Translations under genes and position numbers: made by a program
Assembly: GCA_936920195.1 (NCBI GenBank)
Contig: CAKZHE010000073.1
Span: 1 to 64,000, forward strand
Length of the DNA stretch: 64,000 nucleotides
Direction: 5' to 3'
Origin: an uncultured cyanobacterium
GTDB lineage: Bacteria > Cyanobacteriota > Cyanobacteriia > Cyanobacteriales > FACHB-T130
Notes under the pieces: model-generated
Database searches by the model: none
Told to the model about the DNA's origin: nothing
What the model saw: only the letters and a program-made list of their open reading frames with translations
Part shown: positions 1 through 64,000 of the stretch, one piece after another
How the letters are laid out: each line of letters starts with the position of its first letter
How positions within the stretch are numbered: the stretch's first letter is position 1

Positions 1-1
1 A

Positions 2-75
2 GTCAATACCCCGGATGTTTCAGGAAATTCTGTTTCCTAGTTACAAGCCCCATCCCCTTGTGGGTGGGGCAGTTG
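2..75 (+). mobile_element. possible right end of an IS200/IS605-type element
   Basis: A reading frame entering from the left edge ends at a TAG at 38-40. It is followed at once by a GC-rich hairpin at 47-70 (GCCCCA paired with TGGGGC, continuing through the inner bases) and then AGTTGAC. A tnpB frame that stops just before a hairpin of this style is typical of IS200/IS605 right ends in cyanobacteria. Only about 12 codons are visible, so the transposase itself cannot be identified. A plain terminator of an unrelated gene is the main alternative. Confidence 0.3.
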
Positions 76-759
76 ACTTCTGGTTAAGTCTGACAGCCAT
101 AACTGGAGCTTTTCATCTTTCCCATCCCTGATGCCAAAAACATTAATTAGTCTAATCTCTCCCTCTAGCAGTTGGATAGTAGGGAAATTTTGTTTTAATA
201 TTTACTAGGTAGTTGCTTACCGAATCAAGATCGCAGTGGCACAAGGAACCTGAGCAAAACTACTGAGAAGTTAGGATTTTGGGGATAAGTGATACGTTGG
301 CTGACTAAAGTGGGTAAGCTAAGGAGAGCAGGCGATCGCATACCATGTTGGAACCCCTTGTTGTAGAAGACCCTGATTTCAGCAAGCGATCGCTCTCTTT
401 CCAATCTCTCTCAAGAAGGAGGGCAGTTTCTCATAGCTGTTTCAAAATATTAGCTAGGTTACTCTGTCCGGAAAAATACTGAAAAACTTTATTCACAAAT
501 TAAATTGATTCAACCGTATCTTTGCGGTGGATGATGAGGGCAGCAATTGTTATCACTGAGAAGGAACGAAAAAGTTTATCTAGTCTTTACAGTTCGTAGG
601 GTGGGCAATGCCCATTACTTTCTAAAAAAATTATTTTACCGTTGTTGGGCATCGCCCACCCTACCAATAAAGCAGAAAAATTAAGCGAATTTTAACCTAA
701 TTAACTTACTCCAAATCATTCTTTTTGGGAATATCACCACATTTGCCAGGAAAGTCGCC
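76..759. other. intergenic region upstream of hpsA
   Basis: About 680 bases with no convincing gene. The only open frame starting with ATG (344 onward, about 45 codons) has no recognisable product. Two HIP1-like GCGATCGC octamers lie near 331 and 387. A palindromic repeat sits at 596-664. The hpsA promoter must lie here, but no -10/-35 pair stands out. Confidence 0.6.
596..664. repeat. MITE-like palindrome upstream of hpsA
   Basis: Two 19-base arms, GTAGGGTGGGCAATGCCCA and TGGGCATCGCCCACCCTAC, face each other across an A/T-rich middle of about 31 bases. Each arm contains its own small palindrome (TGGGCAATGCCCA). This GTAGGGTGGGC end is a familiar non-coding repeat type in cyanobacterial genomes. 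It ends about 95 bases before hpsA and could affect the leader, but that is inference. Confidence 0.75.
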
Positions 760-3700
760 ATGTCAGCTAGCAAGAAGATATTCAAGACCATTCAAAATCT
801 AGTCAAACCATTGCGAAAGCTATTTACAGCTGTTGCTAAAACCATTGCCAATGGGATTTTGCGCGGTTTACTAACTCTTGGCAAAAAACGACCCCAAAAT
901 GCCCGCGCTGGTTTTGCCTTATCTACTACCTTGATGGTAGTGCTAGTAGTAACTCTACTTTCTACTGCCTTAGTTTTGCGCTCCTTTGACCGCAGTCGAA
1001 CTGCCAGTAATAGCAGACAAGAACAAGTAATTCAAAACACCGCCACTCCAGCCATCGACAGAGCCAGAGCTAAATTAGATGCCATGCTCTCCGATCCGGC
1101 TCTGCCTAGAGGCACGCCAGCTGATGATAAAATGTTAACAGTCATGGCTGATTCTAAATATACATTCCCAGACGAAATTCGATTGAAGTTAGCCTATGAC
1201 ATTGATGGGGGAGGAATTGCTCCCTATACTGCTACTAATGCCCAGTATGGAAAAACTGACGAAACTTTAACTACAGCTTGGAAATTTCCCGTTGATACTG
1301 ACGGTAATGGTCTATATGATTCCTTTAGTATTTATGGTCTTTTTTGGCGCACTCCTCCCACAACCAGAACTGAGAGAAAACCTCTGGAAGCTCGCTCTTT
1401 AGCCCAGGATGCTAATGCGTCATCTTCTAATTGCGCCACTGCTGGACAATCAGCGGCTACTTCCGTGACCGGAGGAGATTGGTATAAATCAACCAGTAGC
1501 TCGGAACTGAGTAAATCTTTTTATGCCTATGCCCTGACAATTCCCATTACAGATATCAATGCTATTAAAATTGTCGCTCCCTTAACCACAGCCAATTTTG
1601 AAAATTTTAAAGGTAATAAGTCTTTTGCGGGATTGGAATATCAACAAGACCGCTATCGCTTGAGCTTGAATAATACTTCCGTTTGGTTTGAAAATGATAT
1701 CTTCCTGAGTCCAGGGAACGAATTCAAATTAAATGGCAGAATTTTTACCAATGGAAACTTGATAGCTGGCAGCTATAACACAGGTACAAATATTAGACTT
1801 TATCAAGTTAGCAGCGAACATTCCTGCTTTTATCTGCAAGAAAATGCCCAAATTAATGTTGGGGGTAACATTGGTACCAACGACATTACTATCGGTAGTG
1901 ACGGTTCGCCAGTAACCATTGACCTATTTCAGGGATCGGAGACCGCCCCAATCACCACTCAACAAATTAGTGGTAGTACTCGCTCAACAACAAGTCCGGG
2001 TGGTAACTTGGTGGCTTATAACGATGCGGCCTACAAGCAACGCATTCGTGAGATGAAAAATGCGGCACTAAAGATGCTGTGTACCACTCTTCCGACCACT
2101 CCTTGCAGTTACGCCAGAAACCAACCAGATGTAGCGACAGTCAATGGCATCTCTAACTATCCTGCCGACCTCAAGGAAAGCTACGAGTCAAAATATGACG
2201 ATAATGCGGCGAAGAACTTCCCTCAAAACTCCTACGATATCTTATCGAATGAAATTCAACTTTATTTAGAAAACCGCACCCGGAGAGTTCCCTATGCAGA
2301 GGTTCCAGATCCCGATGGGACTGGAGCCACACCTCCTGGTACGTTTACTTTTACTAACGAGCTTGATCCACCCGACAATTGGCGAGAACCCACGGATGCC
2401 AACACAGGATTAACGTTAATCAAGACGAATTTACGCCAAACTAAGCCAGAGCAGCAAAAGAGTCTAGGAATAGAACAATATTTAGGCGATCGCGTCATGG
2501 TTGGCAACAACTTACCAGCTAAATGGAAAAATTCCTCTGGTGAATATGTTGGACAAAACAAAGAAAACGACCATCAACTATATACCGATGTCGATCCTAG
2601 CGATACCACTAAATGGGATGACCCTAACACTGAACCTCGCTATCGCACCACCCAAGTAGAAGAAAAAACCGATCTAGGGGTATCAGAACGCAACGGTTTT
2701 TGGGAAATTGCCGCTGCTTACGATCCTAGCGTGACTGCCAATAATAATACTGGCGGCGGCGGCTTGCGGATCATTACCGGAGCCGGAATATATGTCGATG
2801 ATGATGGCACAGATACTGCAAATGCCGAGTACAAGCGCAGCGAAAATGATTCAACTGCGGTGTATCCGAATTTCTTGCCCAATCCTGTCCTTAATCCGGT
2901 GATTACTCCGAGTACCATTGCTACCTTTAACAGTCAATCGAATATCATAGTTTGGCCCGATCTGATGCCTATGACTGGTGGGCCAAATCAAACTGGTAAA
3001 GGCGACCTGTTAATGCGAGCAACGGCGGTTTACCATTATCGAAATAACGATTCTACCAACAACGCTAAACAGCTGCCGATTGCTTGCGTTAGCAGCTATT
3101 ACGACCCCACTAATGCTACGACCGCTGCCAGTTCAGAGAATGGCAAAGTTTACACATTCCCTGGCAGAGACATTGCCGGGAATAGCACTCTGTTACAGCG
3201 CCAATCCAGACTAATATTTCCTAATGGCAGGATTGCTAACCCGCTGTTACGGGCAGCCATGGAAAGATATGTCACAGATGGCAATAGCGATAACTTCCAA
3301 TTGTCTGACTATTCCGCAGTGGATACGGCACTTTGCGCGATCGACATTCTTGGTACTCCCACACCTGATAATTCCGTTATCCCCAATAATGCCATCAAGG
3401 AATCTGCCTTTCTAGACCCCAGAGAAATCAAAGCGATTGATAAAACCATCGATCCTGATAGAACTACAGGCGATCGCGAAAACGATCCCGTCACCACCCA
3501 AATCGAATTAGATAGTGTTGGTGGTAACAGCTATACAGCGTTGAAGAGTAACGGTCTAGCATTAAATCAAAATTACGATTTAGCTTTAGAACAGCGCCAA
3601 CCCCTAGAAATTCGGGTAACAGACATAAATCTCGGAATATTAGCCAATACATCCTACGGCACATCCTTAGATGCTGATGGCAACGGGACAAATGAAACCG

Positions 3701-6564
3701 AATATTTACTTCCCAATAGCGGTATTGTTTATGCTAGCCGCGATGATGCCCTCCCAGATATCAGCGACCCCAGCGGTTCTTCCGCATTAAGTTCGACCGA
3801 CTTTAAACTAGACCCCACCCGTCGCCCCAACGGAATCAGAATTATCAACAGTAATGGCACAAACGGAGTCACAATTTTAGCACGGGGAAATCAAAACCAA
3901 TATACCAACCACAAAGAAGAACGGGGATTAATTCTCGTTACCAACGATCCTTTGTACATTAAAGGTCACTTCAATCTGCATTTACCTGCTATTACCACAA
4001 CTTTCACGCCGGGATCTGATACAGAACTAGAAGAATTTAGTACTGCGTTAAGTCAACCAAGTTGGAGTAACTTCTACGGACGCGGTAGTGGTGGTCCCAG
4101 TGACTTAGAAACAAGATTTGCTTGCCGCGAAGGTCAAACCCTTTGTACTGGAGTTGGCGATCAGTGGCGACCAGCTAGTATCATTGCGGATGCTGTTACC
4201 CTCCTCTCAGGTAATTTTACTGATGGGTTTCGCAGCGATGGGGATTTCGACCTCAGAAATAATGCTGGGTACTCCGCCGTCGAACGCCGCTTGGCCAACG
4301 GCTTCTTTGAAAATAACTTCGTCACCAGTTCCCCTTGGTGGAACCCTGCCAATACAGATAGCGCCTTTCCTCAAAAAGACCCGATTGGTTGGCCAAGTGG
4401 TCCCAGTAGGGTCAATGGTTCCTACTTAGTCAACGGGATTACTCCAATCCAGCGCCGGGAGACTTTCTCAGAGTATGTGATGGAAATTTGCCTGAAGGTG
4501 CCGATCTTTAGTTGCGGACCGCAGGATTGGGTAGTTGGCTATAATGCTGATGGCAACACGAGTATAGACGACGATGTAGAAACAGCTAACAACTACGATT
4601 TGAATAGAAATGGTGTAATTGGGGGATTCTTTGAACGAGAGATTAGGCTATCTCAACTGCCTGATTTGGAAACCATCACTGGGCTTCCCCTTGACCCTAA
4701 TAAAATTGGAGCAGGAACAACCGCCAGATCTGCCTTGGCTGGATATGAGCGCTACCCTCGCCGCGTCGCATTCCTGCGAAACGAACTGGGGCAATTAATC
4801 CTAGACAGCAATAACAGACCCAAACCTATTGGACCAACAGTGAAGGCTCTGAAGAACGGGATAACTTACGCTTCTACTTCTGCGTCTCCCCCTACCGCTA
4901 ACAATGCCCTCTGGTTTACCACTACCACGGACAACAACAACCCATCAGCAGGACGCAATTATGATAGTACCAACCTGCTTTACTATCGCCCGATTAATCA
5001 GAATTACCGTAAGTGGGAACAGTACGAGTTTCTCCTCCCAGATCCTGCCATTCCCGATAATACCAATCTAGCCCCATTGAAAGCTGCTATGAATGGCAAT
5101 ACCGCGAATACAGATGTCGATACACCTGCTGACTATACAGTTTGCATCAACGGGCAAGGTTCCCAGGAGAATATATTTACCACCAATACTTTACCCTGTC
5201 CAAGTTCTGCCAGCGTTGGCACTGCCTTAGCAATAGCAACCCTACCGCAAGACTCTGACCCGTTGAACCCGCACTTGACAGGTTCTTGGGAAGGTGGCAG
5301 CAATCCGAACGATACAACCTACCAAGATGTAGTCCCCGATACCACATCTCCCAAAGCGATCAGAAAAATTCTTGATGCCAGCACTGATGATGTTAATCAA
5401 GATGGTGCGGTGGTTTACGATTTACCTTCCAGCGCTAACGTAATTGGCGGAAAGTATCCCGTTCAAATCGTTCTGCGAGGCAAATACAACAGCAATACCG
5501 TTTTCGTAATTAGAGCTAGTTCTAAACTCACCTTTGGGAATATCAAAAACAACCCTGGAGTCCAGGTGGTTCTAGAGGGTGTCGATCCAAATAGTGTTTT
5601 TTGGTATGTCCCCAATGGCGTTACCTTTACTGAGGCATTTAGTGGCGCACGGCACAGAGTTAGTGGCAATTTTGTTGGCGGTCAAGACATTACGATTGGT
5701 AACTATACTGACATTTTTGGACGAGTGCTAGGATTTACTAATCTGAAATCTTTCACTGCTACCAAAAGTTCTATCAATGCTATTGTATCGACTAAGCAAC
5801 CGCTCCTAGAACCAGTCTTGCAAATTCACAGTTCTAATGGTCAACCCGCAGCCACAATCGATCGAGGGGGGGCGGATATATACGATGATTATTGGCTGCC
5901 CCAAGCAACTAGTACCTACTACAATGCTGCCTTTGTAGCTGGAAACAGTCCCGACCGTCCGCAAGAATATGCGGCTGGTTTGAACAACTACGTCCGGGTG
6001 CTGGAAAGCTGGTGCGGCTTTGACAGAAACTGTAGTACAAATCCTGAATTTACAATGGGTATCAAGGGCAGCTTCATACAATTACAACGTAGCACCTTTG
6101 CCACAGCTCCCTTCATCAGTTATTTACCAGGCCCCATACCGCCATTCCCAGAAATATCTACAGTTTCGATTAATATGTTTGGAGAAGACAACACAAGTGG
6201 GCTAAATGAATGGGATCGTTATAATTCAGATAGCAGCACCAATAACTACTTTGCCGCTGCTCTACGCAACTGGGGTTTTGATATTGGGTTGCTGTCGCAA
6301 GCACCAGATATGTTCTCGCAACGATTTACAGTACCAGTAACCAAGAAACAGAACTATTACCGACAGGTGGCGCGAGATGATGACTGGGTAGAAGTGTTGC
6401 TCTGTGCGGCAGAACCAAGCGATCCTAATGCAGATATTACGGTGGGAACCCAAACGATTAAGGCTGCCAAAGGGCCAACTGGGACAGCATACCCAGACTA
6501 TGCCGTTCTGGCGAGCGATCGCCCTTCCGGTTGCCCCAATCCGACTAGCATTCCCAACAATTAG
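760..6564 (+). CDS. hpsA: hormogonium polysaccharide biosynthesis protein HpsA
   Basis: A 1,934-residue protein of the HpsA family, the first gene of the hps locus needed for hormogonium polysaccharide and gliding in filamentous cyanobacteria. A basic amphipathic N-terminus (residues 1-50) leads into RAG-FALSTT and one hydrophobic helix (about 52-74). This resembles a pilin-type signal but lacks the glutamate at position +5. The rest is a long Asn/Thr/Ser/Asp-rich region with no membrane segments and scattered cysteines, as expected outside the cytoplasm. Three pseudopilin genes follow on the same strand after a 111-base gap, supporting an hpsABC(D) unit. The family is known from Nostoc; its biochemical role is unresolved. 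ATG start with no in-frame rival nearby. Confidence 0.9.
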   Translation: MSASKKIFKTIQNLVKPLRKLFTAVAKTIANGILRGLLTLGKKRPQNARAGFALSTTLMVVLVVTLLSTALVLRSFDRSRTASNSRQEQVIQNTATPAIDRARAKLDAMLSDPALPRGTPADDKMLTVMADSKYTFPDEIRLKLAYDIDGGGIAPYTATNAQYGKTDETLTTAWKFPVDTDGNGLYDSFSIYGLFWRTPPTTRTERKPLEARSLAQDANASSSNCATAGQSAATSVTGGDWYKSTSSSELSKSFYAYALTIPITDINAIKIVAPLTTANFENFKGNKSFAGLEYQQDRYRLSLNNTSVWFENDIFLSPGNEFKLNGRIFTNGNLIAGSYNTGTNIRLYQVSSEHSCFYLQENAQINVGGNIGTNDITIGSDGSPVTIDLFQGSETAPITTQQISGSTRSTTSPGGNLVAYNDAAYKQRIREMKNAALKMLCTTLPTTPCSYARNQPDVATVNGISNYPADLKESYESKYDDNAAKNFPQNSYDILSNEIQLYLENRTRRVPYAEVPDPDGTGATPPGTFTFTNELDPPDNWREPTDANTGLTLIKTNLRQTKPEQQKSLGIEQYLGDRVMVGNNLPAKWKNSSGEYVGQNKENDHQLYTDVDPSDTTKWDDPNTEPRYRTTQVEEKTDLGVSERNGFWEIAAAYDPSVTANNNTGGGGLRIITGAGIYVDDDGTDTANAEYKRSENDSTAVYPNFLPNPVLNPVITPSTIATFNSQSNIIVWPDLMPMTGGPNQTGKGDLLMRATAVYHYRNNDSTNNAKQLPIACVSSYYDPTNATTAASSENGKVYTFPGRDIAGNSTLLQRQSRLIFPNGRIANPLLRAAMERYVTDGNSDNFQLSDYSAVDTALCAIDILGTPTPDNSVIPNNAIKESAFLDPREIKAIDKTIDPDRTTGDRENDPVTTQIELDSVGGNSYTALKSNGLALNQNYDLALEQRQPLEIRVTDINLGILANTSYGTSLDADGNGTNETEYLLPNSGIVYASRDDALPDISDPSGSSALSSTDFKLDPTRRPNGIRIINSNGTNGVTILARGNQNQYTNHKEERGLILVTNDPLYIKGHFNLHLPAITTTFTPGSDTELEEFSTALSQPSWSNFYGRGSGGPSDLETRFACREGQTLCTGVGDQWRPASIIADAVTLLSGNFTDGFRSDGDFDLRNNAGYSAVERRLANGFFENNFVTSSPWWNPANTDSAFPQKDPIGWPSGPSRVNGSYLVNGITPIQRRETFSEYVMEICLKVPIFSCGPQDWVVGYNADGNTSIDDDVETANNYDLNRNGVIGGFFEREIRLSQLPDLETITGLPLDPNKIGAGTTARSALAGYERYPRRVAFLRNELGQLILDSNNRPKPIGPTVKALKNGITYASTSASPPTANNALWFTTTTDNNNPSAGRNYDSTNLLYYRPINQNYRKWEQYEFLLPDPAIPDNTNLAPLKAAMNGNTANTDVDTPADYTVCINGQGSQENIFTTNTLPCPSSASVGTALAIATLPQDSDPLNPHLTGSWEGGSNPNDTTYQDVVPDTTSPKAIRKILDASTDDVNQDGAVVYDLPSSANVIGGKYPVQIVLRGKYNSNTVFVIRASSKLTFGNIKNNPGVQVVLEGVDPNSVFWYVPNGVTFTEAFSGARHRVSGNFVGGQDITIGNYTDIFGRVLGFTNLKSFTATKSSINAIVSTKQPLLEPVLQIHSSNGQPAATIDRGGADIYDDYWLPQATSTYYNAAFVAGNSPDRPQEYAAGLNNYVRVLESWCGFDRNCSTNPEFTMGIKGSFIQLQRSTFATAPFISYLPGPIPPFPEISTVSINMFGEDNTSGLNEWDRYNSDSSTNNYFAAALRNWGFDIGLLSQAPDMFSQRFTVPVTKKQNYYRQVARDDDWVEVLLCAAEPSDPNADITVGTQTIKAAKGPTGTAYPDYAVLASDRPSGCPNPTSIPNN

Positions 6565-6675
6565 CCTTTACACAAAGTCCCCCTTTTTAAGAGGATCGAA
6601 AAACTTTCATATTCGCAATTCTCGCTGCTTAACTCCTGTCTGCTTCGCTGGCAATTAAACCCTTGGTAACTGGTC

Positions 6676-7383
6676 ATGTTTAGACTTCGGAAACACGCCC
6701 AAATTAAAGTTCCTAATTCTCCCCTAGCTCCGGACAGCAATCAATTATTGCCTACTAGCCAAGATGGGTTCACCTTGATTGAATCCTTGGTAGCCCTATT
6801 AGTTGCTGCCCTGTTACTCACAGGAATCGCCCCAATGGTGGCGCTATCTGTTGCGGCGCGAGTGCAGTCAAAAAGAATTGACGTGGCTACCCAAGCCGCT
6901 AGAACCTACATTGACGGCTTGCGTTCGGGAGTTTTTGCTCCTCCCAGTAACTATAATGCTAATTTCGCTGCTACTGATTTAGGGGTTCCGGCTCCATCGT
7001 CGTTAACCGTTCTCACTGACCCAGGAACGTGCTTTAATCCAAAAGACCCCAGTGTGATTTATGCCAATGACCCCAGCGGAAAATGCGATCCTACCTATTC
7101 TTTTGTAATCCAAGCTTTTCGGGACGGAGATTCTGATAGCACCAAAGCAAAAACGGCAGGATATTGCCTAGGAATTAGGGTCTACAGAAGAGATGCTTTT
7201 GTAGGCATGACTCCTACGGCTACAGAACCGACTAAAAGCATCTTCTCTGCTAGTGCAGGCAATAAAAATTACCCCCTAGTGGTGATGAGAACCGAGATGG
7301 TGAATCAAACTACCTTCTCTGACTATGAGAAACGCTATAAAGATAGTAGTGGTACTGCCAGAACGACCCCTTGCACGCAATAA
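6676..7383 (+). CDS. hpsB: hormogonium polysaccharide secretion pseudopilin HpsB
   Basis: A 235-residue protein with a textbook prepilin signal: a 31-residue leader ending SQDG, then FTLIE (cleavage G31/F32, Glu at +5), followed by a hydrophobic helix to about residue 55. The C-terminal globular part has paired cysteines (GTCF, GKCD) suggesting a disulphide. Position directly after hpsA and before a second pseudopilin gene, plus size, fit HpsB. The role inferred from the Nostoc locus is part of a pilus-like apparatus acting with type IV pilus machinery in polysaccharide secretion. A generic PilV/GspI-like minor pilin is the broader, safer description. Confidence 0.8.
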   Translation: MFRLRKHAQIKVPNSPLAPDSNQLLPTSQDGFTLIESLVALLVAALLLTGIAPMVALSVAARVQSKRIDVATQAARTYIDGLRSGVFAPPSNYNANFAATDLGVPAPSSLTVLTDPGTCFNPKDPSVIYANDPSGKCDPTYSFVIQAFRDGDSDSTKAKTAGYCLGIRVYRRDAFVGMTPTATEPTKSIFSASAGNKNYPLVVMRTEMVNQTTFSDYEKRYKDSSGTARTTPCTQ

Positions 7384-7436
7384 AAATTTAACAATTATTC
7401 GATTGGCTTTTAATTAACCAACAACTAGATAAGAAT

Positions 7437-8591
7437 ATGAGCCGTTTAAAACAATTCCTTTTAACAAGCCTGCTGCACCAACAACGGAAAGCCAAAAAAT
7501 CAGGGGGGTTTACTCTGATTGAACTGTTAGTGGCTATAATCTTGACAGTGTTAATTATTACGCCACTGATGACTTTGGTGTTGTCGATGATGGATACCGA
7601 TCGGAAAGAGGAGGCAAAAGCCACTACCGAAACTGAAATTCAAGCAGCCCTAAATTACATTGCCGATGATTTGCAGCAGGCTGTTTATATTTATGATGCC
7701 ACAGCATTGAAAACCAACTCCGTCCCCAGTGCTACTAATGCTGCCGCCTCTGGAATTCAAGACCAAATTCCGCCTGTAAAACCTGTTAACGATTGTACTG
7801 TTACAACTGAGTGCGTCCCAGTTTTGGTCTTTTGGAAGCGGAAGTATTTAGATAGAAAAGATGATGTGAAGGATACTGTGACGAATTCTTATGTCAATAT
7901 TGGTACAGATATTACGGACAGTATTGAAGGTAGCGATCGCTATGTCTATTCCTTAGTCGCTTATTATCTGATCAAAGACAACTCTACTACTTGGCAAGGT
8001 AAGGCTCGAATTGCCAGATTTGAAATCAGAGATGGAATTTCCAAAACTGACTCTAGCGGAAACGTAACAGTTTTATTAAATCCATCGCAAGGATTTAAGC
8101 GCTTTAATACTGTCACCTCTGACGGTTCTCTGTCTCTAAGAATGAACCGATGGGTAAGCGGTACCTACGACGCTGCTCAGTCAGCCGTGACAACTTTGAT
8201 TGATTATGTAGACGATACTACTTTGAGTTCAACTGATATTCCCGATCAGACTATCAGAGATCAATTTTCTCCCCCAGAAAACGATCTTGGCGAATATTCA
8301 ACCACCTGTTCTAAGGACAGAACTGGAACAGATAAGTCAGGCAACCTAACATCCTCGCGAGTTCCTCCAAGTCCACCAACTGAGCTTGATACTGGCAGTT
8401 TCTATGCTTGCGTTAACCCAATCAACGCTCAAGGACAATCAGTAGCGCAAATTTATATCCGAGGCAATGCCCTCAGAAGACTACCAGAATACAGCCAGGT
8501 TGCTGTGGCTCGTCCAAATCAATACAACATCAATTATTTTCCCATCGCTAGCGTGCGGGTAGCGGTAATTGGTGTATTGGGAGAAAATTAA
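7437..8591 (+). CDS. hpsC: hormogonium polysaccharide secretion pseudopilin HpsC
   Basis: A 384-residue protein with a prepilin signal KKSGG-FTLIE (cleavage about G24/F25, Glu at +5) and a hydrophobic helix at about 25-47. It is much longer than an ordinary minor pilin, as known for HpsC (PilW/GspJ-like). After the helix, a conserved-looking segment begins AALNYIADDLQQAVYIYDA. The distal half is Ser/Thr/Pro-rich. It starts 54 bases after hpsB and is followed 29 bases later by a third pseudopilin gene, so all are probably co-transcribed from upstream of hpsA or hpsB. Confidence 0.8.
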   Translation: MSRLKQFLLTSLLHQQRKAKKSGGFTLIELLVAIILTVLIITPLMTLVLSMMDTDRKEEAKATTETEIQAALNYIADDLQQAVYIYDATALKTNSVPSATNAAASGIQDQIPPVKPVNDCTVTTECVPVLVFWKRKYLDRKDDVKDTVTNSYVNIGTDITDSIEGSDRYVYSLVAYYLIKDNSTTWQGKARIARFEIRDGISKTDSSGNVTVLLNPSQGFKRFNTVTSDGSLSLRMNRWVSGTYDAAQSAVTTLIDYVDDTTLSSTDIPDQTIRDQFSPPENDLGEYSTTCSKDRTGTDKSGNLTSSRVPPSPPTELDTGSFYACVNPINAQGQSVAQIYIRGNALRRLPEYSQVAVARPNQYNINYFPIASVRVAVIGVLGEN

Positions 8592-8619
8592 CTATCCATA
8601 ATTTAAGAGGTTTATTGAT

Positions 8620-9249
8620 ATGCAGAATTTTACTTTTGCTAAGAAAACTAAAGATTTGCCCTCTACCAGTCAGTCTGGCTTTACCATGATTGAAATACTG
8701 GTGGTAGTAATTTTAATTGGGGTTTTAAGCGCGATCGCCGCTCCCGGCTGGCTAACTTTTGTCAACAGACAAAGAGTAGGAAGTGCCAATGAGCGAGTCT
8801 TAGGATCAATTCAGAAAGCCCAAAGTGAAGCTAAAACCAAAAAGCTGACATACAGTGTTAGCGTTAGAACTAAGATTATTGCTGGCAAATCAACACCACA
8901 AATAGTTGTTCATCCTAGGGCGACGTTAGCAGTTGATGTCCCAGACGCACAATGGGAAAATTTAGGAGAACCAGGTCAAATATTGCTAGGGAAAAATATT
9001 ACTAGCGAAAATAGTAATAGTACAACTACAACTTTTAGCGATTCTATATCTGCAGAAACTCTAATTTCTTTTGACTACACAGGCACTTTGCCTAATTCAA
9101 AACCAGAGACTAAGCTTGTTTCTCCACCAGGATTAATTATTGCTGTTGGGATTCCTCTCAGTAGCACATCAGTTGGGCAAAAGCGTTGTGCAATGATCTT
9201 AACGCTCTTAGGCACAGTAAGCGCAGCAGAAGGGTCAAGTTGTCCTTAG
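8620..9249 (+). CDS. pseudopilin, GspH/FimT-like (probable third hps pseudopilin)
   Basis: A 209-residue protein with prepilin signal SQSG-FTMIE (cleavage G20/F21), a hydrophobic helix to about residue 43, and the classic start of a FimT/GspH pseudopilin: GWLTFVNRQRV followed by a helix rich in Lys/Ala. Two C-terminal cysteines (KRCAMIL and SSCP) are typical of minor pilins. It is the last gene of the rightward hps run and may correspond to hpsD of Nostoc, but I do not give the symbol because several unrelated minor pilins occupy this slot in different genomes. No strong terminator follows. Confidence 0.75.
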   Translation: MQNFTFAKKTKDLPSTSQSGFTMIEILVVVILIGVLSAIAAPGWLTFVNRQRVGSANERVLGSIQKAQSEAKTKKLTYSVSVRTKIIAGKSTPQIVVHPRATLAVDVPDAQWENLGEPGQILLGKNITSENSNSTTTTFSDSISAETLISFDYTGTLPNSKPETKLVSPPGLIIAVGIPLSSTSVGQKRCAMILTLLGTVSAAEGSSCP

Positions 9250-9344
9250 AAAAATTGAGTTGATGCCCCAGCATCCCCAGCTTCTTTCCCCCTAGGAACA
9301 AAGCAAGAGACGGAGGTCACCTACTATTAGGGCAGGAAATCTCA

Positions 9345-9533
9345 CTACGAACCAGATTCTAGACCCCATTGGTGCTTCAGCAGATTTTTGTAGGTGGCTT
9401 CCCTGACTACCATTTGCTCGTAGAGTTTGACCAAGAAATCCTGAGCTTGTTCGTGACTCATTTGTTGAACTTGAGTTTTAAACGAACAGATATTGAATTG
9501 TTGTTCTAGAGACAACTCAATGGGCTGGTTCAT
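9345..9533 (-). CDS. nblA: phycobilisome degradation protein NblA
   Basis: A 62-residue protein matching the NblA family over its whole length: LSLEQQFNICSFKTQVQQ, then MSHEQAQDFLVKLYEQMVVR, ending LLKHQWGL. NblA is the small adaptor that binds phycobiliproteins and directs phycobilisome breakdown by the Clp protease during nutrient starvation. A ClpC chaperone, its usual partner, is encoded at 44.1-46.6 kb. AGAGGAG lies 7 bases before the ATG. The gene converges on the pseudopilin gene to its left. No clear NtcA box (GTA-N8-TAC) was found upstream. Confidence 0.93.
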   Translation of the reverse strand: MNQPIELSLEQQFNICSFKTQVQQMSHEQAQDFLVKLYEQMVVREATYKNLLKHQWGLESGS

Positions 9534-9994
9534 AATTCGCTCCTCTTGAAGTAATCAAGGATGAACTGATTGCAGAAGTCGTTTATGGAGATCAGGGCAT
9601 AGCACCCGTCAATAAAACAGGAATTGGCTTGTCATATTAAAAAAGATAACAAAAATTTGACAAATTGTCCATATTCCTCTTGATGGTGCTGCATACTTCC
9701 AACGATGGAAGTTCTCCCCCGGAAGTTCCAGCGGGGATTGAAGTATTTGTATCACTATGGCACAAGTTAAATTGCTCAAAACGAACAAATGCCTGGGTAA
9801 TTTCACTTACCCCGGCATGAGAAAATTTTATCGCTTATATCACAATACAGTTCAGTTAACTAACAGGACTTAAGGCATTCCCAGGCTCTGCCTGGGAACG
9901 AGTAAAAAGTCTTGACTAAGTTCGTAGTTGGGCTTTAGCCCTAATCCGGAGAGGGCTAAAGCCCAACTACGAACGATCGCTCTTGATGGCGGGA
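9534..9994. other. repeat-rich gap between nblA and the PP2C gene
   Basis: A 461-base stretch without a supported gene; the longest leftward frame is low-complexity and matches no family I know. It should hold the nblA promoter. Its right part is made of dispersed repeats: an AGGACTTA repeat end near 9866, a TTCCCAGGCTCTGCCTGGGAA palindrome near 9879, and a long hairpin at 9920-9974. Confidence 0.6.
9920..9974. repeat. palindromic repeat, GTAGTTGGGCTTTAGCCC family
   Basis: Two 23-base arms, starting GTTCGTAGTTGGGCTTTAGC and ending in its complement, are separated by a 9-base loop. The same family recurs at about 24823-24867 (degenerate), 50007-50060 and 50680-50733. The arms would form a very stable hairpin just downstream of the PP2C gene, so it may also end transcription from that side. 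Confidence 0.85.
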
Positions 9995-10720
9995 CTACTT
10001 CTCGATGGTCACGATCGCCACCGTGATATTATCTCTACCACCCTTTTCCTTAGCCCCTTTAATTAGTTCGGCGGCGGCTTTTTCGTCCCCTGGATGAGAG
10101 AGCAAACAAGCCGCAATCAGGGAGTCAGAGAGTTCTTCAGTCAAACCATCACTGCACAATAGCAGGCGATCGCCCGCTTGCACATCAAAAGTTTGGATAT
10201 CCATTTGGCGCAGATCCTTTCTGCCCAAACACTGGGATAAAACGTGCCGCCAAGGATGGGCGCGGGCTTGTTCGGGAGTCATATCCCCTGCCTTCATCGC
10301 CCGGGCTACCCAGGTGTGATCCTCAGTAATTTGCTTCAAAACATCGTCCCGCAGTCGATAGAGGCGGGAGTCACCAATGTGGGCGCACCAAGACTTTCCT
10401 TGGCGGAACATCACAATTACCGCCGTTGTTCCCATATCAGAACGTTCGGGATGCTCGGCTTGGTCCTGGAGAATAGCCTCATTAGCCTTCTCTAGCGCCT
10501 TTTCCAATAACACCTGAGAAGGTTCAGACGAGTCCCAATTTTCGCCTAAATATTTTTGGATCGCCTGGGTAGCAAGTTGGCTAGCTTCCTGACCCCCAGC
10601 GTGTCCGCCCATACCATCGGCCACGATAAAAAATCGGCCTTCTGGGTCAATATAGTAGTCATCTTGGTTAACGGAACGGACTAATCCGGGATCGGTGAGG
10701 CCCGTGGAGCGAGGTCTCAT
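9995..10720 (-). CDS. PP2C-family serine/threonine phosphatase
   Basis: A 241-residue single-domain PPM/PP2C phosphatase (bacterial Stp1/PphA type), metal-dependent and cytosolic. The metal-binding motifs are in order: RSVNQDDYY near the N-terminus, VADGMGGHAGG, GTTAVIVM, HIGDSRLYRL, LLCSDGLTEEL and GGRDNITVAIV. I chose the ATG at 10720 because the family consensus (GLTDPGLVRSVNQD) begins a few residues later. A TTG 14 codons upstream is possible but would add an unconserved extension. It lies 64 bases downstream of the UbiB-like kinase gene on the same strand, so it is probably the last gene of that leftward run. Its substrates cannot be told from sequence. Confidence 0.9.
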   Translation of the reverse strand: MRPRSTGLTDPGLVRSVNQDDYYIDPEGRFFIVADGMGGHAGGQEASQLATQAIQKYLGENWDSSEPSQVLLEKALEKANEAILQDQAEHPERSDMGTTAVIVMFRQGKSWCAHIGDSRLYRLRDDVLKQITEDHTWVARAMKAGDMTPEQARAHPWRHVLSQCLGRKDLRQMDIQTFDVQAGDRLLLCSDGLTEELSDSLIAACLLSHPGDEKAAAELIKGAKEKGGRDNITVAIVTIEK

Positions 10721-10784
10721 AGATTCTCTACTTATCTCAAAAATTTTATAACGGTCAATCAATTTTGGTCGGGGGATTCTACGG

Positions 10785-12590
10785 TTAAAGCATCCGATCG
10801 AATCGGTCGAGGCGCATTAATATGCGGATCAGAATTACTGCCATTCCAGCGGCTACCAACATCACTGCTAGGGCGAGCCAAAAATATTGACTGACAAAGA
10901 GGATAGTAGCAGACAAAGTGAAAGCACTAATGAGTAAAGTATAGTTCGTTGACAGCTGAATGGTACTGATTCGCCGCAAAGCTCTATCTGTTTCCGTAGA
11001 CCGCACCCGCACCCGCAGGTCGCCCCGCTCTAACTTCTCAATCGTATCCTCAATCCGGCGCGGTAAACCAAGAGCGGTACTACTAACTTGAGCCGCTTGC
11101 CGTCCTAATTCGCTCAGGAAGGTACTGGTATCAGAACCATTGCTATTCGCCATAAGTTCCATTGCAAAAGGTTTTGCAACCTCCATAAAGTTAAATTCCG
11201 GGTCTAAACCCTTGCCCACGCCCTCTAAAGTTGAGAATGCCCGCATCACAAAAGTGAAAGTGGCGGGGAACCGAAACGGCTGGTCGTAGGCAATCTCGTA
11301 GAGGTCATCGCTGATTTGACTGACTGACTGTTTTTCAAAGGGTTTGTCCATGAAGTTATCCAGCATATACTGAATTGAACGACGGACTGGTCCCATATCT
11401 TCCATCGGGGCGATCGCACCTAATTCAATCAACGAGGCTACCACGCGATCGGCATCTTTTTGGGCAATCCCAAACAGTGTTTCCATCAACTGTTCTCGGA
11501 GTCCGGTTTTAATTTGCCCCATCATGCCGAAATCATAGAAGATTAAATACCCTTCGGGACTGACGGCAATATTTCCGGGATGGGGGTCAGCATGGAAGAA
11601 GCCATCATTCAGCAGTTGCTGTAAATAGGCTTGAGCGCCTAGGCGAGCCACTTCTTTGCGGTCGATACCTGCCGCTTCCAAGGCTTCATAATGGCTGATT
11701 TTAATTCCGGGGAGATATTCCAGGGTGAGGACGCGGGGAGAGGTGTAGCGCCAATAGACGCGGGGAACCTTTGCCCAAGTAGCACTGCGAAAGTTGCGCC
11801 GGAAGGTATCGGCATTGCGCCCTTCATTGAGATAATCAATTTCTTCCCAGAGAATCCGGCAGCATTCGGCATAAATGCCCAGCCAATCCCGATTGCGCCC
11901 CCAGCTAGGATGCCGCTGGAAGTAGTAGGCAATGCCCTTGAGAATTTCTAGATCGATGGTAAATAGTTTGCGAAGTCCTGGACGCTGGACTTTGACTACT
12001 ACTTCTTCGCCGTTATGCAATTGGGCTTTGTGGACTTGGCCTAAGCTGGCAGCGGCGAGGGGGATGGGGTCAAAACTGCGATAGAGTTCCGGAACTGTCT
12101 TCGCCACATCCTGCCGAATGATGGTTTCTACTTGTTCGTAGCTAAAGGCAGGTACGCGGTCTTGCAGTTTGGACAATTCCTCTACATATTCGGAGGGAAA
12201 TAAATCGGCTCTGGTAGAAAATAGCTGCCCTAATTTGATGAATGTGGGGCCTAAATCTAGGAAAGAATCCCGAATCCAGATGGCTTGTTGCTTTCGACGG
12301 GCGGCTAATTTAGTATCTGTAAAACCACCCCAATAGCTCCAATGCTTACTATCCAGCCACAGGCCAAAGAGTAAGGTGAGAACAAAAGCCCAAATGTCAA
12401 TGAAGCGGCGCTGGCGCGAGTAGTTTTCCCGATTCCACCTATAAGATTTTTCTTGATAGGTTTTGCCAAAAGGATTAAGCCAAGATTTTCCTTTGGAGAA
12501 GACTTCGCCAGCACCAAGGATGGGGGAAACTTGAGACCGACGGCCGATAGGTTGCTTGGGCATAGCTTCGTCGTTAGGAAGGGCAGTCAC
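10785..12590 (-). CDS. AarF/ABC1/UbiB family atypical kinase
   Basis: A 601-residue ABC1-family protein. The UbiB signature KxGQ is present (FIKLGQLFSTRADLFP), followed by an Ala-rich loop AAASLGQVHKAQ, VVKVQRPGL with the conserved lysine, HADPHPGNIAV (catalytic loop) and YDFGMMG (metal site). Two hydrophobic helices near 555-595 anchor the C-terminus to a membrane. In cyanobacteria and plastids such proteins are linked to prenylquinone metabolism and plastoglobule-like functions; the exact role is inferred. The GTG at 12590 is used here; an ATG nine codons later is equally possible. It sits 56 bases after a small conserved gene on the same strand. Confidence 0.9.
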   Translation of the reverse strand: MTALPNDEAMPKQPIGRRSQVSPILGAGEVFSKGKSWLNPFGKTYQEKSYRWNRENYSRQRRFIDIWAFVLTLLFGLWLDSKHWSYWGGFTDTKLAARRKQQAIWIRDSFLDLGPTFIKLGQLFSTRADLFPSEYVEELSKLQDRVPAFSYEQVETIIRQDVAKTVPELYRSFDPIPLAAASLGQVHKAQLHNGEEVVVKVQRPGLRKLFTIDLEILKGIAYYFQRHPSWGRNRDWLGIYAECCRILWEEIDYLNEGRNADTFRRNFRSATWAKVPRVYWRYTSPRVLTLEYLPGIKISHYEALEAAGIDRKEVARLGAQAYLQQLLNDGFFHADPHPGNIAVSPEGYLIFYDFGMMGQIKTGLREQLMETLFGIAQKDADRVVASLIELGAIAPMEDMGPVRRSIQYMLDNFMDKPFEKQSVSQISDDLYEIAYDQPFRFPATFTFVMRAFSTLEGVGKGLDPEFNFMEVAKPFAMELMANSNGSDTSTFLSELGRQAAQVSSTALGLPRRIEDTIEKLERGDLRVRVRSTETDRALRRISTIQLSTNYTLLISAFTLSATILFVSQYFWLALAVMLVAAGMAVILIRILMRLDRFDRML

Positions 12591-12646
12591 TCGTATTGCG
12601 ATAATTTAGGTTTTTGAGGAAATTTCAACAAATAGATTTTTGGTGG

Positions 12647-12973
12647 CTAGGAAGGCAAGCGGGTACGGTAGCGTTGCAGTTCGGCTCGCAATTGGGCAAT
12701 TTCGGCTCGCAGGTCATCAATGGTGGCTTGCAGGTCGACGGGTGGGGAATTGGCGGCATTGCTGGCTGGGGTTCTCCCCTGGGTGGCTAATTCTAATTCC
12801 CGTTCGGCGATCGCGATCGCTTGTTCGGTAAATTTTCGCCACCGCTCCCGCTGTTCGGCATCAAATTTCCCTAGGTCGCTCAAGGCATTGGTAACGGAGG
12901 TTTCGATTTGCTGATTGACTGCCTCTGCCAAGGCTCTGCCAACAAAAAAGGCATGAACTACGGGATTAGCCAT
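12647..12973 (-). CDS. small conserved cyanobacterial protein (DUF6825-like)
   Basis: A 108-residue soluble protein starting MANPVVHAFFVGRALAEAV, followed by a helical segment (LSDLGKFDAEQRERWRKFTE) and a C-terminal coiled coil (IDDLRAEIAQLRAELQ). I recall this N-terminal pattern from a widespread cyanobacterial family annotated as DUF6825; that assignment is from memory and uncertain. The ATG at 12973 matches the family-like start; an upstream in-frame ATG would add 14 unconserved residues. It lies between the ABC transporter and the UbiB-like kinase, all on one strand with short gaps. Function unknown. Confidence 0.75.
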   Translation of the reverse strand: MANPVVHAFFVGRALAEAVNQQIETSVTNALSDLGKFDAEQRERWRKFTEQAIAIAERELELATQGRTPASNAANSPPVDLQATIDDLRAEIAQLRAELQRYRTRLPS

Positions 12974-13041
12974 AAAAACACTATTTCTTTGAGCATCCGT
13001 CATAAATTTTAACACTACTCCCAGCTTTTAGCGGGGAAATC

Positions 13042-14814
13042 TTAGCGCAAAAGTTCTTCTAGCTGTTGTTGATTCCAGAGGAAGCGGTACAGTCCTTCTG
13101 GTTGGATTAGTTCGGTATGGGTTCCCGATTGGATAATTTGACCCTTTTCCATCACAAAAATCCGGTCAGCGGTGGCGGCGGCGGATAATTGGTGGGAGAT
13201 GAAGATGACTGTGCGGGGGGTGCTAGGGCGATCGCTCTTGATTCTGGACTGCCGGAGATTTGCCAAAATATCGGTGGCAGTTTGGTTATCTACGCTCGAT
13301 AGGGCATCATCCAAAATTAAAATGGGGGCATCCAGCATTAAGGCTCTGGCAAGGGCTGTCCGCTGCCGCTGTCCCCCGGAGAGGGTGATACCGCGTTCGC
13401 CTACAATGGTTTCGTATTGTTGGGGAAAGTTGAGAATTTCCGCCGCAATCTGAGCTTGTTGGGCGGCAGTTTCAATCTTAACTAGGCTGGCAGTGGGATT
13501 GCCGTAGGAGATATTATTTTTGATGCTGGTGCTAAATAGAAAGCTGTCCTGGGGGACGTAGGCGATCGCGCCCCGCAAATCATCTAATTTGACCTGAGTC
13601 AAGTCATAACCGTCTACAAATAGCTGCTGGGGGGCAATGTCGAGCAATCTGGGCAAGGCATTGGCTAGGGTGGATTTGCCCGAACCAATGGCTCCCACAA
13701 TTGCCACCATTTCCCCCGGCATAATGGTAAAATTCAGGTTGTTTAAAGCTGGTTTGCTAGCTTCGGGGTAAGTATAGGTCAAATTTTGGGCGCTGATTTT
13801 TCCACTGATGGGTAGGGGCAAAGGAATGGCGGCTGGTTGGTCTTGAATTTTTGGTTCAACGGTAAAAATCGATTCAATCCGATCGATACTGACTTCCCCC
13901 CGTTGATAAGCGCTGATGGTAAAACCGAGGAGAGCGGTGGGAAAAACCAAGCGCTCGGAAAATAGGATTAGCGCCAGAAAGCCCCCAATGGTAATTTCTT
14001 GGCGAGCGATCGCTCCTGTGCCAAAAGTCAGCAAAACCAATAAACTAATATATGCTAATCCTTCCACAATCGGAAATAGCATATTCCGAGTTTTCGCCAG
14101 ATCCAAGTTGGCATCTAACAGTTGTTGATTAACTTGCCGAAAAGCTTGGCGCTCGTTTTCCTCTTGGGCATAGATTTTGATCAATGCCATCCCGCTCATA
14201 TCTTCCTGAATCAATTCGCTCAAATCAGAAAGTTCTTCCTGGACAGTTTGTTGCTGAGTACGGAGGCGATCGCTAAACAGTTGCACAGCAATCAGCATCA
14301 CCGGATAAACTGCCAAAGCCATCAAACTCAGTTGCCAGTTAATTGAGATCATCACTGGCAAAGTCATGCTGTAGGCAAAGACAATATTTGCCAAACTTAA
14401 AACCGCAAATCCCAACAGCCGCCGAATATTGTCTAAGTCGCTGGTGGCACGATTAATTAAATCTCCCGCCGTATTCACCTGAAAATAGGATTGTTCCAAC
14501 TTCAGCAAGTGCTGAAAAATCCTTTGTTTTAGGTCAAATTCTACCTGTCTACCCACCCCAAACAACAAAATCCGGGAAGACATCCGAATCCCCCACATAA
14601 TTGAGCAGAGCAGGAAAACCAGCAAGACGAAACGAGCGACTTGTTCCAAGCTGCCAGAGGTTTGCTGACGCAGTTCATCAATGCCATCCCGAATCAGCAG
14701 GGGAATATAAACACCCAAGCCATTGACTACCAGTAGCGCTAAAATACCTAATGAGACGTTTTTCCAGTGAGGGCGCAAATAAGCGCCAAGTTTTCGCAGT
14801 CGAGAGTTAGCCAT
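13042..14814 (-). CDS. ABC transporter, fused permease and ATPase (MsbA/MdlB type)
   Basis: A 590-residue half-transporter that should work as a homodimer in the cytoplasmic membrane, exporting lipid or another hydrophobic substrate. Residues 1-300 hold six membrane helices of the exporter type, including the QSYFQVNTAGDLINRATSD coupling region. The ATPase domain (about 335-585) has Walker A GAIGSGKST, signature LSGGQRQRTALA, Walker B ILILDDALSSVD and the H-loop FISHQLS. The substrate cannot be deduced. It is the first gene of a leftward run that continues with the small conserved protein, the UbiB kinase and the PP2C gene. ATG start well supported. Confidence 0.92.
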   Translation of the reverse strand: MANSRLRKLGAYLRPHWKNVSLGILALLVVNGLGVYIPLLIRDGIDELRQQTSGSLEQVARFVLLVFLLCSIMWGIRMSSRILLFGVGRQVEFDLKQRIFQHLLKLEQSYFQVNTAGDLINRATSDLDNIRRLLGFAVLSLANIVFAYSMTLPVMISINWQLSLMALAVYPVMLIAVQLFSDRLRTQQQTVQEELSDLSELIQEDMSGMALIKIYAQEENERQAFRQVNQQLLDANLDLAKTRNMLFPIVEGLAYISLLVLLTFGTGAIARQEITIGGFLALILFSERLVFPTALLGFTISAYQRGEVSIDRIESIFTVEPKIQDQPAAIPLPLPISGKISAQNLTYTYPEASKPALNNLNFTIMPGEMVAIVGAIGSGKSTLANALPRLLDIAPQQLFVDGYDLTQVKLDDLRGAIAYVPQDSFLFSTSIKNNISYGNPTASLVKIETAAQQAQIAAEILNFPQQYETIVGERGITLSGGQRQRTALARALMLDAPILILDDALSSVDNQTATDILANLRQSRIKSDRPSTPRTVIFISHQLSAAATADRIFVMEKGQIIQSGTHTELIQPEGLYRFLWNQQQLEELLR

Positions 14815-15138
14815 AATTAATTGGGGAGCTTAGAGGACATTTCAGATATTTTTGGGCAGCCAAAGGGTTTGTTGGTATATTTGTAAGTATTAGGGACGAT
14901 TTATAAGACAAGCCTGGGAGATTGAAAACGAGCGCGTCTATGCCTACGGCAGGCTACGCCAATAGACCTGAGATGAAAAGCAACTCAAAGGGATGGGCAA
15001 TCCCAAAGTAACGCTAATGGACTAGAAACCTCTACTCCTCTTGGCGAAAGCCTGGTAGAGCAAGTGTCTAGGTTGAAGTTAGAATCTCAGTGTCTTCAGA
15101 CCTGAGAGTGTCAATCAGTTTATCAGTTTAGGGACTCA
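14815..15138. other. divergent gap between the ABC transporter gene and xisH
   Basis: A 324-base region between divergent genes with no supported coding sequence. It contains a short palindromic stretch (TGCCTACGGCAGGCTACGCC near 14941) of a kind repeated in cyanobacterial gaps. Promoters for both flanking units should be here, but I cannot pick them out. Confidence 0.55.
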
Positions 15139-15552
15139 ATGGCTAAGGATGTTTTTCATGCTGCGGTGAGGAAGGGTTTAGAAAAGGAGGGTTGGGTTAT
15201 TACTGAAGATCCTCTGGAAATTGAAATTGGCGGCGTTGAAATGTATATTGATTTGGGTGCAGAGAAACTATTGGCAGCCGAGAAAGCTGGAGAAAAAATA
15301 GCAGTTGAGATTAAAAGTTTCCTGGGAACATCAAACATTTATATGTTTCATACAGCAGTGGGGCAATTTTTTAACTATCGCTTGGCATTACAAGAACAGG
15401 AAGCTGAACGAGTCTTGTATCTAGCGGTTCCCGTGGGAACTTATCGCGATTTCTTTTATAAACAGTTTATCCAACTGGTAATTCAGCGTTCCGAACTAAA
15501 ACTTATCGTTTACGATCCAGTCAATGAGGTAATTGTAGAATGGAAAAAATAG
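15139..15552 (+). CDS. xisH: XisH family protein
   Basis: A 137-residue protein matching XisH along its length (MAKDVFHAAVRKGLEKEGW at the start). XisH and XisI were found as accessory factors for excision of the Anabaena fdxN element, yet homologues occur widely without such elements. The sequence shows a PD-(D/E)xK nuclease-like core: D38 in MYIDLGAEK and E57/K59 in AVEIKSF. It overlaps xisI by 13 bases, so the two are translationally coupled. No xisF-type recombinase lies nearby, so a role in excision here is not supported; a toxin-antitoxin or defence-like role is speculation. Confidence 0.92.
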   Translation: MAKDVFHAAVRKGLEKEGWVITEDPLEIEIGGVEMYIDLGAEKLLAAEKAGEKIAVEIKSFLGTSNIYMFHTAVGQFFNYRLALQEQEAERVLYLAVPVGTYRDFFYKQFIQLVIQRSELKLIVYDPVNEVIVEWKK

Positions 15553-15875
15553 CCCAGTATCGAATTTATGTACAACAGGTATTAACCGAATATGCCCAGC
15601 AATGGTCGCCAAAGTCTGAAATAGATAGACAATTGATTTTTGATACCAATCATGACCATTATCAGTTAGTTTATGCTGGGTGGAAAAATCGACGGCGGCA
15701 GTATGGCTGCGTGGTACATCTAGATATTAAAGGGGAGAAAATTTGGATACAACATGATGGTACGGAGGTTGGAATTGCGGATGAGTTGGTCAAGTTGGGA
15801 GTGCCAAAGTCAGATATTGTTTTGGCATTTCACGAACCTTTAGTTAGGCAATATACGGGGTTTGCTGTTGGTTAG
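15540..15875 (+). CDS. xisI: XisI family protein
   Basis: A 111-residue partner of XisH, recognised from the family pattern MEKIAQYRIYVQQVLTEYAQ, then FDTNHDHYQLVYAGW, VHLDIKGEKIWIQHDGTE and IVLAFHEPLVRQYTGFAVG. Its start codon lies inside the last codons of xisH (ATGGAAAAAATAG shared in two frames). XisI is a small soluble alpha/beta protein of unknown biochemical activity, usually found only with XisH. It converges on the YdcF-like gene 13 bases away. Confidence 0.92.
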   Translation: MEKIAQYRIYVQQVLTEYAQQWSPKSEIDRQLIFDTNHDHYQLVYAGWKNRRRQYGCVVHLDIKGEKIWIQHDGTEVGIADELVKLGVPKSDIVLAFHEPLVRQYTGFAVG

Positions 15876-15888
15876 CGGTAAGTTCTGA

Positions 15889-16977
15889 CTAAACAACTTT
15901 CACATCTAGCCAACCGCGCAAAAAATAATAAATTGTGGTTAAATATTCATCCCAGATGCGAGAGCAGATCAAAAGAGCTTCGGGATTGGGAACAAAACTT
16001 TCGGCTCTGATGCGGGGTTTGGGGATGGCATCCTGTTGAATGGTATAAAAATCTGTTGGTCGAGCTAGGACTTTGATTTTCAAATGCTCAAAGGTCATTT
16101 GAGCGCGGCGCATATTAATCGCAGAAGCGATCAGTAGAACGCGATCGCCTAATCTTTCTTTGGTTAAAGTTGCTCGGACTTCTTCCCCACAATTATAAAC
16201 ATCATTACCCCTAGGTTCAACCATAATTTTGCTAGTTGTAACTCTCATTTTTGACAATACTTTAGCAATATCATAGCCTTCAATTGTACTATTACGGTCA
16301 TCTAGATTGATTTCTAAATCTGGCCTATACCCAGCGCAAACAATTATGAGAGGATCATTTTTTAAGTTTAACTGGTCTTGATAAACTTGGGCGGTATAAA
16401 GCAGGCGATCGCCCAGTTCAGTTAATTGGATTTGCATTCGTGGGGGTAAACCCGCCTTAGTTGTCCCTTGGCCTAAAACAACAATTGCTCCCGCTGTTTG
16501 TGCTGTTTGTACTGTTTGAACAGGGCATTTATCGGTACAAACTTCTTGGCGAATTCTCTCAGCGTTGATGATCTCTGCTTCAGCTTGCTCTGCCAGCTTG
16601 TCTACTAAAAAAGGTGTACTGCACAACCACAAAATCAATAGAGCCGTAAATGATAAGTTTTTGACAGTTCGGCGCGATGCTTCTCTCTTTTTATATTCCT
16701 TGTCCTCTGATGCTGATATCTTTTGGATTGCATTGGAGAAAGCCATAATTAACAACACCAAGACTAAACCAAAGGGCTTGATTGGTAGAGAAAGAATACT
16801 CCAAGCTGAAGCCGCAAAGGGATCGTTAGGAATAAAAAATGCCAGGACTATTAAAATAAATAGCAGGGCGCTGCCTAAAAATGCAAAGTAATCTTTAGGA
16901 ATCCATTGAGTTAATAAATTGTAGATAACTAGAACAACTAGCAGCCACAACAGTACCTGGGTCAGGAGAAAAAACAT
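15889..16977 (-). CDS. YdcF/SanA-like (DUF218) membrane protein
   Basis: A 362-residue protein. The N-terminal 125 residues contain about four hydrophobic helices. The C-terminal half is a DUF218 domain: AGAIVVLGQGTTKAG, LGDRLLYTAQVYQ, IIVCAGYRPD, then EGYDIAKVL, MVEPRGNDVYNCGEEVRA and RVLLIASAINMRRAQMTFE. DUF218 proteins such as YdcF, SanA and ElyC are envelope-related and of poorly known chemistry; ElyC has been tied to undecaprenyl-linked envelope synthesis. The domain is expected on the periplasmic side, judging from the preceding helices. ATG at 16977. Confidence 0.85.
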   Translation of the reverse strand: MFFLLTQVLLWLLVVLVIYNLLTQWIPKDYFAFLGSALLFILIVLAFFIPNDPFAASAWSILSLPIKPFGLVLVLLIMAFSNAIQKISASEDKEYKKREASRRTVKNLSFTALLILWLCSTPFLVDKLAEQAEAEIINAERIRQEVCTDKCPVQTVQTAQTAGAIVVLGQGTTKAGLPPRMQIQLTELGDRLLYTAQVYQDQLNLKNDPLIIVCAGYRPDLEINLDDRNSTIEGYDIAKVLSKMRVTTSKIMVEPRGNDVYNCGEEVRATLTKERLGDRVLLIASAINMRRAQMTFEHLKIKVLARPTDFYTIQQDAIPKPRIRAESFVPNPEALLICSRIWDEYLTTIYYFLRGWLDVKVV

Positions 16978-17147
16978 ATCAAGGGCATAGATAATATTGC
17001 GTAAGTCCTGATTAGCTTAAAGCAATCAAGAAGAAACGGGGTTATATTTTTCGTTAGAAGCAGATTTGGGGGCTTGGTTACAAGGAATTTCAGGATGAGG
17101 ATTAACAGGACTTGGACAATCATCTGGTTGTCTAAGTCCTGCGACAA

Positions 17148-18635
17148 CTATCGCTCTTTCAGGGCTGCTTTAATGGCTTGGGTAACTGTTTCAATTACGG
17201 TGACGCGGGCATAATATTTATCATTCGCTGGGATGATTTTCCAAGGTGCTGTGGGGGTACTGGTACGTTGAATAGCTTGATTTACTGCCACTTCATAAAA
17301 GGGAAGTTTCTCGCGATTGCGCCAGTCTTCGGCAGTTAATTTGTATTGTTTAAATGGGTCATTTTGCCGAGATTCAAATCTTTGTAGTTGTTCTTCGGGA
17401 CTAATATGCAGCCAGAATTTGACTAAAACGTAACCAGCGCTAGTTAGTTGGGATTCAAATTCGTTAATTTCTTGATAGGCGCGATGCCATTCAATTTCAC
17501 TGGCAAACCCTTCCACTCTTTCTACTAACACTCTTCCATACCAACTGCGGTCAAAAAGGCCGATAGTCCCAGCGGGGGGCAAGCGCCGCCAAAATCGCCA
17601 GAGGTAGTGATGGGCTTTTTCTTCGTCGGTGGGAGCGGCAAAGGGACGGACAAAATAACTCCGGGGGTCTAGGGCATCGGTAAGGCGTTTAATTACGCCT
17701 CCTTTCCCGGCGGCATCCCAGCCTTCAAAAACTACTAAAACGGGGATGTGATGCTTGTGGATGCTCATTTGCAGTTGCCGCAATTGCACTTGTTCGTGGC
17801 GCAGTTCCTGTTTGTATTCGGCAATTGATAAACTCAGGCGTAAGTCTACTTGAGCTAATAAATCCGGTTCGGCAGGACGAAGTTGTTCTTGGGCTGTGGC
17901 TGTGGGTGGGATAATCGCCAGATGTTGGCGGTCTAGGGCTTCGGTGAGGACGGCGGCCATTTGGGTAAGAACTTTGACCCTTGCCCAACGGTTGCAGTCG
18001 CTCTCAACTAGCGTCCAGGGGGCGGAACCTGTGCTAGTTTGGACTAACATTTCTTCGGCGATCGCTTTATATTGGCGATAGTGTTTGGCTTGCTGCCAGT
18101 CTTCCGGACGAACCCGCCAAGCTTCTAGGGGGTCATCGGCATATTTTTTCAACCGTTGTTTTAATTCCTGGCGGCTCAGATGGAGCCAAAATTTGGCGAT
18201 CGCTGTGCCATCATCAACTAATTGGCGCTCAAAGGCATTTATTTGTGCCATCACTCCGGGAATTTTGGCTTCTGGAGTCCGTTCAAATAATCGGTCTTCT
18301 AAAACGTGGGTGTACCAACTGTGGTAAAAGAAGCCAATTTTGCCCTGGGAAGGGAGTTTTTCCCAAAACCGCCACAAAAAGGGATATCTTTGTTCTTGCT
18401 CGCTGGGAGGCCAAATCGGATTGACAACGAACCCCCGCGGGTCCATGTAATTAATCATTTTTTTGACTAATGACCCTTTGCCTGCCGCTGCCCAACCTTC
18501 GAGGACAACAATCATGGGGAGTTTTTTCTCCCAGCAAGCCTTTTGCAGCGATCGCAGTTGCTGCATCAACTTTTCCATCTCAAACTGGTAAGTTGTTTTA
18601 TCTAGGGAAAGATCTAAATCGAGGGTGTCTAGCAT
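17148..18635 (-). CDS. pap: polyphosphate:AMP phosphotransferase (two-domain PPK2)
   Basis: A 495-residue protein made of two PPK2 domains, the architecture of class II PPK2/PAP enzymes that make ADP from AMP and polyphosphate. Walker A-like loops are EGWAAAGKGSLVKK (about 46-59) and EGWDAAGKGGVIKR (about 305-318). The second domain has the lid motif FDRSWYGRVLVERV. The first has the altered form FYHSWYTHVLEDRL, so the C-terminal half is probably the catalytic one, as in characterised two-domain enzymes. The start ATG lies back to back with galE; the two may share a divergent promoter region only a few tens of bases long. Confidence 0.88.
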   Translation of the reverse strand: MLDTLDLDLSLDKTTYQFEMEKLMQQLRSLQKACWEKKLPMIVVLEGWAAAGKGSLVKKMINYMDPRGFVVNPIWPPSEQEQRYPFLWRFWEKLPSQGKIGFFYHSWYTHVLEDRLFERTPEAKIPGVMAQINAFERQLVDDGTAIAKFWLHLSRQELKQRLKKYADDPLEAWRVRPEDWQQAKHYRQYKAIAEEMLVQTSTGSAPWTLVESDCNRWARVKVLTQMAAVLTEALDRQHLAIIPPTATAQEQLRPAEPDLLAQVDLRLSLSIAEYKQELRHEQVQLRQLQMSIHKHHIPVLVVFEGWDAAGKGGVIKRLTDALDPRSYFVRPFAAPTDEEKAHHYLWRFWRRLPPAGTIGLFDRSWYGRVLVERVEGFASEIEWHRAYQEINEFESQLTSAGYVLVKFWLHISPEEQLQRFESRQNDPFKQYKLTAEDWRNREKLPFYEVAVNQAIQRTSTPTAPWKIIPANDKYYARVTVIETVTQAIKAALKER

Positions 18636-18669
18636 TAGGATTTTAGATAGGAAATCAAAGGGTTATCAA

Positions 18670-19671
18670 GTGTCGCAAGTCAACAAACCAACTATTTTGG
18701 TGACTGGGGGAGCAGGTTATATTGGCTCCCATGCTGTTTTAGCACTGCAACGGGCTGGTTATGAAGTTATTGTCCTAGATAATTTAGTTTATGGACATCG
18801 AGAATTAGTCGAGGATGTGCTAAAAGTTGAGCTAGTGGTGGGAGATACCAGCGATCGCCCTTTATTGGATCAACTATTTACCACCCGCGATATTGCTGCG
18901 GTGATGCACTTTGCCGCTTATATTGCCGTGGGCGAGTCGGTGGTGGAACCAGCTAAATATTACCGCAATAACGTCAGCAGCACTCTTACCCTGCTAGAAG
19001 CAATGGTAGCGGCTAATATCAAGCGGTTGGTGTTCTCGTCCACCTGTGCTATCTATGGGGAACCCCAACAAATCCCCATGACTGAAGCTCATCCCCAAAA
19101 TCCCTTGAGTCCCTATGCTACAAGCAAGTGGATGGTAGAGAAAATTTTGGCAGATTTCGATCTGGCGTATAACTTCAAGTCAGTGGCTTTTCGTTATTTT
19201 AATGCCTCTGGAGCCGAATCTAGTGGTTTGTTAGGGGAAGACCACAACCCCGAAACCCATTTAATCCCCTTGATACTGTTGGCTGCCTTGGGTAAGCGAG
19301 AATCCATCGCCATTTTTGGCACTGATTATCCTACTCCTGACGGTACGGCACTGCGGGACTACATTCATGTCACCGATTTAGCCTCGGCTCACGTTTTGGG
19401 TTTGGAATATTTGCTCCAAGGGGGTGAAAGTCAAGCCTTTAACTTGGGCAATGGCAGTGGCTTTTCGGTACGGGAAGTGATTGAAGCAGCGCAGCAAGTG
19501 ACCGGGAGAGAGATTAAAGTAGTAGAACGCGATCGCCGTCCTGGGGATGCCCCAATTCTAGTCGGCAGCAGCGCTAAAGTTCAACAAATCCTCAATTGGC
19601 AGCCCCAATATGCTGATTTGAGTAAAATTGTGGCTGATGCTTGGCAGTGGCATCAAAAACGTCACGGATAG
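18670..19671 (+). CDS. galE: UDP-glucose 4-epimerase
   Basis: A 333-residue extended SDR enzyme interconverting UDP-glucose and UDP-galactose for polysaccharides and glycolipids. The NAD-binding motif GGAGYIGSH is near the N-terminus. FSSTCAIYG, the catalytic SPYATSK (Tyr/Lys), FNASGAESSG, EDHNPETHLIP and GTALRDYIHV follow as in GalE. I favour the GTG at 18670, which gives the usual family N-terminus. A GTG at 18625 is in frame but would overlap the first codons of the divergent pap gene. A small coiled-coil gene follows 31 bases downstream. Confidence 0.93.
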   Translation: MSQVNKPTILVTGGAGYIGSHAVLALQRAGYEVIVLDNLVYGHRELVEDVLKVELVVGDTSDRPLLDQLFTTRDIAAVMHFAAYIAVGESVVEPAKYYRNNVSSTLTLLEAMVAANIKRLVFSSTCAIYGEPQQIPMTEAHPQNPLSPYATSKWMVEKILADFDLAYNFKSVAFRYFNASGAESSGLLGEDHNPETHLIPLILLAALGKRESIAIFGTDYPTPDGTALRDYIHVTDLASAHVLGLEYLLQGGESQAFNLGNGSGFSVREVIEAAQQVTGREIKVVERDRRPGDAPILVGSSAKVQQILNWQPQYADLSKIVADAWQWHQKRHG

Positions 19672-19702
19672 AATTTAATCTAGTTAAGAGGGGGCTTCGC
19701 GG

Positions 19703-20002
19703 GTGGAAGTCAAATTAGGTCGCTTGGAGTCATTGGTGGAGGAAATTGGCGAAACTGTCCTGGCTACCACAGAGACAATTGCACGGTTGGCAGACAGAGT
19801 GGATGCTTTAACTATTCAAGTCCAGCAACAGGGGCATCAGGTGCAACAGCAAGGCTACCAAATTTTTGCTTTAAGTGACGCGGTACAAACCTTGGCAGAA
19901 AGTCAAAGCGATTCTTTGGAGCGACTTACCCAGTTGACAGATACCTTGCAAAAGTTGGTAGATGCCATCGAATCTCGGTCAAAGATTCGGAAAGGTTCCT
20001 GA
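19703..20002 (+). CDS. small coiled-coil protein of unknown function
   Basis: A 99-residue protein beginning at a GTG, predicted to be almost entirely helical with heptad-like spacing of Leu/Ile/Val. It has a Gln-rich middle (QVQQQGHQVQQQGYQIF), a small internal duplication, and a basic tail. It resembles short cyanobacterial coiled-coil proteins without known function. It follows galE by 31 bases and may be co-transcribed, but no functional link is visible. Confidence 0.6.
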   Translation: MEVKLGRLESLVEEIGETVLATTETIARLADRVDALTIQVQQQGHQVQQQGYQIFALSDAVQTLAESQSDSLERLTQLTDTLQKLVDAIESRSKIRKGS

Positions 20003-20089
20003 GCGATTTTGTAGTAAATTGAAAAATGCGATCGCTAATCGAGAGCGAAACTCTGCGCTAGCGCTGTTTTGTAAGGAAAGACAACTAAA

Positions 20090-20533
20090 ATGAAATCTGT
20101 TCAGAGACATCTTTTTTGGTTGCCGATGGCGGCAGCACTTAGTTTGTTGACAGTTAGCTGCGGCGAGAGCAGAGTTAGTCAGTGCAGTAAAATTATTACG
20201 ATTGTCAATCAAGCTGGCAATAATACTAAATTGGCGACAAATGATGGGAAAAAGAAAGACCATAGCGCCATTCTCAAGGCGGTTGAAGCGAGAGAAAAAG
20301 CTGCGAAAGAATTAGAAGCTGTGAAATTAACTGATAAAAAGTTGCAAGAATTTCAGTTGGCTTTTGTTAAATGGTATAAGGATACTGGCAAAACTAGCCG
20401 CGATTTAGTTAATGCTTTAAAAAAAGACGATCAATCTAATATTGAAAAGTTGTTGAAAAATCTCAGAAGTGCCTTGAAGCAAGAAAATGAGTTAGTTAGT
20501 GGAATCAACAGTTATTGCCAACAGTCTAAGTAA
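20090..20533 (+). CDS. putative lipoprotein
   Basis: A 147-residue secreted protein. The N-terminus has basic residues, a hydrophobic stretch (LPMAAALSLLTVSCG) and a lipobox LTVSC, with lipidation at about Cys24. The mature part is Lys-rich and helical (a long charged stretch at about 57-115) and has two more cysteines, one near each end (SQCSK, NSYCQQ), possibly forming a disulphide. Small cyanobacterial lipoproteins of this style are common and uncharacterised. AAGGAAAG precedes the ATG. A perfect hairpin follows 38 bases after the stop. Confidence 0.7.
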   Translation: MKSVQRHLFWLPMAAALSLLTVSCGESRVSQCSKIITIVNQAGNNTKLATNDGKKKDHSAILKAVEAREKAAKELEAVKLTDKKLQEFQLAFVKWYKDTGKTSRDLVNALKKDDQSNIEKLLKNLRSALKQENELVSGINSYCQQSK

Positions 20534-20570
20534 TAGACTCGCCCTAGCATCTCACCTTAAAATAATCAGT

Positions 20571-20595
20571 AGAGACGTTCCACCGGAACGTCTCT
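20571..20595. terminator. perfect hairpin between convergent genes
   Basis: AGAGACGTTCC and its exact complement GGAACGTCTCT are separated by ACC (11-bp stem, 3-base loop). The hairpin lies between the stops of the lipoprotein gene and the convergent DUF2301-like gene. There is no T-run, so it may be a bidirectional terminator-like structure or simply a known type of cyanobacterial palindromic repeat. Confidence 0.55.
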
Positions 20596-20615
20596 AGAAT
20601 ACTAAATTCATACTT

Positions 20616-21257
20616 TCACTTAGCAGCAGCCAGATGTTCAAAGACAGACTTATCGCCAATATCGGCAGGGATTGGTTGAACTGTTTTGCGAAGGGCAAAG
20701 ACAATAAATAACAGCGCCCAAATTGTCAATAAAATTTCTTCCCCTTGCACTGGCAATACCCCTAGTAAATGTCCGAGGAGCAATAGGGGAACTACAGGCA
20801 TAAGGACTTTAGTTTCTAGGCGATTAAAACAAACGGCTTCTTTAAAATAAATTCCGGTTAAAGCGGCAAAAACGAAGCCGATACCTAGAATACTTAAAGG
20901 ATGATGGTAAATGAATAATGCTAGGGGTTCTCTGGCTTGCACTGCCAAGAAAATTGAGGCTAAAGTACCAATTGCCCAAAATGCTTGTAACAAACGGTGT
21001 AGGGCTACCATGTAAATATGAATGGTAAGCAGACTAACACCTAGGGCTAAACAAAAAATAGCATAGAGGGGAGCGATCGCTTGGATTGCCAGCGGATGAT
21101 TTCCCCAACCTAATGCCAGAAAACTACCCGCCGCAAAACTCAGCGCGGCTGTCATTAACCCAGCGCGGTAGATGATTGTGCCTTGGCGATCGCTGTCGGT
21201 AATGGTATATTGTCCAAACTGGCCTTGATAAACAATGGTTTCCGGTGGTTGAATCAT
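20616..21257 (-). CDS. DUF2301-like integral membrane protein
   Basis: A 213-residue membrane protein starting with a short soluble part (IVYQGQFGQYTITDSDRQG) followed by about six hydrophobic helices that cover the rest. From memory the N-terminal segment and topology match the DUF2301 family of cyanobacterial and plastid-lineage membrane proteins, whose function is unknown. It is separated by 28 bases from the upstream beta-lactamase-like gene on the same strand, so co-transcription is likely. Confidence 0.7.
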   Translation of the reverse strand: MIQPPETIVYQGQFGQYTITDSDRQGTIIYRAGLMTAALSFAAGSFLALGWGNHPLAIQAIAPLYAIFCLALGVSLLTIHIYMVALHRLLQAFWAIGTLASIFLAVQAREPLALFIYHHPLSILGIGFVFAALTGIYFKEAVCFNRLETKVLMPVVPLLLLGHLLGVLPVQGEEILLTIWALLFIVFALRKTVQPIPADIGDKSVFEHLAAAK

Positions 21258-21285
21258 AATGGGAAATAAATGGTTTAACTTTATT

Positions 21286-22641
21286 TTAGTTGTGATTCGG
21301 GCGAGTGAAAGGTGTAACGGGACTGCTTTGAGCCGGGGATGAATTAGGAGTAGGTACTTGCTGATTAAAGTATTGATAGGCAGCGCGAGAAACTTGCCGA
21401 ATTAATTCTTGGGCTTGTTTATCTTCGCGGGGACGTTTGACTATCACCGCAGCAATATAACGCTTACCTGTGGGCAAGTCAATGAGTCCCACATCTGCCA
21501 ATAGGGAACCAATACTGCCAGTTTTGTGAGCAATGGTAGCACCTTCGCCTAAGCCTTTCGGTAACAGAGAATTAATAGCGGTACGCTGCATAATTTGTAA
21601 CAAGCGATCGCGCCCTCCCATTGAGATTAAATCTCCTTGGGCTACCATAGCTAGTAAGTTAGCCATATCCCTAGCACTGCTGGTATTAGTACCTTCGATA
21701 TCTGGCAGGCGGTTTTGAATCGCAGTTGCGGTTAACCCCCAAGCTCGAAAGCGCTGATTGAGAACTTCGGCTCCACCTAAACGGTTAATAATCATATTAG
21801 TTGCCGTATTGTCGCTAATCGTCATCATTTTGGTGATGGTTTCTAGGACAGTAAATTTAGTTCCTGGCGGTTTATATTGCATTTCCCCAGAACCCGTCGC
21901 AATATCCTTAGTTGTCAGCGTCAGTTGTTCATCCAAACGAATTTTCCCCGCATCAAAGTCTTGAAAAAAAGCTACTGCCACGGGCAATTTAATTGTACTG
22001 GCAGCGGCTAAGGTGTCGCTGCCGCCCAAATTGAGATAGCCACCCGTTTCTAAATCTAGTAAAAAGATTCCCGGTTGCAATTGGGGATAGGCAGCAGTAA
22101 TCTTTTGGACGGCGGTTTTCAGTGGGGTAATTTCTTGGGATAATTTCAGCGATTGGGCGAAGCCCAGCGCCAAAGGCGATCGCTTTTCTGTACTTGCTTT
22201 ACTTTTAGACTCCTGCTTAGTTGAAGCTACCACAGGTTGACGAGTTGCGGGATCTAACAACGCTAACATTGTGCCAGCGATCGCGCTCAACCCAATCCCC
22301 AAAATCAGCAAGCGAGCGCAATATACCACTGGCGAAAACCGCCGAGGGCGACGGTTATTTAGTCGCTTTGCCGATGGTGCTTGGGCGCGGGGAGGTTGAC
22401 GGGAGGTTTTTAAACTTGGTACAGGATGACTTGGTTGGGGCAAAGAAACTGGATTGAGCGGGCGAGCCGCCCCATTTCTTTTTTGTCTTCTGGCTGCCAA
22501 ACGAATGGGGGCATCCGGCGGTTGGTTTTGCCGTCGGGGAGGATTTAAAGGCTTTGACTGTTGTCGAGGCTGGCGGCGGCTAGCTTGGTTTCGACGGGGA
22601 AAATTCAGCAATTCCCTTTCCTCATTAGAAGACGCTGACAC
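21286..22641 (-). CDS. class A beta-lactamase-like serine hydrolase
   Basis: A 451-residue protein. Residues 1-100 are Arg/Pro/Gln-rich and disordered, then one membrane helix (about 107-128) places the catalytic domain in the periplasm. The serine beta-lactamase/PBP fold is shown by STIK (Ser215, Lys218), SDN (in MTISDNTATN) and KTG (AHKTGSIG), plus MQYKPPGTKFTVLE typical of class A relatives. The class A Glu166 loop is not clearly preserved, so real beta-lactamase activity is uncertain; a cell-wall peptidase-like role is equally possible. The start is a GTG. It precedes the DUF2301-like gene by 28 bases. Confidence 0.85.
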   Translation of the reverse strand: MSASSNEERELLNFPRRNQASRRQPRQQSKPLNPPRRQNQPPDAPIRLAARRQKRNGAARPLNPVSLPQPSHPVPSLKTSRQPPRAQAPSAKRLNNRRPRRFSPVVYCARLLILGIGLSAIAGTMLALLDPATRQPVVASTKQESKSKASTEKRSPLALGFAQSLKLSQEITPLKTAVQKITAAYPQLQPGIFLLDLETGGYLNLGGSDTLAAASTIKLPVAVAFFQDFDAGKIRLDEQLTLTTKDIATGSGEMQYKPPGTKFTVLETITKMMTISDNTATNMIINRLGGAEVLNQRFRAWGLTATAIQNRLPDIEGTNTSSARDMANLLAMVAQGDLISMGGRDRLLQIMQRTAINSLLPKGLGEGATIAHKTGSIGSLLADVGLIDLPTGKRYIAAVIVKRPREDKQAQELIRQVSRAAYQYFNQQVPTPNSSPAQSSPVTPFTRPNHN

Positions 22642-22979
22642 CTATAGCACCTCCGAATCGACAGATTTGAAGCGAAGCTCTGCGTTCGCGTAGCGTGCCA
22701 AAGGCATACGCGCTAGCGCTATCGCACAGCAACTAATTGATCTCTGCTCTATTTGAGAACAAGTCCGATCGTCTATGATACCAGAATCTAGCTAAATTCT
22801 ACAAATCTCCGCTGAGTGGTGAGAGCAGTTTACAACTCAAATAAGATTGCTATACTGGGTAATATTTTTATGGAGCATAACTTAAACAACATCTGCATTA
22901 AAATCATAGACAGATCATAGCCTTCCTCATTTATATCATTTGACCGCTGAACTAATAAAAATTTAAGGAGAAAGTAAAA
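22642..22979. other. gap with short palindromic repeats
   Basis: A 338-base gap without a supported gene. The left part (about 22670-22730) is a cluster of short palindromes (GCGTTCGCGTAGCGTGCC, CGCGCTAGCGCTATCGC) of the REP-like kind common in cyanobacteria. The right part is A/T-rich and leads to an AAGGAGAAAG ribosome binding site just before the next gene at 22980. Confidence 0.55.
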
Positions 22980-23357
22980 ATGAATATTGGTATATGCAAA
23001 CTTTGTGAACAACAAAAAAAATTAATCAACAAATCTCATATCATACCCAGACAATTTCATCATTACACTACTAGAGAAGTGGAAAATCATTTTGGCTCTG
23101 ACAATGAACCGTCTAAAGGTATATATATTTATTCACAGGATGGGAAAGAAAAACAGAGCCAAAATGGTTTATATGTTGGAGGAATATTGTGCGAAGACTG
23201 CGAGAATTGGATCGAACGTGATTTTCCAGTCGAATTTAAAAAATTCATACTAAAACCTAATGCACCTTTGCCCTTTCCTATTAAAAAATATAAAGAATCT
23301 CCAGAGTATTTAGAATTACGAAAATGGGCTAATAGTATACCTGAGAAATCTATTTAG
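22980..23357 (+). CDS. short zinc-ribbon/HNH-like protein, probably truncated
   Basis: A 125-residue protein with CKLC followed by INKSHIIPRQFHHY and, later, LCEDCENWIERDF. The CxxC...SHIIP...CxxC pattern recalls a family of HNH-like proteins that are usually a few hundred residues long; here the protein stops about 40 residues after the second CxxC. The gene has a strong ribosome binding site (AAGGAGAAAG) and A/T-rich codon use unlike its neighbours, suggesting acquisition by transfer. Function unknown. Whether it is a complete small protein or the N-terminal part of a broken longer gene cannot be settled here. Confidence 0.6.
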   Translation: MNIGICKLCEQQKKLINKSHIIPRQFHHYTTREVENHFGSDNEPSKGIYIYSQDGKEKQSQNGLYVGGILCEDCENWIERDFPVEFKKFILKPNAPLPFPIKKYKESPEYLELRKWANSIPEKSI

Positions 23358-23561
23358 GAATTGCCATTCAATAAATTCTATTCAAGCTCCAACAGGACTT
23401 ACACAGCGACTCTATTAGTAGAGCGCGTATGGCCAGACCTTTCAATGGGAAATCGCTTTAGTTTTGCATTTAGAAAAATGATCAACAAGTATGCGATCGC
23501 CAATAAAAGACTATAATAAAAGTTCGTAGTCGAGCCGTACTCTCTACTCTCTTTCTAACCA

Positions 23562-23646
23562 CCCATTCCCCATTCCCCATTCCCTATTCCCTATTCCCTG
23601 TTCCCTGTTCCCTGTTCCCTGTTCCCTCTCCCCCCCCCTGTTCCCT
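23562..23646. repeat. short tandem heptamer repeats (STRR) abutting panB
   Basis: A run of 7-base units, CCCCATT then CCCTATT then CCCTGTT, followed by a C-rich tail. This matches the short tandemly repeated repetitive sequences described in filamentous cyanobacteria. The block ends only a few bases before the panB ATG and fills the place where a ribosome binding site would be. An AGGACTTAC repeat end lies at about 23393, upstream of the block. Confidence 0.85.
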
Positions 23647-23652
23647 TCTCAA

Positions 23653-24429
23653 ATGCCAGTCACAATTCCTCAATTAATGCAATGGAAACAACAGCAGCGC
23701 CAAATTGTGGTGCTGACGGCTTGGGACTATGCGATCGCCCAAATTTTAGACGAAGCTGGAGTTGATGTAATTTTAGTGGGGGATTCCCTGGCAATGGTGG
23801 CCTTGGGACATGAAACCACTTTGCCGATTACTCTGGATGAAATGCTGCACCATGCTAAAGCCGTGCGACGAGGGGTGAAAAAAGCTTTAGTTATTTGCGA
23901 TTTGCCTTTTTTGAGTTATCAGGAAAGTCCCCAACAGGCACTTCATTCCGCCGGGAGAGTTTTAAAAGAAACCGGAGTCCAAGGCGTGAAAATGGAAGGC
24001 GGCTATCCCAGTATGGTCGAAACCATTGCCAAAGTAGTCCAGGCAGGAATTCCAGTTTTAGGTCATTTGGGATTGACACCCCAATCAGTCAACCAGTTAG
24101 GCTATCGCCAACAGGGAAAAACTCCCGCAGCTAGCGATCGCATTTTGGCAGAAGCGATCGCCCTAGAGCAAGCGGGAGTTTTTGGAATTGTGCTGGAACA
24201 CATTCCAGGGGAATTAGCCCAAAGAATCACGCAAAAACTAACAATTCCTACCATTGGCATCGGTGCGGGAGCCGATTGCGACGGACAAGTATTAGTCACC
24301 GCCGATGTACTTGGTCTTTCCGCGAAACAACCACCTTTTGCCAAGTCTTATGTAAACTTAAGGGCAGCGATCGCCCAAGCTGCTACCGATTTTGGCACAG
24401 AAGTCCGCGATCGCCGTTTCGGTAAATAA
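23653..24429 (+). CDS. panB: 3-methyl-2-oxobutanoate hydroxymethyltransferase
   Basis: A 258-residue PanB enzyme: the first committed step of pantothenate and CoA synthesis, transferring a hydroxymethyl group from methylene-THF to alpha-ketoisovalerate. Family motifs appear in order: [37 protein letters not shown] (metal-binding Asp), [33 protein letters not shown] (catalytic Glu) and [17 protein letters not shown]. Length is normal. Its ATG directly follows a heptamer repeat block with no visible Shine-Dalgarno sequence. It stands alone between repeat-filled gaps. Confidence 0.95.
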
Positions 24430-24903
24430 ATTAGGTAATCACAAATATCAAGCCTTTGACACTCCCACGGCTAAAGCACGTGGGATTCTTTAAGAATCCA
24501 GAATCTGATTTTTCAGTCCCTGTACCTTAAGGGCGTAGTCAATGCGCCCCTACCCATTCACGCTCACTGGCTTTCACCATGAGGCTTACGGCTACTTTTC
24601 TATTTTGAGCTTTCGTCTGTTCATGCAGTTTGCGATCTGTTTACTCGTTCCCAGGCTCTGCCTGGGAATGCCCATTGAGAGGCTCTGCCTTGCTTGGCGC
24701 TCATACGAGGCAGAGCCTCTGGATATCGGTTCCCAGGCAGAGCCTGGGAACCAGTCAGGGAATATCAGACAGAATTATTGCATGAATAAAATTGCTCAAA
24801 AACTTGCAAAGTCAACAGCCTAGGCTTTAGCCCCTTCCGGATTAGGGCTGAAGCCCAACTACAAACTTCCTTATAATTAAACTTGCCTTCCCCATTACCC
24901 TCT
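24430..24903. other. repeat-filled gap between panB and recN
   Basis: A 474-base gap with no supported gene. It contains a hairpin at 24464-24484 (CCCACG...CGTGGG followed by ATTCTTT), which looks like an IS200/IS605-type right end or remnant. Copies of the TTCCCAGGCTCTGCCTGGGAA palindrome lie at about 24647 and 24729 with GAGGCTCTGCC spacers. A degenerate member of the GTAGTTGGGCTTTAGCCC palindrome lies at about 24823-24867. Frames across these repeats are not real genes. Confidence 0.6.
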
Positions 24904-26676
24904 ATGCTTACCGCCCTGCGAATCGAGAACTTTGCCCTGATTGATTGCCTAGAATTATCCTTTGGTGCAGGTTTAAATGTCCTCACCGGAGAAACTGGGG
25001 CAGGTAAATCAATCATCTTAGATGCCATTGATACCGTTTTGGGCGGGAAAGTCAGCAGTCGAGTCATCCGCACCGGAACCGCCAAAGCCTTAATTGAAGC
25101 CACTTTTCAAGTAGAACCAAATTTAGTCAACTGGTTAAATCAACAGGAAATTGACTTAATTGACGAGCAATTTGTAATTTGCAGCCGAGAATTAGCTGTC
25201 AATCAAGGCAACCTTCGCAGTCGTTCCCGAATTAATGGCGTATTAGTTAATCGTCCCCTAATTGACCGCCTGCGCGATCGCCTGGTCGAAATCACCGCCC
25301 AAGGGCAAACCGTCCAAATTGGGCAACCCGCCCTCCAAAGAGAATTACTCGACCTTTTTGGCGGCAACCCTATTATCCAACAGCGTAGCACCGTTACCGC
25401 CGCCTTCCTTGCTTACCAACAGGCCGTATCCGCCCTAGAAAAACGCCGTCATTCCGAACAACAACGGCTGCAAAGACTAGATTTACTGGAATATCAAATC
25501 AGAGAATTACAAGCCGCCAGCCTCACCGAAGCCGACGAACTGGAACAACTAGAACAAGAACGACAACGCCTCAGCCATGTCGTAGAACTACAACAACTCA
25601 GTTACAAAGTTTATCAAGCTCTCTACCAAAACGATCGCGGAGAATTAGCCGCCGCCGACCTATTGGGGCAAGCCGAAACCACTCTCAACGACATGGTACG
25701 CTACGACAGCCAACTGCAAACCATCCTCGAAATGGTTAGCGCTGCCCTGGCTCAAATTGGGGAAGCAGGCAGACAAATCAATTCCTATGGAGAAGCACTG
25801 GAAACTGACCCCCACCGCCTAGAAGAAGTAGAAGAACGCCTTCGCAGTTTAAAACAAATTTGTCGTAAATACGGACCCACCTTAGCCGACGCGATCGCCC
25901 ACTACCAAAAACTGCAATCCGAACTCGCCGAACTCACTGGTACAGGCGAATCTTTAGAAGAACTGGAAAAAACCGCGATCGCTTGTCAAGAAACCCTCAC
26001 TCTCGCCTGTCAACAGCTTACCCAATTGCGGATGACCACAGCCCAGGAACTAGACCAAATTTTAGTCCAAGAACTTAAACCTCTGGCCATGGAAAAAGTC
26101 CAATTTCAAGTCAAACTCGCCCCCGCTGCCCCCAGCAGCAGCGGAGCCGACATCATCGCCTTCTACTTCAGTCCCAATCCCGGCGAACCCCTACAACCCA
26201 TCGCCGCCATCGCCTCCGGCGGGGAGATGAGCCGCTTTTTACTGGCTCTCAAAGCTTGTTTTTCCCAGGTAGACAGCGCCAGCACCCTGGTATTTGACGA
26301 AATTGATGTGGGCGTTTCCGGTCGAGTTGCCCAAGCGATCGCTGCTAAACTATATCAACTCAGCCATCGCCATCAAGTCCTCTGCGTCACCCACCAACCC
26401 CTCGTCGCAGCCATGGCAGACCATCACTTCCGAGTGGACAAAGAAACCATCAACTCCTATCTAAATCCAGAGAATAATCTAGAATCAATTCATCCCGCCG
26501 AACGTACCGTTGTCCGGGCTACCATCTTGGATAATTCCCAACGGCGCGAAGAACTGGCACAATTAGCTGGAGGACAATCTGCCCAAGAAGCGATCGCTTT
26601 TGCCGAATCCCTCCTAGCTCAAGCCGAACGCTGGCGGCAAAATCAGCCCCCAGCCTTAGCTGACAGCCCCCAGTAA
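24904..26676 (+). CDS. recN: DNA repair protein RecN
   Basis: A 590-residue SMC-like ATPase acting in recombinational repair of double-strand breaks. The N-terminus MLTALRIENFALIDCLEL runs into Walker A GETGAGKS. A long coiled coil occupies the middle (about 150-380, rich in Gln/Glu/Leu). The C-terminal part has IASGGEMSRFLLALK (signature), VFDEIDVGVSGRVA (Walker B) and VTHQPLVAAMADHHF. I chose the ATG at 24904 because the family N-terminus begins there; a TTG seven codons earlier is not needed. Single-gene unit. Confidence 0.95.
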   Translation: MLTALRIENFALIDCLELSFGAGLNVLTGETGAGKSIILDAIDTVLGGKVSSRVIRTGTAKALIEATFQVEPNLVNWLNQQEIDLIDEQFVICSRELAVNQGNLRSRSRINGVLVNRPLIDRLRDRLVEITAQGQTVQIGQPALQRELLDLFGGNPIIQQRSTVTAAFLAYQQAVSALEKRRHSEQQRLQRLDLLEYQIRELQAASLTEADELEQLEQERQRLSHVVELQQLSYKVYQALYQNDRGELAAADLLGQAETTLNDMVRYDSQLQTILEMVSAALAQIGEAGRQINSYGEALETDPHRLEEVEERLRSLKQICRKYGPTLADAIAHYQKLQSELAELTGTGESLEELEKTAIACQETLTLACQQLTQLRMTTAQELDQILVQELKPLAMEKVQFQVKLAPAAPSSSGADIIAFYFSPNPGEPLQPIAAIASGGEMSRFLLALKACFSQVDSASTLVFDEIDVGVSGRVAQAIAAKLYQLSHRHQVLCVTHQPLVAAMADHHFRVDKETINSYLNPENNLESIHPAERTVVRATILDNSQRREELAQLAGGQSAQEAIAFAESLLAQAERWRQNQPPALADSPQ

Positions 26677-26912
26677 CCTCCAGTCCCAACTGCAACTTTT
26701 AATTCTTTCCCTAATTCCACCTGCAATTCAAAAAGACAGAGTAAACTGTTGGTTAGTTTTAAATTTGCTCGTTCAGTAGAAAAAATCGGTCTGCTAGATT
26801 TGGAAGATATTCTCAGAGCTACAGACCTCCCCTACTTCTCTCATCTCCAGGCTGTTGGCATAGTCTTTCATAGACATAGCCGCTGAGTTTCCAAACATCC
26901 CATGTTTTTCTT

Positions 26913-29552
26913 ATGAAATCTTCATCTACCAAACTTGCTTGGGACGACAATAATTCCGGGGTGATTGACGTTGAAGTTGTCTCCGAAGGTGAAGACCATC
27001 GGGTAGTACCAATGCCCCAAGAACGACACTCAGAGCCAAATCCGGCTGGGGCTTTAACCACCACCGGGGGGTCTTTTACTACCTTTCTTGCTCCCCTCAA
27101 CCAAGAAACCTTCAAAGAAGTTGTCACTGGAGTCGAAGACAAACTCCGAGTTGTCAATCAAACCCTGTCCTGGTTAACCGACAGCCAAGGGTTTGAAAGC
27201 ATTCTCCAAGAGATGTTGAGCGCCATTACCCTGAAAACGGGCGAACTACTGGGCGCAGACCGCACCACCATCTACTTGCTAGACGAAGAGAAAAACGAAC
27301 TGTGGTCAATTGTTGCCAAAGACCAGATGGGCGGCACTTTAGAAATTCGCTTTCCCGCCACCCAGGGAATTGCGGGTGAAGTCGCCACCTTTAAAAAAGT
27401 CGTTAATATTCCCTATGATTTTTATGATGACCCCCGGTCTTCCTTTGCCAAAATTACCGATCAGAAAAACAACTATCGCACCTCAACCATGTTGGTGCTG
27501 CCCCTATTAAATGAGCAAGGGGACTTAGTTTCAGTTGTTCAATTACTCAATAAATTAAAATTTCCCAACGACCCCGATAAACCTTTAGCCGAAAGGATCG
27601 ATCTGGGTGGTTTTAGTTCCGAAGATGAAAGAGTATTTGAAGAATTTGCCCCCTCGATTCGTCTAATTCTCGAAAGTTCCAAATCCTTCTACGCCGCTAC
27701 CCAAAAACAACGCGCCGCCGAAGCTCTGATGAAAGCAACTCAATCGCTTTCCCAGAGTAATTTGGACTTAGAAGACACCCTAACGCGGGTAATGGACGAA
27801 GCCAAAAAACTGATGAATGCCGACCGCAGTACCCTGTGGTTATTAGATTCTGACCGCAATCAACTATGGACGAAAATCCCGATTGCAGGGAAACTGCAAG
27901 AAATTCGCATTCCCAGAACGGCTGGCTTTGCGGGATTAGTTGCTGAGTCAGGGGAACCGCTAATGATTCCCTTTGATATTTACGATGACCCCCGTTCCGA
28001 GACTTCTAAACAAACTGACCAGCGCACAGGTTATCGCACTTGCAGTATGTTGTGTATGCCTGTATTTAATGCTGATGGCGAATTAATTGGCGTGACTCAA
28101 TTAATTAATAAGAAAAAACAAGGCGAATTTCCCGCCTATGACCCGGCAGAATGGCCTAAAGCTCCTGATTGTTGGAAGTCGAGTTTTAATCGCACTGACC
28201 AAGATTTCATGGAAATCTTTAATATTCAAGCTGGTGTGGCGCTACAAAATGCCAAACTATTTGCCACTGTTAAACAACAAGAACAAATGCAGCGCGATAT
28301 TCTCCGCTGCCTCTCCAACGGGGTAATTTCCACTGATAAAGATGGCAAGGTAATTGCGGCAAATGAAAGCGCTAAACGGCTGCTGGGCATGGGTGAAGAC
28401 GAGTTTCTAGAAGGCAAGTCCGTACTAGATCTGGTCATGATTAAAGCCAAAGATGAAAAAGAAGATAATAAATTTATTCAATGGTTCCAAGCAGCTTTAG
28501 GCGCAACGGAAGAAAAGAATCGCCAGCAATACTATCCTGACCAGTTGCTCCAGTCGCTCAAGGAAGAACAGCATAGCGTCAATCTATCAATTAATACCAT
28601 TGTGGATGCTGGCGACAGTACCAAAACCAACGGGGCGCTGGTGGTGATGGAAGACATTAGCGATGAAAAACGCCTAAAAACCACTATGTATCGCTACATG
28701 AATCAAGACTTAGCCGAACAGCTAATTAACAGTGGCGGTGAAGCTAGGTTAGGTGGAGATCTCAAAGAAGTTTCGATTCTGTTTTCCGATATTCGCGGCT
28801 ACACCACGTTGACGGAAAAAATGGAACCCGAAGATGTGGTCAAAATGCTGAACGAGTATTTTGAAGATATGGTGGAGGCGCTGTTTAAATATAAAGGAAC
28901 GCTGGATAAATATATTGGGGATGCGATGATGGCGGTATTTGGCTCGCCGTTACCCCTAGACGATCATGAATGGATGGCAGTACAAACAGCGGTGGAAATG
29001 CGCCACCGTCTAGCTCAATTCAATGTTAAGCGGCTGAAAGAAAATAAGGACACCATTAGTATTGGAATTGGAATTAATTCTGATAAGGTGTTAAGCGGTA
29101 ATATTGGTTCTAGTAAACGGATGGAATTTACCGCCATTGGGGATGGGGTGAATTTAGGTTCCCGATTGGAAGGGGCGAGTAAGCAATATGGCTGCGATAT
29201 TGTGATTAGTGAAAATACTTTTCGGCCTTGTCAAGAACGAATTTGGTATCGGGAACTAGACTGCATTCGGGTAAAGGGTAAAAACGAGCCAATCAAGCTC
29301 TATGAATTGGTAGGCTTGCTGGCGGAACCAATTTCCGATGCGAAAAAACAATCAATTGATTTTTACCGTCGCGGGCGGGAATTCTATCTAAACCGCAAGT
29401 TTACTCGCGCCATGGGTGAGTTTGGAGCCATTTTGGAAGAAATTGACAGTCACGATAAGGCGGCAATTTTGCACCTGAAACGCTGCCAGCACTTCCTGCA
29501 AGAACCACCCCCGGATGATTGGGATGGGGTTTGGACTTTGACTGAGAAATAG
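26913..29552 (+). CDS. cyaB: class III adenylate cyclase with tandem GAF and PAS domains (CyaB type)
   Basis: An 879-residue signalling enzyme making cAMP, with the architecture of Anabaena CyaB1/CyaB2: GAF-A (about 95-245), GAF-B (about 280-450), PAS (about 465-590), class III cyclase domain (about 615-790) and a TPR-like tail. The cyclase has both metal aspartates (LFSDIRGYT, YIGDAMMAVFG), the adenine-selecting Lys in LDKYIGD and Thr in EFTAIGD, and the Asn/Arg pair in VNLGSRLEG, so it should be active on ATP. GAF-A keeps the cyclic-nucleotide NKFDE signature (NK...FSSEDE); GAF-B ends FNRTDQ instead. cAMP feedback through GAF-A is inferred from the family. Confidence 0.92.
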   Translation: MKSSSTKLAWDDNNSGVIDVEVVSEGEDHRVVPMPQERHSEPNPAGALTTTGGSFTTFLAPLNQETFKEVVTGVEDKLRVVNQTLSWLTDSQGFESILQEMLSAITLKTGELLGADRTTIYLLDEEKNELWSIVAKDQMGGTLEIRFPATQGIAGEVATFKKVVNIPYDFYDDPRSSFAKITDQKNNYRTSTMLVLPLLNEQGDLVSVVQLLNKLKFPNDPDKPLAERIDLGGFSSEDERVFEEFAPSIRLILESSKSFYAATQKQRAAEALMKATQSLSQSNLDLEDTLTRVMDEAKKLMNADRSTLWLLDSDRNQLWTKIPIAGKLQEIRIPRTAGFAGLVAESGEPLMIPFDIYDDPRSETSKQTDQRTGYRTCSMLCMPVFNADGELIGVTQLINKKKQGEFPAYDPAEWPKAPDCWKSSFNRTDQDFMEIFNIQAGVALQNAKLFATVKQQEQMQRDILRCLSNGVISTDKDGKVIAANESAKRLLGMGEDEFLEGKSVLDLVMIKAKDEKEDNKFIQWFQAALGATEEKNRQQYYPDQLLQSLKEEQHSVNLSINTIVDAGDSTKTNGALVVMEDISDEKRLKTTMYRYMNQDLAEQLINSGGEARLGGDLKEVSILFSDIRGYTTLTEKMEPEDVVKMLNEYFEDMVEALFKYKGTLDKYIGDAMMAVFGSPLPLDDHEWMAVQTAVEMRHRLAQFNVKRLKENKDTISIGIGINSDKVLSGNIGSSKRMEFTAIGDGVNLGSRLEGASKQYGCDIVISENTFRPCQERIWYRELDCIRVKGKNEPIKLYELVGLLAEPISDAKKQSIDFYRRGREFYLNRKFTRAMGEFGAILEEIDSHDKAAILHLKRCQHFLQEPPPDDWDGVWTLTEK

Positions 29553-30082
29553 GTTAAGTGATGGGGAGATGGGGAGATGGGGAGTTGGGTTTTAGTGTGG
29601 GTTTAGCTTTGTCGTAGTCAGGACTTACGCAGCTACTCCATCAGGACTTACGCAACGCCACTACTGGCTAAGAATAGGGGCAACCACGGGGGGATTGCCC
29701 CTACAAAACACTATATGTAGATGGTTCGCGTAAGTCCTGGAACTGTTTACTCGTTCCCAGACTCTGCCTCGGATGAATTGAGTGTGAGTGTGAAACAGTC
29801 TTGCATCACCCCATCACCCCATCACCCCACCTCCGTTAGTAGTATTTCTTAACATAGTGGCGGGAACATCTAGCGATCGCGCAAATCCTTGATACCCAAG
29901 GCTTTTCTCTGCCATCAAAGCTCCGATTTGGCAACCAGAGACAGAAAAAGATTAAAAATTACCACGATATTTTTAATAAAGATTTAAGATTTCTGACATC
30001 TTCGGATATTTTCCGGCGATCGCCTTTATTGTATAAGACATCGACCAGACGACCTCGTTCAGTTCGTAAGGTATCCGCAATC
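29553..30082. other. repeat-rich gap after cyaB
   Basis: A 530-base stretch with no supported gene until the small membrane protein. It contains GATGGGGA tandem units after the cyaB stop, two AGGACTTACGCA repeat ends (about 29620 and 29643) and the matching inverted end near 29738. A CATCACCC tandem run lies near 29800 and a HIP1 octamer GCGATCGC near 29873. Confidence 0.6.
29643..29738. repeat. AGGACTTACGCA-type MITE with a nested repeat
   Basis: An element of about 96 bases bounded by AGGACTTACGCA on the left and GCGTAAGTCCT on the right. Inside is a second repeat type, GGGGCAACCACGGGGGGATT, also found near 31550, 46712 and 58440. Another left end occurs at about 29620, so the region may hold one complete and one partial copy. 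Same family as the elements at 38166-38308 and 47731-47820. Confidence 0.7.
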
Positions 30083-30376
30083 ATGAGCTTTTTACCTAAC
30101 TTGCTTCGCTCTTTGGTACTGACGAGCCTCCTGTGCTTTGCCGCACCCCTCCTGATTCTCGGCGGATTATTATGCAGTCTATCTGTCCTGAGTTACATCC
30201 CCATGCTACAAAACATTGCTGAGGTGAGCATTGTCCCCATTTGGAGTTTCCTAGAAACTTTTGGCAGCGGACAACCTCTGGAGGGAATGTTCACCATTGG
30301 CTTAACTTGTAGTCTTGTCGGAACTTTATTTGATGCCTATGCCTTTTATCGTTACCAAACCCTGCGGGGGCATTAG
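30083..30376 (+). CDS. small membrane protein of unknown function
   Basis: A 97-residue protein (ATG at 30083) with two hydrophobic segments: LVLTSLLCFAAPLLILGGLL near the N-terminus, and a second at about 65-85 (MFTIGLTCSLVGTLFDAYAF). The in-frame extension to 30029 begins with a TTG and adds unhydrophobic, basic residues, so I left it out. No family recognised. It stands alone, converging on the SDR gene. Confidence 0.6.
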   Translation: MSFLPNLLRSLVLTSLLCFAAPLLILGGLLCSLSVLSYIPMLQNIAEVSIVPIWSFLETFGSGQPLEGMFTIGLTCSLVGTLFDAYAFYRYQTLRGH

Positions 30377-30440
30377 CTAATAGGGATAAAGTTGGTTATA
30401 GTCAGTTTGTAGAGGAACAAGAGTTAGATCTACTGCCATT

Positions 30441-31220
30441 TTAATGAGCTTTTGCTTGGGCTTGGCGCACGATATCTGCCAGCTTCTTCCTAGGTAAGAA
30501 TTTGGCAAAAATAGTTAGCAGCCAATTATTCAAGCCATGAACAGCGACTACCTTTCTTTCCTGCATAGCTTGATAGCCGTACTTGGCAACTTCGGCTGAA
30601 GTGGGCAGTTGACCAATTAATATTTTGGAGCCTTCCATCGCGGCGGCAGCTTGAAAACCAGATTCTGTTGGTCCAGGACATAATACAGTTACGCTGACTC
30701 CAGTACCTTGTAATTCATTGGCGATCGCTTCTGAAAAAGACAGTACATAGGACTTAGTAGCATAGTACACTGCCATTAAGGGTCCCGGCATAAATGCCGC
30801 TGTCGAAGCTACGTTGAGAATCTTTCCCTGCCGTCGCGCTACCATCCCTTTCACAAACAATTTGGTTAAATGGGTTAAAGCAAAAATATTGACTTGCAGC
30901 ATATCAGCTTCTTTTTGCCATTCGCTGGCGGTAAATTCGCCAAAGTTGCCAAAACCCGCATTATTAATTAAGATATCAACAACGATTTTTTCGCTTTCTA
31001 GTTGATTGAAAATGGCAGGTACAGACTCAGGTAGAGATAAGTCTTTTGCCAAGACTTTCACAGTAATGGGATATTTTTGAGTTAAATTGGTTTGGATTTC
31101 TTCCAGTTTGGCGGTGCTGCGAGCCACTAAAACTAAATTGTAGCCGTCGGCAGCTAATTCTTGGGCGAATTCATAGCCAATTCCCCCGGAAGCGCCTGTA
31201 ATTAATGCTGTTTTTGTCAT
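30441..31220 (-). CDS. short-chain dehydrogenase/reductase (SDR family)
   Basis: A 259-residue classical SDR oxidoreductase using NAD(P)H. The cofactor motif is TGASGGIGYEFA, followed by NNAGFGNFGEF, the catalytic serine in NVASTAAFMPGP and YYATKSYV (Tyr/Lys pair), then VLCPGPTESGF. The overall pattern fits the subgroup often labelled DltE/YbbO-like, whose substrates vary from fatty acyl derivatives to small alcohols, so no specific function is given. Stands alone on the minus strand. Confidence 0.9.
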   Translation of the reverse strand: MTKTALITGASGGIGYEFAQELAADGYNLVLVARSTAKLEEIQTNLTQKYPITVKVLAKDLSLPESVPAIFNQLESEKIVVDILINNAGFGNFGEFTASEWQKEADMLQVNIFALTHLTKLFVKGMVARRQGKILNVASTAAFMPGPLMAVYYATKSYVLSFSEAIANELQGTGVSVTVLCPGPTESGFQAAAAMEGSKILIGQLPTSAEVAKYGYQAMQERKVVAVHGLNNWLLTIFAKFLPRKKLADIVRQAQAKAH

Positions 31221-31240
31221 AATTTTATTTCAAGTATAAT

Positions 31241-31372
31241 TTATTCAAATTCAGGAGGCCACAATTCTGATACAACTAATTCCCAACCGGGAAGCAATTC
31301 TGGTACGGTCAGAATATCTCCATTTTTCAGAATAACTGGATCGCTGTCAAGACGATATAGAGTCAGCGCCAT
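31241..31372 (-). pseudogene. C-terminal remnant of an Uma2 (DUF820) nuclease gene
   Basis: A 43-codon frame ending LPGWELVVSELWPPEFE, the characteristic C-terminal end of Uma2/DUF820 proteins, which are normally about 190-220 residues. The catalytic PD-(D/E)xK part is missing; upstream sequence is repeat DNA instead. It happens to start with an ATG but is most simply a truncated remnant. A full Uma2 gene is present at 50052-50663. Confidence 0.55.
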
Positions 31373-31445
31373 AAACTACTTTCTCAGATCATAGGGTGTG
31401 ATATCAAGTCCGGTTGATATGAAATGGAGAGGTATATAGTGCGTC

Positions 31446-31541
31446 TGAATCATAAGTACAAATCTGTAGGGGTAGCGCCCCCGTGCCTACCCCTGAATCA
31501 TAAGTACAAATCTGTAGGGGTAGCGCCCCCGTGCCTACCCC
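31446..31541. repeat. perfect 48-bp tandem duplication
   Basis: Two identical 48-base units (31446-31493 and 31494-31541) start TGAATCATAAGTACAAATCT and continue through TAGGGGTAGCGCCCCCGTGCC. Just to the right, 31550-31577 carries the GGGGCAACCACGGGGGG repeat type. The gap between the Uma2 remnant and mutS (31373-31737) otherwise shows no gene. Confidence 0.85.
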
Positions 31542-31737
31542 GTTAAATTGGGGCAACCACGGGGGGATTGCCCCTACAGGTTTGCACAACTCATTGAGAC
31601 GGGCTATACATGAATTCGGTCTAGTAACAATTCTAGCGGAAATTGCCAGGTGCGATCGCTAGCCCAAATCTCCCACACCAGCTAAAATGCTAAATTACCA
31701 ATAATTTCCCTTCTCCTTTTCCTAGGCATCTACCCCC

Positions 31738-34383
31738 ATGAATGCGAAGCCGAATCAACCTACCATCCACCATGACTATCGGCACTTAGATCGAGAAAAA
31801 CTCTCGCCGATGTATAAGCATTATGTGGAAATTAAAGAGCAGTATCCCCACGCACTGTTGCTTTATCGGGTAGGGGATTTTTTTGAAACTTTTTTTCAAG
31901 ATGCGGTAACGGTTTCTAGGGAATTAGAATTAGTTTTAACCAGCAAAGAAGGTGGTGTTGGACGGGTAGCCATGACGGGAGTGCCGCACCATGCTCTTGA
32001 CCGTTATAGCGCCCAATTAGTTGAAAAAGGTTATGCGATCGCCATTTGCGATCAAGTCGAAGATGCCTCGGCCTCAACGGGTTTAGTGCGGCGAGAAATT
32101 ACCCGCGTTTTAACTCCGGGAACGGTATTAGATGAGGGAATGTTACCATCCCGGCGGAATAATTTTTTGGCGGCGGTAGTAGTAACAGAAAAGTATTGGG
32201 GTTTAGCCTATGCGGATATTTCTACTGGGGAATTTTTCACTACTCAATCTAGCGAATTAGATCTATTGGCGCATGAATTGATGCGCTTGCAACCTTCAGA
32301 AGTGTTATTTCCCACTAATGCGCCGGATTTAGGAAAATTGTTGCGTCCTGGTGAAACTTCGGAATACTTACCTGTCTGTTTGCCGCCCTCTTTTTGTTAT
32401 GCTTTTCGCCCTCAAACCCCCTTTAATTTAGGAGAAGCAAAACAGCGATTGTTGCAGAAATTTAAGGTGCGATCGCTGGAGGGAATGGGATGCGATCGCT
32501 TGCCTTTAGCCGTGCGAGCAGCGGGAGGATTATTACAGTATTTGGAAGAAACCATTCGAGATTCAACTGTTCAAAATGCCAAGTTCAAAACCCAAAATTC
32601 CGCCGTACCGCTGCAACCGCTCCGCACCTATGCGATCGCTGACTATTTAATTCTAGATCAACAAACTCGCCGCAATTTAGAAGTTACTCAAACTGTCCGC
32701 GACAGCACTTTTCATGGTTCTTTATTGTGGTCATTGGATCATACCAGTACGGCGATGGGGGGTAGGGCATTGCGACGGTGGTTATTGCAACCTTTAATCG
32801 ATTTAAAAGGAATTCAAGCTCGTCAGGATACGATTCAAGAATTAGTCGATAATACAGGATTGCGGCAGGATTTACAGCGCATCTTAGGCCAAATTTATGA
32901 CTTAGAAAGATTGGCAGGGCGAGCAGGTTCAGGAACTGCCAATGCCAGAAATCTAGAAGCTTTAGCCGATTCCTTATTGCGCTTGCCGGAATTGGCAGCC
33001 TTAGCAAGTACCGGGCGATCGCCTTTTTTGAAAAAGCTCCAAATTGTCTCACCAGTTTTGGAACAATTGGGGCAAACAATTCGCAATCACTTAGCTGATA
33101 CCCTGCCAATTCATTTAACTGAAGGCGGGATAATTCGTAGCGGTGTCAATGCCCAATTAGATGAAATGCGATTGAATGCCGAAGAAGATCAAAAATGGCT
33201 GGCTAATTTAGAAGTTGAAGAAAGAACTAGAACCGGAATTCCTACTTTGAAAGTGGGGTTTAATAAAACCTTTGGTTACTATCTTAGCATTACTCGCGCC
33301 AAAGCCGATCAAGTCCCAGCAGATTACATTCGCAAGCAAACTTTAACCAATGAAGAACGCTATATCACTCCCGAATTAAAAGAAAGAGAAGCCAGAATTC
33401 TCAGCGCCAGGGAAGATTTGAATAAACTGGAATACGAAATCTTTATTGAATTGCGAACCGAAGTCGGAGAATGTGCCGAATTGATTCGGAATGTTTCCCG
33501 CGCCGTCGCCGCTGCTGATGCTTTGTGCGGTTTAGCGGAAATAGCAGTAAAACAAGGTTATTGCCGTCCCCAAATGGTTGTAGGAAGAGATATTATCATT
33601 ATTGATGGTCGTCATCCGGTAGTAGAACAATCCTTACCCGCAGGCTTTTTTGTTCCCAATTCAACTCATTTAGGTCATCAAGATCGAGAACATAGTGATG
33701 ATGATGAAACCCCCTTAAACTTATTATTATTTCCCACCAATTCCCAACTATCATCGCCCCCGGATTTAATCATTCTCACCGGACCAAATGCCAGCGGTAA
33801 AAGTTGCTATTTACGGCAAGTTGGTTTAATTCAATTGATGGCACAGGTAGGCAGTTTTGTCCCAGCAAGATCGGCAACTTTAGGAATATGCGATCGCATT
33901 TTTACCCGCGTCGGTGCAGTAGACGATCTGGCTACCGGACAATCTACTTTTATGGTAGAAATGAATGAAACTGCCAACATTCTCAATCATGCTACTCCTC
34001 AATCCTTAGTATTATTAGATGAAATTGGCAGAGGCACAGCTACCTTTGACGGACTTTCTATTGCCTGGGCGGTAGCGGAATACTTAGCCGATGAAATTCG
34101 CGCTCGGACAATTTTCGCCACTCACTATCACGAATTAAACGAATTAGCTTCAATCTTAACTAACGTGGCTAATTATCAAGTTACCGTCAAAGAACTGCCC
34201 GATCAAATTGTCTTTTTACATCAAGTTCAACCCGGTGGCGCTGATAAATCCTACGGCATTGAAGCAGGGAGATTAGCCGGATTGCCCGCCTCAGTTATTC
34301 AGCGAGCTAGACAGGTAATGGCACAAATTGAAAAGCACAGTAAAATCGCCATTGGCTTGCGAGGTACAATCCCCAAAACTTAA
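31738..34383 (+). CDS. mutS: DNA mismatch repair protein MutS
   Basis: An 881-residue MutS1 protein that recognises mismatches and starts repair. The N-terminal mismatch-binding motif is GDFFETF (Phe-x-Glu). The connector and clamp regions follow. The ATPase domain (about 680-850) has Walker [36 protein letters not shown], Walker [17 protein letters not shown] and THYHELNEL. Length is normal for cyanobacterial MutS. The C-terminus (RGTIPKT) lies just before a long tandem-repeat block. No partner mutL in view. Confidence 0.96.
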
Positions 34384-34421
34384 ATTAGATCCACTTTTAG
34401 CAATTCCTCCAATTCTCTATT

Positions 34422-34680
34422 CCCAATTATTCCCTATTCCCAATTATTCCCTATTCCCAATTATTCCCTATTCCCAATTATTCCCTATTCCCAAATACAT
34501 AATAAAAATTCCAAGAATAAGCGATAAAATATAAGAAAAAGTAATTAATAAATAAAGCCATAATCAAAACCAAAACCAACAAATAACTATCTACTACATC
34601 ATAACCCCTATTCCCTATTATTCCCTATTCCCTATTCCCTATTATTCCCTATTCCCTGTTCCCTATTCCCTATTCCCCAT
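34422..34680. repeat. 17-bp tandem repeat and heptamer STRR block between mutS and uppS
   Basis: At 34422-34489 the 17-base unit CCCAATTATTCCCTATT occurs four times without error. A/T-rich unique sequence follows, and then at about 34604-34680 a run of CCCTATT, CCCTATTATT and CCCTGTT units that ends at the uppS stop codon. The 17-mer is itself two heptamers (CCCAATT, CCCTATT) with an ATT insertion, showing how the longer unit grew from the shorter. No gene is seen in this gap. Confidence 0.88.
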
Positions 34681-35430
34681 TTAAACTTTCCCAAACCTCC
34701 GCTGACGCTGTTGATAATCAGTTAAAGCCCGATGAAATTCCGTGCGGTCAAAATCAGGCCACAAAGTATCGGTAATATAGATTTCTGAATAGGCCATTTG
34801 CCAAAGCAGAAAATTACTAATTCGCATTTCTCCGCTCGTCCGAATTAATAAATCTGGGTCAGGAATCCCGTGGGTATAAAGATGACTGGCAAATAATGTT
34901 TCATCAATGCTATCAGGTTCTAAGGTTCCTTGCTGCACTTGAGTAGCGATCGCTCGACAAGCTTGCAAAATTTCCTGCCGTCCGCCATAATTAGTTGCCA
35001 CCGTAAATTGAGTACCGCGATTATTTTCGGTATCAATCATCGACTTTTCAATTTCAGCATAGAGCGATCGCGGCAGGGCATCCAAATTTCCTACAAATCG
35101 GATTTTGACATTTTCTGCCATCATCTCTGCCAACTCTTGGTGCAAAATCCGCTCAAACAAAGTCATTAAAAACTCCACCTCTTCCAGCGGACGACCCCAA
35201 TTTTCCGTGGAAAAAGCATAGGCAGTCAAAGCTGGAATGCCCCAATCCCGACAGCAGCGCAGCAAATCCTTCAGCGCATCTACCCCCCGGCGATGTCCCA
35301 TAATCCGGGGCATTCCGCGAGTCTTTGCCCAGCGCCCATTGCCATCCATAATCACTGCCACGTGTCTGGGCAGTTTTTCTCGCTGCAAATCGACAGGCAA
35401 TTCTTGTAAGACAGTTGGTTTTACAGTCAT
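34681..35430 (-). CDS. uppS: isoprenyl transferase (undecaprenyl diphosphate synthase)
   Basis: A 249-residue cis-prenyltransferase making the C55 carrier lipid for peptidoglycan and polysaccharide. The diagnostic motifs are [13 protein letters not shown] (catalytic Asp), [52 protein letters not shown] and ITDTLWPDF. Its ATG overlaps the TGA of cdaA (ATGA), so it is translationally coupled to the c-di-AMP synthase gene upstream. The stop lies against a tandem repeat block. Confidence 0.96.
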
Positions 35431-36341
35431 TTCTTATCCCGAGAAGTCGATGACGGAAAACGGAAAAAACGCGAAAATAATGCTTTGCTCCCAGAACCAA
35501 TCTGACGGCCTAAACTCCACAAACTTGGAGCCACCGCCTCCCTGTCAGTCACGGGCGAAAATCGAGCTTCTAACAGTTCCTTCAGTTTACTGCTGGTTAA
35601 TGGACGATTCAGGACTCCCCGCTCTGCCAGAGAAATTGAACCCGTTTCTTCAGATACAACGACACAGGCACAATTTTCGACTCGCTCCGTAATTCCCATT
35701 GCGGCTCGGTGGCGCGTGCCTAATTGCCGCGAAGCAGTGCGTTCCGACAAGGGCAAAATTACCCCCGCCGCCACTACTCGCGCCCCACTAATCAATACCG
35801 CTCCATCGTGTAATAGGGTAGTGGGTTGAAAAATAGTTTGCAATAGCTCTTTCGATACCTCGGCATTCAGTTTCACCCCAGGTACAGAAAAATCCCGCTC
35901 GTCAATTGGCCCGCTAGTTTCCAAAATCATCAGAGCGCCAATGCGGTTTTGAGACAATTCTTTGACAGCATCTACGATTTCATCCACAACGCTGTCTGAT
36001 TTGGGAATTGGTCGGCGAACAGGTTGAAATAGCTGCACAATTTGCCCTCTTCCCAGCTGTTCCAGAAACCGACGAAACTCTGACTGGAAGATGATTGCCA
36101 TAGCGACAGCAGAACCAACCACCAATTTTTCTAGGACAAAACTCAATAGCGGTAGCCCTAGTCGATTGCTGACTGCGGCGGCTAGCATCAGGACGATTAA
36201 GCCCCGAACCATCCACAACGTGCGGCGCTCTCCAATTAGAACAAGCACCAGATAGGTAGTGGCTAGAACGAGTCCTACGTCAACGCCATGAAGCAGCAAG
36301 AATTGAATCCAGCCAGGGTCATAATTGGGACCCACAGACAT
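35427..36341 (-). CDS. cdaA: diadenylate cyclase (c-di-AMP synthase, CdaA type)
   Basis: A 304-residue membrane enzyme making c-di-AMP from two ATP. The N-terminus has three hydrophobic helices (about 15-95), then the DAC domain with both nucleotide motifs, [18 protein letters not shown] and [25 protein letters not shown] follows, as in CdaA. c-di-AMP controls potassium and osmotic balance, and in cyanobacteria night survival; that is family knowledge. It lies between lysA (179 bases upstream) and uppS (4-base overlap), all on the minus strand. Confidence 0.94.
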
Positions 36342-36374
36342 TGAATTTTAAATTAACTTACTCTTAGAGTTTAA

Positions 36375-36455
36375 CGGGAACAGGGAATAATAGGGAACAG
36401 GGAACAATTGGGAACAGGGAATAATTAGGAAATTGGAAATTGGAAATTGGGAACA
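36375..36455. repeat. heptamer STRR block between lysA and cdaA
   Basis: Units of GGGAACA, GGGAATA and GGGAACAATT, then AAATTGG in tandem. These are the minus-strand view of the CCCTGTT/CCCTATT heptamers seen elsewhere. The block lies in the 179-base gap between lysA and cdaA, so it would be transcribed if the three genes form an operon. Confidence 0.8.
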
Positions 36456-36520
36456 GTTGAATGACGGCTCAAATATAGAGTTGTTGGCCTGCTCTGTTCC
36501 TTGACATTTCCTATTCCCCA

Positions 36521-37906
36521 TTATCTCAGTCGTTCCGGCAAGCAGTCTTGACGAATTAAATCCTGATAGGTTTCGCGTTGTAAAATTAGATTAGCTTCCC
36601 CGTCTTGGACTAATACCGCTGCTGGCTTGGGCAAACGATTGTAGTTAGAGGCCATGCTGTAGTTGTAAGCACCAGTGGCGAGGACGGCGAGGATATCGCC
36701 GGGGACGGTTTTGGGCAATTGGGCATTTTTAATCAAAACATCACCGGATTCGCAGTGCTTGCCTGCGACAGTAACTGTTTCGGTGGCTGGGGCAGACATC
36801 CGATTGGCGACGACAGCGCGATAAATTGATTGATAGGTGATGGGACGAGGATTATCGGACATTCCCCCGTCAACGGCGATGTAAGTCCGAATTTCGGGGA
36901 TAGTTTTACTGCTGCCAATAGTATAGGCAGTAATGCAGGCTGTGCCAATCAGCGATCGCCCTGGTTCGCACAGCAGTTTCGGTAGAGGTTGATGTTGAAT
37001 GGTGCAAGCATTCACAATAGCTTGGCTGACATTTTGCACCCATTCCGCAATACTAGGAGGATCGTCGCTTTCGGTGTAGCGAATCCCTAAACCACCACCA
37101 ATATTTAATTCTCTTACGGGTAAGCCCTTGGCAGCCGCTTTGCCCAACCACTGCACCACCACTCCCGCCAAGTCTTGATGGGGTTGCAATTCAAATATTT
37201 GCGAACCAATATGAGCGTGGAAGCCAATCAACTCTAAAACTGGATGCTGGCTGATAAATTCCAGCACTTCATCTAATTGATGGGGGTCAAAACCAAATTT
37301 ACTATCTAAATGTCCAGTGCGGATGTATTCGTGGGTATGGCATTCAATCCCCGGTGTAAAGCGTAACATGATGCGTTGGGAAGAGTTGACAATTTCTGCC
37401 AGATTTTTCAGTTCTAGCCAGTTGTCTACTACAATTGTGCAACTAGAGGCGATCGCTAGTTCTAATTCCTCTACCGATTTATTATTCCCGTGGAGATAGA
37501 TTTTATCTCCGGGAATGCCCGCTTGCACCGCCGTATAGAGTTCCCCACCCGAAACCACATCAATCCCCAAACCTTCGCTGTGGACAATTGCCGCAATTGC
37601 CAGACAATTCCATGCCTTAGAAGCATAAAGCACTTGGGACTGACCGGGATAGCAGCGATTGAGAGTATCGCGGTATTGACGGCAAGTTGTTCGCAGGGTG
37701 GCTTCATCCACCACATATAGGGGCGAACCAAACTTTTCTACCAATTCTGCCACATCGCAGCCGCCAATTTCCAAGCGATCGCGCTGATTAATTTTGGCAG
37801 TGATGGGCAGCAGTTCCTGATTGGGCGAGAGTGTAGAGTTACTATGGGTTTGGGGTAGATATTGACGACCAGAATTTTGAGTTTCTACAGGATGAGTCGA
37901 TAGCAT
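36521..37906 (-). CDS. lysA: diaminopimelate decarboxylase
   Basis: A 461-residue fold III PLP enzyme converting meso-diaminopimelate to lysine. PLP lysine is K97 in YASKAWN. Further motifs are IGFHAHIGSQI, LNIGGGLGIRY (phosphate binding), LCEPGRSLIG and the substrate-contacting cysteine in GKHCESGDVL, followed by GAYNYSMASNYN. It has an N-terminal extension of about 40 residues before the family core. It is the first gene of the leftward lysA-cdaA-uppS run, an arrangement I recall as recurring in cyanobacteria. Confidence 0.95.
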   Translation of the reverse strand: MLSTHPVETQNSGRQYLPQTHSNSTLSPNQELLPITAKINQRDRLEIGGCDVAELVEKFGSPLYVVDEATLRTTCRQYRDTLNRCYPGQSQVLYASKAWNCLAIAAIVHSEGLGIDVVSGGELYTAVQAGIPGDKIYLHGNNKSVEELELAIASSCTIVVDNWLELKNLAEIVNSSQRIMLRFTPGIECHTHEYIRTGHLDSKFGFDPHQLDEVLEFISQHPVLELIGFHAHIGSQIFELQPHQDLAGVVVQWLGKAAAKGLPVRELNIGGGLGIRYTESDDPPSIAEWVQNVSQAIVNACTIQHQPLPKLLCEPGRSLIGTACITAYTIGSSKTIPEIRTYIAVDGGMSDNPRPITYQSIYRAVVANRMSAPATETVTVAGKHCESGDVLIKNAQLPKTVPGDILAVLATGAYNYSMASNYNRLPKPAAVLVQDGEANLILQRETYQDLIRQDCLPERLR

Positions 37907-38436
37907 AAATTAATAATTGTCCTTGATGGCATCGGGGGCGGGGGGAAGAGAGGCCAAAGTTGCTAGAAACAGGATTTTGGCAGCATCTGAATAATCTCTA
38001 TACGGGTTAATCTCAGCCCTTTACGCACAAACAGATGTACTGGGGCATGAAAAAGAGCCAACCTCTCCCACTATAAAGTTTAGAGTATATAGGAATTTGA
38101 CACTTCTCTTCACTAAAGTGACGCGGATTCTTTTTGAGTTGGTTTTCCTCCTGGTTCGTTTAGACAGGACTTAATATAGCATTGATGGTGTGTTACGCTG
38201 CTCTTTAAGCCATACCGATAGCGCAGCGGCTCGACTGAGCGCTCGCCGAACGTCGTGGCGACAGCCAGATGCTACGCACTCTACGGATAGAGGCGTTGCG
38301 TAAGTCCTGTTAGAAACCGGGCTGCCAACCAGTTCATATTTTCTGGTAAAATAGTTTTAACCTATTTATCTTTCACTATTCACATCTAAACATTTGCTAG
38401 AATTTTAAAGGTTGATAGATTATATTGCTTTCACCA
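37907..38436. other. gap between lysA and the CHAT-domain gene
   Basis: A 530-base divergent gap. Apart from the palindromic element at 38166-38308 no gene or other structure is recognised. Promoters for lysA (leftward) and the large secreted protein (rightward) must lie here; the latter would sit in the roughly 125 bases right of the element. Confidence 0.55.
38166..38308. repeat. AGGACTTA-type MITE upstream of the CHAT-domain gene
   Basis: About 143 bases bounded by AGGACTTA on the left and GTTGCGTAAGTCCT on the right. The inner motif GGTGTGTTACGCTGC is close to that of the 90-bp element at 47731-47820 (GGTGCGTTACGCTGC). The extra middle part (AGCGCAGCGGCTCGACTGAG and following) is a second palindromic repeat inserted in it. 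No clean target duplication seen. Confidence 0.75.
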
Positions 38437-41400
38437 ATGCCAACGCTAATGAAGAATATTCGGCTTGTAATCGCAATGCTTTCTTCAATGGGAGCAGTTG
38501 CTTTTTCTTCTCTTTGGCCTGCATTTTCGCAAGCGATCGCTCCTGCACCCGACGACACAGGTACAATAGTTAACATCAACGGACAAACCTACAATATTAC
38601 AGGTGGCACACTATCAGGAGACGGTGCAAATCTCTTTCATAGCTTCACTCAATTTGGACTAGATACCAATCAAATCGCCAACTTTCTTTCTAATCCCAGT
38701 ATTCAAAACATTCTTGGCAGAGTTACAGGCGGCAACGCCTCTATCATTAACGGTTTAATTCAAGTCAGTGGCGGTAATTCCCATCTATATTTAATCAATC
38801 CCGCTGGAATCCTATTTGGCAACAACGCTAGCCTAAATGTCCCCGCCTCCTTCACCGCCACCACTGCCACAAGCATCAGCTTTGGCAACAACTGGTTTAA
38901 TGCCACCGGAACAAATGATTACGCCACATTAATTGGAACTCCCAGTGTATTTGCCTTTAATCCCAACCAACCAGGCAGTATTATCAACGCTGGCAACTTA
39001 ACTGTTCCCACTGGAGATATTAACCTTTTAGGTGGCACAATTATCAACACAGGCAATATTGCCGCCCCAACAGGCAACATTAACATCGCCGCTGTCCCCG
39101 GTTCCAACTTTCTGAGAATTTCCCAACCCGGACATCTCCTCAGCCTAGAAATCATCCCCTCCAATCCTACCAACAACCCATCCATTACCCCTCTTTCCCT
39201 CCCCCAACTATTAACAGAAGCGGGAAATATTAGTAACGCCACAGCCATCACCGTCAAACCCGACGGCACAGTACAATTAACAGGTTCTGGGATGACAGTA
39301 AATCAGGGAGATGTCACCATTGCCGGAAATGTAGCGGCTCAAAACGTCACCTTACTAGCCACCAACCAAGTTCATCCCACCAATCCCAACTTAATTCGTA
39401 CCTTTGACGGCACAGAAAGCGCTCCCACAGTCATCATTGCACCTTTATCAGGAAGTCAAAAAAACGATTATATTTTTCTTGATGCCACCATTAAAAACTA
39501 TCAAAGCCTTTTATATGGCGGAGAACCAGGAACCACAGCAGTAGTTGTCACTCCCAGAGAACATGGCATTGCTAAAATCACTTCTACTTTAAATGGAATA
39601 GCAGGAATTACCAACCTGCATATTATTTCCGAAGGTGATTCTGGCAACTTTTGGTTAGGAAAAGATTTTGTTAGTACAGAGCATTTAGGACTATATAGCG
39701 GCGATTTACAAACTTGGAAAGCATCTTTAAGCACCAATGCCGCAATTTTACTCTATGCTTGCAACCTTGCTGAAGAATTAGCCGGACAGCAATTTGTCAA
39801 TCAATTGCAAAATCTCACCGGAGTAAATATTGCTGCTTCCACTAACCGCACCGGAAATTCAGTATTGGGAGGAGATTGGAATTTAGAATATCAAACTGGC
39901 AAAATTAACTTGGATTTAGCCCTACGTCCAGAAGTTATGGAAAGTTATCAAAATACCTTAGCGATACTCACAGTCCTGAATAACCTGGATGACGGTACTA
40001 CTAATACTTTGCGCGGACGAATTGCCGCTGCCTCATCTGGCGATACAATTAGGTTCGATTCAATCGCATTTGGCACACCTCAAACTATTAATCTCACATT
40101 AGGAGCAGGTGGCGAACTAAGTATAAATAAAAATCTGACTATTGAAGGGACTGGAGCTATTAATTTAACGGTAAATGGAGGTAGCAGTAACTTCCGAGTA
40201 TTTGATATTACAGGCAGTATTACTGTCAATATTGATGGTATGACAATTACTGGCGGCACAGTGGCTGTATTTAGTAAAGGTGGTGGCATTCAGGTAGGAA
40301 CTGGTAGCACCTTGAATTTGAGTAACAGCACTATCAGCGGTAATTCCGCAATTTACGGCGGCGGGATCTCTAATGCTGGTATCGCCATAGTGACTAATAG
40401 CATTATTGCCAATAATTTGGCTAATAGTAGCGGCGGCGGAATCTATAACAGCGGTACTATCACCCTAACCAATAATACTATCAGTGGGAATTCCTCATCC
40501 AACGGTGGTGGCGGAATTTCCAACACCAATGGCACTGCCATTATGGATAATATCACTATTAGCGGCAATTCTGCATCTAATAGTGCTGGGGGAATTAAAA
40601 ATTTTAACAGCACTGTTACCATAACCAACAGTACCATCAGCGGCAATTCAACTAATAATCTTGGTGGCGCGATCGCCAACAACTCTAGCAGCACTGTTAC
40701 CATCACAAATAGTACGATCAGCGGCAATTCAGCGTCTATTGGTGGGGGGATCGATCATCGTACTAGCAGTAATCTCACCCTCAACAACAGCACCGTTAGC
40801 GGTAATTGGACTACTACTAATGGCGGTGGCGGTATCTACAACAATAACAGCACTGCTACCCTCAACAATAGCACTATTAGCGGCAATTCTGCTAGTACCA
40901 ATGGCGGTGGCATTGACAACAGTGGCGGCAGCATTACCAACCTCAACAACAGCAATATTAGTGGTAATTCAGCTAGTATCAATGGCGGCGGCATTGACAA
41001 CAGCGGGGGTAGCATTTTGGTTCTGACCAATAGTACCATCAGCACCAACTCAGCTAACAGTGGCGGCGGGATTGTTAACCAAAGCATAGTCACCCTAAAC
41101 AATAGTACCATCAGCAGCAATTCCGCTAACAGTGGGGGCGGAATCTACAACAATATTAGCGGCACAGCTACCCTAACTAATAGTACCATCAGTAGCAATT
41201 CAGCTAGTTTCAATGGCGGCGGGATCTTTAACAACAGCACTATTGACCTGAACAGCAGTACGATTACCAATAACATAGCTGACAGCAACAATGACGGAGC
41301 AGGAGATGGTGGGGGGATTTTTAATAACAGCAGCATCGTTAACGTTAAAAACACTATTTTAGCAGGTAACTTTGACACTTCCAATAATGCCGGATCGGGA

Positions 41401-43395
41401 ACCATTAATCCAGATGTTTCTGGCAATTTCAATGATAATGGGAATAACCTGATTGGCATTGATCAGGGTAGTGCCAGTTTTGTCAACGGCAGCAATGGCA
41501 ATATTGTTGGAACTTTAGCCGCACCTATTAATCCCCAATTAGCTACTTTAGGAAACTACGGTGGAGCCACACAAACTCATGCTTTACTCCCCGGTAGTTT
41601 GGCAATCAATAATGGGAATAATTCTGGGGCAACGACAACAGATCAACGGGGAGCTACCAGAATCTTTGGGGGAACAATTGATATTGGGGGTTATGAATCC
41701 GCAGGCTTTAGTCTTACTGCAACAGGCAGTTCCCAAACCGCTCAAATTAATACGGCTTTCTCCATACCTTTATCTGTACAAGTTACCGAAAATGCTTTTA
41801 ATCAGCCTCTCCCTTTCCCTGGTTTAAGCATCACCTTTAGCGCCCCAACTAGCGGTGCTTCTGGTACTTTTACCAATGGTTTTACTGTTACTACTAATGC
41901 TTTAGGAGTAGCGAGTAATCCTTTCACTGCCAACAATATTGCTGGTAACTTTACAGTTACGGCTTCAGCTTCTGGTTTCACTGCGGCTACTTTCAACCTA
42001 ACTAATGTGCCGCTATCATCACCATCTTCTGCTTCGTTGCAACAGCAACTAACATCAGTTATTGCAAGTGGCATCAGACCAGTAGAAGCAACAAACCCTA
42101 AACAACTAATTGTCGCTGAAGATTTTCCTATGTTGACAATTGATATAACTATTGCCAGTATAGAAGAAATATTTTCTAGGGAATATACCGAATATTTAGA
42201 AATTAATAATCCCCAAACAATATCTTTAGGCGAAGCGCAAACAATTCTACAGGAAATTGAACAAGCAACTGGGGTAAAGCCAGCAGTCATCTATGTTTTT
42301 TTCCTCCCTACAGCCGCATCTTTAGCGGAACCTCATTCATCTCAAACTAAAACCTTGGCAGCAGCTAACGATCAATTAGAATTAGTATTATTAACATCCA
42401 AAGGTAAACCAATTCGCCGTCGAGTCACTGGGGCAAAGCGAGAGCAGGTACTCAAAGTAGTGGAAGCATCTCGCAGTACATCAGATATCCGTCAACCCCG
42501 GGCATATATGTTGCCGATGCAACAACTTTATCAGTGGTTGGTGGCTCCACTGGAATCGGATTTACAAGCTCTCCAAATTAATAATCTCGCGTTTGTGATG
42601 GATAGCGGTTTGCGCTCGATTCCTTTGGCGGCGATGCACGATGGCAAAAAGTTTATTGTTGAGAAATATAGTGTGGGGTTAATGCCAAGTTTATCGCTAA
42701 CTGATACGCGCTATCGCAGCGTCCAGAATTTGCAAGTTTTGGCAATGGGAGCCGAGAAGTTTACCCAACAAAATGATTTACCTGCTGTGCCTGTGGAGTT
42801 GAATGCGATCGCCTCTCAAATTTGGCCTGGTAAATCCCTACTTAATGACCAGTTTACCATCCCAAACCTCATTCAAGCTCGTTCTTTAAAACCGTTTGGC
42901 ATTGTTCATTTAGCCACGCATGGAGAATTTAAGGCTGGGAAACCAAGTAATTCTTATATTCAATTTTGGCAGGATCAACTATCTCTAGATAAATTGCGCC
43001 AGTTGGGTTTAAATGAGCCGCCAACGGAATTATTAGTTTTGAGTGCCTGTCGTTCAGCCTTGGGAGATAAGGAAGCCGAATTGGGTTTTGCGGGGTTGGC
43101 AGTGCAAGCAGGTGTAAAGTCAGCCCTGGGGAGTTTATGGTATGTTAGCGATGCGGGAACTTTGGCACTGATGACCAGCTTTTATGAATATTTGAAACGC
43201 GCTCCCATTAAAGCCGAGGCTTTGAGAAAGGCGCAATTGGCAATGCTCAAGGGTGAAGTAAAATTGCAAGGGGGGCAGTTAATTACTCCCGATGGCAATA
43301 TTCCGTTACCTCCAGAGTTGAGCAAGTTGGGAGATAAAACCCTCACCCATCCCTACTATTGGAGTGCGTTTACAATGATTGGTAGCCCTTGGTAA
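38437..43395 (+). CDS. secreted FHA-DUF4347-beta-helix-CHAT protease-like fusion
   Basis: A 1,652-residue protein. A signal peptide (basic start, hydrophobic core, FSQA near 33) leads to a filamentous-haemagglutinin two-partner-secretion domain (about 40-160, [10 protein letters not shown]). A degenerate DUF4347 domain follows (about 340-505: IISEGDSG where SHG is usual, but YACN kept, Cys442). Next come over fifteen beta-helix coils of the [10 protein letters not shown] type (about 590-970), a [16 protein letters not shown] anchor-type end, an Ig-like domain (about 1090-1190) and a C-terminal CHAT domain (about 1215-1652). The CHAT dyad is intact: His1495 in LATHGEF and Cys1538 in [10 protein letters not shown]. 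It is probably exported as a TpsA-like adhesin carrying a caspase-like protease; no TpsB transporter is nearby. Start codon uncertain among 38425, 38437 and 38449. Confidence 0.88.
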
Positions 43396-43994
43396 ATTAT
43401 TGCACTTTAAAACGTTTAACCCCAGATGGCTTGCCAGCGGTTGCCGAACTGGATATGCTCTGCTTTGGCGGATTGTGGACTCTGGCAGGATACCAACGGG
43501 AATTAGAAAGTCCCAATAGCGATTTGCTGGTGCTGGTGGAACGCGATCGCCCTGACTCTATAATCGGAATTGGTTGTGTTTGGTCAATTCTGGAAGAAGC
43601 TCATATCACTGTTTTGGGGATTCATCCCGATTATCGTCAGCAAGGATGGGGACAAGCTCTCCTTTATGGTTTATTATGGGTTGCTTGGAGGAGAGGTTTG
43701 GAACGAGCCACTCTAGAAGTTAGAGCTTCCAATCAAGCCGCCCAATCTCTCTACCAGAAATTTGGATTTGCAGTTGCCGGGAGGCGGCGGCATTACTATC
43801 AAGATGATAGGGAAGATGCCCTGATTTTCTGGCTGAACGACTTACATAAATCCGAATTTCTGCAAAACTTAGCCCATTGGCAGACGCAAATTAGCGATCG
43901 CCTCCTGGCTTCTAACTGCCAAATAGTCATCGATTGGGATAGTCTGAGCCACCCTAGGACGGAGTTGGACTCGGAGGATGCCCTGGCAAATTGA
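43389..43994 (+). CDS. rimI: ribosomal protein bS18-alanine N-acetyltransferase-like GNAT
   Basis: A 201-residue GNAT acetyltransferase. The acetyl-CoA site is [18 protein letters not shown], followed by [19 protein letters not shown] and [16 protein letters not shown], the RimI pattern for N-terminal protein acetylation. A 45-residue C-terminal tail extends beyond the usual RimI length, as in many cyanobacterial RimI proteins. It starts with TTG and overlaps the end of the CHAT-domain gene by 7 bases, so coupling is possible even though the functions seem unrelated. Confidence 0.85.
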
Positions 43995-44141
43995 TGGCGA
44001 CTTAAATTTAAATAATGGGTGACTAAAAGCTGACTTATTGCCCACCATCTCGCCTGTTGTCGCTTAACCGACAGCCGGGGGAATTCCCTATGCTAGAATC
44101 ATCTGTACAACGGGCATGCAGCAGGTGATGGAAATAAAGCC

Positions 44142-46622
44142 ATGTTTGAACGCTTCACAGAAAAAGCCATTAAGGTGATTATGCTGGCCCAGGAAGAAGC
44201 ACGTCGCCTGGGGCATAACTTTGTAGGAACCGAACAAATCCTCTTGGGTTTGATTGGGGAAGGAACGGGAGTTGCCGCCAAAGTCCTGAAATCAATGGGT
44301 GTAAACCTCAAAGATGCTCGGATTGAGGTGGAGAAAATTATCGGCAGGGGTTCCGGTTTTGTCGCCGTGGAAATCCCCTTTACTCCCAGAGCCAAGCGGG
44401 TGCTAGAACTCTCCCTGGAAGAAGCGCGCCAACTAGGTCACAATTACATTGGCACGGAACACCTGCTCCTGGGGCTAATCCGGGAAGGGGAAGGCGTGGC
44501 AGCGCGGGTATTGGAAAATTTGGGAGTTGACCTATCTAAGGTTCGTACCCAAGTGATTCGGATGCTGGGAGAAACGGCGGAAGTGGCTCCCGGTGGCGGC
44601 AGTTCCTCTGGTCGGACGAAAACCCCTACCTTAGACGAATTTGGCTCCAACTTGACCCAAATGGCGGCGGATGGCAAGCTTGACCCCGTGGTAGGCCGCG
44701 CCAAGGAAATTGAACGGGTAATCCAAATCCTGGGACGACGCACCAAAAATAATCCGGTGTTGATTGGGGAACCAGGGGTGGGGAAAACGGCGATCGCGGA
44801 AGGTTTAGCCCAGCGTATTGCTAATAATGATATCCCAGATATTCTCGAAGATAAACGGGTAGTGACGCTGGATATTGGGTTGCTGGTGGCAGGAACCAAG
44901 TACCGGGGGGAATTTGAAGAGCGGCTGAAGAAGATCATGGATGAGATTCGTTCAGCGGGGAATGTCGTCCTGGTAATTGATGAAGTCCACACCCTAATTG
45001 GAGCGGGAGCAGCGGAAGGGGCAATCGATGCGGCAAATATCCTCAAGCCAGCTTTGGCCCGGGGGGAATTGCAATGTATTGGGGCGACGACGCTGGATGA
45101 GTACCGCAAGCATATTGAGCGGGATGCAGCTTTGGAACGACGGTTCCAACCAGTGATGGTGGGCGAACCGTCGGTGGCAGAAACGATTGAGATTCTCCAC
45201 GGGTTGCGGGAACGTTACGAACAGCACCACAAGCTGAAGATTTCCGATGAAGCTCTGGAAGCGGCGGCAAAGCTCTCTGACCGTTATATTTCTGACCGCT
45301 ATCTGCCCGATAAAGCCATTGACTTGGTGGATGAGGCGGGTTCCAGGGTGCGGTTAATTAGCGCTCAGTTGCCCCCGGCGGCGAAGGAGTTGGATAAAGA
45401 ACTGCGTCAGGTGCTAAAAGAGAAAGAAGATGCCGTGCGATCGCAGGATTTCGACCGAGCCGGGGAATTACGCGACCGGGAGATGGAAATTAAGTCGGAA
45501 ATTCGCGCGATCGCCAGCAATAAAAAGGCAGAATTAAAGAGCAATGATGATGGCACTCTGCCTGTGGTGACAGAGGAAGATATTGCTCAAATTGTGGCTT
45601 CTTGGACTGGCGTACCAGTGAACAAGTTGACGGAATCGGAATCTGAAAAACTGCTGCACATGGAAGATACCTTGCACCAGCGGTTAATTGGACAAGAGGA
45701 TGCCGTTAAAGCAGTTTCCAGAGCCATTCGCCGCGCTCGCGTAGGCTTAAAAAATCCCAACCGTCCCATTGCCAGCTTTATTTTCTCTGGACCGACGGGG
45801 GTAGGGAAAACCGAATTAGCCAAGTCCCTAGCAGCTTATTTCTTTGGTTCGGAAGAAGCGATGATTCGCTTGGATATGTCCGAATATATGGAACGGCATA
45901 CTGTTTCTAAGTTGATTGGTTCTCCTCCCGGTTATGTTGGTTATAACGAAGGCGGACAATTAACCGAAGCCGTGCGTCGTCGTCCCTATACCGTGGTGCT
46001 ATTTGATGAAATTGAAAAAGCCCACCCGGATGTCTTCAATATGCTGCTGCAAATCCTGGAAGATGGGCGGCTTACCGATGCCAAGGGACGGACGGTAGAC
46101 TTCAAGAATACCCTGCTGATTATGACTTCCAATATCGGCTCCAAGGTAATTGAAAAGGGTGGCGGTTCAATTGGATTTGAGTTCAGCGATAACCAGAGTG
46201 ATGCCCAGTATAACCGAGTGCGATCGCTAGTCAACGAAGAACTGAAAAACTACTTCCGTCCAGAATTCCTCAACCGTCTGGATGAAATCATTGTCTTTAG
46301 ACAGTTGAGCAAGGAAGAAGTCAAACAAATCTCTGACATCCTATTGGTAGAACTATTTGGACGGTTGACAGAGCAAGGTATTTCCCTGTCAGTCACAGAA
46401 CGGTTCAAAGACCGATTGGTGGAAGAAGGTTACAGTCCTTCCTATGGAGCCAGACCATTACGGCGAGCGATTATGCGCTTGTTGGAAGATGTGTTAGCAG
46501 AAGAAATCCTCTCTGGACGAGTTAAAGATGGGGATAGCGCCATAGTCGATGTTGACAGCGATGGCAATGTCAAGGTACTGCCAGGGGAACAAAAAACCCT
46601 CTTACCCCAAGGTGTAGAATAG
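44142..46622 (+). CDS. clpC: ATP-dependent Clp protease ATPase subunit ClpC
   Basis: An 826-residue HSP100 unfoldase. It has two N-domain repeats ([20 protein letters not shown] and the second near 80-150), AAA-1 with Walker [14 protein letters not shown], a UVR-type middle segment ([15 protein letters not shown]) that marks ClpC, and AAA-2 with [13 protein letters not shown]. It feeds ClpP proteases and in cyanobacteria is the chaperone that partners NblA in phycobilisome breakdown; nblA is at 9.3 kb. A perfect intrinsic terminator follows 28 bases after the stop. Confidence 0.97.
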
Positions 46623-46650
46623 GCAATTTCACTTTAGTTAAGTCAATCCC

Positions 46651-46681
46651 AAGAAGAGGCATTAACGCCTCTTCTTTTTTT
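46651..46681 (+). terminator. Rho-independent terminator of clpC
   Basis: AAGAAGAGGC, loop ATTAAC, then GCCTCTTCTT running into a T-tract of seven. Stem of about 10 bp with a strong U-run, directly downstream of clpC. Confidence 0.93.
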
Positions 46682-46711
46682 GCGAGTCAGTTCAATGAAT
46701 TGTGCAATCCC

Positions 46712-46743
46712 GTAGGGGCAATCCCCCCGTGGTTGCCCCCTAC
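46712..46743. repeat. GTAGGGGCAATCCCCCCGTGG palindromic repeat
   Basis: GTAGGGGCAA and TTGCCCCCTAC arms flank CCCCCGTGG. Further copies or fragments lie at 29676-29702, 31550-31577 and 58440-58470. It sits between the clpC terminator and brnT. An AGGACAGTTAGGTAAGTCC fragment of the AGGACTTAC family follows. Confidence 0.75.
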
Positions 46744-46892
46744 TGCTAGGACAGTTAGGTAAGTCCCGATCAAGTTATTTGTTTTTCATTCCTAAAAAGT
46801 CTACAATATTCAATTGTAGCGTATAGCAACCGCCTTGCAAGTATCGAGATTATTAGGCGGTTGTAATTACAGATGTGCATACTATAATTGAG

Positions 46893-47159
46893 ATGGTTTA
46901 CCAATGGAATAGAGACAAAGCAGCAGCAAATATTCACAAACATGGTATTGACTTTGCTGATGCAATATCAGTTTTCTCAGATGATCTGGCAATTACGATT
47001 TCAGATGAGCGTTTTGATGAAGAAAGATTTGTTACGATTGGCATGGATGCCTTTGCTAGAATTTTGGTTGTTGTCTATACATGGCGCGGTGATGAGATTC
47101 GACTCATTTCTGCCCGCAAAGCAAATCGGCAAGAGCGACAGCAATATGAGGAGGAATAG
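46893..47159 (+). CDS. brnT: BrnT family toxin
   Basis: An 88-residue RelE-fold ribonuclease toxin of the type II BrnTA system. Family features: YQWNRDKAAANIHKHGIDFADA near the start in split form (YQWNRDKAAANIHKHG), ERFDEERFVTIG, ILVVVYTWRGDEIRLISARKA and the C-terminal RQERQQYEEE. The ATG at 46893 gives the usual N-terminus; an earlier GTG adds six unconserved residues. The antitoxin gene follows after 2 bases, in the normal toxin-first order. Confidence 0.9.
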   Translation: MVYQWNRDKAAANIHKHGIDFADAISVFSDDLAITISDERFDEERFVTIGMDAFARILVVVYTWRGDEIRLISARKANRQERQQYEEE

Positions 47160-47161
47160 TT

Positions 47162-47383
47162 ATGAAAGCAGAATATGATTTTAGCCAGGGTAAACGAGGA
47201 GCAATTGACCCCATACAACCTGGAAAAACTCGGATTACAATCCAGTTAGATGATGAGATTTTAGCATGGTTTCGCCAGCAAGTCGAGCGAGCAGGTGGAG
47301 GAAACTACCAAACCTTGATTAACGAAGTATTGCGTCAGCATATTCAGTCAAACTGCGAGCCGTTGGAAACAACCCGCCAATAA
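47162..47383 (+). CDS. brnA: BrnA family antitoxin
   Basis: A 73-residue antitoxin, the partner of BrnT. It starts with a short variable part including GKRGAIDPIQPGKTRITIQL, then a ribbon-helix-helix DNA-binding segment (LDDEILAWFRQQVERAG and NYQTLINEVLRQHI). BrnA neutralises the toxin and represses its own operon. Spaced 2 bases after brnT. Confidence 0.9.
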   Translation: MKAEYDFSQGKRGAIDPIQPGKTRITIQLDDEILAWFRQQVERAGGGNYQTLINEVLRQHIQSNCEPLETTRQ

Positions 47384-47554
47384 TATCAAGAAAAAATATT
47401 ATGACTGAAACTAAAATTCATCGAGTTACGCAGTCCGTTTGAGGGACATTTGGTAATGACTGCGAGTTATTTTTTGAAATTGAATTATTCCCTCGTTCCT
47501 AGTCTCTGACTAGGAATGCTATCTAGAGGCTCTGCCTCGTCCTTTAGAAATCAA

Positions 47555-47939
47555 TCAACTGAACCACTTCACTACTAGCTTTTTAATAATTTCGTAACCC
47601 CCATCTTGGTAAATTGCTCCAACAATCGCTTCAAAGGTTTCTGCTAAAGCCCTGGGCTGTTCATGTACCCCATTAAGTTGTTCGCCAATACCTACAATCG
47701 GAGCAATCCCTATTGCTCGAAGCATTGTACAGGACTTACGCAGTTGCTCTGTATATAGCGTTTATGGTGCGTTACGCTGCGCTAACACACCCTACTAATA
47801 GAGGTGTTGCGTAAGTCCTAATTGTACTTAAACGCTCTTCATTCTCTAATGTTTGTCTTTGCTGAGTAATGCTGCCAGGAGTCGTGTAACCCTGCACTGT
47901 CATTCCCAGGGCTAAACTGGAGTTAATGTAGGTTGGAGG
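47555..47939 (-). pseudogene. RNase III-like gene fragment broken by a MITE
   Basis: The minus strand encodes YINSSLALGMTVQGY...NEERLST, then, after a 90-base insertion, MLRAIGIAPIVGIGEQL and RALAETFEAIVGAIYQDGGY, ending KWFS and a TGA at 47555. With the insertion removed (one copy of ATTGTAC kept), the two halves join in one frame. This matches the NEE..LA.FEA.IGAIY.DGG part of ribonuclease III domains. The inserted element brings a stop codon. The N-terminal third with the RNase III signature is also missing, upstream being ligA. Confidence 0.75.
47731..47820. mobile_element. 90-bp MITE with 7-bp target duplication
   Basis: Ends AGGACTTACGCA (47731) and TGCGTAAGTCCT (to 47819) are inverted repeats. 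ATTGTAC at 47724-47730 is repeated exactly at 47821-47827, as expected for a target-site duplication. Removing the element plus one ATTGTAC restores the reading frame of the RNase III-like gene it interrupts. No coding capacity, so it was moved by a transposase encoded elsewhere. Confidence 0.85.
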
Positions 47940-47943
47940 TTAA

Positions 47944-49980
<2,037 letters not shown>

Positions 49981-50006
49981 CACAGTGGCTAACCCGTGAA
50001 AATAAA

Positions 50007-50060
50007 AGTTCGTAGTTGGGCTTTAGCCCTTAGATTGGGGCTGAATCCCAACTACAAACT
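50007..50060. repeat. palindromic repeat supplying the Uma2 stop codon
   Basis: Member of the GTAGTTGGGCTTTAGCCC family with arms AGTTCGTAGTTGGGCTTTAG and the near complement, imperfect (GGGGCTGAATCCC on one side). The last codons and TAG of the minus-strand Uma2 gene (AGT TTG TAG) lie within its right arm. Confidence 0.85.
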
Positions 50061-50663
50061 TTTTTGTCTGATCCCATTCATAAATTCATTCCGCGCTGCC
50101 AAAATATCAGGTATTTGCACGCAACGCTCCAGCAAATTCATATCTAAATCTGGTAACAATTGACTTCGATAAATTTGTTCATAATTATCTTCTCGCAGTC
50201 CATAAAGGGCAATTCGATTGTTTTCCCAAAACCAGACTTCAGCAATTCTTAACCGCTGATATTTTTTTAATTTATCTATGCTGCCGCTGGTAATAGTCAC
50301 TTCAATTGCCAAATCTGGATGGGCTTTTTTCTCTCCTAAATAGTAAGATTCATCCGGCTCAAAGGAAACATCTTTGTTTTTGTCTCTGCGAGTAGCACTT
50401 CCAACTGGAATAAATTTAATTCCTTTTTCAAACAAGTAAAGTGCAATAAATATAGCTAAAATGCTTTTTATTTGTTCGTGTTCTTCCCCTAGTGTCATAA
50501 ACTCTACACACCCATCTAAATAAGTAATTCGCAATCCGGGGGCATCTGCCATTAAAGATTCTAGGGCTTCAAATTGTTCCCAAGTATAATTACCTGGTAA
50601 AGTAAAGCGCTGTTCTGGAATAGTTGCGATCGCTTCTGAAACTTGTAATATCATCTGGTTCAT
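50052..50663 (-). CDS. Uma2 family endonuclease (DUF820)
   Basis: A 203-residue protein of the Uma2 family, PD-(D/E)xK nuclease-fold proteins hugely expanded in cyanobacteria and without a known role. Seen are QRFTLPGNYTWEQFEAL, LRITYLDGCVEFMTLGEEHE, FEPDESYYLG, HPDLAIEVTITSGS (catalytic Asp/Glu region) and LRIAEVWFWENNRIALYGLR. I chose the ATG at 50663 with GGAGC just upstream rather than the longer frame. The C-terminus ends in a palindromic repeat and lacks the usual WPP-type tail, so the last residues were probably replaced. Confidence 0.88.
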   Translation of the reverse strand: MNQMILQVSEAIATIPEQRFTLPGNYTWEQFEALESLMADAPGLRITYLDGCVEFMTLGEEHEQIKSILAIFIALYLFEKGIKFIPVGSATRRDKNKDVSFEPDESYYLGEKKAHPDLAIEVTITSGSIDKLKKYQRLRIAEVWFWENNRIALYGLREDNYEQIYRSQLLPDLDMNLLERCVQIPDILAARNEFMNGIRQKSL

Positions 50664-50679
50664 GCTCCAAAAAATAAAA

Positions 50680-50733
50680 AGTTTGTAGTTGAGCTTTAGC
50701 CCCAATCTAAGGGCTAAAGCCCAACTACAAACT
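50680..50733. repeat. palindromic repeat supplying the NB-ARC gene stop codon
   Basis: Nearly perfect inverted repeat: AGTTTGTAGTTGAGCTTTAG on the left and GGGCTAAAGCCCAACTACAA on the right, with loop CAATCTAA. The final codons and TAG of the minus-strand STAND ATPase gene (AGT TTG TAG) lie in its right arm, exactly as for Uma2 and the copy at 50007-50060. The pair of repeats brackets the Uma2 gene. Confidence 0.9.
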
Positions 50734-52119
50734 CATATATTGCTTCAACACAGGTAAAAGCGTATAAAAACTTCCTTGTTGTTCTATCAAGCAGCGTCGC
50801 GATAAAGATTGCAGCGCGTTTAACAAATCTGACGGGGGAATTTTGCCATTTTCTAGCAATTTTTTTAAGTTGATTAGATCGCTTTCTTTAGCCAACAACG
50901 AGAGGACTTGTTTTTCTAGTTCAGATAAGCGATCGCACTGCTGCTGTAAACTATCTTTCAAATCTTCTGGTAACAATATAGTATCATCTGGTAATAACTC
51001 AGTCAAGCCTCCTCCCACATCTCGAATCAGAGTCGCCACGCTTTTTAACCATAAAGGATTGCCTTGGTAGCGGTGAATGAGTGCGTCCCAATTCTCGATT
51101 TCTGCTAACCCATAATCTTTCAGTATTTCTCGTCCGGCGGCGATATCTAAACCAGTGAGTTGTAAGGTTTTAATGTGAGTATTTTGACTTTTAACTTGAG
51201 TCACTTCTCGCGGTTGTTCCCAACCGATTAACAGAAAGCAGGTTTGATGGGATAATGTTTCTATCTGTTTGAAAAAAGAGCGATAGTTTTCATATCCTGG
51301 TTTATACTTTCCTGCCAATTCGCCACTACTGAAAAGGTTGTGAATGTCATCTAAAACAAGTAAACATCGATGTTTTTGTAAATACTTAATTAAGGATTTT
51401 GGTTTAGTTGCAGGTGAATCTAGTTTTTCTGACTGGGAGAAAAACTGTATTAGTTTATCTTCAAATTCATCTAAGGTGTGAGATGCGCCTATGCTGCACC
51501 AAATTACATATTCAAACTCATCTTTGATTTGCTGAACGAGTTGCACGGCTAATGTGGTTTTGCCGATACCGCTGATGCCTGCGATCGCTATTAAGGGACA
51601 GCGTTCTTGTAAAATCCACGTCTTAAGGGTTTCGAGTTCGGGAGTGCGTGAAGCGAAGCGATCGCCGCTAGGCGAATCATAGAAAGCACCCAACTTTGGC
51701 ATCTCGCTTAAATCTTGATGCGATGCTTTAGTTTGTTTCGAGTTAGCTGTTTCCTGATTTGGTGGGTATAAGTTGGGTATATTTGGTGGGTGCAAAATTT
51801 CCCCACAGAAGTTAACTGTATTAATTTGCACATAGTCTTGTGCAAAATGTGAAAATATCGAGACCTGCAACCTCTCCATTGATGCTCGAAAGTTTGATTT
51901 ACTAACTTTCTCCCCTAACTCTTGTGAAAGTATCTGCCATAATTCCATTCCTACTTCTCTAACACGATCCTCAGATCGGTTAACCGCCTTGGCAATTTCT
52001 TTGTAGTCCCCATCTTCCCACGTCCCTTGCAGAATCCTCTCTTGCAAATCATTGAGGTGCTTACCTGTTCTCGCAAATACCAGATCGTCTACAAGTTTTA
52101 ACACTTCCTTAAGGTTCAT
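50725..52119 (-). CDS. NB-ARC (STAND) ATPase, probably C-terminally truncated
   Basis: A 464-residue STAND-type protein. Residues 1-95 form a helical N-terminal domain (starting MNLKEVLKLVDDLVFARTGK, with KAVNRSEDRVREVG like a small HTH) of the kind found on cyanobacterial vWA-MoxR-associated and NB-ARC proteins. The ATPase has Walker A IAGISGIGKTTLAVQ, Walker B CLLVLDDIHNL, a GLD motif (LTGLDIAAG) and GNPLWLKSVA. A winged-helix part follows, then the frame ends in a palindromic repeat. Relatives usually continue into WD40 or TPR sensor repeats, which are missing here. Function in signalling or defence is inferred. Confidence 0.85.
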   Translation of the reverse strand: MNLKEVLKLVDDLVFARTGKHLNDLQERILQGTWEDGDYKEIAKAVNRSEDRVREVGMELWQILSQELGEKVSKSNFRASMERLQVSIFSHFAQDYVQINTVNFCGEILHPPNIPNLYPPNQETANSKQTKASHQDLSEMPKLGAFYDSPSGDRFASRTPELETLKTWILQERCPLIAIAGISGIGKTTLAVQLVQQIKDEFEYVIWCSIGASHTLDEFEDKLIQFFSQSEKLDSPATKPKSLIKYLQKHRCLLVLDDIHNLFSSGELAGKYKPGYENYRSFFKQIETLSHQTCFLLIGWEQPREVTQVKSQNTHIKTLQLTGLDIAAGREILKDYGLAEIENWDALIHRYQGNPLWLKSVATLIRDVGGGLTELLPDDTILLPEDLKDSLQQQCDRLSELEKQVLSLLAKESDLINLKKLLENGKIPPSDLLNALQSLSRRCLIEQQGSFYTLLPVLKQYMSL

Positions 52120-52327
52120 ACAATTGGTTAGATGTCAGTATTGGTTCTATTGTACCCAACATTTCCCCACATTTTACCACCTTTCCCAATATTTCGCGAT
52201 TTTTTGTTGGGTTATCAAGTGGAAAAGTCCCGATAAATACTAAACTTTTTGCAATTGTAAAAATAAAAGTTAATTGCTAGTCTAGATAGAAATCTACTTT
52301 ATTCCCTTGAGAATATTAGGTAAATGA

Positions 52328-52612
52328 ATGAGCAGAGAAATTGACCAAGAGGTCAGTCGGAAGGACAGGCTAGCCATAAAAATTCTCAAGAAAGGCGACC
52401 AAGTTCTGAATGTCTCACACATGGGTGCGGAGATTCACATAGTTGTGCGGAAACCCAACGAGGAAGTTTTTGTCTACTCTGTGTTCCGCGATGAAAATGG
52501 ACAGCCTAAACTGTCTAAAGCACCAGAGATTAGTATCACTTATGGTGATGGTGAAGTTGAAGCATTGGTAACCGATGCTAATGGTCAGGAAGTTCTCTCT
52601 ATAACTGCTTAA
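52328..52612 (+). CDS. unknown small protein, first gene of the HNH cassette
   Basis: A 94-residue soluble protein with no family I recognise. The N-terminus is charged (SREIDQEVSRKDRLAIKIL); the rest looks like a beta-rich fold (VLNVSHMGAEIHIVVR, VFVYSVFRDENGQ, EISITYGDGEVEALVT). Two more genes follow on the same strand with 11-base and 1-base gaps, ending in an HNH nuclease and a terminator, so the three probably form one operon. It could be an inhibitor or targeting partner of the nuclease, but nothing in the sequence proves it. Confidence 0.65.
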   Translation: MSREIDQEVSRKDRLAIKILKKGDQVLNVSHMGAEIHIVVRKPNEEVFVYSVFRDENGQPKLSKAPEISITYGDGEVEALVTDANGQEVLSITA

Positions 52613-52623
52613 TGAGGTGAGTA

Positions 52624-52803
52624 GTGGGCAAGAAGTCTCTTAAAGTAACAGTTCATGGTTTATCTGATGAGAACTACGCCGATGTTGCTCATGGGATAGT
52701 TAAGACAGTCAAGTCAGTTGCTCCAAATAGCGATATCTCAATTCTGGGGTCAAATCCAGAAACATTTGAGAGGTCATCGAACAAGGAAATCAAGGGTAAG
52801 TAA
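52624..52803 (+). CDS. unknown 59-aa protein, second gene of the HNH cassette
   Basis: A 59-codon gene beginning at a GTG with a good ribosome binding site (GAGGTGA, 4 bases upstream) and ending TAA at 52801-52803. The product starts MGKKSLKVTVHGLSDENYA and has a Ser/Asn-rich middle and a basic tail (NKEIKGK). It is below the size usually annotated, but its spacing between the 94-aa gene and the HNH gene makes it credible. No family recognised. Confidence 0.6.
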   Translation: MGKKSLKVTVHGLSDENYADVAHGIVKTVKSVAPNSDISILGSNPETFERSSNKEIKGK

Positions 52804-52804
52804 T

Positions 52805-53038
52805 GTGGCAATTCAAAAACGAGACAACGAACACTTGAAGGCACAGAAAGCAGTCAAGCAGAGGGATAGTAACGAATGTGAAATTTGCGGTAAAGTCCCG
52901 CAGATCGCAAATGGACACCATGTTATTGCTTACAGTGATGGTGGTCCGGCGGATTTGAAGAATATGATGACACTTTGCCCAGAGTGTCACAGAGCTTACC
53001 ACAAGGGAGAAATAAAAGTCGATATTTGGCGATTTTAA
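52805..53038 (+). CDS. HNH endonuclease
   Basis: A 77-residue minimal HNH nuclease with a beta-beta-alpha-metal core. CEIC and CPEC form the structural zinc site, with catalytic NGHHVIAYSDGG (His-His) and LCPECHRAYHKG between and after. I chose the GTG at 52805, 1 base after the stop of the 59-aa gene; an extended frame to 52718 overlaps that gene and is probably not used. Free-standing small HNH proteins act in phage, mobile elements and defence; the partner genes here are unknown. A terminator follows 51 bases later. Confidence 0.82.
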   Translation: MAIQKRDNEHLKAQKAVKQRDSNECEICGKVPQIANGHHVIAYSDGGPADLKNMMTLCPECHRAYHKGEIKVDIWRF

Positions 53039-53089
53039 ATACAACGTCAAGCTTGCCTACAGCTCTCCTCGATATCTGTAATAATTGAG

Positions 53090-53122
53090 AAACCTCAGTT
53101 TTTGTTGCTGAGGTTTTTATTT
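53090..53122 (+). terminator. Rho-independent terminator of the HNH cassette
   Basis: AAACCTCAG, loop TTTTTGTTG, CTGAGGTTT, then TTATTTTTAT. A 9-bp stem with T-rich tail, about 50 bases after the HNH stop. Confidence 0.9.
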
Positions 53123-53177
53123 TTATTTTGTAGCAGAATTAACAGTAGCAATCCCTCATGGACAAGTCTGAAGAGGA

Positions 53178-53201
53178 AAGTCTTTGGGTGGCAGCAATTG
53201 A
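53178..53201. repeat. 24-bp direct repeat, left copy
   Basis: The 24-base sequence beginning AAGTCTTTGGGTGGCAGCAA and ending TTGA is identical to 53873-53896. The two copies bracket the RelE-type toxin-antitoxin pair. A short frame at 53158-53253 (31 codons, MDKSEEESLWVAAID...) crosses this copy; it is too short to support as a gene. Confidence 0.85.
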
Positions 53202-53336
53202 TTGGAAGCTTCTGAAACAGGTAGAAGAGACGCTTGTTCAAGCAACAGTCTAGTACGATGTAAATACCAGAGTCAAAAGTGGGGCGTGAGGCTTGCGTAG
53301 CAGGATAAAGTTACGTCTCTTGCTTAAAAAATGAAC

Positions 53337-53621
53337 TCAATAAACTTCGTCATGGCTACCAATATCAATCAAAACGATCTCTTCGACATCTGAATCTGAA
53401 TATTTCTTGAAATTGAATACTATTCTACAGTCGTACTCTACAGTACAAGACCAAGCACCAGATAGCTTACCTTTCAGCTTGTGGGTCTTAAGTGAGGGAT
53501 GAAATGGATCGTTTCCCAATAGTTCTAGTCCCTGAGCTATTTTCTCCTCCATTTCAGGTTTTTGGCGGATTAAGGATTTGAAAGCTCGTTTGAACGAAGA
53601 GGCTAAAACAAGGGTTCTCAT
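53337..53621 (-). CDS. RelE/YafQ-like toxin
   Basis: A 94-residue type II toxin of the RelE/ParE superfamily, probably a ribosome-dependent mRNA interferase. It begins MRTLVLASSFKRAFKSLIRQ and has PSLKTHKLKGKLSGAWSCTV, VEYDCRIVFNF and VLIDIGSHDEVY at the C-terminus, the usual RelE/StbE pattern. Its start overlaps the antitoxin stop by 4 bases. Located with its antitoxin between two 24-bp direct repeats. Confidence 0.88.
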   Translation of the reverse strand: MRTLVLASSFKRAFKSLIRQKPEMEEKIAQGLELLGNDPFHPSLKTHKLKGKLSGAWSCTVEYDCRIVFNFKKYSDSDVEEIVLIDIGSHDEVY

Positions 53622-53830
53622 CGTTTTAATTCTGCCATTATATCTTTTACTGTGCCTCGGAATACTTGTTCATGCAAATACTCTTCATCAGCACGAACAA
53701 TATTTAGCGCTATCTCATCTCTCCGTTTTTCCTTAAGTCGTCGCCCGATCAAATCGATTAGGACGATCTGTTCGTCATCAGGCATTTCTTCCACTAACTC
53801 TAGAATTGCATCAAAGCTATAGTTTTTCAT
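53618..53830 (-). CDS. antitoxin of the RelE-type pair
   Basis: A 70-residue acidic protein directly upstream of the toxin, overlapping it by 4 bases. Pattern: FDAILELVEEMPDDEQIVLI, then DLIGRRLKEKRRDEIA and a C-terminal helix (YLHEQVFRGTVKDIMAELKR) expected to wrap the toxin. This antitoxin type is common in cyanobacteria next to RelE-like toxins. The N-terminal part should bind DNA and repress the operon. Confidence 0.82.
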   Translation of the reverse strand: MKNYSFDAILELVEEMPDDEQIVLIDLIGRRLKEKRRDEIALNIVRADEEYLHEQVFRGTVKDIMAELKR

Positions 53831-53872
53831 TGTCAGACTCCAGAACTCTCCACAATTATAGCTTACCTAAGC

Positions 53873-53896
53873 AAGTCTTTGGGTGGCAGCAATTGA
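53873..53896. repeat. 24-bp direct repeat, right copy
   Basis: Identical to 53178-53201, about 695 bases away, on the far side of the toxin-antitoxin genes and at the edge of a PIN-domain remnant. Confidence 0.85.
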
Positions 53897-54035
53897 AAAG
53901 AACATTAGCACACTCAATATAAAATAGATCTGGCACAAAAAACTCAACAGCCGGATCGTCAAGACAATCGAATAATTGATTAACTTTAGGAGTCAAAGGA
54001 TCGACGATAAACTGCTTAATACAAATATAGGTAAT
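53892..54035 (-). pseudogene. PIN-domain (VapC-like) remnant
   Basis: Minus-strand translation, without a start codon, reads KQFIVDPLTPKVNQLFD, then DDPAVEFFVPDLFYIECANVL, the N-terminal part of a PIN ribonuclease (VapC toxin) including the acidic ECANVL segment. The similarity stops at the 24-bp direct repeat. The first catalytic Asp region is altered and the rest of the domain is absent, so this is a remnant. Confidence 0.6.
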
Positions 54036-54044
54036 ATTGTATTA

Positions 54045-57000
54045 CTACTGGACTGGACTAACAATGGGCGGCGGACTAGATTTTTCTCCGACGAAGATGG
54101 CTTGTAAGGCTTTTTCTAAAGTTTCTGCCATGGCAATTTTATTTTCATACACGACGATTACCCGCGCTAAGGTAGGCAAACTATTTTGTTCAGCTTCTAG
54201 ATAAAGAGGTTCGACATAAAGAAGCGATCGCTCAATCGGAATCACCAACAAATTACCTTGAACTGCCTTCGATCCTTGGCGATTCCATAAGGAAATTTGC
54301 TGAGAAATTGCCGGATCTTGATTAATTAAAGCTTCAATTTGTTCCGTTCCATAAACCAATTGCTGTTTAGGAAATTTGTACAGTAATAATTTACCATATT
54401 CTTCGCCATCAGAACGGGCTACCAGCCAAGCAATTAAATTAGTTCTTTGATTGGGAGTAAAAGGTAAAAGCAGAATAAATTCTTCTTGGGAAGTTGTATT
54501 TTGTCGTTCTGCCACAATCGGCAAGTTCATAATTAAATAATATGGCTCCACAGGCTGAGGTTTGCCGCCATAGATTTCATTGGGAATTTGCCATAGATCT
54601 TCTCGATTATAAAATACTTGGGGATCGGTCATGTGATAGGTTCGCAATTGCTCTGATTGGATGCGGAAAAAATCTGCGGGATAACGTAGATGTTCCCGTA
54701 AGCTTGGAGGCATATCAGTTAATGGTTTAAACAAATTGGGAAAAATCGCCATCCAAGTTTTGACAATGGGATCTGCCGAATCGCTAACGTAAAAGTTGAC
54801 GCTGCCATTGTAGGCATCAATGACTACTTTTACGGAGTTGCGAATGTAGTTGAATTTCTCTTTACTAGGTTCAGAATAGGGATAGCGATCGCTGGTAGTA
54901 TAACCATCAATAATCCAATACAAATAGTTGTTGGCTTCCTCTCCGGCATCAACTACAGCCAAATAAGGATCGCTGTCATAGTGCAACCAAGGGGCAATCG
55001 TTCTAACTCGCTGATTAATATTGCGCCGAAACAGTAATTTAGTCTGGGAATTAAAGTTGTTGGTAAGTAGCATTTGCCAATCTTTTAAATATTGAGCAAA
55101 TAGCAGTCTCTGCCACCACTGCCCAATGACTACTCCGCCGCTACCATCGTAGGTATTATAAACATTATCATTGCCACTGGGATAGTCAAACTCTGGCAAT
55201 CTAGTCGGACTCATGGTATAGGTATTGGTAATTTCTCCGTAATAAATCCGAGGATGATCGATGGGAATACTATCGCGAATTTGTTGGCTAGCCGTGGTTA
55301 AAATACTGTTACTATCGGCTTGATTGGAACCAATATCTTTGATAAAATAATCTGGCAATCCTCCCGGTGCTACAGTATTAACTGGACTGAGGGTAAAACC
55401 ATAGCCATGCGTATAAACTAAATGTTCATTTACCCAAGTTTGGGCTTCTGAAGGAACGGCACTATAATCAAGTTCTCTGGCGGCTAAAATGACTTGCCGT
55501 TTTTCAGTTTGGCTAGTAGGTAAAGGTTGGCGATCGCGTGTACCAATCCCCCCCGCTGGTATGGTTTCTTCCTGAATTAAATTATAGCGGTCAATATCAG
55601 CATTGGGAAACTTATAATAAAGTCGAATTTGCTGCAATTGGCGATTGCTTTTCAATAAGGGGCGAGTATCCCACAGCCGAATATTGCGAATTGTCAAATC
55701 GTTTTTTTTGATATCTGCCAGGGTTAATTTGCCTTGGGGATCGAAGGTTTTAATTTCAATCTCTTTTAAGTCAAAGGCTTGGCGGGTAAAACTAATGCTG
55801 CGCTGAATATATGGTTTTTCTCGCGCTAATTCGTTGGGTTGAACTACTAACTTTTGCACAGCATTTGGGATGATCAAGCTCGCCAAGAATAGCAAGGGGA
55901 ATATGACTAATGCAGTGCGAAGGGGGAAAAAACTAAATAGGCGGCGAATTACGAATTGCCAGAGATATTGTCTAACAGTGGAACTCTGAACAAAGTGATT
56001 TTTTTGCCGTTTCTGGTTGTTTTCAAAAACCGCCCTTCCGAATAATGATATGGCGATCGCAACCGTTAAAACAGCCAAAATACCATTTAAAGGTAATTCC
56101 ACATTCACATCTGTATAGCTCGCGCCGTAGGCAACTCCGCGAACCGAATATAGCAATTCGTAACTATTGAGAATATAATGGCTACTAATGCTCAGGGCAA
56201 ATACTCCTCCTAATCCACTTAAATGAGATTGTTGCGAGGGAGAAAAGCCGGGAAAAATGCCTTGACTGAGACTATCTGCCGATAGTAAATAGGCAAGTAA
56301 ACTAGCTATCAAGGCGTATAAAGATAGTCCCACCAACCAAAATTCTAACAGTTCCCAAATCGGTAACTGAAAAATGTAAAAACTCAGATCTTGTCCAAAG
56401 AGGGGATCGGTGCTACCAAAATTAGTAGGATGGAGAAATTGCAAAAATCTTGCCCAATGGGATGACAACAATAAACTAAAAATTAGACTGAGGAAAATGG
56501 CGATCGCTCTCAGCCAAAAACCGGAATTAAATATTAGGGCGATCGCCATTCCCCCCAAACCTGCAATCGCTGCCCCTTGCGCCCACCAATTTGATAGTGA
56601 TAGCCCCATTTCCCGCAAAGATGTTAATCCCAACCGCCAGGGTAAATTAGGCAATTCCCTAGTTTGAGGAAGATGGGGATACCAATACCAAGCTCCCAAG
56701 GGAAAGATTTCTATGGCTGCTTTGCCATAGTGCAGCACAATGATACTTACCACTAAGGTAAGGAAAAATACTATGGGCAATAACCAGCTCAAAGCGATTG
56801 CTTTTACCCCTTCAGGTGGTTTTTCGATGGCTTTGGCGGGATATTTCCACCGCTCTACCAACGCCAAATTTCCCAACAAATAGCTCGCCGAGACAAAGAA
56901 AGCGATCGCTCCAACACCAATCTGTGTCGCCAACTGCCACCAAAATACCGAAAGATAGCCAACTTCTCCAAACCAGAGAATATTCGCCGCCAGCCGCGCC

Positions 57001-57065
57001 GCTAAATCCCATACCAACCCTAGCCCTAACAGCCAGCCAATCCGTTTTTTCAACCATTGCCACAT
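54045..57065 (-). CDS. UPF0182 family membrane protein
   Basis: A 1,006-residue protein of the UPF0182 family, recognisable from [56 protein letters not shown], the central ERPYIQRSI-like segment ([16 protein letters not shown]), [25 protein letters not shown] and [20 protein letters not shown]. The first 410 residues hold about seven membrane helices; the remaining part is a large extracytoplasmic domain. The family is widespread in cyanobacteria and actinobacteria and has no assigned function. Length is normal and the start ATG well placed. Confidence 0.93.
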
Positions 57066-57225
57066 TTAACGATTATCTCCGAAAAAGGGGCGATCGCTCT
57101 TGGCTGCGATCGAGAGAATTAACAAAAATTTGGATTTCCAAACGATAACTTTTTCTGACCATCTGGGTAGACTAATCCCAATCAATTCAGTAGTTGTCCG
57201 AGTGCCAACAGCGCTGTAATTTGCT

Positions 57226-58440
57226 ATGACTAAAAATTTTTTCCGTCAAAATTTGCAAGGGCGCTCTTTTAAAGGTGAAAATTTGCGTGGGGCGAATTTT
57301 AGCTGTGCCGATATTCGCGGTGCAGATTTTAGTAATGCCATCCTTGCTGATGCTAACTTTACTAAAGCGAAGGCGGGAGTCACCGATCGCTGGGGTATTG
57401 GATTGCTATTAATTTCTCTATTGTTATCAGTAGTATCTGGTTATTTTTCTGGTTTAGCTAGTTCTTTACTTTCCATTTCTTTCTCTCCCAATACATCTAA
57501 CTTAGTTGTCGCCTTGATGTTAGGTTTATTTGTCTTTATCGCCATTCGCAAAGGCGTGTGGGCAACTATCTTTGTCGAAGGTACTGCCGTTTCTCTTGCC
57601 ATGATTGCCGCTGCAACTGCTCAATTAATTCTGAGCCTAGCAGCGCGATTTGCTTCCAGCGAATTAACCAAATCCGTCGATAATATTGCCGATTTTGCTG
57701 CCGCTATTTTTAAAGCAGTATCAATTGTTGGTACTGCTGCCTGGGCGGTAGCGATCGCCGTTCTTGCCGCCGCTGCCTTAGTATTAGCAGGGATTATCGC
57801 CGGGATTCTTGCCACCATTTTATTTACAGTTATAGCCTTAATTGTGGGTTCTGCCAGTGGGGGGATGACAGCGGCGGGTTTGGTGATTTTTGTGGCTTTA
57901 TTGGGTACGGGTATTGCTTGGCGATCGCTCACTGGTTGTCCAATTTTCGCCCCCATTTATAATCTTGCCATAGAATTCACTACTTTAGGCGGTACAAACT
58001 TTTGTGGAGCCGATTTGACGGCGGCTGATTTTACGAGCGCTCGTTTGCAAAGTACCAATTTCGATCGGGCAATTTTGATGGAAACCTGTTGGCACCATGC
58101 CATTAAGATTGAATGCGCTCGGTTAGGGGGCAGTATTTTAAGCAATGCCAAAATTCGCCATTTATTGCAAACCAAAAAAGGGCGTAAAGGCAGTTTTATC
58201 GGCTTAAATCTTGTTGGCGCAAATTTGGCTAAAGCTGATTTAGTTCAGGCAAATTTCAGCCATGCTAATTTATATCGAGCCAATTTTGCTGGCGCTAACT
58301 TGAAAGGAGCCAATTTTTCTGGAGCTAATTTAATTGAAGCCGACTTCAACGGCGCGAATTTAGATGAGGTTAATTTAGGCGGGGCAAATTTAAGGGGTGC
58401 AGCGATGCCAGATTTAGAAATTAAGCGCGTTAAGACATAG
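57226..58440 (+). CDS. pentapeptide-repeat protein with a central membrane region
   Basis: A 404-residue protein in which two blocks of A(D/N)LXX pentapeptide repeats (about 1-50, e.g. LRGANFSCADIRGADF, and about 255-400, e.g. ANLKGANFSGANLIEADF) flank about six or seven hydrophobic helices (55-245). The beta-helix parts should be on the same side of the membrane if the helix number is even. Pentapeptide proteins are very common in cyanobacteria; this sandwich form recurs there but has no known role. A histidine/cysteine patch (METCWHHAIKIECARL) interrupts the second block. Confidence 0.85.
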   Translation: MTKNFFRQNLQGRSFKGENLRGANFSCADIRGADFSNAILADANFTKAKAGVTDRWGIGLLLISLLLSVVSGYFSGLASSLLSISFSPNTSNLVVALMLGLFVFIAIRKGVWATIFVEGTAVSLAMIAAATAQLILSLAARFASSELTKSVDNIADFAAAIFKAVSIVGTAAWAVAIAVLAAAALVLAGIIAGILATILFTVIALIVGSASGGMTAAGLVIFVALLGTGIAWRSLTGCPIFAPIYNLAIEFTTLGGTNFCGADLTAADFTSARLQSTNFDRAILMETCWHHAIKIECARLGGSILSNAKIRHLLQTKKGRKGSFIGLNLVGANLAKADLVQANFSHANLYRANFAGANLKGANFSGANLIEADFNGANLDEVNLGGANLRGAAMPDLEIKRVKT

Positions 58441-58510
58441 GGGCAACTAGGGGGGATTCCCCCTACAGGCGTACCTCATAAACGTGGGATACGCTGTAGA
58501 TTTAGACGCG

Positions 58511-59521
58511 CTATAGATGACAGTTTCGAGGAATATACTTTCTATCTTCTTTTCTTGATTGAGTCATACTATCTAGTTGCCACATTCCTTGATTTTGAGT
58601 GAAGGTATAATTTTTGATATCAGTGCTACCAGTTCCATCTTCTCTACAATATTTCATAGTTGCCCGTAACACAACTTTTGTTTCGTTCACAATTCTTTGA
58701 GGATCATCTACAACTTGTAGACCTGCAATTGGTGATTTTTTGGGTTTTTTGGTGTCTGGAGGAATACCTTTTAGCCATCTTTTTTGATTATCCTTATCAA
58801 TTTTAGGATACATTTTCTCTAACGTTGAAAAATCTCGATTAGTTAGACTATAGGCATATAAATTTAATAGATGTTCTGGTGAATGAGAAAAAGATTTGGT
58901 TGTTTTTGGTGTATTTTTGTTCTGGTTAGCAGTGGCAGGAAACTGATTAGTTTTAGATTTTTCGTTTGATAATGGAGTGCTTTCAACAGCCTTTGGCAAA
59001 GTAGGAATAGTGGTATATGACGGCGGTGTATTTGGGTTCTGGTTGACAGCACCAGGAAATTGATTAACTTTGGATGATTGATCATCTTTAATAGGTTCAA
59101 TTAAAGGGTATTCAATTAAAGGCTTTCCTGGTGAGTTCTTCACGACTAAAGTCCCTAAAGCAAATGATATTAAACAAGCTACAAATCCACCTCCAAACAG
59201 ATATAGAATTGTTTTTCTGGCTAGTAAAACAAATTCTACGTGTTCCAGTTTTAATTTTTCAATATTTTCTTCAAGTTCTCTATTTTGATCGCCTATTTTT
59301 AAATGATTAATCTTCAAAGTAAGATTCTCAATTTTTTCCTTTAATTTATTAATTTCTTTGTCACATTCTTCAATCTGTTTGTCAAGCTCAAATCTTTTCA
59401 CTACATCATCTAGATACGCACGTTTCCGAACAAACGCGGCACGCTTTTCCTCTATTTCAGACCGTTTGCTCAGACAATTATATATTTTTGCTTCCAATTC
59501 AGAAATTTCATTCATTTCCAA
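58511..59521 (-). CDS. coiled-coil membrane protein with C-terminal NTF2-like domain, unknown
   Basis: A 336-residue protein in four parts. A long charged coiled coil (about 1-100, many Glu/Lys heptads) is followed by one membrane helix (about 103-126), a Pro/Asn/Thr-rich linker with an imperfect duplication (KVNQFPGAVNQNPNTP and KTNQFPATANQNKNTP), and a C-terminal domain (about 215-336: HLLNLYAYSLTNRDFSTLEK, then RATMKYCREDGTG) resembling NTF2/SnoaL or ARC6 IMS-type folds. The C-terminal domain should be extracytoplasmic. Its start overlaps the upstream gene by 10 bases, so the two are co-expressed. No named family recognised. Confidence 0.75.
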   Translation of the reverse strand: MEMNEISELEAKIYNCLSKRSEIEEKRAAFVRKRAYLDDVVKRFELDKQIEECDKEINKLKEKIENLTLKINHLKIGDQNRELEENIEKLKLEHVEFVLLARKTILYLFGGGFVACLISFALGTLVVKNSPGKPLIEYPLIEPIKDDQSSKVNQFPGAVNQNPNTPPSYTTIPTLPKAVESTPLSNEKSKTNQFPATANQNKNTPKTTKSFSHSPEHLLNLYAYSLTNRDFSTLEKMYPKIDKDNQKRWLKGIPPDTKKPKKSPIAGLQVVDDPQRIVNETKVVLRATMKYCREDGTGSTDIKNYTFTQNQGMWQLDSMTQSRKEDRKYIPRNCHL

Positions 59522-60018
59522 AATCTCCTAAGAGAGTGATTGATTTTCTCCCAAATTTTTACAATAAAAGCTTCAGTATCTAAGTCCATTTCATAGGATG
59601 CGAGAGCCGGAATAATTGGCAACGCTATTTTCAGTTTTGCAGTTGCCGCCTTTCCAGGATCATCTAATTTATTTTGAATATTAGTGAGCATTTCAATCAG
59701 CTTATCTTGCTGATTTATTAATTGATGATTTTGCAATTTCTGGACAATTAAATAAACTTGATCGAGGACATTAATCGCATCTATTTCTGTAATGACTGTA
59801 GATTCTAAATCTTGGCAAATAATCTCTGTATACTCAGTTTGATGCTGACGAATGCTCGGTATTAAGTCTCGCTTGATGCGTTGTGTTAGTTCAAATTTCT
59901 GCTGTGCGCTGGCTGTAATTACAATTTCTCTCTCAAAAACACCAAGTTTTTCATATTCAATTTCTAAGACTTCTTCTAGATTAATAAGTCTTTGTCTGTC
60001 AAAATTGTTAAATTGCAT
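59512..60018 (-). CDS. effector-associated-domain-like protein, unknown
   Basis: A 168-residue soluble, helical protein. LEEVLEIEYEKLGVFERE, then ITASAQQKFELTQRIKRDL and, near the end, LPIIPALASYEMDLDTEAF resemble a domain that, from memory, precedes NACHT, TIR, caspase or GUN4 domains in cyanobacterial conflict systems (effector-associated domains, EADs). Here it stands alone. It is the first gene of a two-gene unit with the coiled-coil membrane protein. An adaptor that recruits a partner to the membrane is a guess. The gap 60019-60279 upstream shows nothing recognisable. Confidence 0.7.
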   Translation of the reverse strand: MQFNNFDRQRLINLEEVLEIEYEKLGVFEREIVITASAQQKFELTQRIKRDLIPSIRQHQTEYTEIICQDLESTVITEIDAINVLDQVYLIVQKLQNHQLINQQDKLIEMLTNIQNKLDDPGKAATAKLKIALPIIPALASYEMDLDTEAFIVKIWEKINHSLRRFWK

Positions 60019-60279
60019 ACAAAAGTGCCTCTCACGGAGAATATAATATTGACTTTTGTAGATTTTATTGCCCAGATGACCTTAGTAGATTATTATAAGC
60101 TATGAAAATCATACTCACTATTGCTTATATAAGATTCATAGGAATAGCTTATGAGATTTTTCTTTAACCCTGAGAGACTCAGCTTACATTATATAATACC
60201 ACAATTGTCTTATCACAGATGCTCATATTCACATATCTTTAGATTGGTTGCCCATTTTTTTAGATGCGATCGCGATCAT

Positions 60280-62028
60280 CTATTCTCGCGGACACCGATA
60301 CATCTGATAATCATAACCGTTAATTTGCCGAAAGGTTTCTGGGTTGGCAACGCAGTCTCCCACGTCTTTAGGCGCATGGAAATTAACCAACCATAAATCT
60401 AAGGGGCGAGGCATTTGGGCAAGAGTCTTCTGAAGAACATCCGTAGAAAGTTGCGGCTCGCGATTTTGATGGGCAAGCAGAAATAACGGATTCATGGTTG
60501 CCCCAGTGCGCTTAAACTCTAACGCTACACCCATCATTTCCCCAGTTTGAACGAGAGTTTTATGGGTAGTAGCAATTAAGACTGGTTCGTGGGAAGCTTG
60601 TTGAATGATAGGAACCAAAAAATCTGGACGATAATATTTACGATAGCCGAGATTATTGGCTACGGTGATGCTGCTGAGAATGCCAACAGCTAAAATTATC
60701 CCAACGGCTTTTTGATTGGTGATTGGTAACTTGAAATTTCCCAGTTGAAAATCACAGCTTTTTTGCTCAGGAGTTGAAATTGCTCCCGGCTGACTAAATC
60801 CTTGCCAACAAGCGGCGAGACTAGCTCCAATTACAATGATTACCGCTGGAAAATAAACGAAATTGTATCTTGGTCCGCGAGTGATATCAATTCCCAGAAT
60901 ATACGCCATCCCGAAAAACAAAGATATAGCTGCCAAGACAAAACCACCTAAAGTTATTGCAGCAATGTTATTTTCCGGCTGTTGTAACTGGAATTTAATC
61001 CCTCTAACCAAAATGGGAATTGTCCAAATCAAAAAAATCAACATTGCCAAACCAGAAACAATCACAATCGGAATTTCCTCTGATTCCACAGGCAGCAATA
61101 CCAACATGGCAATCCAACCTGCCAAAGCTTGAGCCAACGGATTGATTAAACTGAGGAGATTGCGATCGCCACTTTGAATCCACTGCGTCATCTCGCTATT
61201 ATAACTATGTTGCCAAACCAGCACCCAAACCAATCCCCCCGCTGCTGTTCCCAGGGCAACCAGTAAAATTCTCCCCCATTGAAAAGTCGTTGATTTGGGG
61301 CGATGAATCCACCACAGATAGGCTAAAACCATACTTTCTGCCACCAAAGTCAAGCTAAAAAAGTAGTGGGTAGCCAAGGCTAAACTATTGGCAACAATCC
61401 AACTAAATACTGTCCACAAAGGCAAAGGTTTTTGTTCCCTGAGACAGCGCCCCGCCACTGCCAAACAAGCTAAGGATGCCATGACGAACAAAATCACCAA
61501 AGTGTAATGGCGAGCTTCCTGGGCAATATAAATGGCATAGGGAGAAACCGCCATCATTGCCGCCGATAAATGTCCGACTACGGCAGAACGAAAAGCTAAC
61601 TTTCCCAAACTATAGGCAGCCGGAATAGCAATAATCCCAAAAAGAGTTGCCAGCGATCGCGCCCCAAAAACCGAAACTAATCCTCCTTCGGGAGGAAACA
61701 AATTTAACCACAAATGTGATAGGACAAAATACAATGGGGGATGGTGATCTTCGGTCAGCAAATTACGAATTACATCCCCAATATTAGTTGATAAATTAGT
61801 TTGCAAAGGTTCTAGCAGGACATCAAGAGCGATCGCTTGGTCTAAAGGCACTGTTTGAAAACTATGCCCTAAACTAAACACCATCGTCGCAAATTCATCC
61901 GTCCAAGGTGGTTTCGCCGTCAGATTAGTTAATCGTAAAGCAGCACCAATCGCAATCCATAGCAACAGCAGCAAAAAAGTGGTCAGTTGCGGCTTTTTAG
62001 TCGTAAATTCTGAGAAGCTAATTTTCAA
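60280..62028 (-). CDS. glycosyltransferase family 39-like membrane protein
   Basis: A 582-residue integral membrane glycosyltransferase of the GT39/ArnT-like group using a polyprenyl-phosphate sugar donor. The conserved acidic pair is in KPPWTDEFATMVF in the first extracytoplasmic loop, followed by DHHPPLYFVLSHLW and GARSLATLFG, as in this group. About 11-12 membrane helices. The C-terminal domain ends in NGYDYQMYRCPRE. The only plausible start is a TTG at 62028. The adjacent upstream gene encodes a GT2-GtrA protein that could make the lipid-linked sugar, a common pairing. Confidence 0.87.
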   Translation of the reverse strand: MKISFSEFTTKKPQLTTFLLLLLWIAIGAALRLTNLTAKPPWTDEFATMVFSLGHSFQTVPLDQAIALDVLLEPLQTNLSTNIGDVIRNLLTEDHHPPLYFVLSHLWLNLFPPEGGLVSVFGARSLATLFGIIAIPAAYSLGKLAFRSAVVGHLSAAMMAVSPYAIYIAQEARHYTLVILFVMASLACLAVAGRCLREQKPLPLWTVFSWIVANSLALATHYFFSLTLVAESMVLAYLWWIHRPKSTTFQWGRILLVALGTAAGGLVWVLVWQHSYNSEMTQWIQSGDRNLLSLINPLAQALAGWIAMLVLLPVESEEIPIVIVSGLAMLIFLIWTIPILVRGIKFQLQQPENNIAAITLGGFVLAAISLFFGMAYILGIDITRGPRYNFVYFPAVIIVIGASLAACWQGFSQPGAISTPEQKSCDFQLGNFKLPITNQKAVGIILAVGILSSITVANNLGYRKYYRPDFLVPIIQQASHEPVLIATTHKTLVQTGEMMGVALEFKRTGATMNPLFLLAHQNREPQLSTDVLQKTLAQMPRPLDLWLVNFHAPKDVGDCVANPETFRQINGYDYQMYRCPRE

Positions 62029-62151
62029 CTTTCAATCCCATAATTGCAACACAATCTATCGAGTTAACTGGTTTAACTGGTTCGCTTATTTCTCATCAAG
62101 GCAGAGCCTCTAGATGGCATTACCAGGCTCGATCCTGATAATGAGTAGACT

Positions 62152-62301
62152 CCCCAATTCCCAATTCCCTCCTATTTCCCCCAATTCCCTCCTATTCCCT
62201 ATTCCCTATTCCCTATTCCCTATTCCCTATTCCCTATTCCCTCCTATTCCCTATTCCCTGTTCCCTGTTCCCTGTTCCCTGTTCCCTGTTCCCTGTTCCC
62301 T
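62152..62301. repeat. heptamer STRR block between the two glycosyltransferase genes
   Basis: About 150 bases of CCCTATT, CCCTCCTATT and CCCTGTT units. The last unit runs directly into the stop codon (TAG on the minus strand) of the GT2-GtrA gene. The left neighbour at 62095-62150 carries a GGCAGAGCCTCTAGATGGCA repeat fragment. Frames across this block are not genes. Confidence 0.88.
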
Positions 62302-63508
62302 ACTCCTTAACCTCCGTCACCCGCCAACTAAGTTTAAAATTCAACCAGAAATTCCAAACCGTGACAATGGCGATCGCAATCAGTTTGGCAGCATACTCAT
62401 TGACGTGGAAAATATTGAACAAAATATTCACAATCGTCACATTCAACACCAACCCCGTCAAACAGATAATATTGAACTTTAACAGCCGCTTGAATCGTTG
62501 GCGTTTTCCCTTTTGGCGACTAGAAATATCGCCAAAAGTCCAAACATCATTCCAGAGGAAATTATTGATAATTGCCACTTCCCCAGAAATTGCCGCACTG
62601 CGAGTTAGTCTCCAACCCAGCATACTAGGGTCGTGGAGCAGATAAAATACTGCCATATCCACAAATACCCCGCTGAAACCCACCAAGCCAAAGCGGAAAA
62701 ATCGGGCAATTGGGCCGAGGGAAAACCGCAGGCGAATTAAATGGCGCAAATAATCCACATACTGCTTCCAAGTAACCTTACTTTCCCCCTCTTGCCGCTC
62801 TTGGAAAACATAGCCCACTTCCCCAATCCAAGGCACTCTGCCGCGAGCCAACACCTCAATCAAAATCTTGTAGCCCACCGGACTCATCGTTCGCCCAGCG
62901 ATGCACTGACGGCGTACCATAAAATAACCGCTCATCGGATCGGAAACCCGTCCAATCACTTCTGGCAGAATAATTAAACCTAGAGTTTGAGCGCCTCTAG
63001 ATAAAATACGCCGAATCAAACTCCAATCGCTTACCCCGCCACCTTCCACGTGACGGCTCGCCACCGCCATATCGCCCCCGCGAGCAATTTCTCCCCATAA
63101 CTTTAATAGCAGTTCCGTGGGATGCTGAAGATCCGCATCAATCACCCCCAGCACATCGCCCCTAGCTGCTTGCCAACCGCGAATTACCGCCGTAGACAAT
63201 CCCCTCTCCTCAATTCGGCGCATCACCCGCAGTTGGGGATATTGGGGTGTGAGAGATTGAGCCACTTCCCATGTACCATCAGGACTATTATCGTCCACCA
63301 CAATCAACTCGTAAGCATTGGGGAGGACAGGATCGAGCAAACTGGTTAATTGGTCAACTATTTTGGGAATATTTTTACTTTCTTTAAAGGTAGGGATAAT
63401 TAAAGAAAAGCGAATTGCCCCATCGCCATCAGCGGCAGGGGCGATTGCCGGAATTTGCAACGAGCCTGTGGGTACTGGCAAAAGATCGTGAGGTTGGCTG
63501 ATACTCAT
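62300..63508 (-). CDS. glycosyltransferase family 2 with C-terminal GtrA domain
   Basis: A 402-residue fusion. Residues about 30-260 are a GT2 domain of the dolichyl/polyprenyl-phosphate mannosyltransferase type: LIIPTFKESKNIPKIVDQL split as IIPTFKES, VVDDNSPDGTWEVA, VIDADLQHPTEL and SGYFMVRR. Residues about 270-400 form a GtrA domain with four membrane helices (FFRFGLVGFSGVFVDMAVFY). It should make a polyprenyl-phosphate sugar and help flip it across the membrane, feeding the neighbouring GT39-like enzyme. The ATG at 63508 is chosen over a TTG three codons upstream. Its stop abuts a tandem repeat block. Confidence 0.9.
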   Translation of the reverse strand: MSISQPHDLLPVPTGSLQIPAIAPAADGDGAIRFSLIIPTFKESKNIPKIVDQLTSLLDPVLPNAYELIVVDDNSPDGTWEVAQSLTPQYPQLRVMRRIEERGLSTAVIRGWQAARGDVLGVIDADLQHPTELLLKLWGEIARGGDMAVASRHVEGGGVSDWSLIRRILSRGAQTLGLIILPEVIGRVSDPMSGYFMVRRQCIAGRTMSPVGYKILIEVLARGRVPWIGEVGYVFQERQEGESKVTWKQYVDYLRHLIRLRFSLGPIARFFRFGLVGFSGVFVDMAVFYLLHDPSMLGWRLTRSAAISGEVAIINNFLWNDVWTFGDISSRQKGKRQRFKRLLKFNIICLTGLVLNVTIVNILFNIFHVNEYAAKLIAIAIVTVWNFWLNFKLSWRVTEVKE

Positions 63509-63610
63509 GAAAAGCAAGCTTAAAGTTAGTGGTAGAGCGGATGTGGAGACTTACCCTGAGCAAGTTTAAACCAGGAATTGAAAATTCCTCATCGCGAACG
63601 AGGTTAATTT

Positions 63611-64000
63611 ATGATTGTGCAGGCAGACGGAATCGAAACGGTGACTGAAATCCTTGCCAAAGTATTAGCTGGCAAGGATTTATCCACCGAGGAAGGAGTG
63701 CTGTTACTGAAACAAACCAATCCCAGTGCGATCGCCACCATTCAACAAACCGCCAACCAATTGCGACAGCAACAAGTTGGCGATACCGTCACCTATGTTA
63801 TCAATCGCAACATCAACTTTACCAATATCTGCGAACAGCATTGTAATTTTTGTGCTTTTCGTCGGGATGCAGGAGCGGCAGGAGCCTACTGGCTAGACTG
63901 GGAGCAGATTCTGGAAAAAGCCGCCGATGGGGTGCGCCGCCAAGCTACGGAAATCTGTATGCAAGGGGGGCTGAACCTAGAAGCTAAAATTAATGGGGCG
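63611..64000 (+). CDS. cofH: CofH, F0 synthase subunit (partial, runs off the right edge)
   Basis: The first 130 codons of a radical SAM enzyme, open to the end of the window. The cluster motif is C74-C78-C81 in [15 protein letters not shown], followed by YWLDWEQI and [11 protein letters not shown], diagnostic of 7,8-didemethyl-8-hydroxy-5-deazariboflavin synthase subunit 2. CofH joins 5-amino-6-ribitylaminouracil and tyrosine; with CofG it makes F0, the antenna chromophore of some cyanobacterial photolyases. It is divergent from the GT2-GtrA gene with 102 bases between starts. Confidence 0.92.

Follow-up and report, generated by a model that had tools for sequence, protein, structure and literature searches.

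A putative exported CHAT endopeptidase on a two-partner secretion adhesin stalk in an uncultured cyanobacterium

Craspase, separase and HetF have made CHAT proteases familiar as intracellular enzymes under the control of sensors. Here we ask what such a protease might do at the end of a chain that begins with a two-partner secretion (TPS) domain, encoded on a 64,000-nucleotide stretch of DNA from an uncultured cyanobacterium (hereafter the window). Judging from domain matches and structure prediction, we think it fairly likely that the gene product is an exported, adhesin-borne (TpsA-type) CHAT endopeptidase of separase/caspase-like type.

Domain layout and the two caspase-like sites

The open frame at 38437-43395 (+) comprises 1652 codons and encodes a single chain that opens with a Sec-like signal and a TPS domain, continues through DUF4347, a beta-helix and an Ig-like segment, and ends in a C-terminal CHAT domain. 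The first-pass annotation had described one continuous TPS/DUF4347/beta-helix/CHAT fusion, and the Pfam and NCBIfam matches bear this out; the TPS, DUF4347, Beta_helix, choice_anch_Q and CHAT matches all lie above the cut-offs of those collections. Residues 1-33 (38437..38535, +) read as signal-peptide-like. The TPS secretion domain follows at residues 43-233 (38563..39135, +; Pfam PF05860, E 3e-39; NCBIfam TIGR01901); it carries the NPxG motif (adhes_NPXG match at 67-145, NCBIfam) and contains, at residues 121-130, the ten-letter segment by which the annotation had recognised it. DUF4347 (PF14252) occupies residues 346-508 (39472..39960, +; Pfam E 4e-50). The right-handed beta-helix stalk (40279..41319, +) has a Pfam Beta_helix match at residues 746-918 (E 3e-8) and 13 copies of the coil motif GG[GA]I between residues 615 and 958, spaced mostly 24-31 residues apart, a count that does not bear out the more than fifteen coils claimed previously. 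A choice-of-anchor Q domain lies at 1032-1088 (41530..41700, +; NCBIfam NF041518, E 2e-21). As for the reported Ig-like domain, an Invasin_D3-like match does fall at about residues 1112-1185 (41770..41991, +), but it is weak (Pfam E 1e-4) and under the curated cut-off. A low-confidence linker (residues 1192-1235; 42010..42141, +; low pLDDT) then leads into the CHAT module. The 1652 residues include two cysteines only, Cys442 in DUF4347 and Cys1538 in CHAT, and both are located in the caspase-like sites.

The CHAT catalytic domain (residues 1361-1650; 42517..43386, +) matches the family profile PF12770 almost from end to end (Pfam E 3e-73, profile positions 4-289 of 289). An AlphaFold2 model of residues 1189-1652, built with 63 relatives, reached a pLDDT of 91.4 and a pTM of 0.89 and is confident from approximately residue 1235, where the module starts in this model, earlier than the Pfam boundary at 1361. 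When the model was compared with the PDB by Foldseek, the best matches were the Csx29/TPR-CHAT chains of Craspase (E 7e-13), followed by separases (E 3e-9 and weaker), the SAVED-CHAT filament and gingipain R. Approximately 390 columns align to Csx29, and the N-terminal half of the module (residues 1236-1360; 42142..42516, +) is probably part of a pseudo-caspase half, like CHAT1 of the CHAT1 + CHAT2 arrangement in Csx29. The putative catalytic residues His1495 (42919-42921, +) and Cys1538 (43048-43050, +) are 43 residues apart, the same spacing as between H615 and C658 of Csx29, and mutating both of the latter inactivates Csx29 (PMC10028731). When 82 TPS-fused CHAT domains are aligned, neither His1495 nor Cys1538 varies (82/82); Asp1572, His1638 and others are likewise invariant. 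Moreover, the CHAT domains of 84 fusions hold 87 cysteines in total, nearly all of them the catalytic one. The dyad reported as intact is thus kept throughout the fusions, and the C-terminal part is predicted to adopt the CHAT/separase fold. Searches of the PDB at the sequence level were uninformative: the CHAT part retrieved only TAL-effector repeat artefacts and the CHAT profile nothing meaningful. A weak PADLOC match of the CHAT domain to BovA (E 9e-7) did not lead us to class the gene as a defence gene.

A second caspase-like domain had been proposed upstream, and this is supported by the predicted fold of DUF4347. The model has a pLDDT of 94.6 and its best Foldseek match is Tce1 (E 6e-5), followed by legumain, caspase-3, CED-3 and Csx29, with some unrelated Rossmann-type folds interspersed; we consider a caspase-like fold moderately supported. 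A profile-profile comparison between DUF4347 and CHAT found no relation at the sequence level (probability 0.8%, E 0.07), and the kinship of the two domains is therefore one of fold only. The His of the SHG motif, which with the Cys would form the putative dyad of DUF4347, is replaced by glutamate (Glu399 of SEG; 39631-39633, +), and Cys442 (39760-39762, +) is retained. Among TPS-linked copies, Glu399 and Trp406 are each present in 34/34 and Cys442 in 33/34, counts that represent one group rather than independent events, the set having been gathered with the sequence of this protein as query. By comparison, the other cyanobacterial DUF4347 domains (n=31) have His at the position of residue 399 in 29/31 and the Cys in 30/31. 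Therefore, Glu399 is an old signature that has become fixed, and no decay of this copy. The first-pass annotation was right that the His is absent and the Cys kept; SEG carries Glu399, and Cys442, His1495 and Cys1538 lie at the positions it gave. The loss marks the whole TPS-linked DUF4347 group and is no defect of this copy, and the phrase "apparently dead" understates a domain in which three residues have been so consistently maintained. The TPS-linked DUF4347 is more likely a pseudo-protease with a structural, binding or regulatory role than an enzyme. It offers a clean and directly testable case of a caspase-like domain in which the putative catalytic His gave way to another residue that has since been retained.

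Origin of the gene and its relatives

The gene is the sole occupant of the spacer between lysA (36521..37906, −), its upstream neighbour, and a gene for a rimI-like acetyltransferase (43389..43994, +) that overlaps the CHAT stop codon. In most of the 29 relatives compared by tblastn synteny, lysA and rimI lie side by side in divergent orientation, with clpC usually next, and the two genes thus form the borders of an insertion site. Residues 36-1195 are 61-90% identical to a TPS-DUF4347 protein encoded elsewhere in the same genome (contig C141), and the front end is 53-81% identical to another (C98). This likeness ends at approximately residue 1191, at the linker, beyond which both paralogues carry other C-terminal sequences, that on C141 having a weak likeness to SLFN_AlbA_2. 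The CHAT domain, on the other hand, shares 72% identity with its counterpart in a second local TPS-CHAT protein (C243), which has no DUF4347 and is the nearest neighbour of the window CHAT in a quick tree. The most fitting view of the gene is therefore that it is a chimaera, combining the front and back of two local types, with its junction in the linker. Given that the same front occurs with other C-termini in two local paralogues and that related CHATs occur on different stalks in relatives, the CHAT module would appear to be an interchangeable C-terminal payload.

On sequence evidence, TPS-CHAT fusions are no one-off: they occur commonly among cyanobacteria and are conserved there. The same arrangement is carried by relatives across the order and occurs in many cyanobacterial families, and CHAT is the best conserved part of the fusions across these. 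In quick trees of CHAT, 81/82 fused domains fall on one branch (SH-aLRT 97), and the branch that encloses all 82 has a support of only 43. The presence or absence of DUF4347 switches 8 times on the tree, with at least 3 of the switches forced by well-supported branches; front ends have therefore been exchanged repeatedly. The unfused CHATs of this genome that are nearest to the fused clade include both of those that adjoin TPS genes; among these nearest relatives are TPR-CHAT proteins, encoded beside TPS/ShlB genes, that have a signal peptide but lack a TPS domain and would be periplasmic.

Export, linked genes and competing readings

A hydrophobic core precedes the TPS domain in 79 of the 87 TPS-CHAT ORFs counted; the window protein was judged signal-peptide-like by eye and the family by crude hydropathy. 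The same crude test gave signal-peptide-like N-termini for 14/19 unfused CHAT ORFs of this genome, where the statement that CHAT proteins are usually cytosolic does not hold. No TpsB gene adjoins the gene within the window, which leaves its secretion putative. A search of the genome for TpsB transporters, as the first-pass annotation had advised, identified 5 convincing ShlB genes and 1 weak match; two of the ShlB genes flank the TPS-DUF4347 paralogue on C141. Among 56 fusion loci chosen by similarity alone, ShlB occurs within 5 kb in 7, compared with an expectation of 0.8% (about 4 ShlB genes per 6.4 Mb genome; P about 3e-7), and no ShlB lies within that distance in the other 49/56. In Crocosphaera-type loci (L090, L091 and L114) ShlB is directly upstream of the fusion.

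The domains, the predicted fold, the invariant catalytic residues, the TpsB linkage and the modular swapping are what the analysis shows; we infer export, CHAT location, substrate and regulation along the following lines. As read from the sequence, the protein would be exported by Sec via its signal peptide. Domain content and gene linkage suggest that a TpsB/ShlB porin, encoded at another place in the genome, would then let it cross the outer membrane, the TPS domain serving as the address. Outside the cell, DUF4347 and the beta-helix may fold as a rod-like stalk. CHAT, the last part to be moved, would either surface or stay periplasmic, and may cut specific proteins in the envelope or on neighbours. 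An exportable CHAT protease on an adhesin stalk, as first proposed, is supported by the TPS domain, the intact dyad and the predicted fold. Counting against our reading are the lack of an adjoining TpsB gene, the 49/56 loci with no ShlB nearby, the presumably periplasmic TPR-CHAT cousins, and the need for a large, folded protease module to get through a TpsB pore.

Where CHAT comes to rest separates the readings. It may be that only the stalk is exported and that a periplasmic CHAT is activated when the stalk binds, cutting periplasmic or membrane targets, perhaps together with CHASE2 sensors. We regard such an outside-in sensor as a serious possibility, if somewhat short of an even one; it is a sub-case of exported endopeptidase and overlaps with it, and therefore our confidences in the two do not sum to one. 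The proposed retention is an analogy with the FhaB prodomain and the C-terminal part of CdiA, which stay in the periplasm. The signal-peptide TPR-CHAT cousins mentioned above and the CHASE2 linkage are the reasons to favour a periplasmic CHAT. In this genome, one unfused cassette comprises, in a row, TPS, TPR-CHAT, DUF928 and CHAT-CHASE2 genes (contig C244; locus L120), and another TPR-CHAT, ShlB and TPS (C265; L123). On a conjugative plasmid from Gloeothece citriformis PCC 7424, genes for CHASE2, for a CHAT and a TPS protein and for TpsB similarly cluster. With a CHASE2-only profile, CHASE2 was found within 5 kb in 8/56 fusions (P about 1e-5, for CHASE2 alone), and the same 8 loci also have DUF928. 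We adopted this figure because an initial clustering of neighbours, which placed CHASE2-type genes at 35/81 loci, had probably joined them through shared GGDEF/EAL partner domains. Close cysteine pairs in the stalk, present in about 20/84 fusions and in several directly before the CHAT module, also fit a sensor. Against it, the window protein has no such pair and its gene has neither a CHASE2 nor a DUF928 neighbour. More speculatively, stalks, TpsB porins, extracytoplasmic CHATs (stalk-fused and separate), DUF928 and CHAT-CHASE2 sensors may jointly constitute an undescribed envelope proteolysis system of cyanobacteria for contact- or surface-sensing caspase-like signalling, in some cases with the TPS-linked DUF4347 as a pseudo-protease regulator; we put this forward tentatively.

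The earlier suggestions of self-release and contact-dependent killing fared less well. CHAT might cut its own linker or stalk, freeing the adhesin or itself, and the probably flexible linker ahead of it, together with the failure to find a membrane anchor at the C-terminus, would suit this. Across 64 sequences, however, the linker (residues 1189-1260) is unconserved and has no Arg or Lys conserved above 25%. The linker therefore gives no sign of a shared autocleavage site, a result that bears on this segment only and leaves room for cleavage elsewhere; on balance we consider self-processing doubtful. A CdiA-like role, with CHAT delivered as a toxin into neighbours and an immunity protein encoded alongside, would account for the TPS front end and for local paralogues that share a stalk and differ at the C-terminus, as polymorphic toxins do. 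Yet the gene stands alone in its spacer with no fitting immunity gene downstream, rimI and then clpC being the normal neighbours in relatives without the fusion; Pfam detected no pretoxin domain in the chain; and CHAT, unlike CdiA-CT, is better conserved across families than any other part. The missing immunity gene and the conserved effector end make killing highly improbable. Lastly, a chimaeric gene that entered the spacer between lysA and rimI could be an inert, rarely expressed accident of recombination without protease function, but the frame is intact and, in fusions from many families, the dyad never varies (82/82), and we consider this very unlikely.

Comparison with known systems

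The front of the protein resembles the TpsA exoproteins FHA, HMW1 and LepA, which likewise combine an NPxG TPS domain with a beta-helix stalk. Among these, LepA is a protease secreted by the TPS route (PMC5422565), and the review that lists it contains no caspases, cyanobacteria or TPS-exported CHAT protease. Literature searches, in which subscription journals were thinly covered, found nothing joining CHAT with TPS, filamentous hemagglutinin or DUF4347. Automatic annotation labels neighbouring and related genes as "CHAT domain-containing" or "filamentous hemagglutinin N-terminal domain-containing".

Tce1, the best structural match of DUF4347 (E 6e-5), is a T6SS cargo of Pseudomonas aeruginosa and carries a DUF4347 annotation; it would correspond to PA0256, which carries that domain (PMC8262886). 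Whereas Tce1 stands alone, the DUF4347 of the window is a domain within an adhesin and has its His replaced by Glu.

HetF of Anabaena is a cyanobacterial CHAT protein whose function is abolished by an active-site mutation (PMC8406250). It is a membrane protein of division sites with CHAT at residues 1-555 and no reported TPS domain or stalk, both of which the window protein has. Separase shares the CHAT fold (Foldseek E 3e-9 and weaker) but is eukaryotic, intracellular and not secreted. Csx29, the TPR-CHAT of Craspase (type III-E CRISPR), is the closest solved CHAT fold and shares the His-Cys spacing of 43 and the two-part CHAT. However, Csx29 is cytosolic, with a TPR sensor and an RNA-activated partner, Cas7-11, whereas the window protein has a TPS export domain and an adhesin stalk, and a Pfam search of its chain found no TPR.

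TPS-secreted proteases (LepA) and CHAT proteases (Csx29, HetF) are thus already known; a joining of CHAT to TPS or DUF4347 was absent from the papers we found. A large cyanobacterial group of CHAT proteins with an outer-membrane export domain would shift caspase-like proteolysis to the envelope or outside the cell, compared with its place in Craspase, separase and HetF, and whether CHAT is exported can be tested in laboratory strains.

Paralogues and related cassettes

Two further proteins of the same genome have the window gene's front end of TPS, DUF4347 and beta-helix, but not its C-terminal sequence. The paralogue on contig C141 (L118:7041-10640) ends in sequence weakly like SLFN_AlbA_2, and the one on contig C98 (L119:7107-10937) has a C-terminal sequence that differs from that of the window gene. 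This pattern is as in C-terminal payload swapping. TPS, CHAT and CHASE2 also occur together in cassettes, with DUF928 in this genome (L120:4356-13068) and with TpsB on a conjugative plasmid of Gloeothece citriformis PCC 7424 (L257:2229-11941).

DUF4347 elsewhere and the upstream spacer

Some other cyanobacteria have a greatly expanded set of DUF4347 domains of the SHG type, with up to 19 matches per genome (L196-L225) in ORFs reaching about 11,000 residues. The DUF4347 profile also weakly matched a human ECT2-like protein (PDB 11xu; E 0.008) over nearly its full length, which may be chance. Between lysA and the window gene lies a GC-rich, repeat-like stretch, GCGCAGCGGCTCGACTGAGCGCTCGCCGAACG (window about 38210-38330), possibly a short interspersed repeat.

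Stalk cysteines of TPS-CHAT fusions

Cysteines were found in the stalks of 24/84 TPS-CHAT fusions (e.g. at loci L092, L108, L145, L149 and L188), about 20 of these 24 having one pair spaced by 4-9 residues, which in some fusions immediately precedes the CHAT module. The pair is a possible disulfide stop or anchor, reminiscent of HMW1.

Follow-up and report, generated by a model that had tools for sequence, protein, structure and literature searches.

Three small genes, designated here A, B and C, were found together in identical order and on the same strand in 21 tabulated loci, whose hosts and carriers include Cyanobacteria, Psychrobacter, Halobeggiatoa, a Vibrio P2-like phage, a Klebsiella IncF plasmid and an integron-like array. 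The three genes are conserved as one co-inherited unit, and its spread is wide yet sporadic, on mobile elements as well as in defence loci. With moderate confidence, the unit can be regarded as a nuclease module of three components that moves horizontally and most likely acts against phages or other invading nucleic acids. The copy from which this analysis started lies in the window, a term that denotes here the whole stretch of 64,000 nucleotides analysed, from an uncultured cyanobacterium.

In the window the three genes are co-oriented and very tightly packed, with 11 nt between A and B and 1 nt between B and C, and the GTG start of B is preceded by GAGGTGAG. The coordinates, the spacing and the starts given in the original prediction all agreed on re-checking (Table 1). 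The same holds for the terminator placed after the cassette: a scan of the 1.3-kb region returned 5 terminator-like sites versus 0.9 expected, and the predicted hairpin with its T-run was among them.

Table 1. Features of the A-B-C cassette in the window.
Feature	Position	Strand	Description
Gene A	52328..52612	+	94 aa, ATG start
Gene B	52624..52803	+	59 aa, GTG start
Gene C	52805..53038	+	77 aa, GTG start, minimal HNH nuclease
Intrinsic terminator	53088..53118	+	12-pair stem, 7-nt loop, T-rich tail; ends the operon

All three frames are under selection as proteins. When the window was compared with four related loci (L021, L022, L023 and L003), dN/dS fell between 0.10 and 0.43 in 11 of 12 gene comparisons, the outlier being B against L022 (1.56), a value that rests on only 4.5 synonymous differences. 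Past the terminator, positions 53167-53253 hold a short coding-like stretch (EESLWVAAIDW...) similar in sequence to the final part of a 97-aa gene found at the equivalent position next to the L003 cassette (454-747). This stretch seems to be what is left of a decayed neighbouring gene; fragments of this kind were also seen in further relatives.

The evidence for co-inheritance came from searches with A and with C. A search with A among 195 genomes of the window's order gave a match in seven, the window's own genome included; five of the other six carry B and C directly downstream in unchanged order, and the sixth (G058, loci L005/L012) has A and B, with C absent. At the level of the phylum, A was matched in 3 of 386 genomes, one of them judged spurious, and the profile of C in a single one of 350 genomes of the class. 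Scanning genome contigs with the C alignment yielded 15 loci, and A and B were immediately upstream in all 14 that could be assessed, the fifteenth (L034) being set aside because its contig begins inside C. Two of the 14 (L024 and L026) had already been met in the A search as L004 and L006, their contigs being identical in length and sequence; the set also includes two Psychrobacter loci (L033 and L035), one from Halobeggiatoa (L031) and one from a metagenome-assembled genome labelled Pseudomonadota (L030). G001, whose C is incomplete at the end of a contig, was kept outside these counts. A further search in the order of Psychrobacter matched 2 of 194 genomes, namely Psychrobacter itself and G570, the latter with a full A-B-C unit (L043). 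Among plasmids and phages, C matched 22 records, and two of the 10 examined carry A-B-C: the Klebsiella IncF plasmid (L036) and the Vibrio P2-like phage (L037). The 12 records left aside include two sister plasmids of L036. The other eight of the 10 (L048-L055), whose HNH proteins are larger (121-419 aa), served as controls and showed no match to the A or B profiles.

The relationship across clades was assessed with profiles built from cyanobacterial rows only and run against 1725 open reading frames of the loci. The A profile found its counterparts in L030, L031, L033 and L035 (E 3.1e-22 to 1e-13), and the B profile did so in the same four loci (7.4e-12 to 5.6e-8), in both cases in the matching position. 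The A of the Vibrio phage was also found (1.1e-7), and that of the Klebsiella plasmid matched weakly (0.0072, and E 0.004 in a separate search). The B proteins of phage and plasmid were unmatched among these frames and were therefore assigned from position alone; in the plasmid, moreover, another small gene separates A from the tabulated B. With the full profiles, the proteins of G570 scored 2.4e-13 for A, 1.1e-10 for B and 1.6e-29 for C. The original prediction had taken the three genes as a unit, and had made this depend on the conservation of the two small frames and on the HNH gene keeping its partners. All of this is borne out: the order recurs on one strand in the 21 assembled loci, the frames of A and B are conserved across phyla, and no C gene lacking A and B was seen in the 14 assessable loci of its subfamily.

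Several searches gave no further members. A tblastn search of plasmids and phages with the A sequence of the window found no match, nor did a first scan of genome contigs with A, and no DNA in the E. coli collection matched the Klebsiella cassette. Five scans of viral contigs returned no relative, another gave only the Vibrio phage sequence, and one, with the C of G570 as the query, gave four HNH proteins (L057-L060). These are 87-94 aa long, reach at most 22 bits with the C profile and have no A or B neighbour, and they were not accepted as members. A 544-aa match in G476 and a 223-aa HNH protein in G215 were likewise excluded after inspection.

C carries the HNH motif with its flanking zinc-binding CxxC pairs and matches PF01844 (E 1.5e-13) with 51.1 bits against a Pfam cut-off of 21.4, which places it in the HNH superfamily. 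Its motif reads CxxC...GHH...N...CxxCH and is accompanied by a subfamily motif, RPxxHxKxQKxxK, and a C-terminal DIxRF. Residues C25, C28, G37, H38, H39, N53, C58, C61, H62 and H66, the four cysteines being those of the zinc site, are invariant in all 18 alignment rows; in one of three remote copies, that of the Vibrio phage, the HNH asparagine is replaced. The C profile also matches the HNH region of type IV and type II HNH restriction enzymes, of McrA type (8.4e-7) and TagI (6.7e-6). These are, however, chains of about 290-310 aa, whereas C has no attached recognition domain and comes with two separate small partners. As regards the IscB/OMEGA and Cas8f-HNH systems, the HNH region of C is near that of IscB (NF040563, 2.9e-10; PDB 9nvu, 1.2e-7), but C has no RuvC domain, no guide RNA family was found, and its 39.8 bits are far below the IscB cut-off of 175.

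Small HNH proteins are often mobile, and C might be a free-standing homing-type nuclease, with A and B as accessories of a cassette that spreads itself. The presence of the cassette at many unrelated sites and the identity of some PDB matches of the C profile (a maturase/reverse transcriptase and IscB) would fit such a proposal. Nevertheless, no Rfam family, group I/II introns and guide RNAs included, was matched at the gathering threshold around the window cassette, the elements that host the unit already account for its spread, and its distribution is sparse (one of 350 class genomes). We consider this explanation the least probable of those weighed here, and very improbable in itself.

The original prediction also held that the products of A and B match no known family, and searches of Pfam, PHROGs, NCBIfam and PADLOC agree, with no significant match for either. 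A is acidic, is predicted to be all-beta and belongs to an unnamed family; its alignments show a core motif, KILKxGDxVLN...GEVxVxS...DExGxPxI, and its net charge is zero or below in all 21 loci. Its AlphaFold model has six strands (pLDDT 77, pTM 0.57). The best PDB match by sequence (E 0.018) was unconvincing, and Foldseek returned nothing below E 0.001 for the model. VIA-align gave Z scores of at most 5.7, not above background and mostly to single blades of beta-propellers; some chains with PUR domains appeared at Z 4.6-5.2, which can be taken as a lead only.

B is difficult to align outside each clade. Its AlphaFold model consists of one long helix flanked by two extended stretches that were unassigned as strands (pLDDT 77, pTM 0.55), and Foldseek found no match to it below E 0.001. 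A PDB sequence match to a coiled-coil design (18 residues, E 0.0011) was judged compositional. A search with the single B sequence matched 1 of 292 genomes, its own, which indicates that a query this short does not reach far. At the N-terminus of the B proteins of L030, L031, L033, L035 and G570 there is a CCHC zinc-knuckle motif, a kind of module that binds single-stranded nucleic acids. Pfam zinc-knuckle models recognise it in some gammaproteobacterial B proteins below the curated cut-off (about E 0.005 in L033 and G570; zf-CCHC, PF00098, E 0.0047 in L033).

These features suggest a possible division of labour. C would be the effector, cutting or nicking DNA or possibly RNA or tRNA. B may act as a small nucleic-acid-binding adaptor, using the zinc knuckle in gammaproteobacteria, and the acidic A would either bind the basic C and silence it or sense a trigger. 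From one transcript, A, B and C would be made in fixed proportion, translation of C being coupled to that of B, and a signal of infection would free or direct C.

A different view would take the cassette as a stand-alone toxin-antitoxin system, in which C is the toxic nuclease and A, B or an A-B complex the antitoxin, and which persists through addiction rather than defence. As in type II systems, the genes are small and co-oriented, an acidic product comes first and the nuclease last. The charge of C is zero or above in 20 of the 21 loci, genes B and C overlap in seven of them, and a plasmid, a phage and an integron-like array are among its carriers. In contrast to type II systems, the cassette has three conserved genes and an HNH effector, and no antitoxin family was recognised: family searches found no antitoxin-like DNA-binding fold in A or B. 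Moreover, both partners have been retained across phyla, although one antitoxin would suffice. The losses described below bear on both sides, since G058 has lost C and kept A and B, as expected if C were the only costly part, whereas G023 has lost most of the unit and retains the tail of C. On balance, a plain toxin-antitoxin system appears unlikely, if still a serious contender. The defence and addiction readings overlap, and it is the kinds of genomic places occupied by the cassette that lead us to prefer a defence against phages to addiction alone.

Both Psychrobacter cassettes (L033 and L035) are inside type I restriction loci, where they lie between hsdS and hsdR on the opposite strand. 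PADLOC models gave 942.8 bits for hsdM, 422.6 for hsdS and 128.9 for hsdR in L033, in agreement with Pfam; for L035 the scan covered hsdM and hsdS, and hsdR was assigned from its likeness to that of L033. The cassette of the Vibrio P2-like phage is flanked by replication gene A and the portal gene, and one report describes the gpA-portal interval as a P2 defence hotspot in E. coli (PMC9122126). In L028 it is found just upstream of a PD-T4-4_A-like ATPase gene (213.3 bits), and on the Klebsiella plasmid, which is conjugative, it diverges from a row of genes that includes one for an Mrr_cat protein, of the Mrr restriction type. The G570 cassette is placed among five attC-like repeats, four of which fold better than shuffled sequences (z -2.4 to -4.9); the attC-like hairpin directly 3' of the cassette is weak (z -0.71). 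An integron integrase, IntI (429.7 bits), was identified in G570 at the end of another contig. After this cassette, L043 6267-8597 is a repeat-rich, integron-like array with 300-nt repeats within its cassettes. Two papers reportedly deal with integrons and defence. The unit appears to be moved by host elements, and these locus contexts, several of them independent of one another, support the defence or mobile-element role that had been predicted, short of a proof of function.

The notion of a functional link with the neighbouring STAND ATPase, which was implicit in the original prediction, found no support, and this neighbour looks incidental. A STAND gene divergent from the cassette is present in the window, L003, L021 and L022 only, four close relatives that amount to about one event; the NB-ARC scan covered the window copy, and the other three were assigned from likeness. 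DNA of the STAND region was detected in several of 60 relatives and on contig C26 of the window's own genome with the cassette absent, and the link was rejected. The STAND gene of the window (50725-52119) encodes an NB-ARC protein whose N-terminus gives a weak match of the sigma-70 region 4 kind. On the other side of the cassette, 53337-53830 holds a RelE/YafQ-like toxin gene (TIGR02385, 34.9 bits versus a cut-off of 27.9) and an upstream 70-aa partner with only weak antitoxin matches, a toxin-antitoxin pair by arrangement. A short frame at 53856-53996, which on visual inspection looks like part of a PIN-type toxin, includes 24 nt that exactly repeat 53178-53201. Of the accessory zone proposed at the outset, the NB-ARC/STAND gene and a RelE/YafQ-like toxin were found, and a second toxin-antitoxin system was not confirmed.

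In 11 of the 21 loci no defence or mobile-element neighbour was recognised, these being raw counts with no base rate, mostly read by eye with a subset profiled. This could be expected if the cassette served in repair, competence, plasmid transfer or some other DNA processing, with no role in conflict. The patchy occurrence of A (7 of 195 genomes of the order) and of C (1 of 350 of the class) argues against a housekeeping role, as do two losses. All of C is missing from G058, removed by a deletion whose junction shows a 5-bp overlap. This deletion joins the frame of B to that of a protein encoded downstream, giving a 156-aa chimera (L012 compared with L025 5847-6293), and the fusion partner has the look of a ribbon-helix-helix protein. 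In G023, the start of the STAND gene runs directly into the final 45 bases of C, the junction having an overlap of 7 bp, and this is the scar of a deleted cassette. The losses indicate that the cassette is dispensable and that C can go while A and B remain; together with the low frequencies, they point to an accessory, turnover-prone unit, and a housekeeping role seems improbable.

Considering the favoured defence role, the nearest parallels are Septu and the retron PtuAB effectors. Septu comprises an HNH component, PtuB, and an ATPase, PtuA, and the cassette would share with it a small HNH effector under the control of a partner. It differs in that the cassette encodes no ATPase and neither A nor B is matched by PADLOC; next to C, no Septu-type ATPase was recognised except the broadly similar PD-T4-4-like one of L028. 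PrrC-type nucleases are embedded in hsd loci, as is the cassette of Psychrobacter. Unlike them, the cassette is on the opposite strand and lacks an ATPase, and the other tabulated loci, as far as their neighbours were read, lie outside hsd. Septu is reported to cleave tRNA-Tyr (PMC13096335); this, together with the zinc knuckle of B, makes an RNA substrate worth considering.

No account of the A-B-C unit was found in the literature searched, which took in few subscription papers. Tentatively, it may represent an undescribed defence family made of two orphan families and a bare, free-standing HNH domain, in which A would cap the nuclease and B, with its zinc knuckle in gammaproteobacteria, would guide it to single strands; the target may be tRNA or phage RNA rather than duplex DNA. 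Since A and B are absent from the family libraries searched, profile surveys of defence islands would miss the cassette. Its small size and its plasmid, phage and integron-like carriers make it easy to clone and test. If the proposed role is correct, the cassette would be a compact addition, of about 0.7 kb and three genes, to the conflict systems of bacteria, and would offer a minimal model of the way in which an HNH domain on its own is kept in check and directed.
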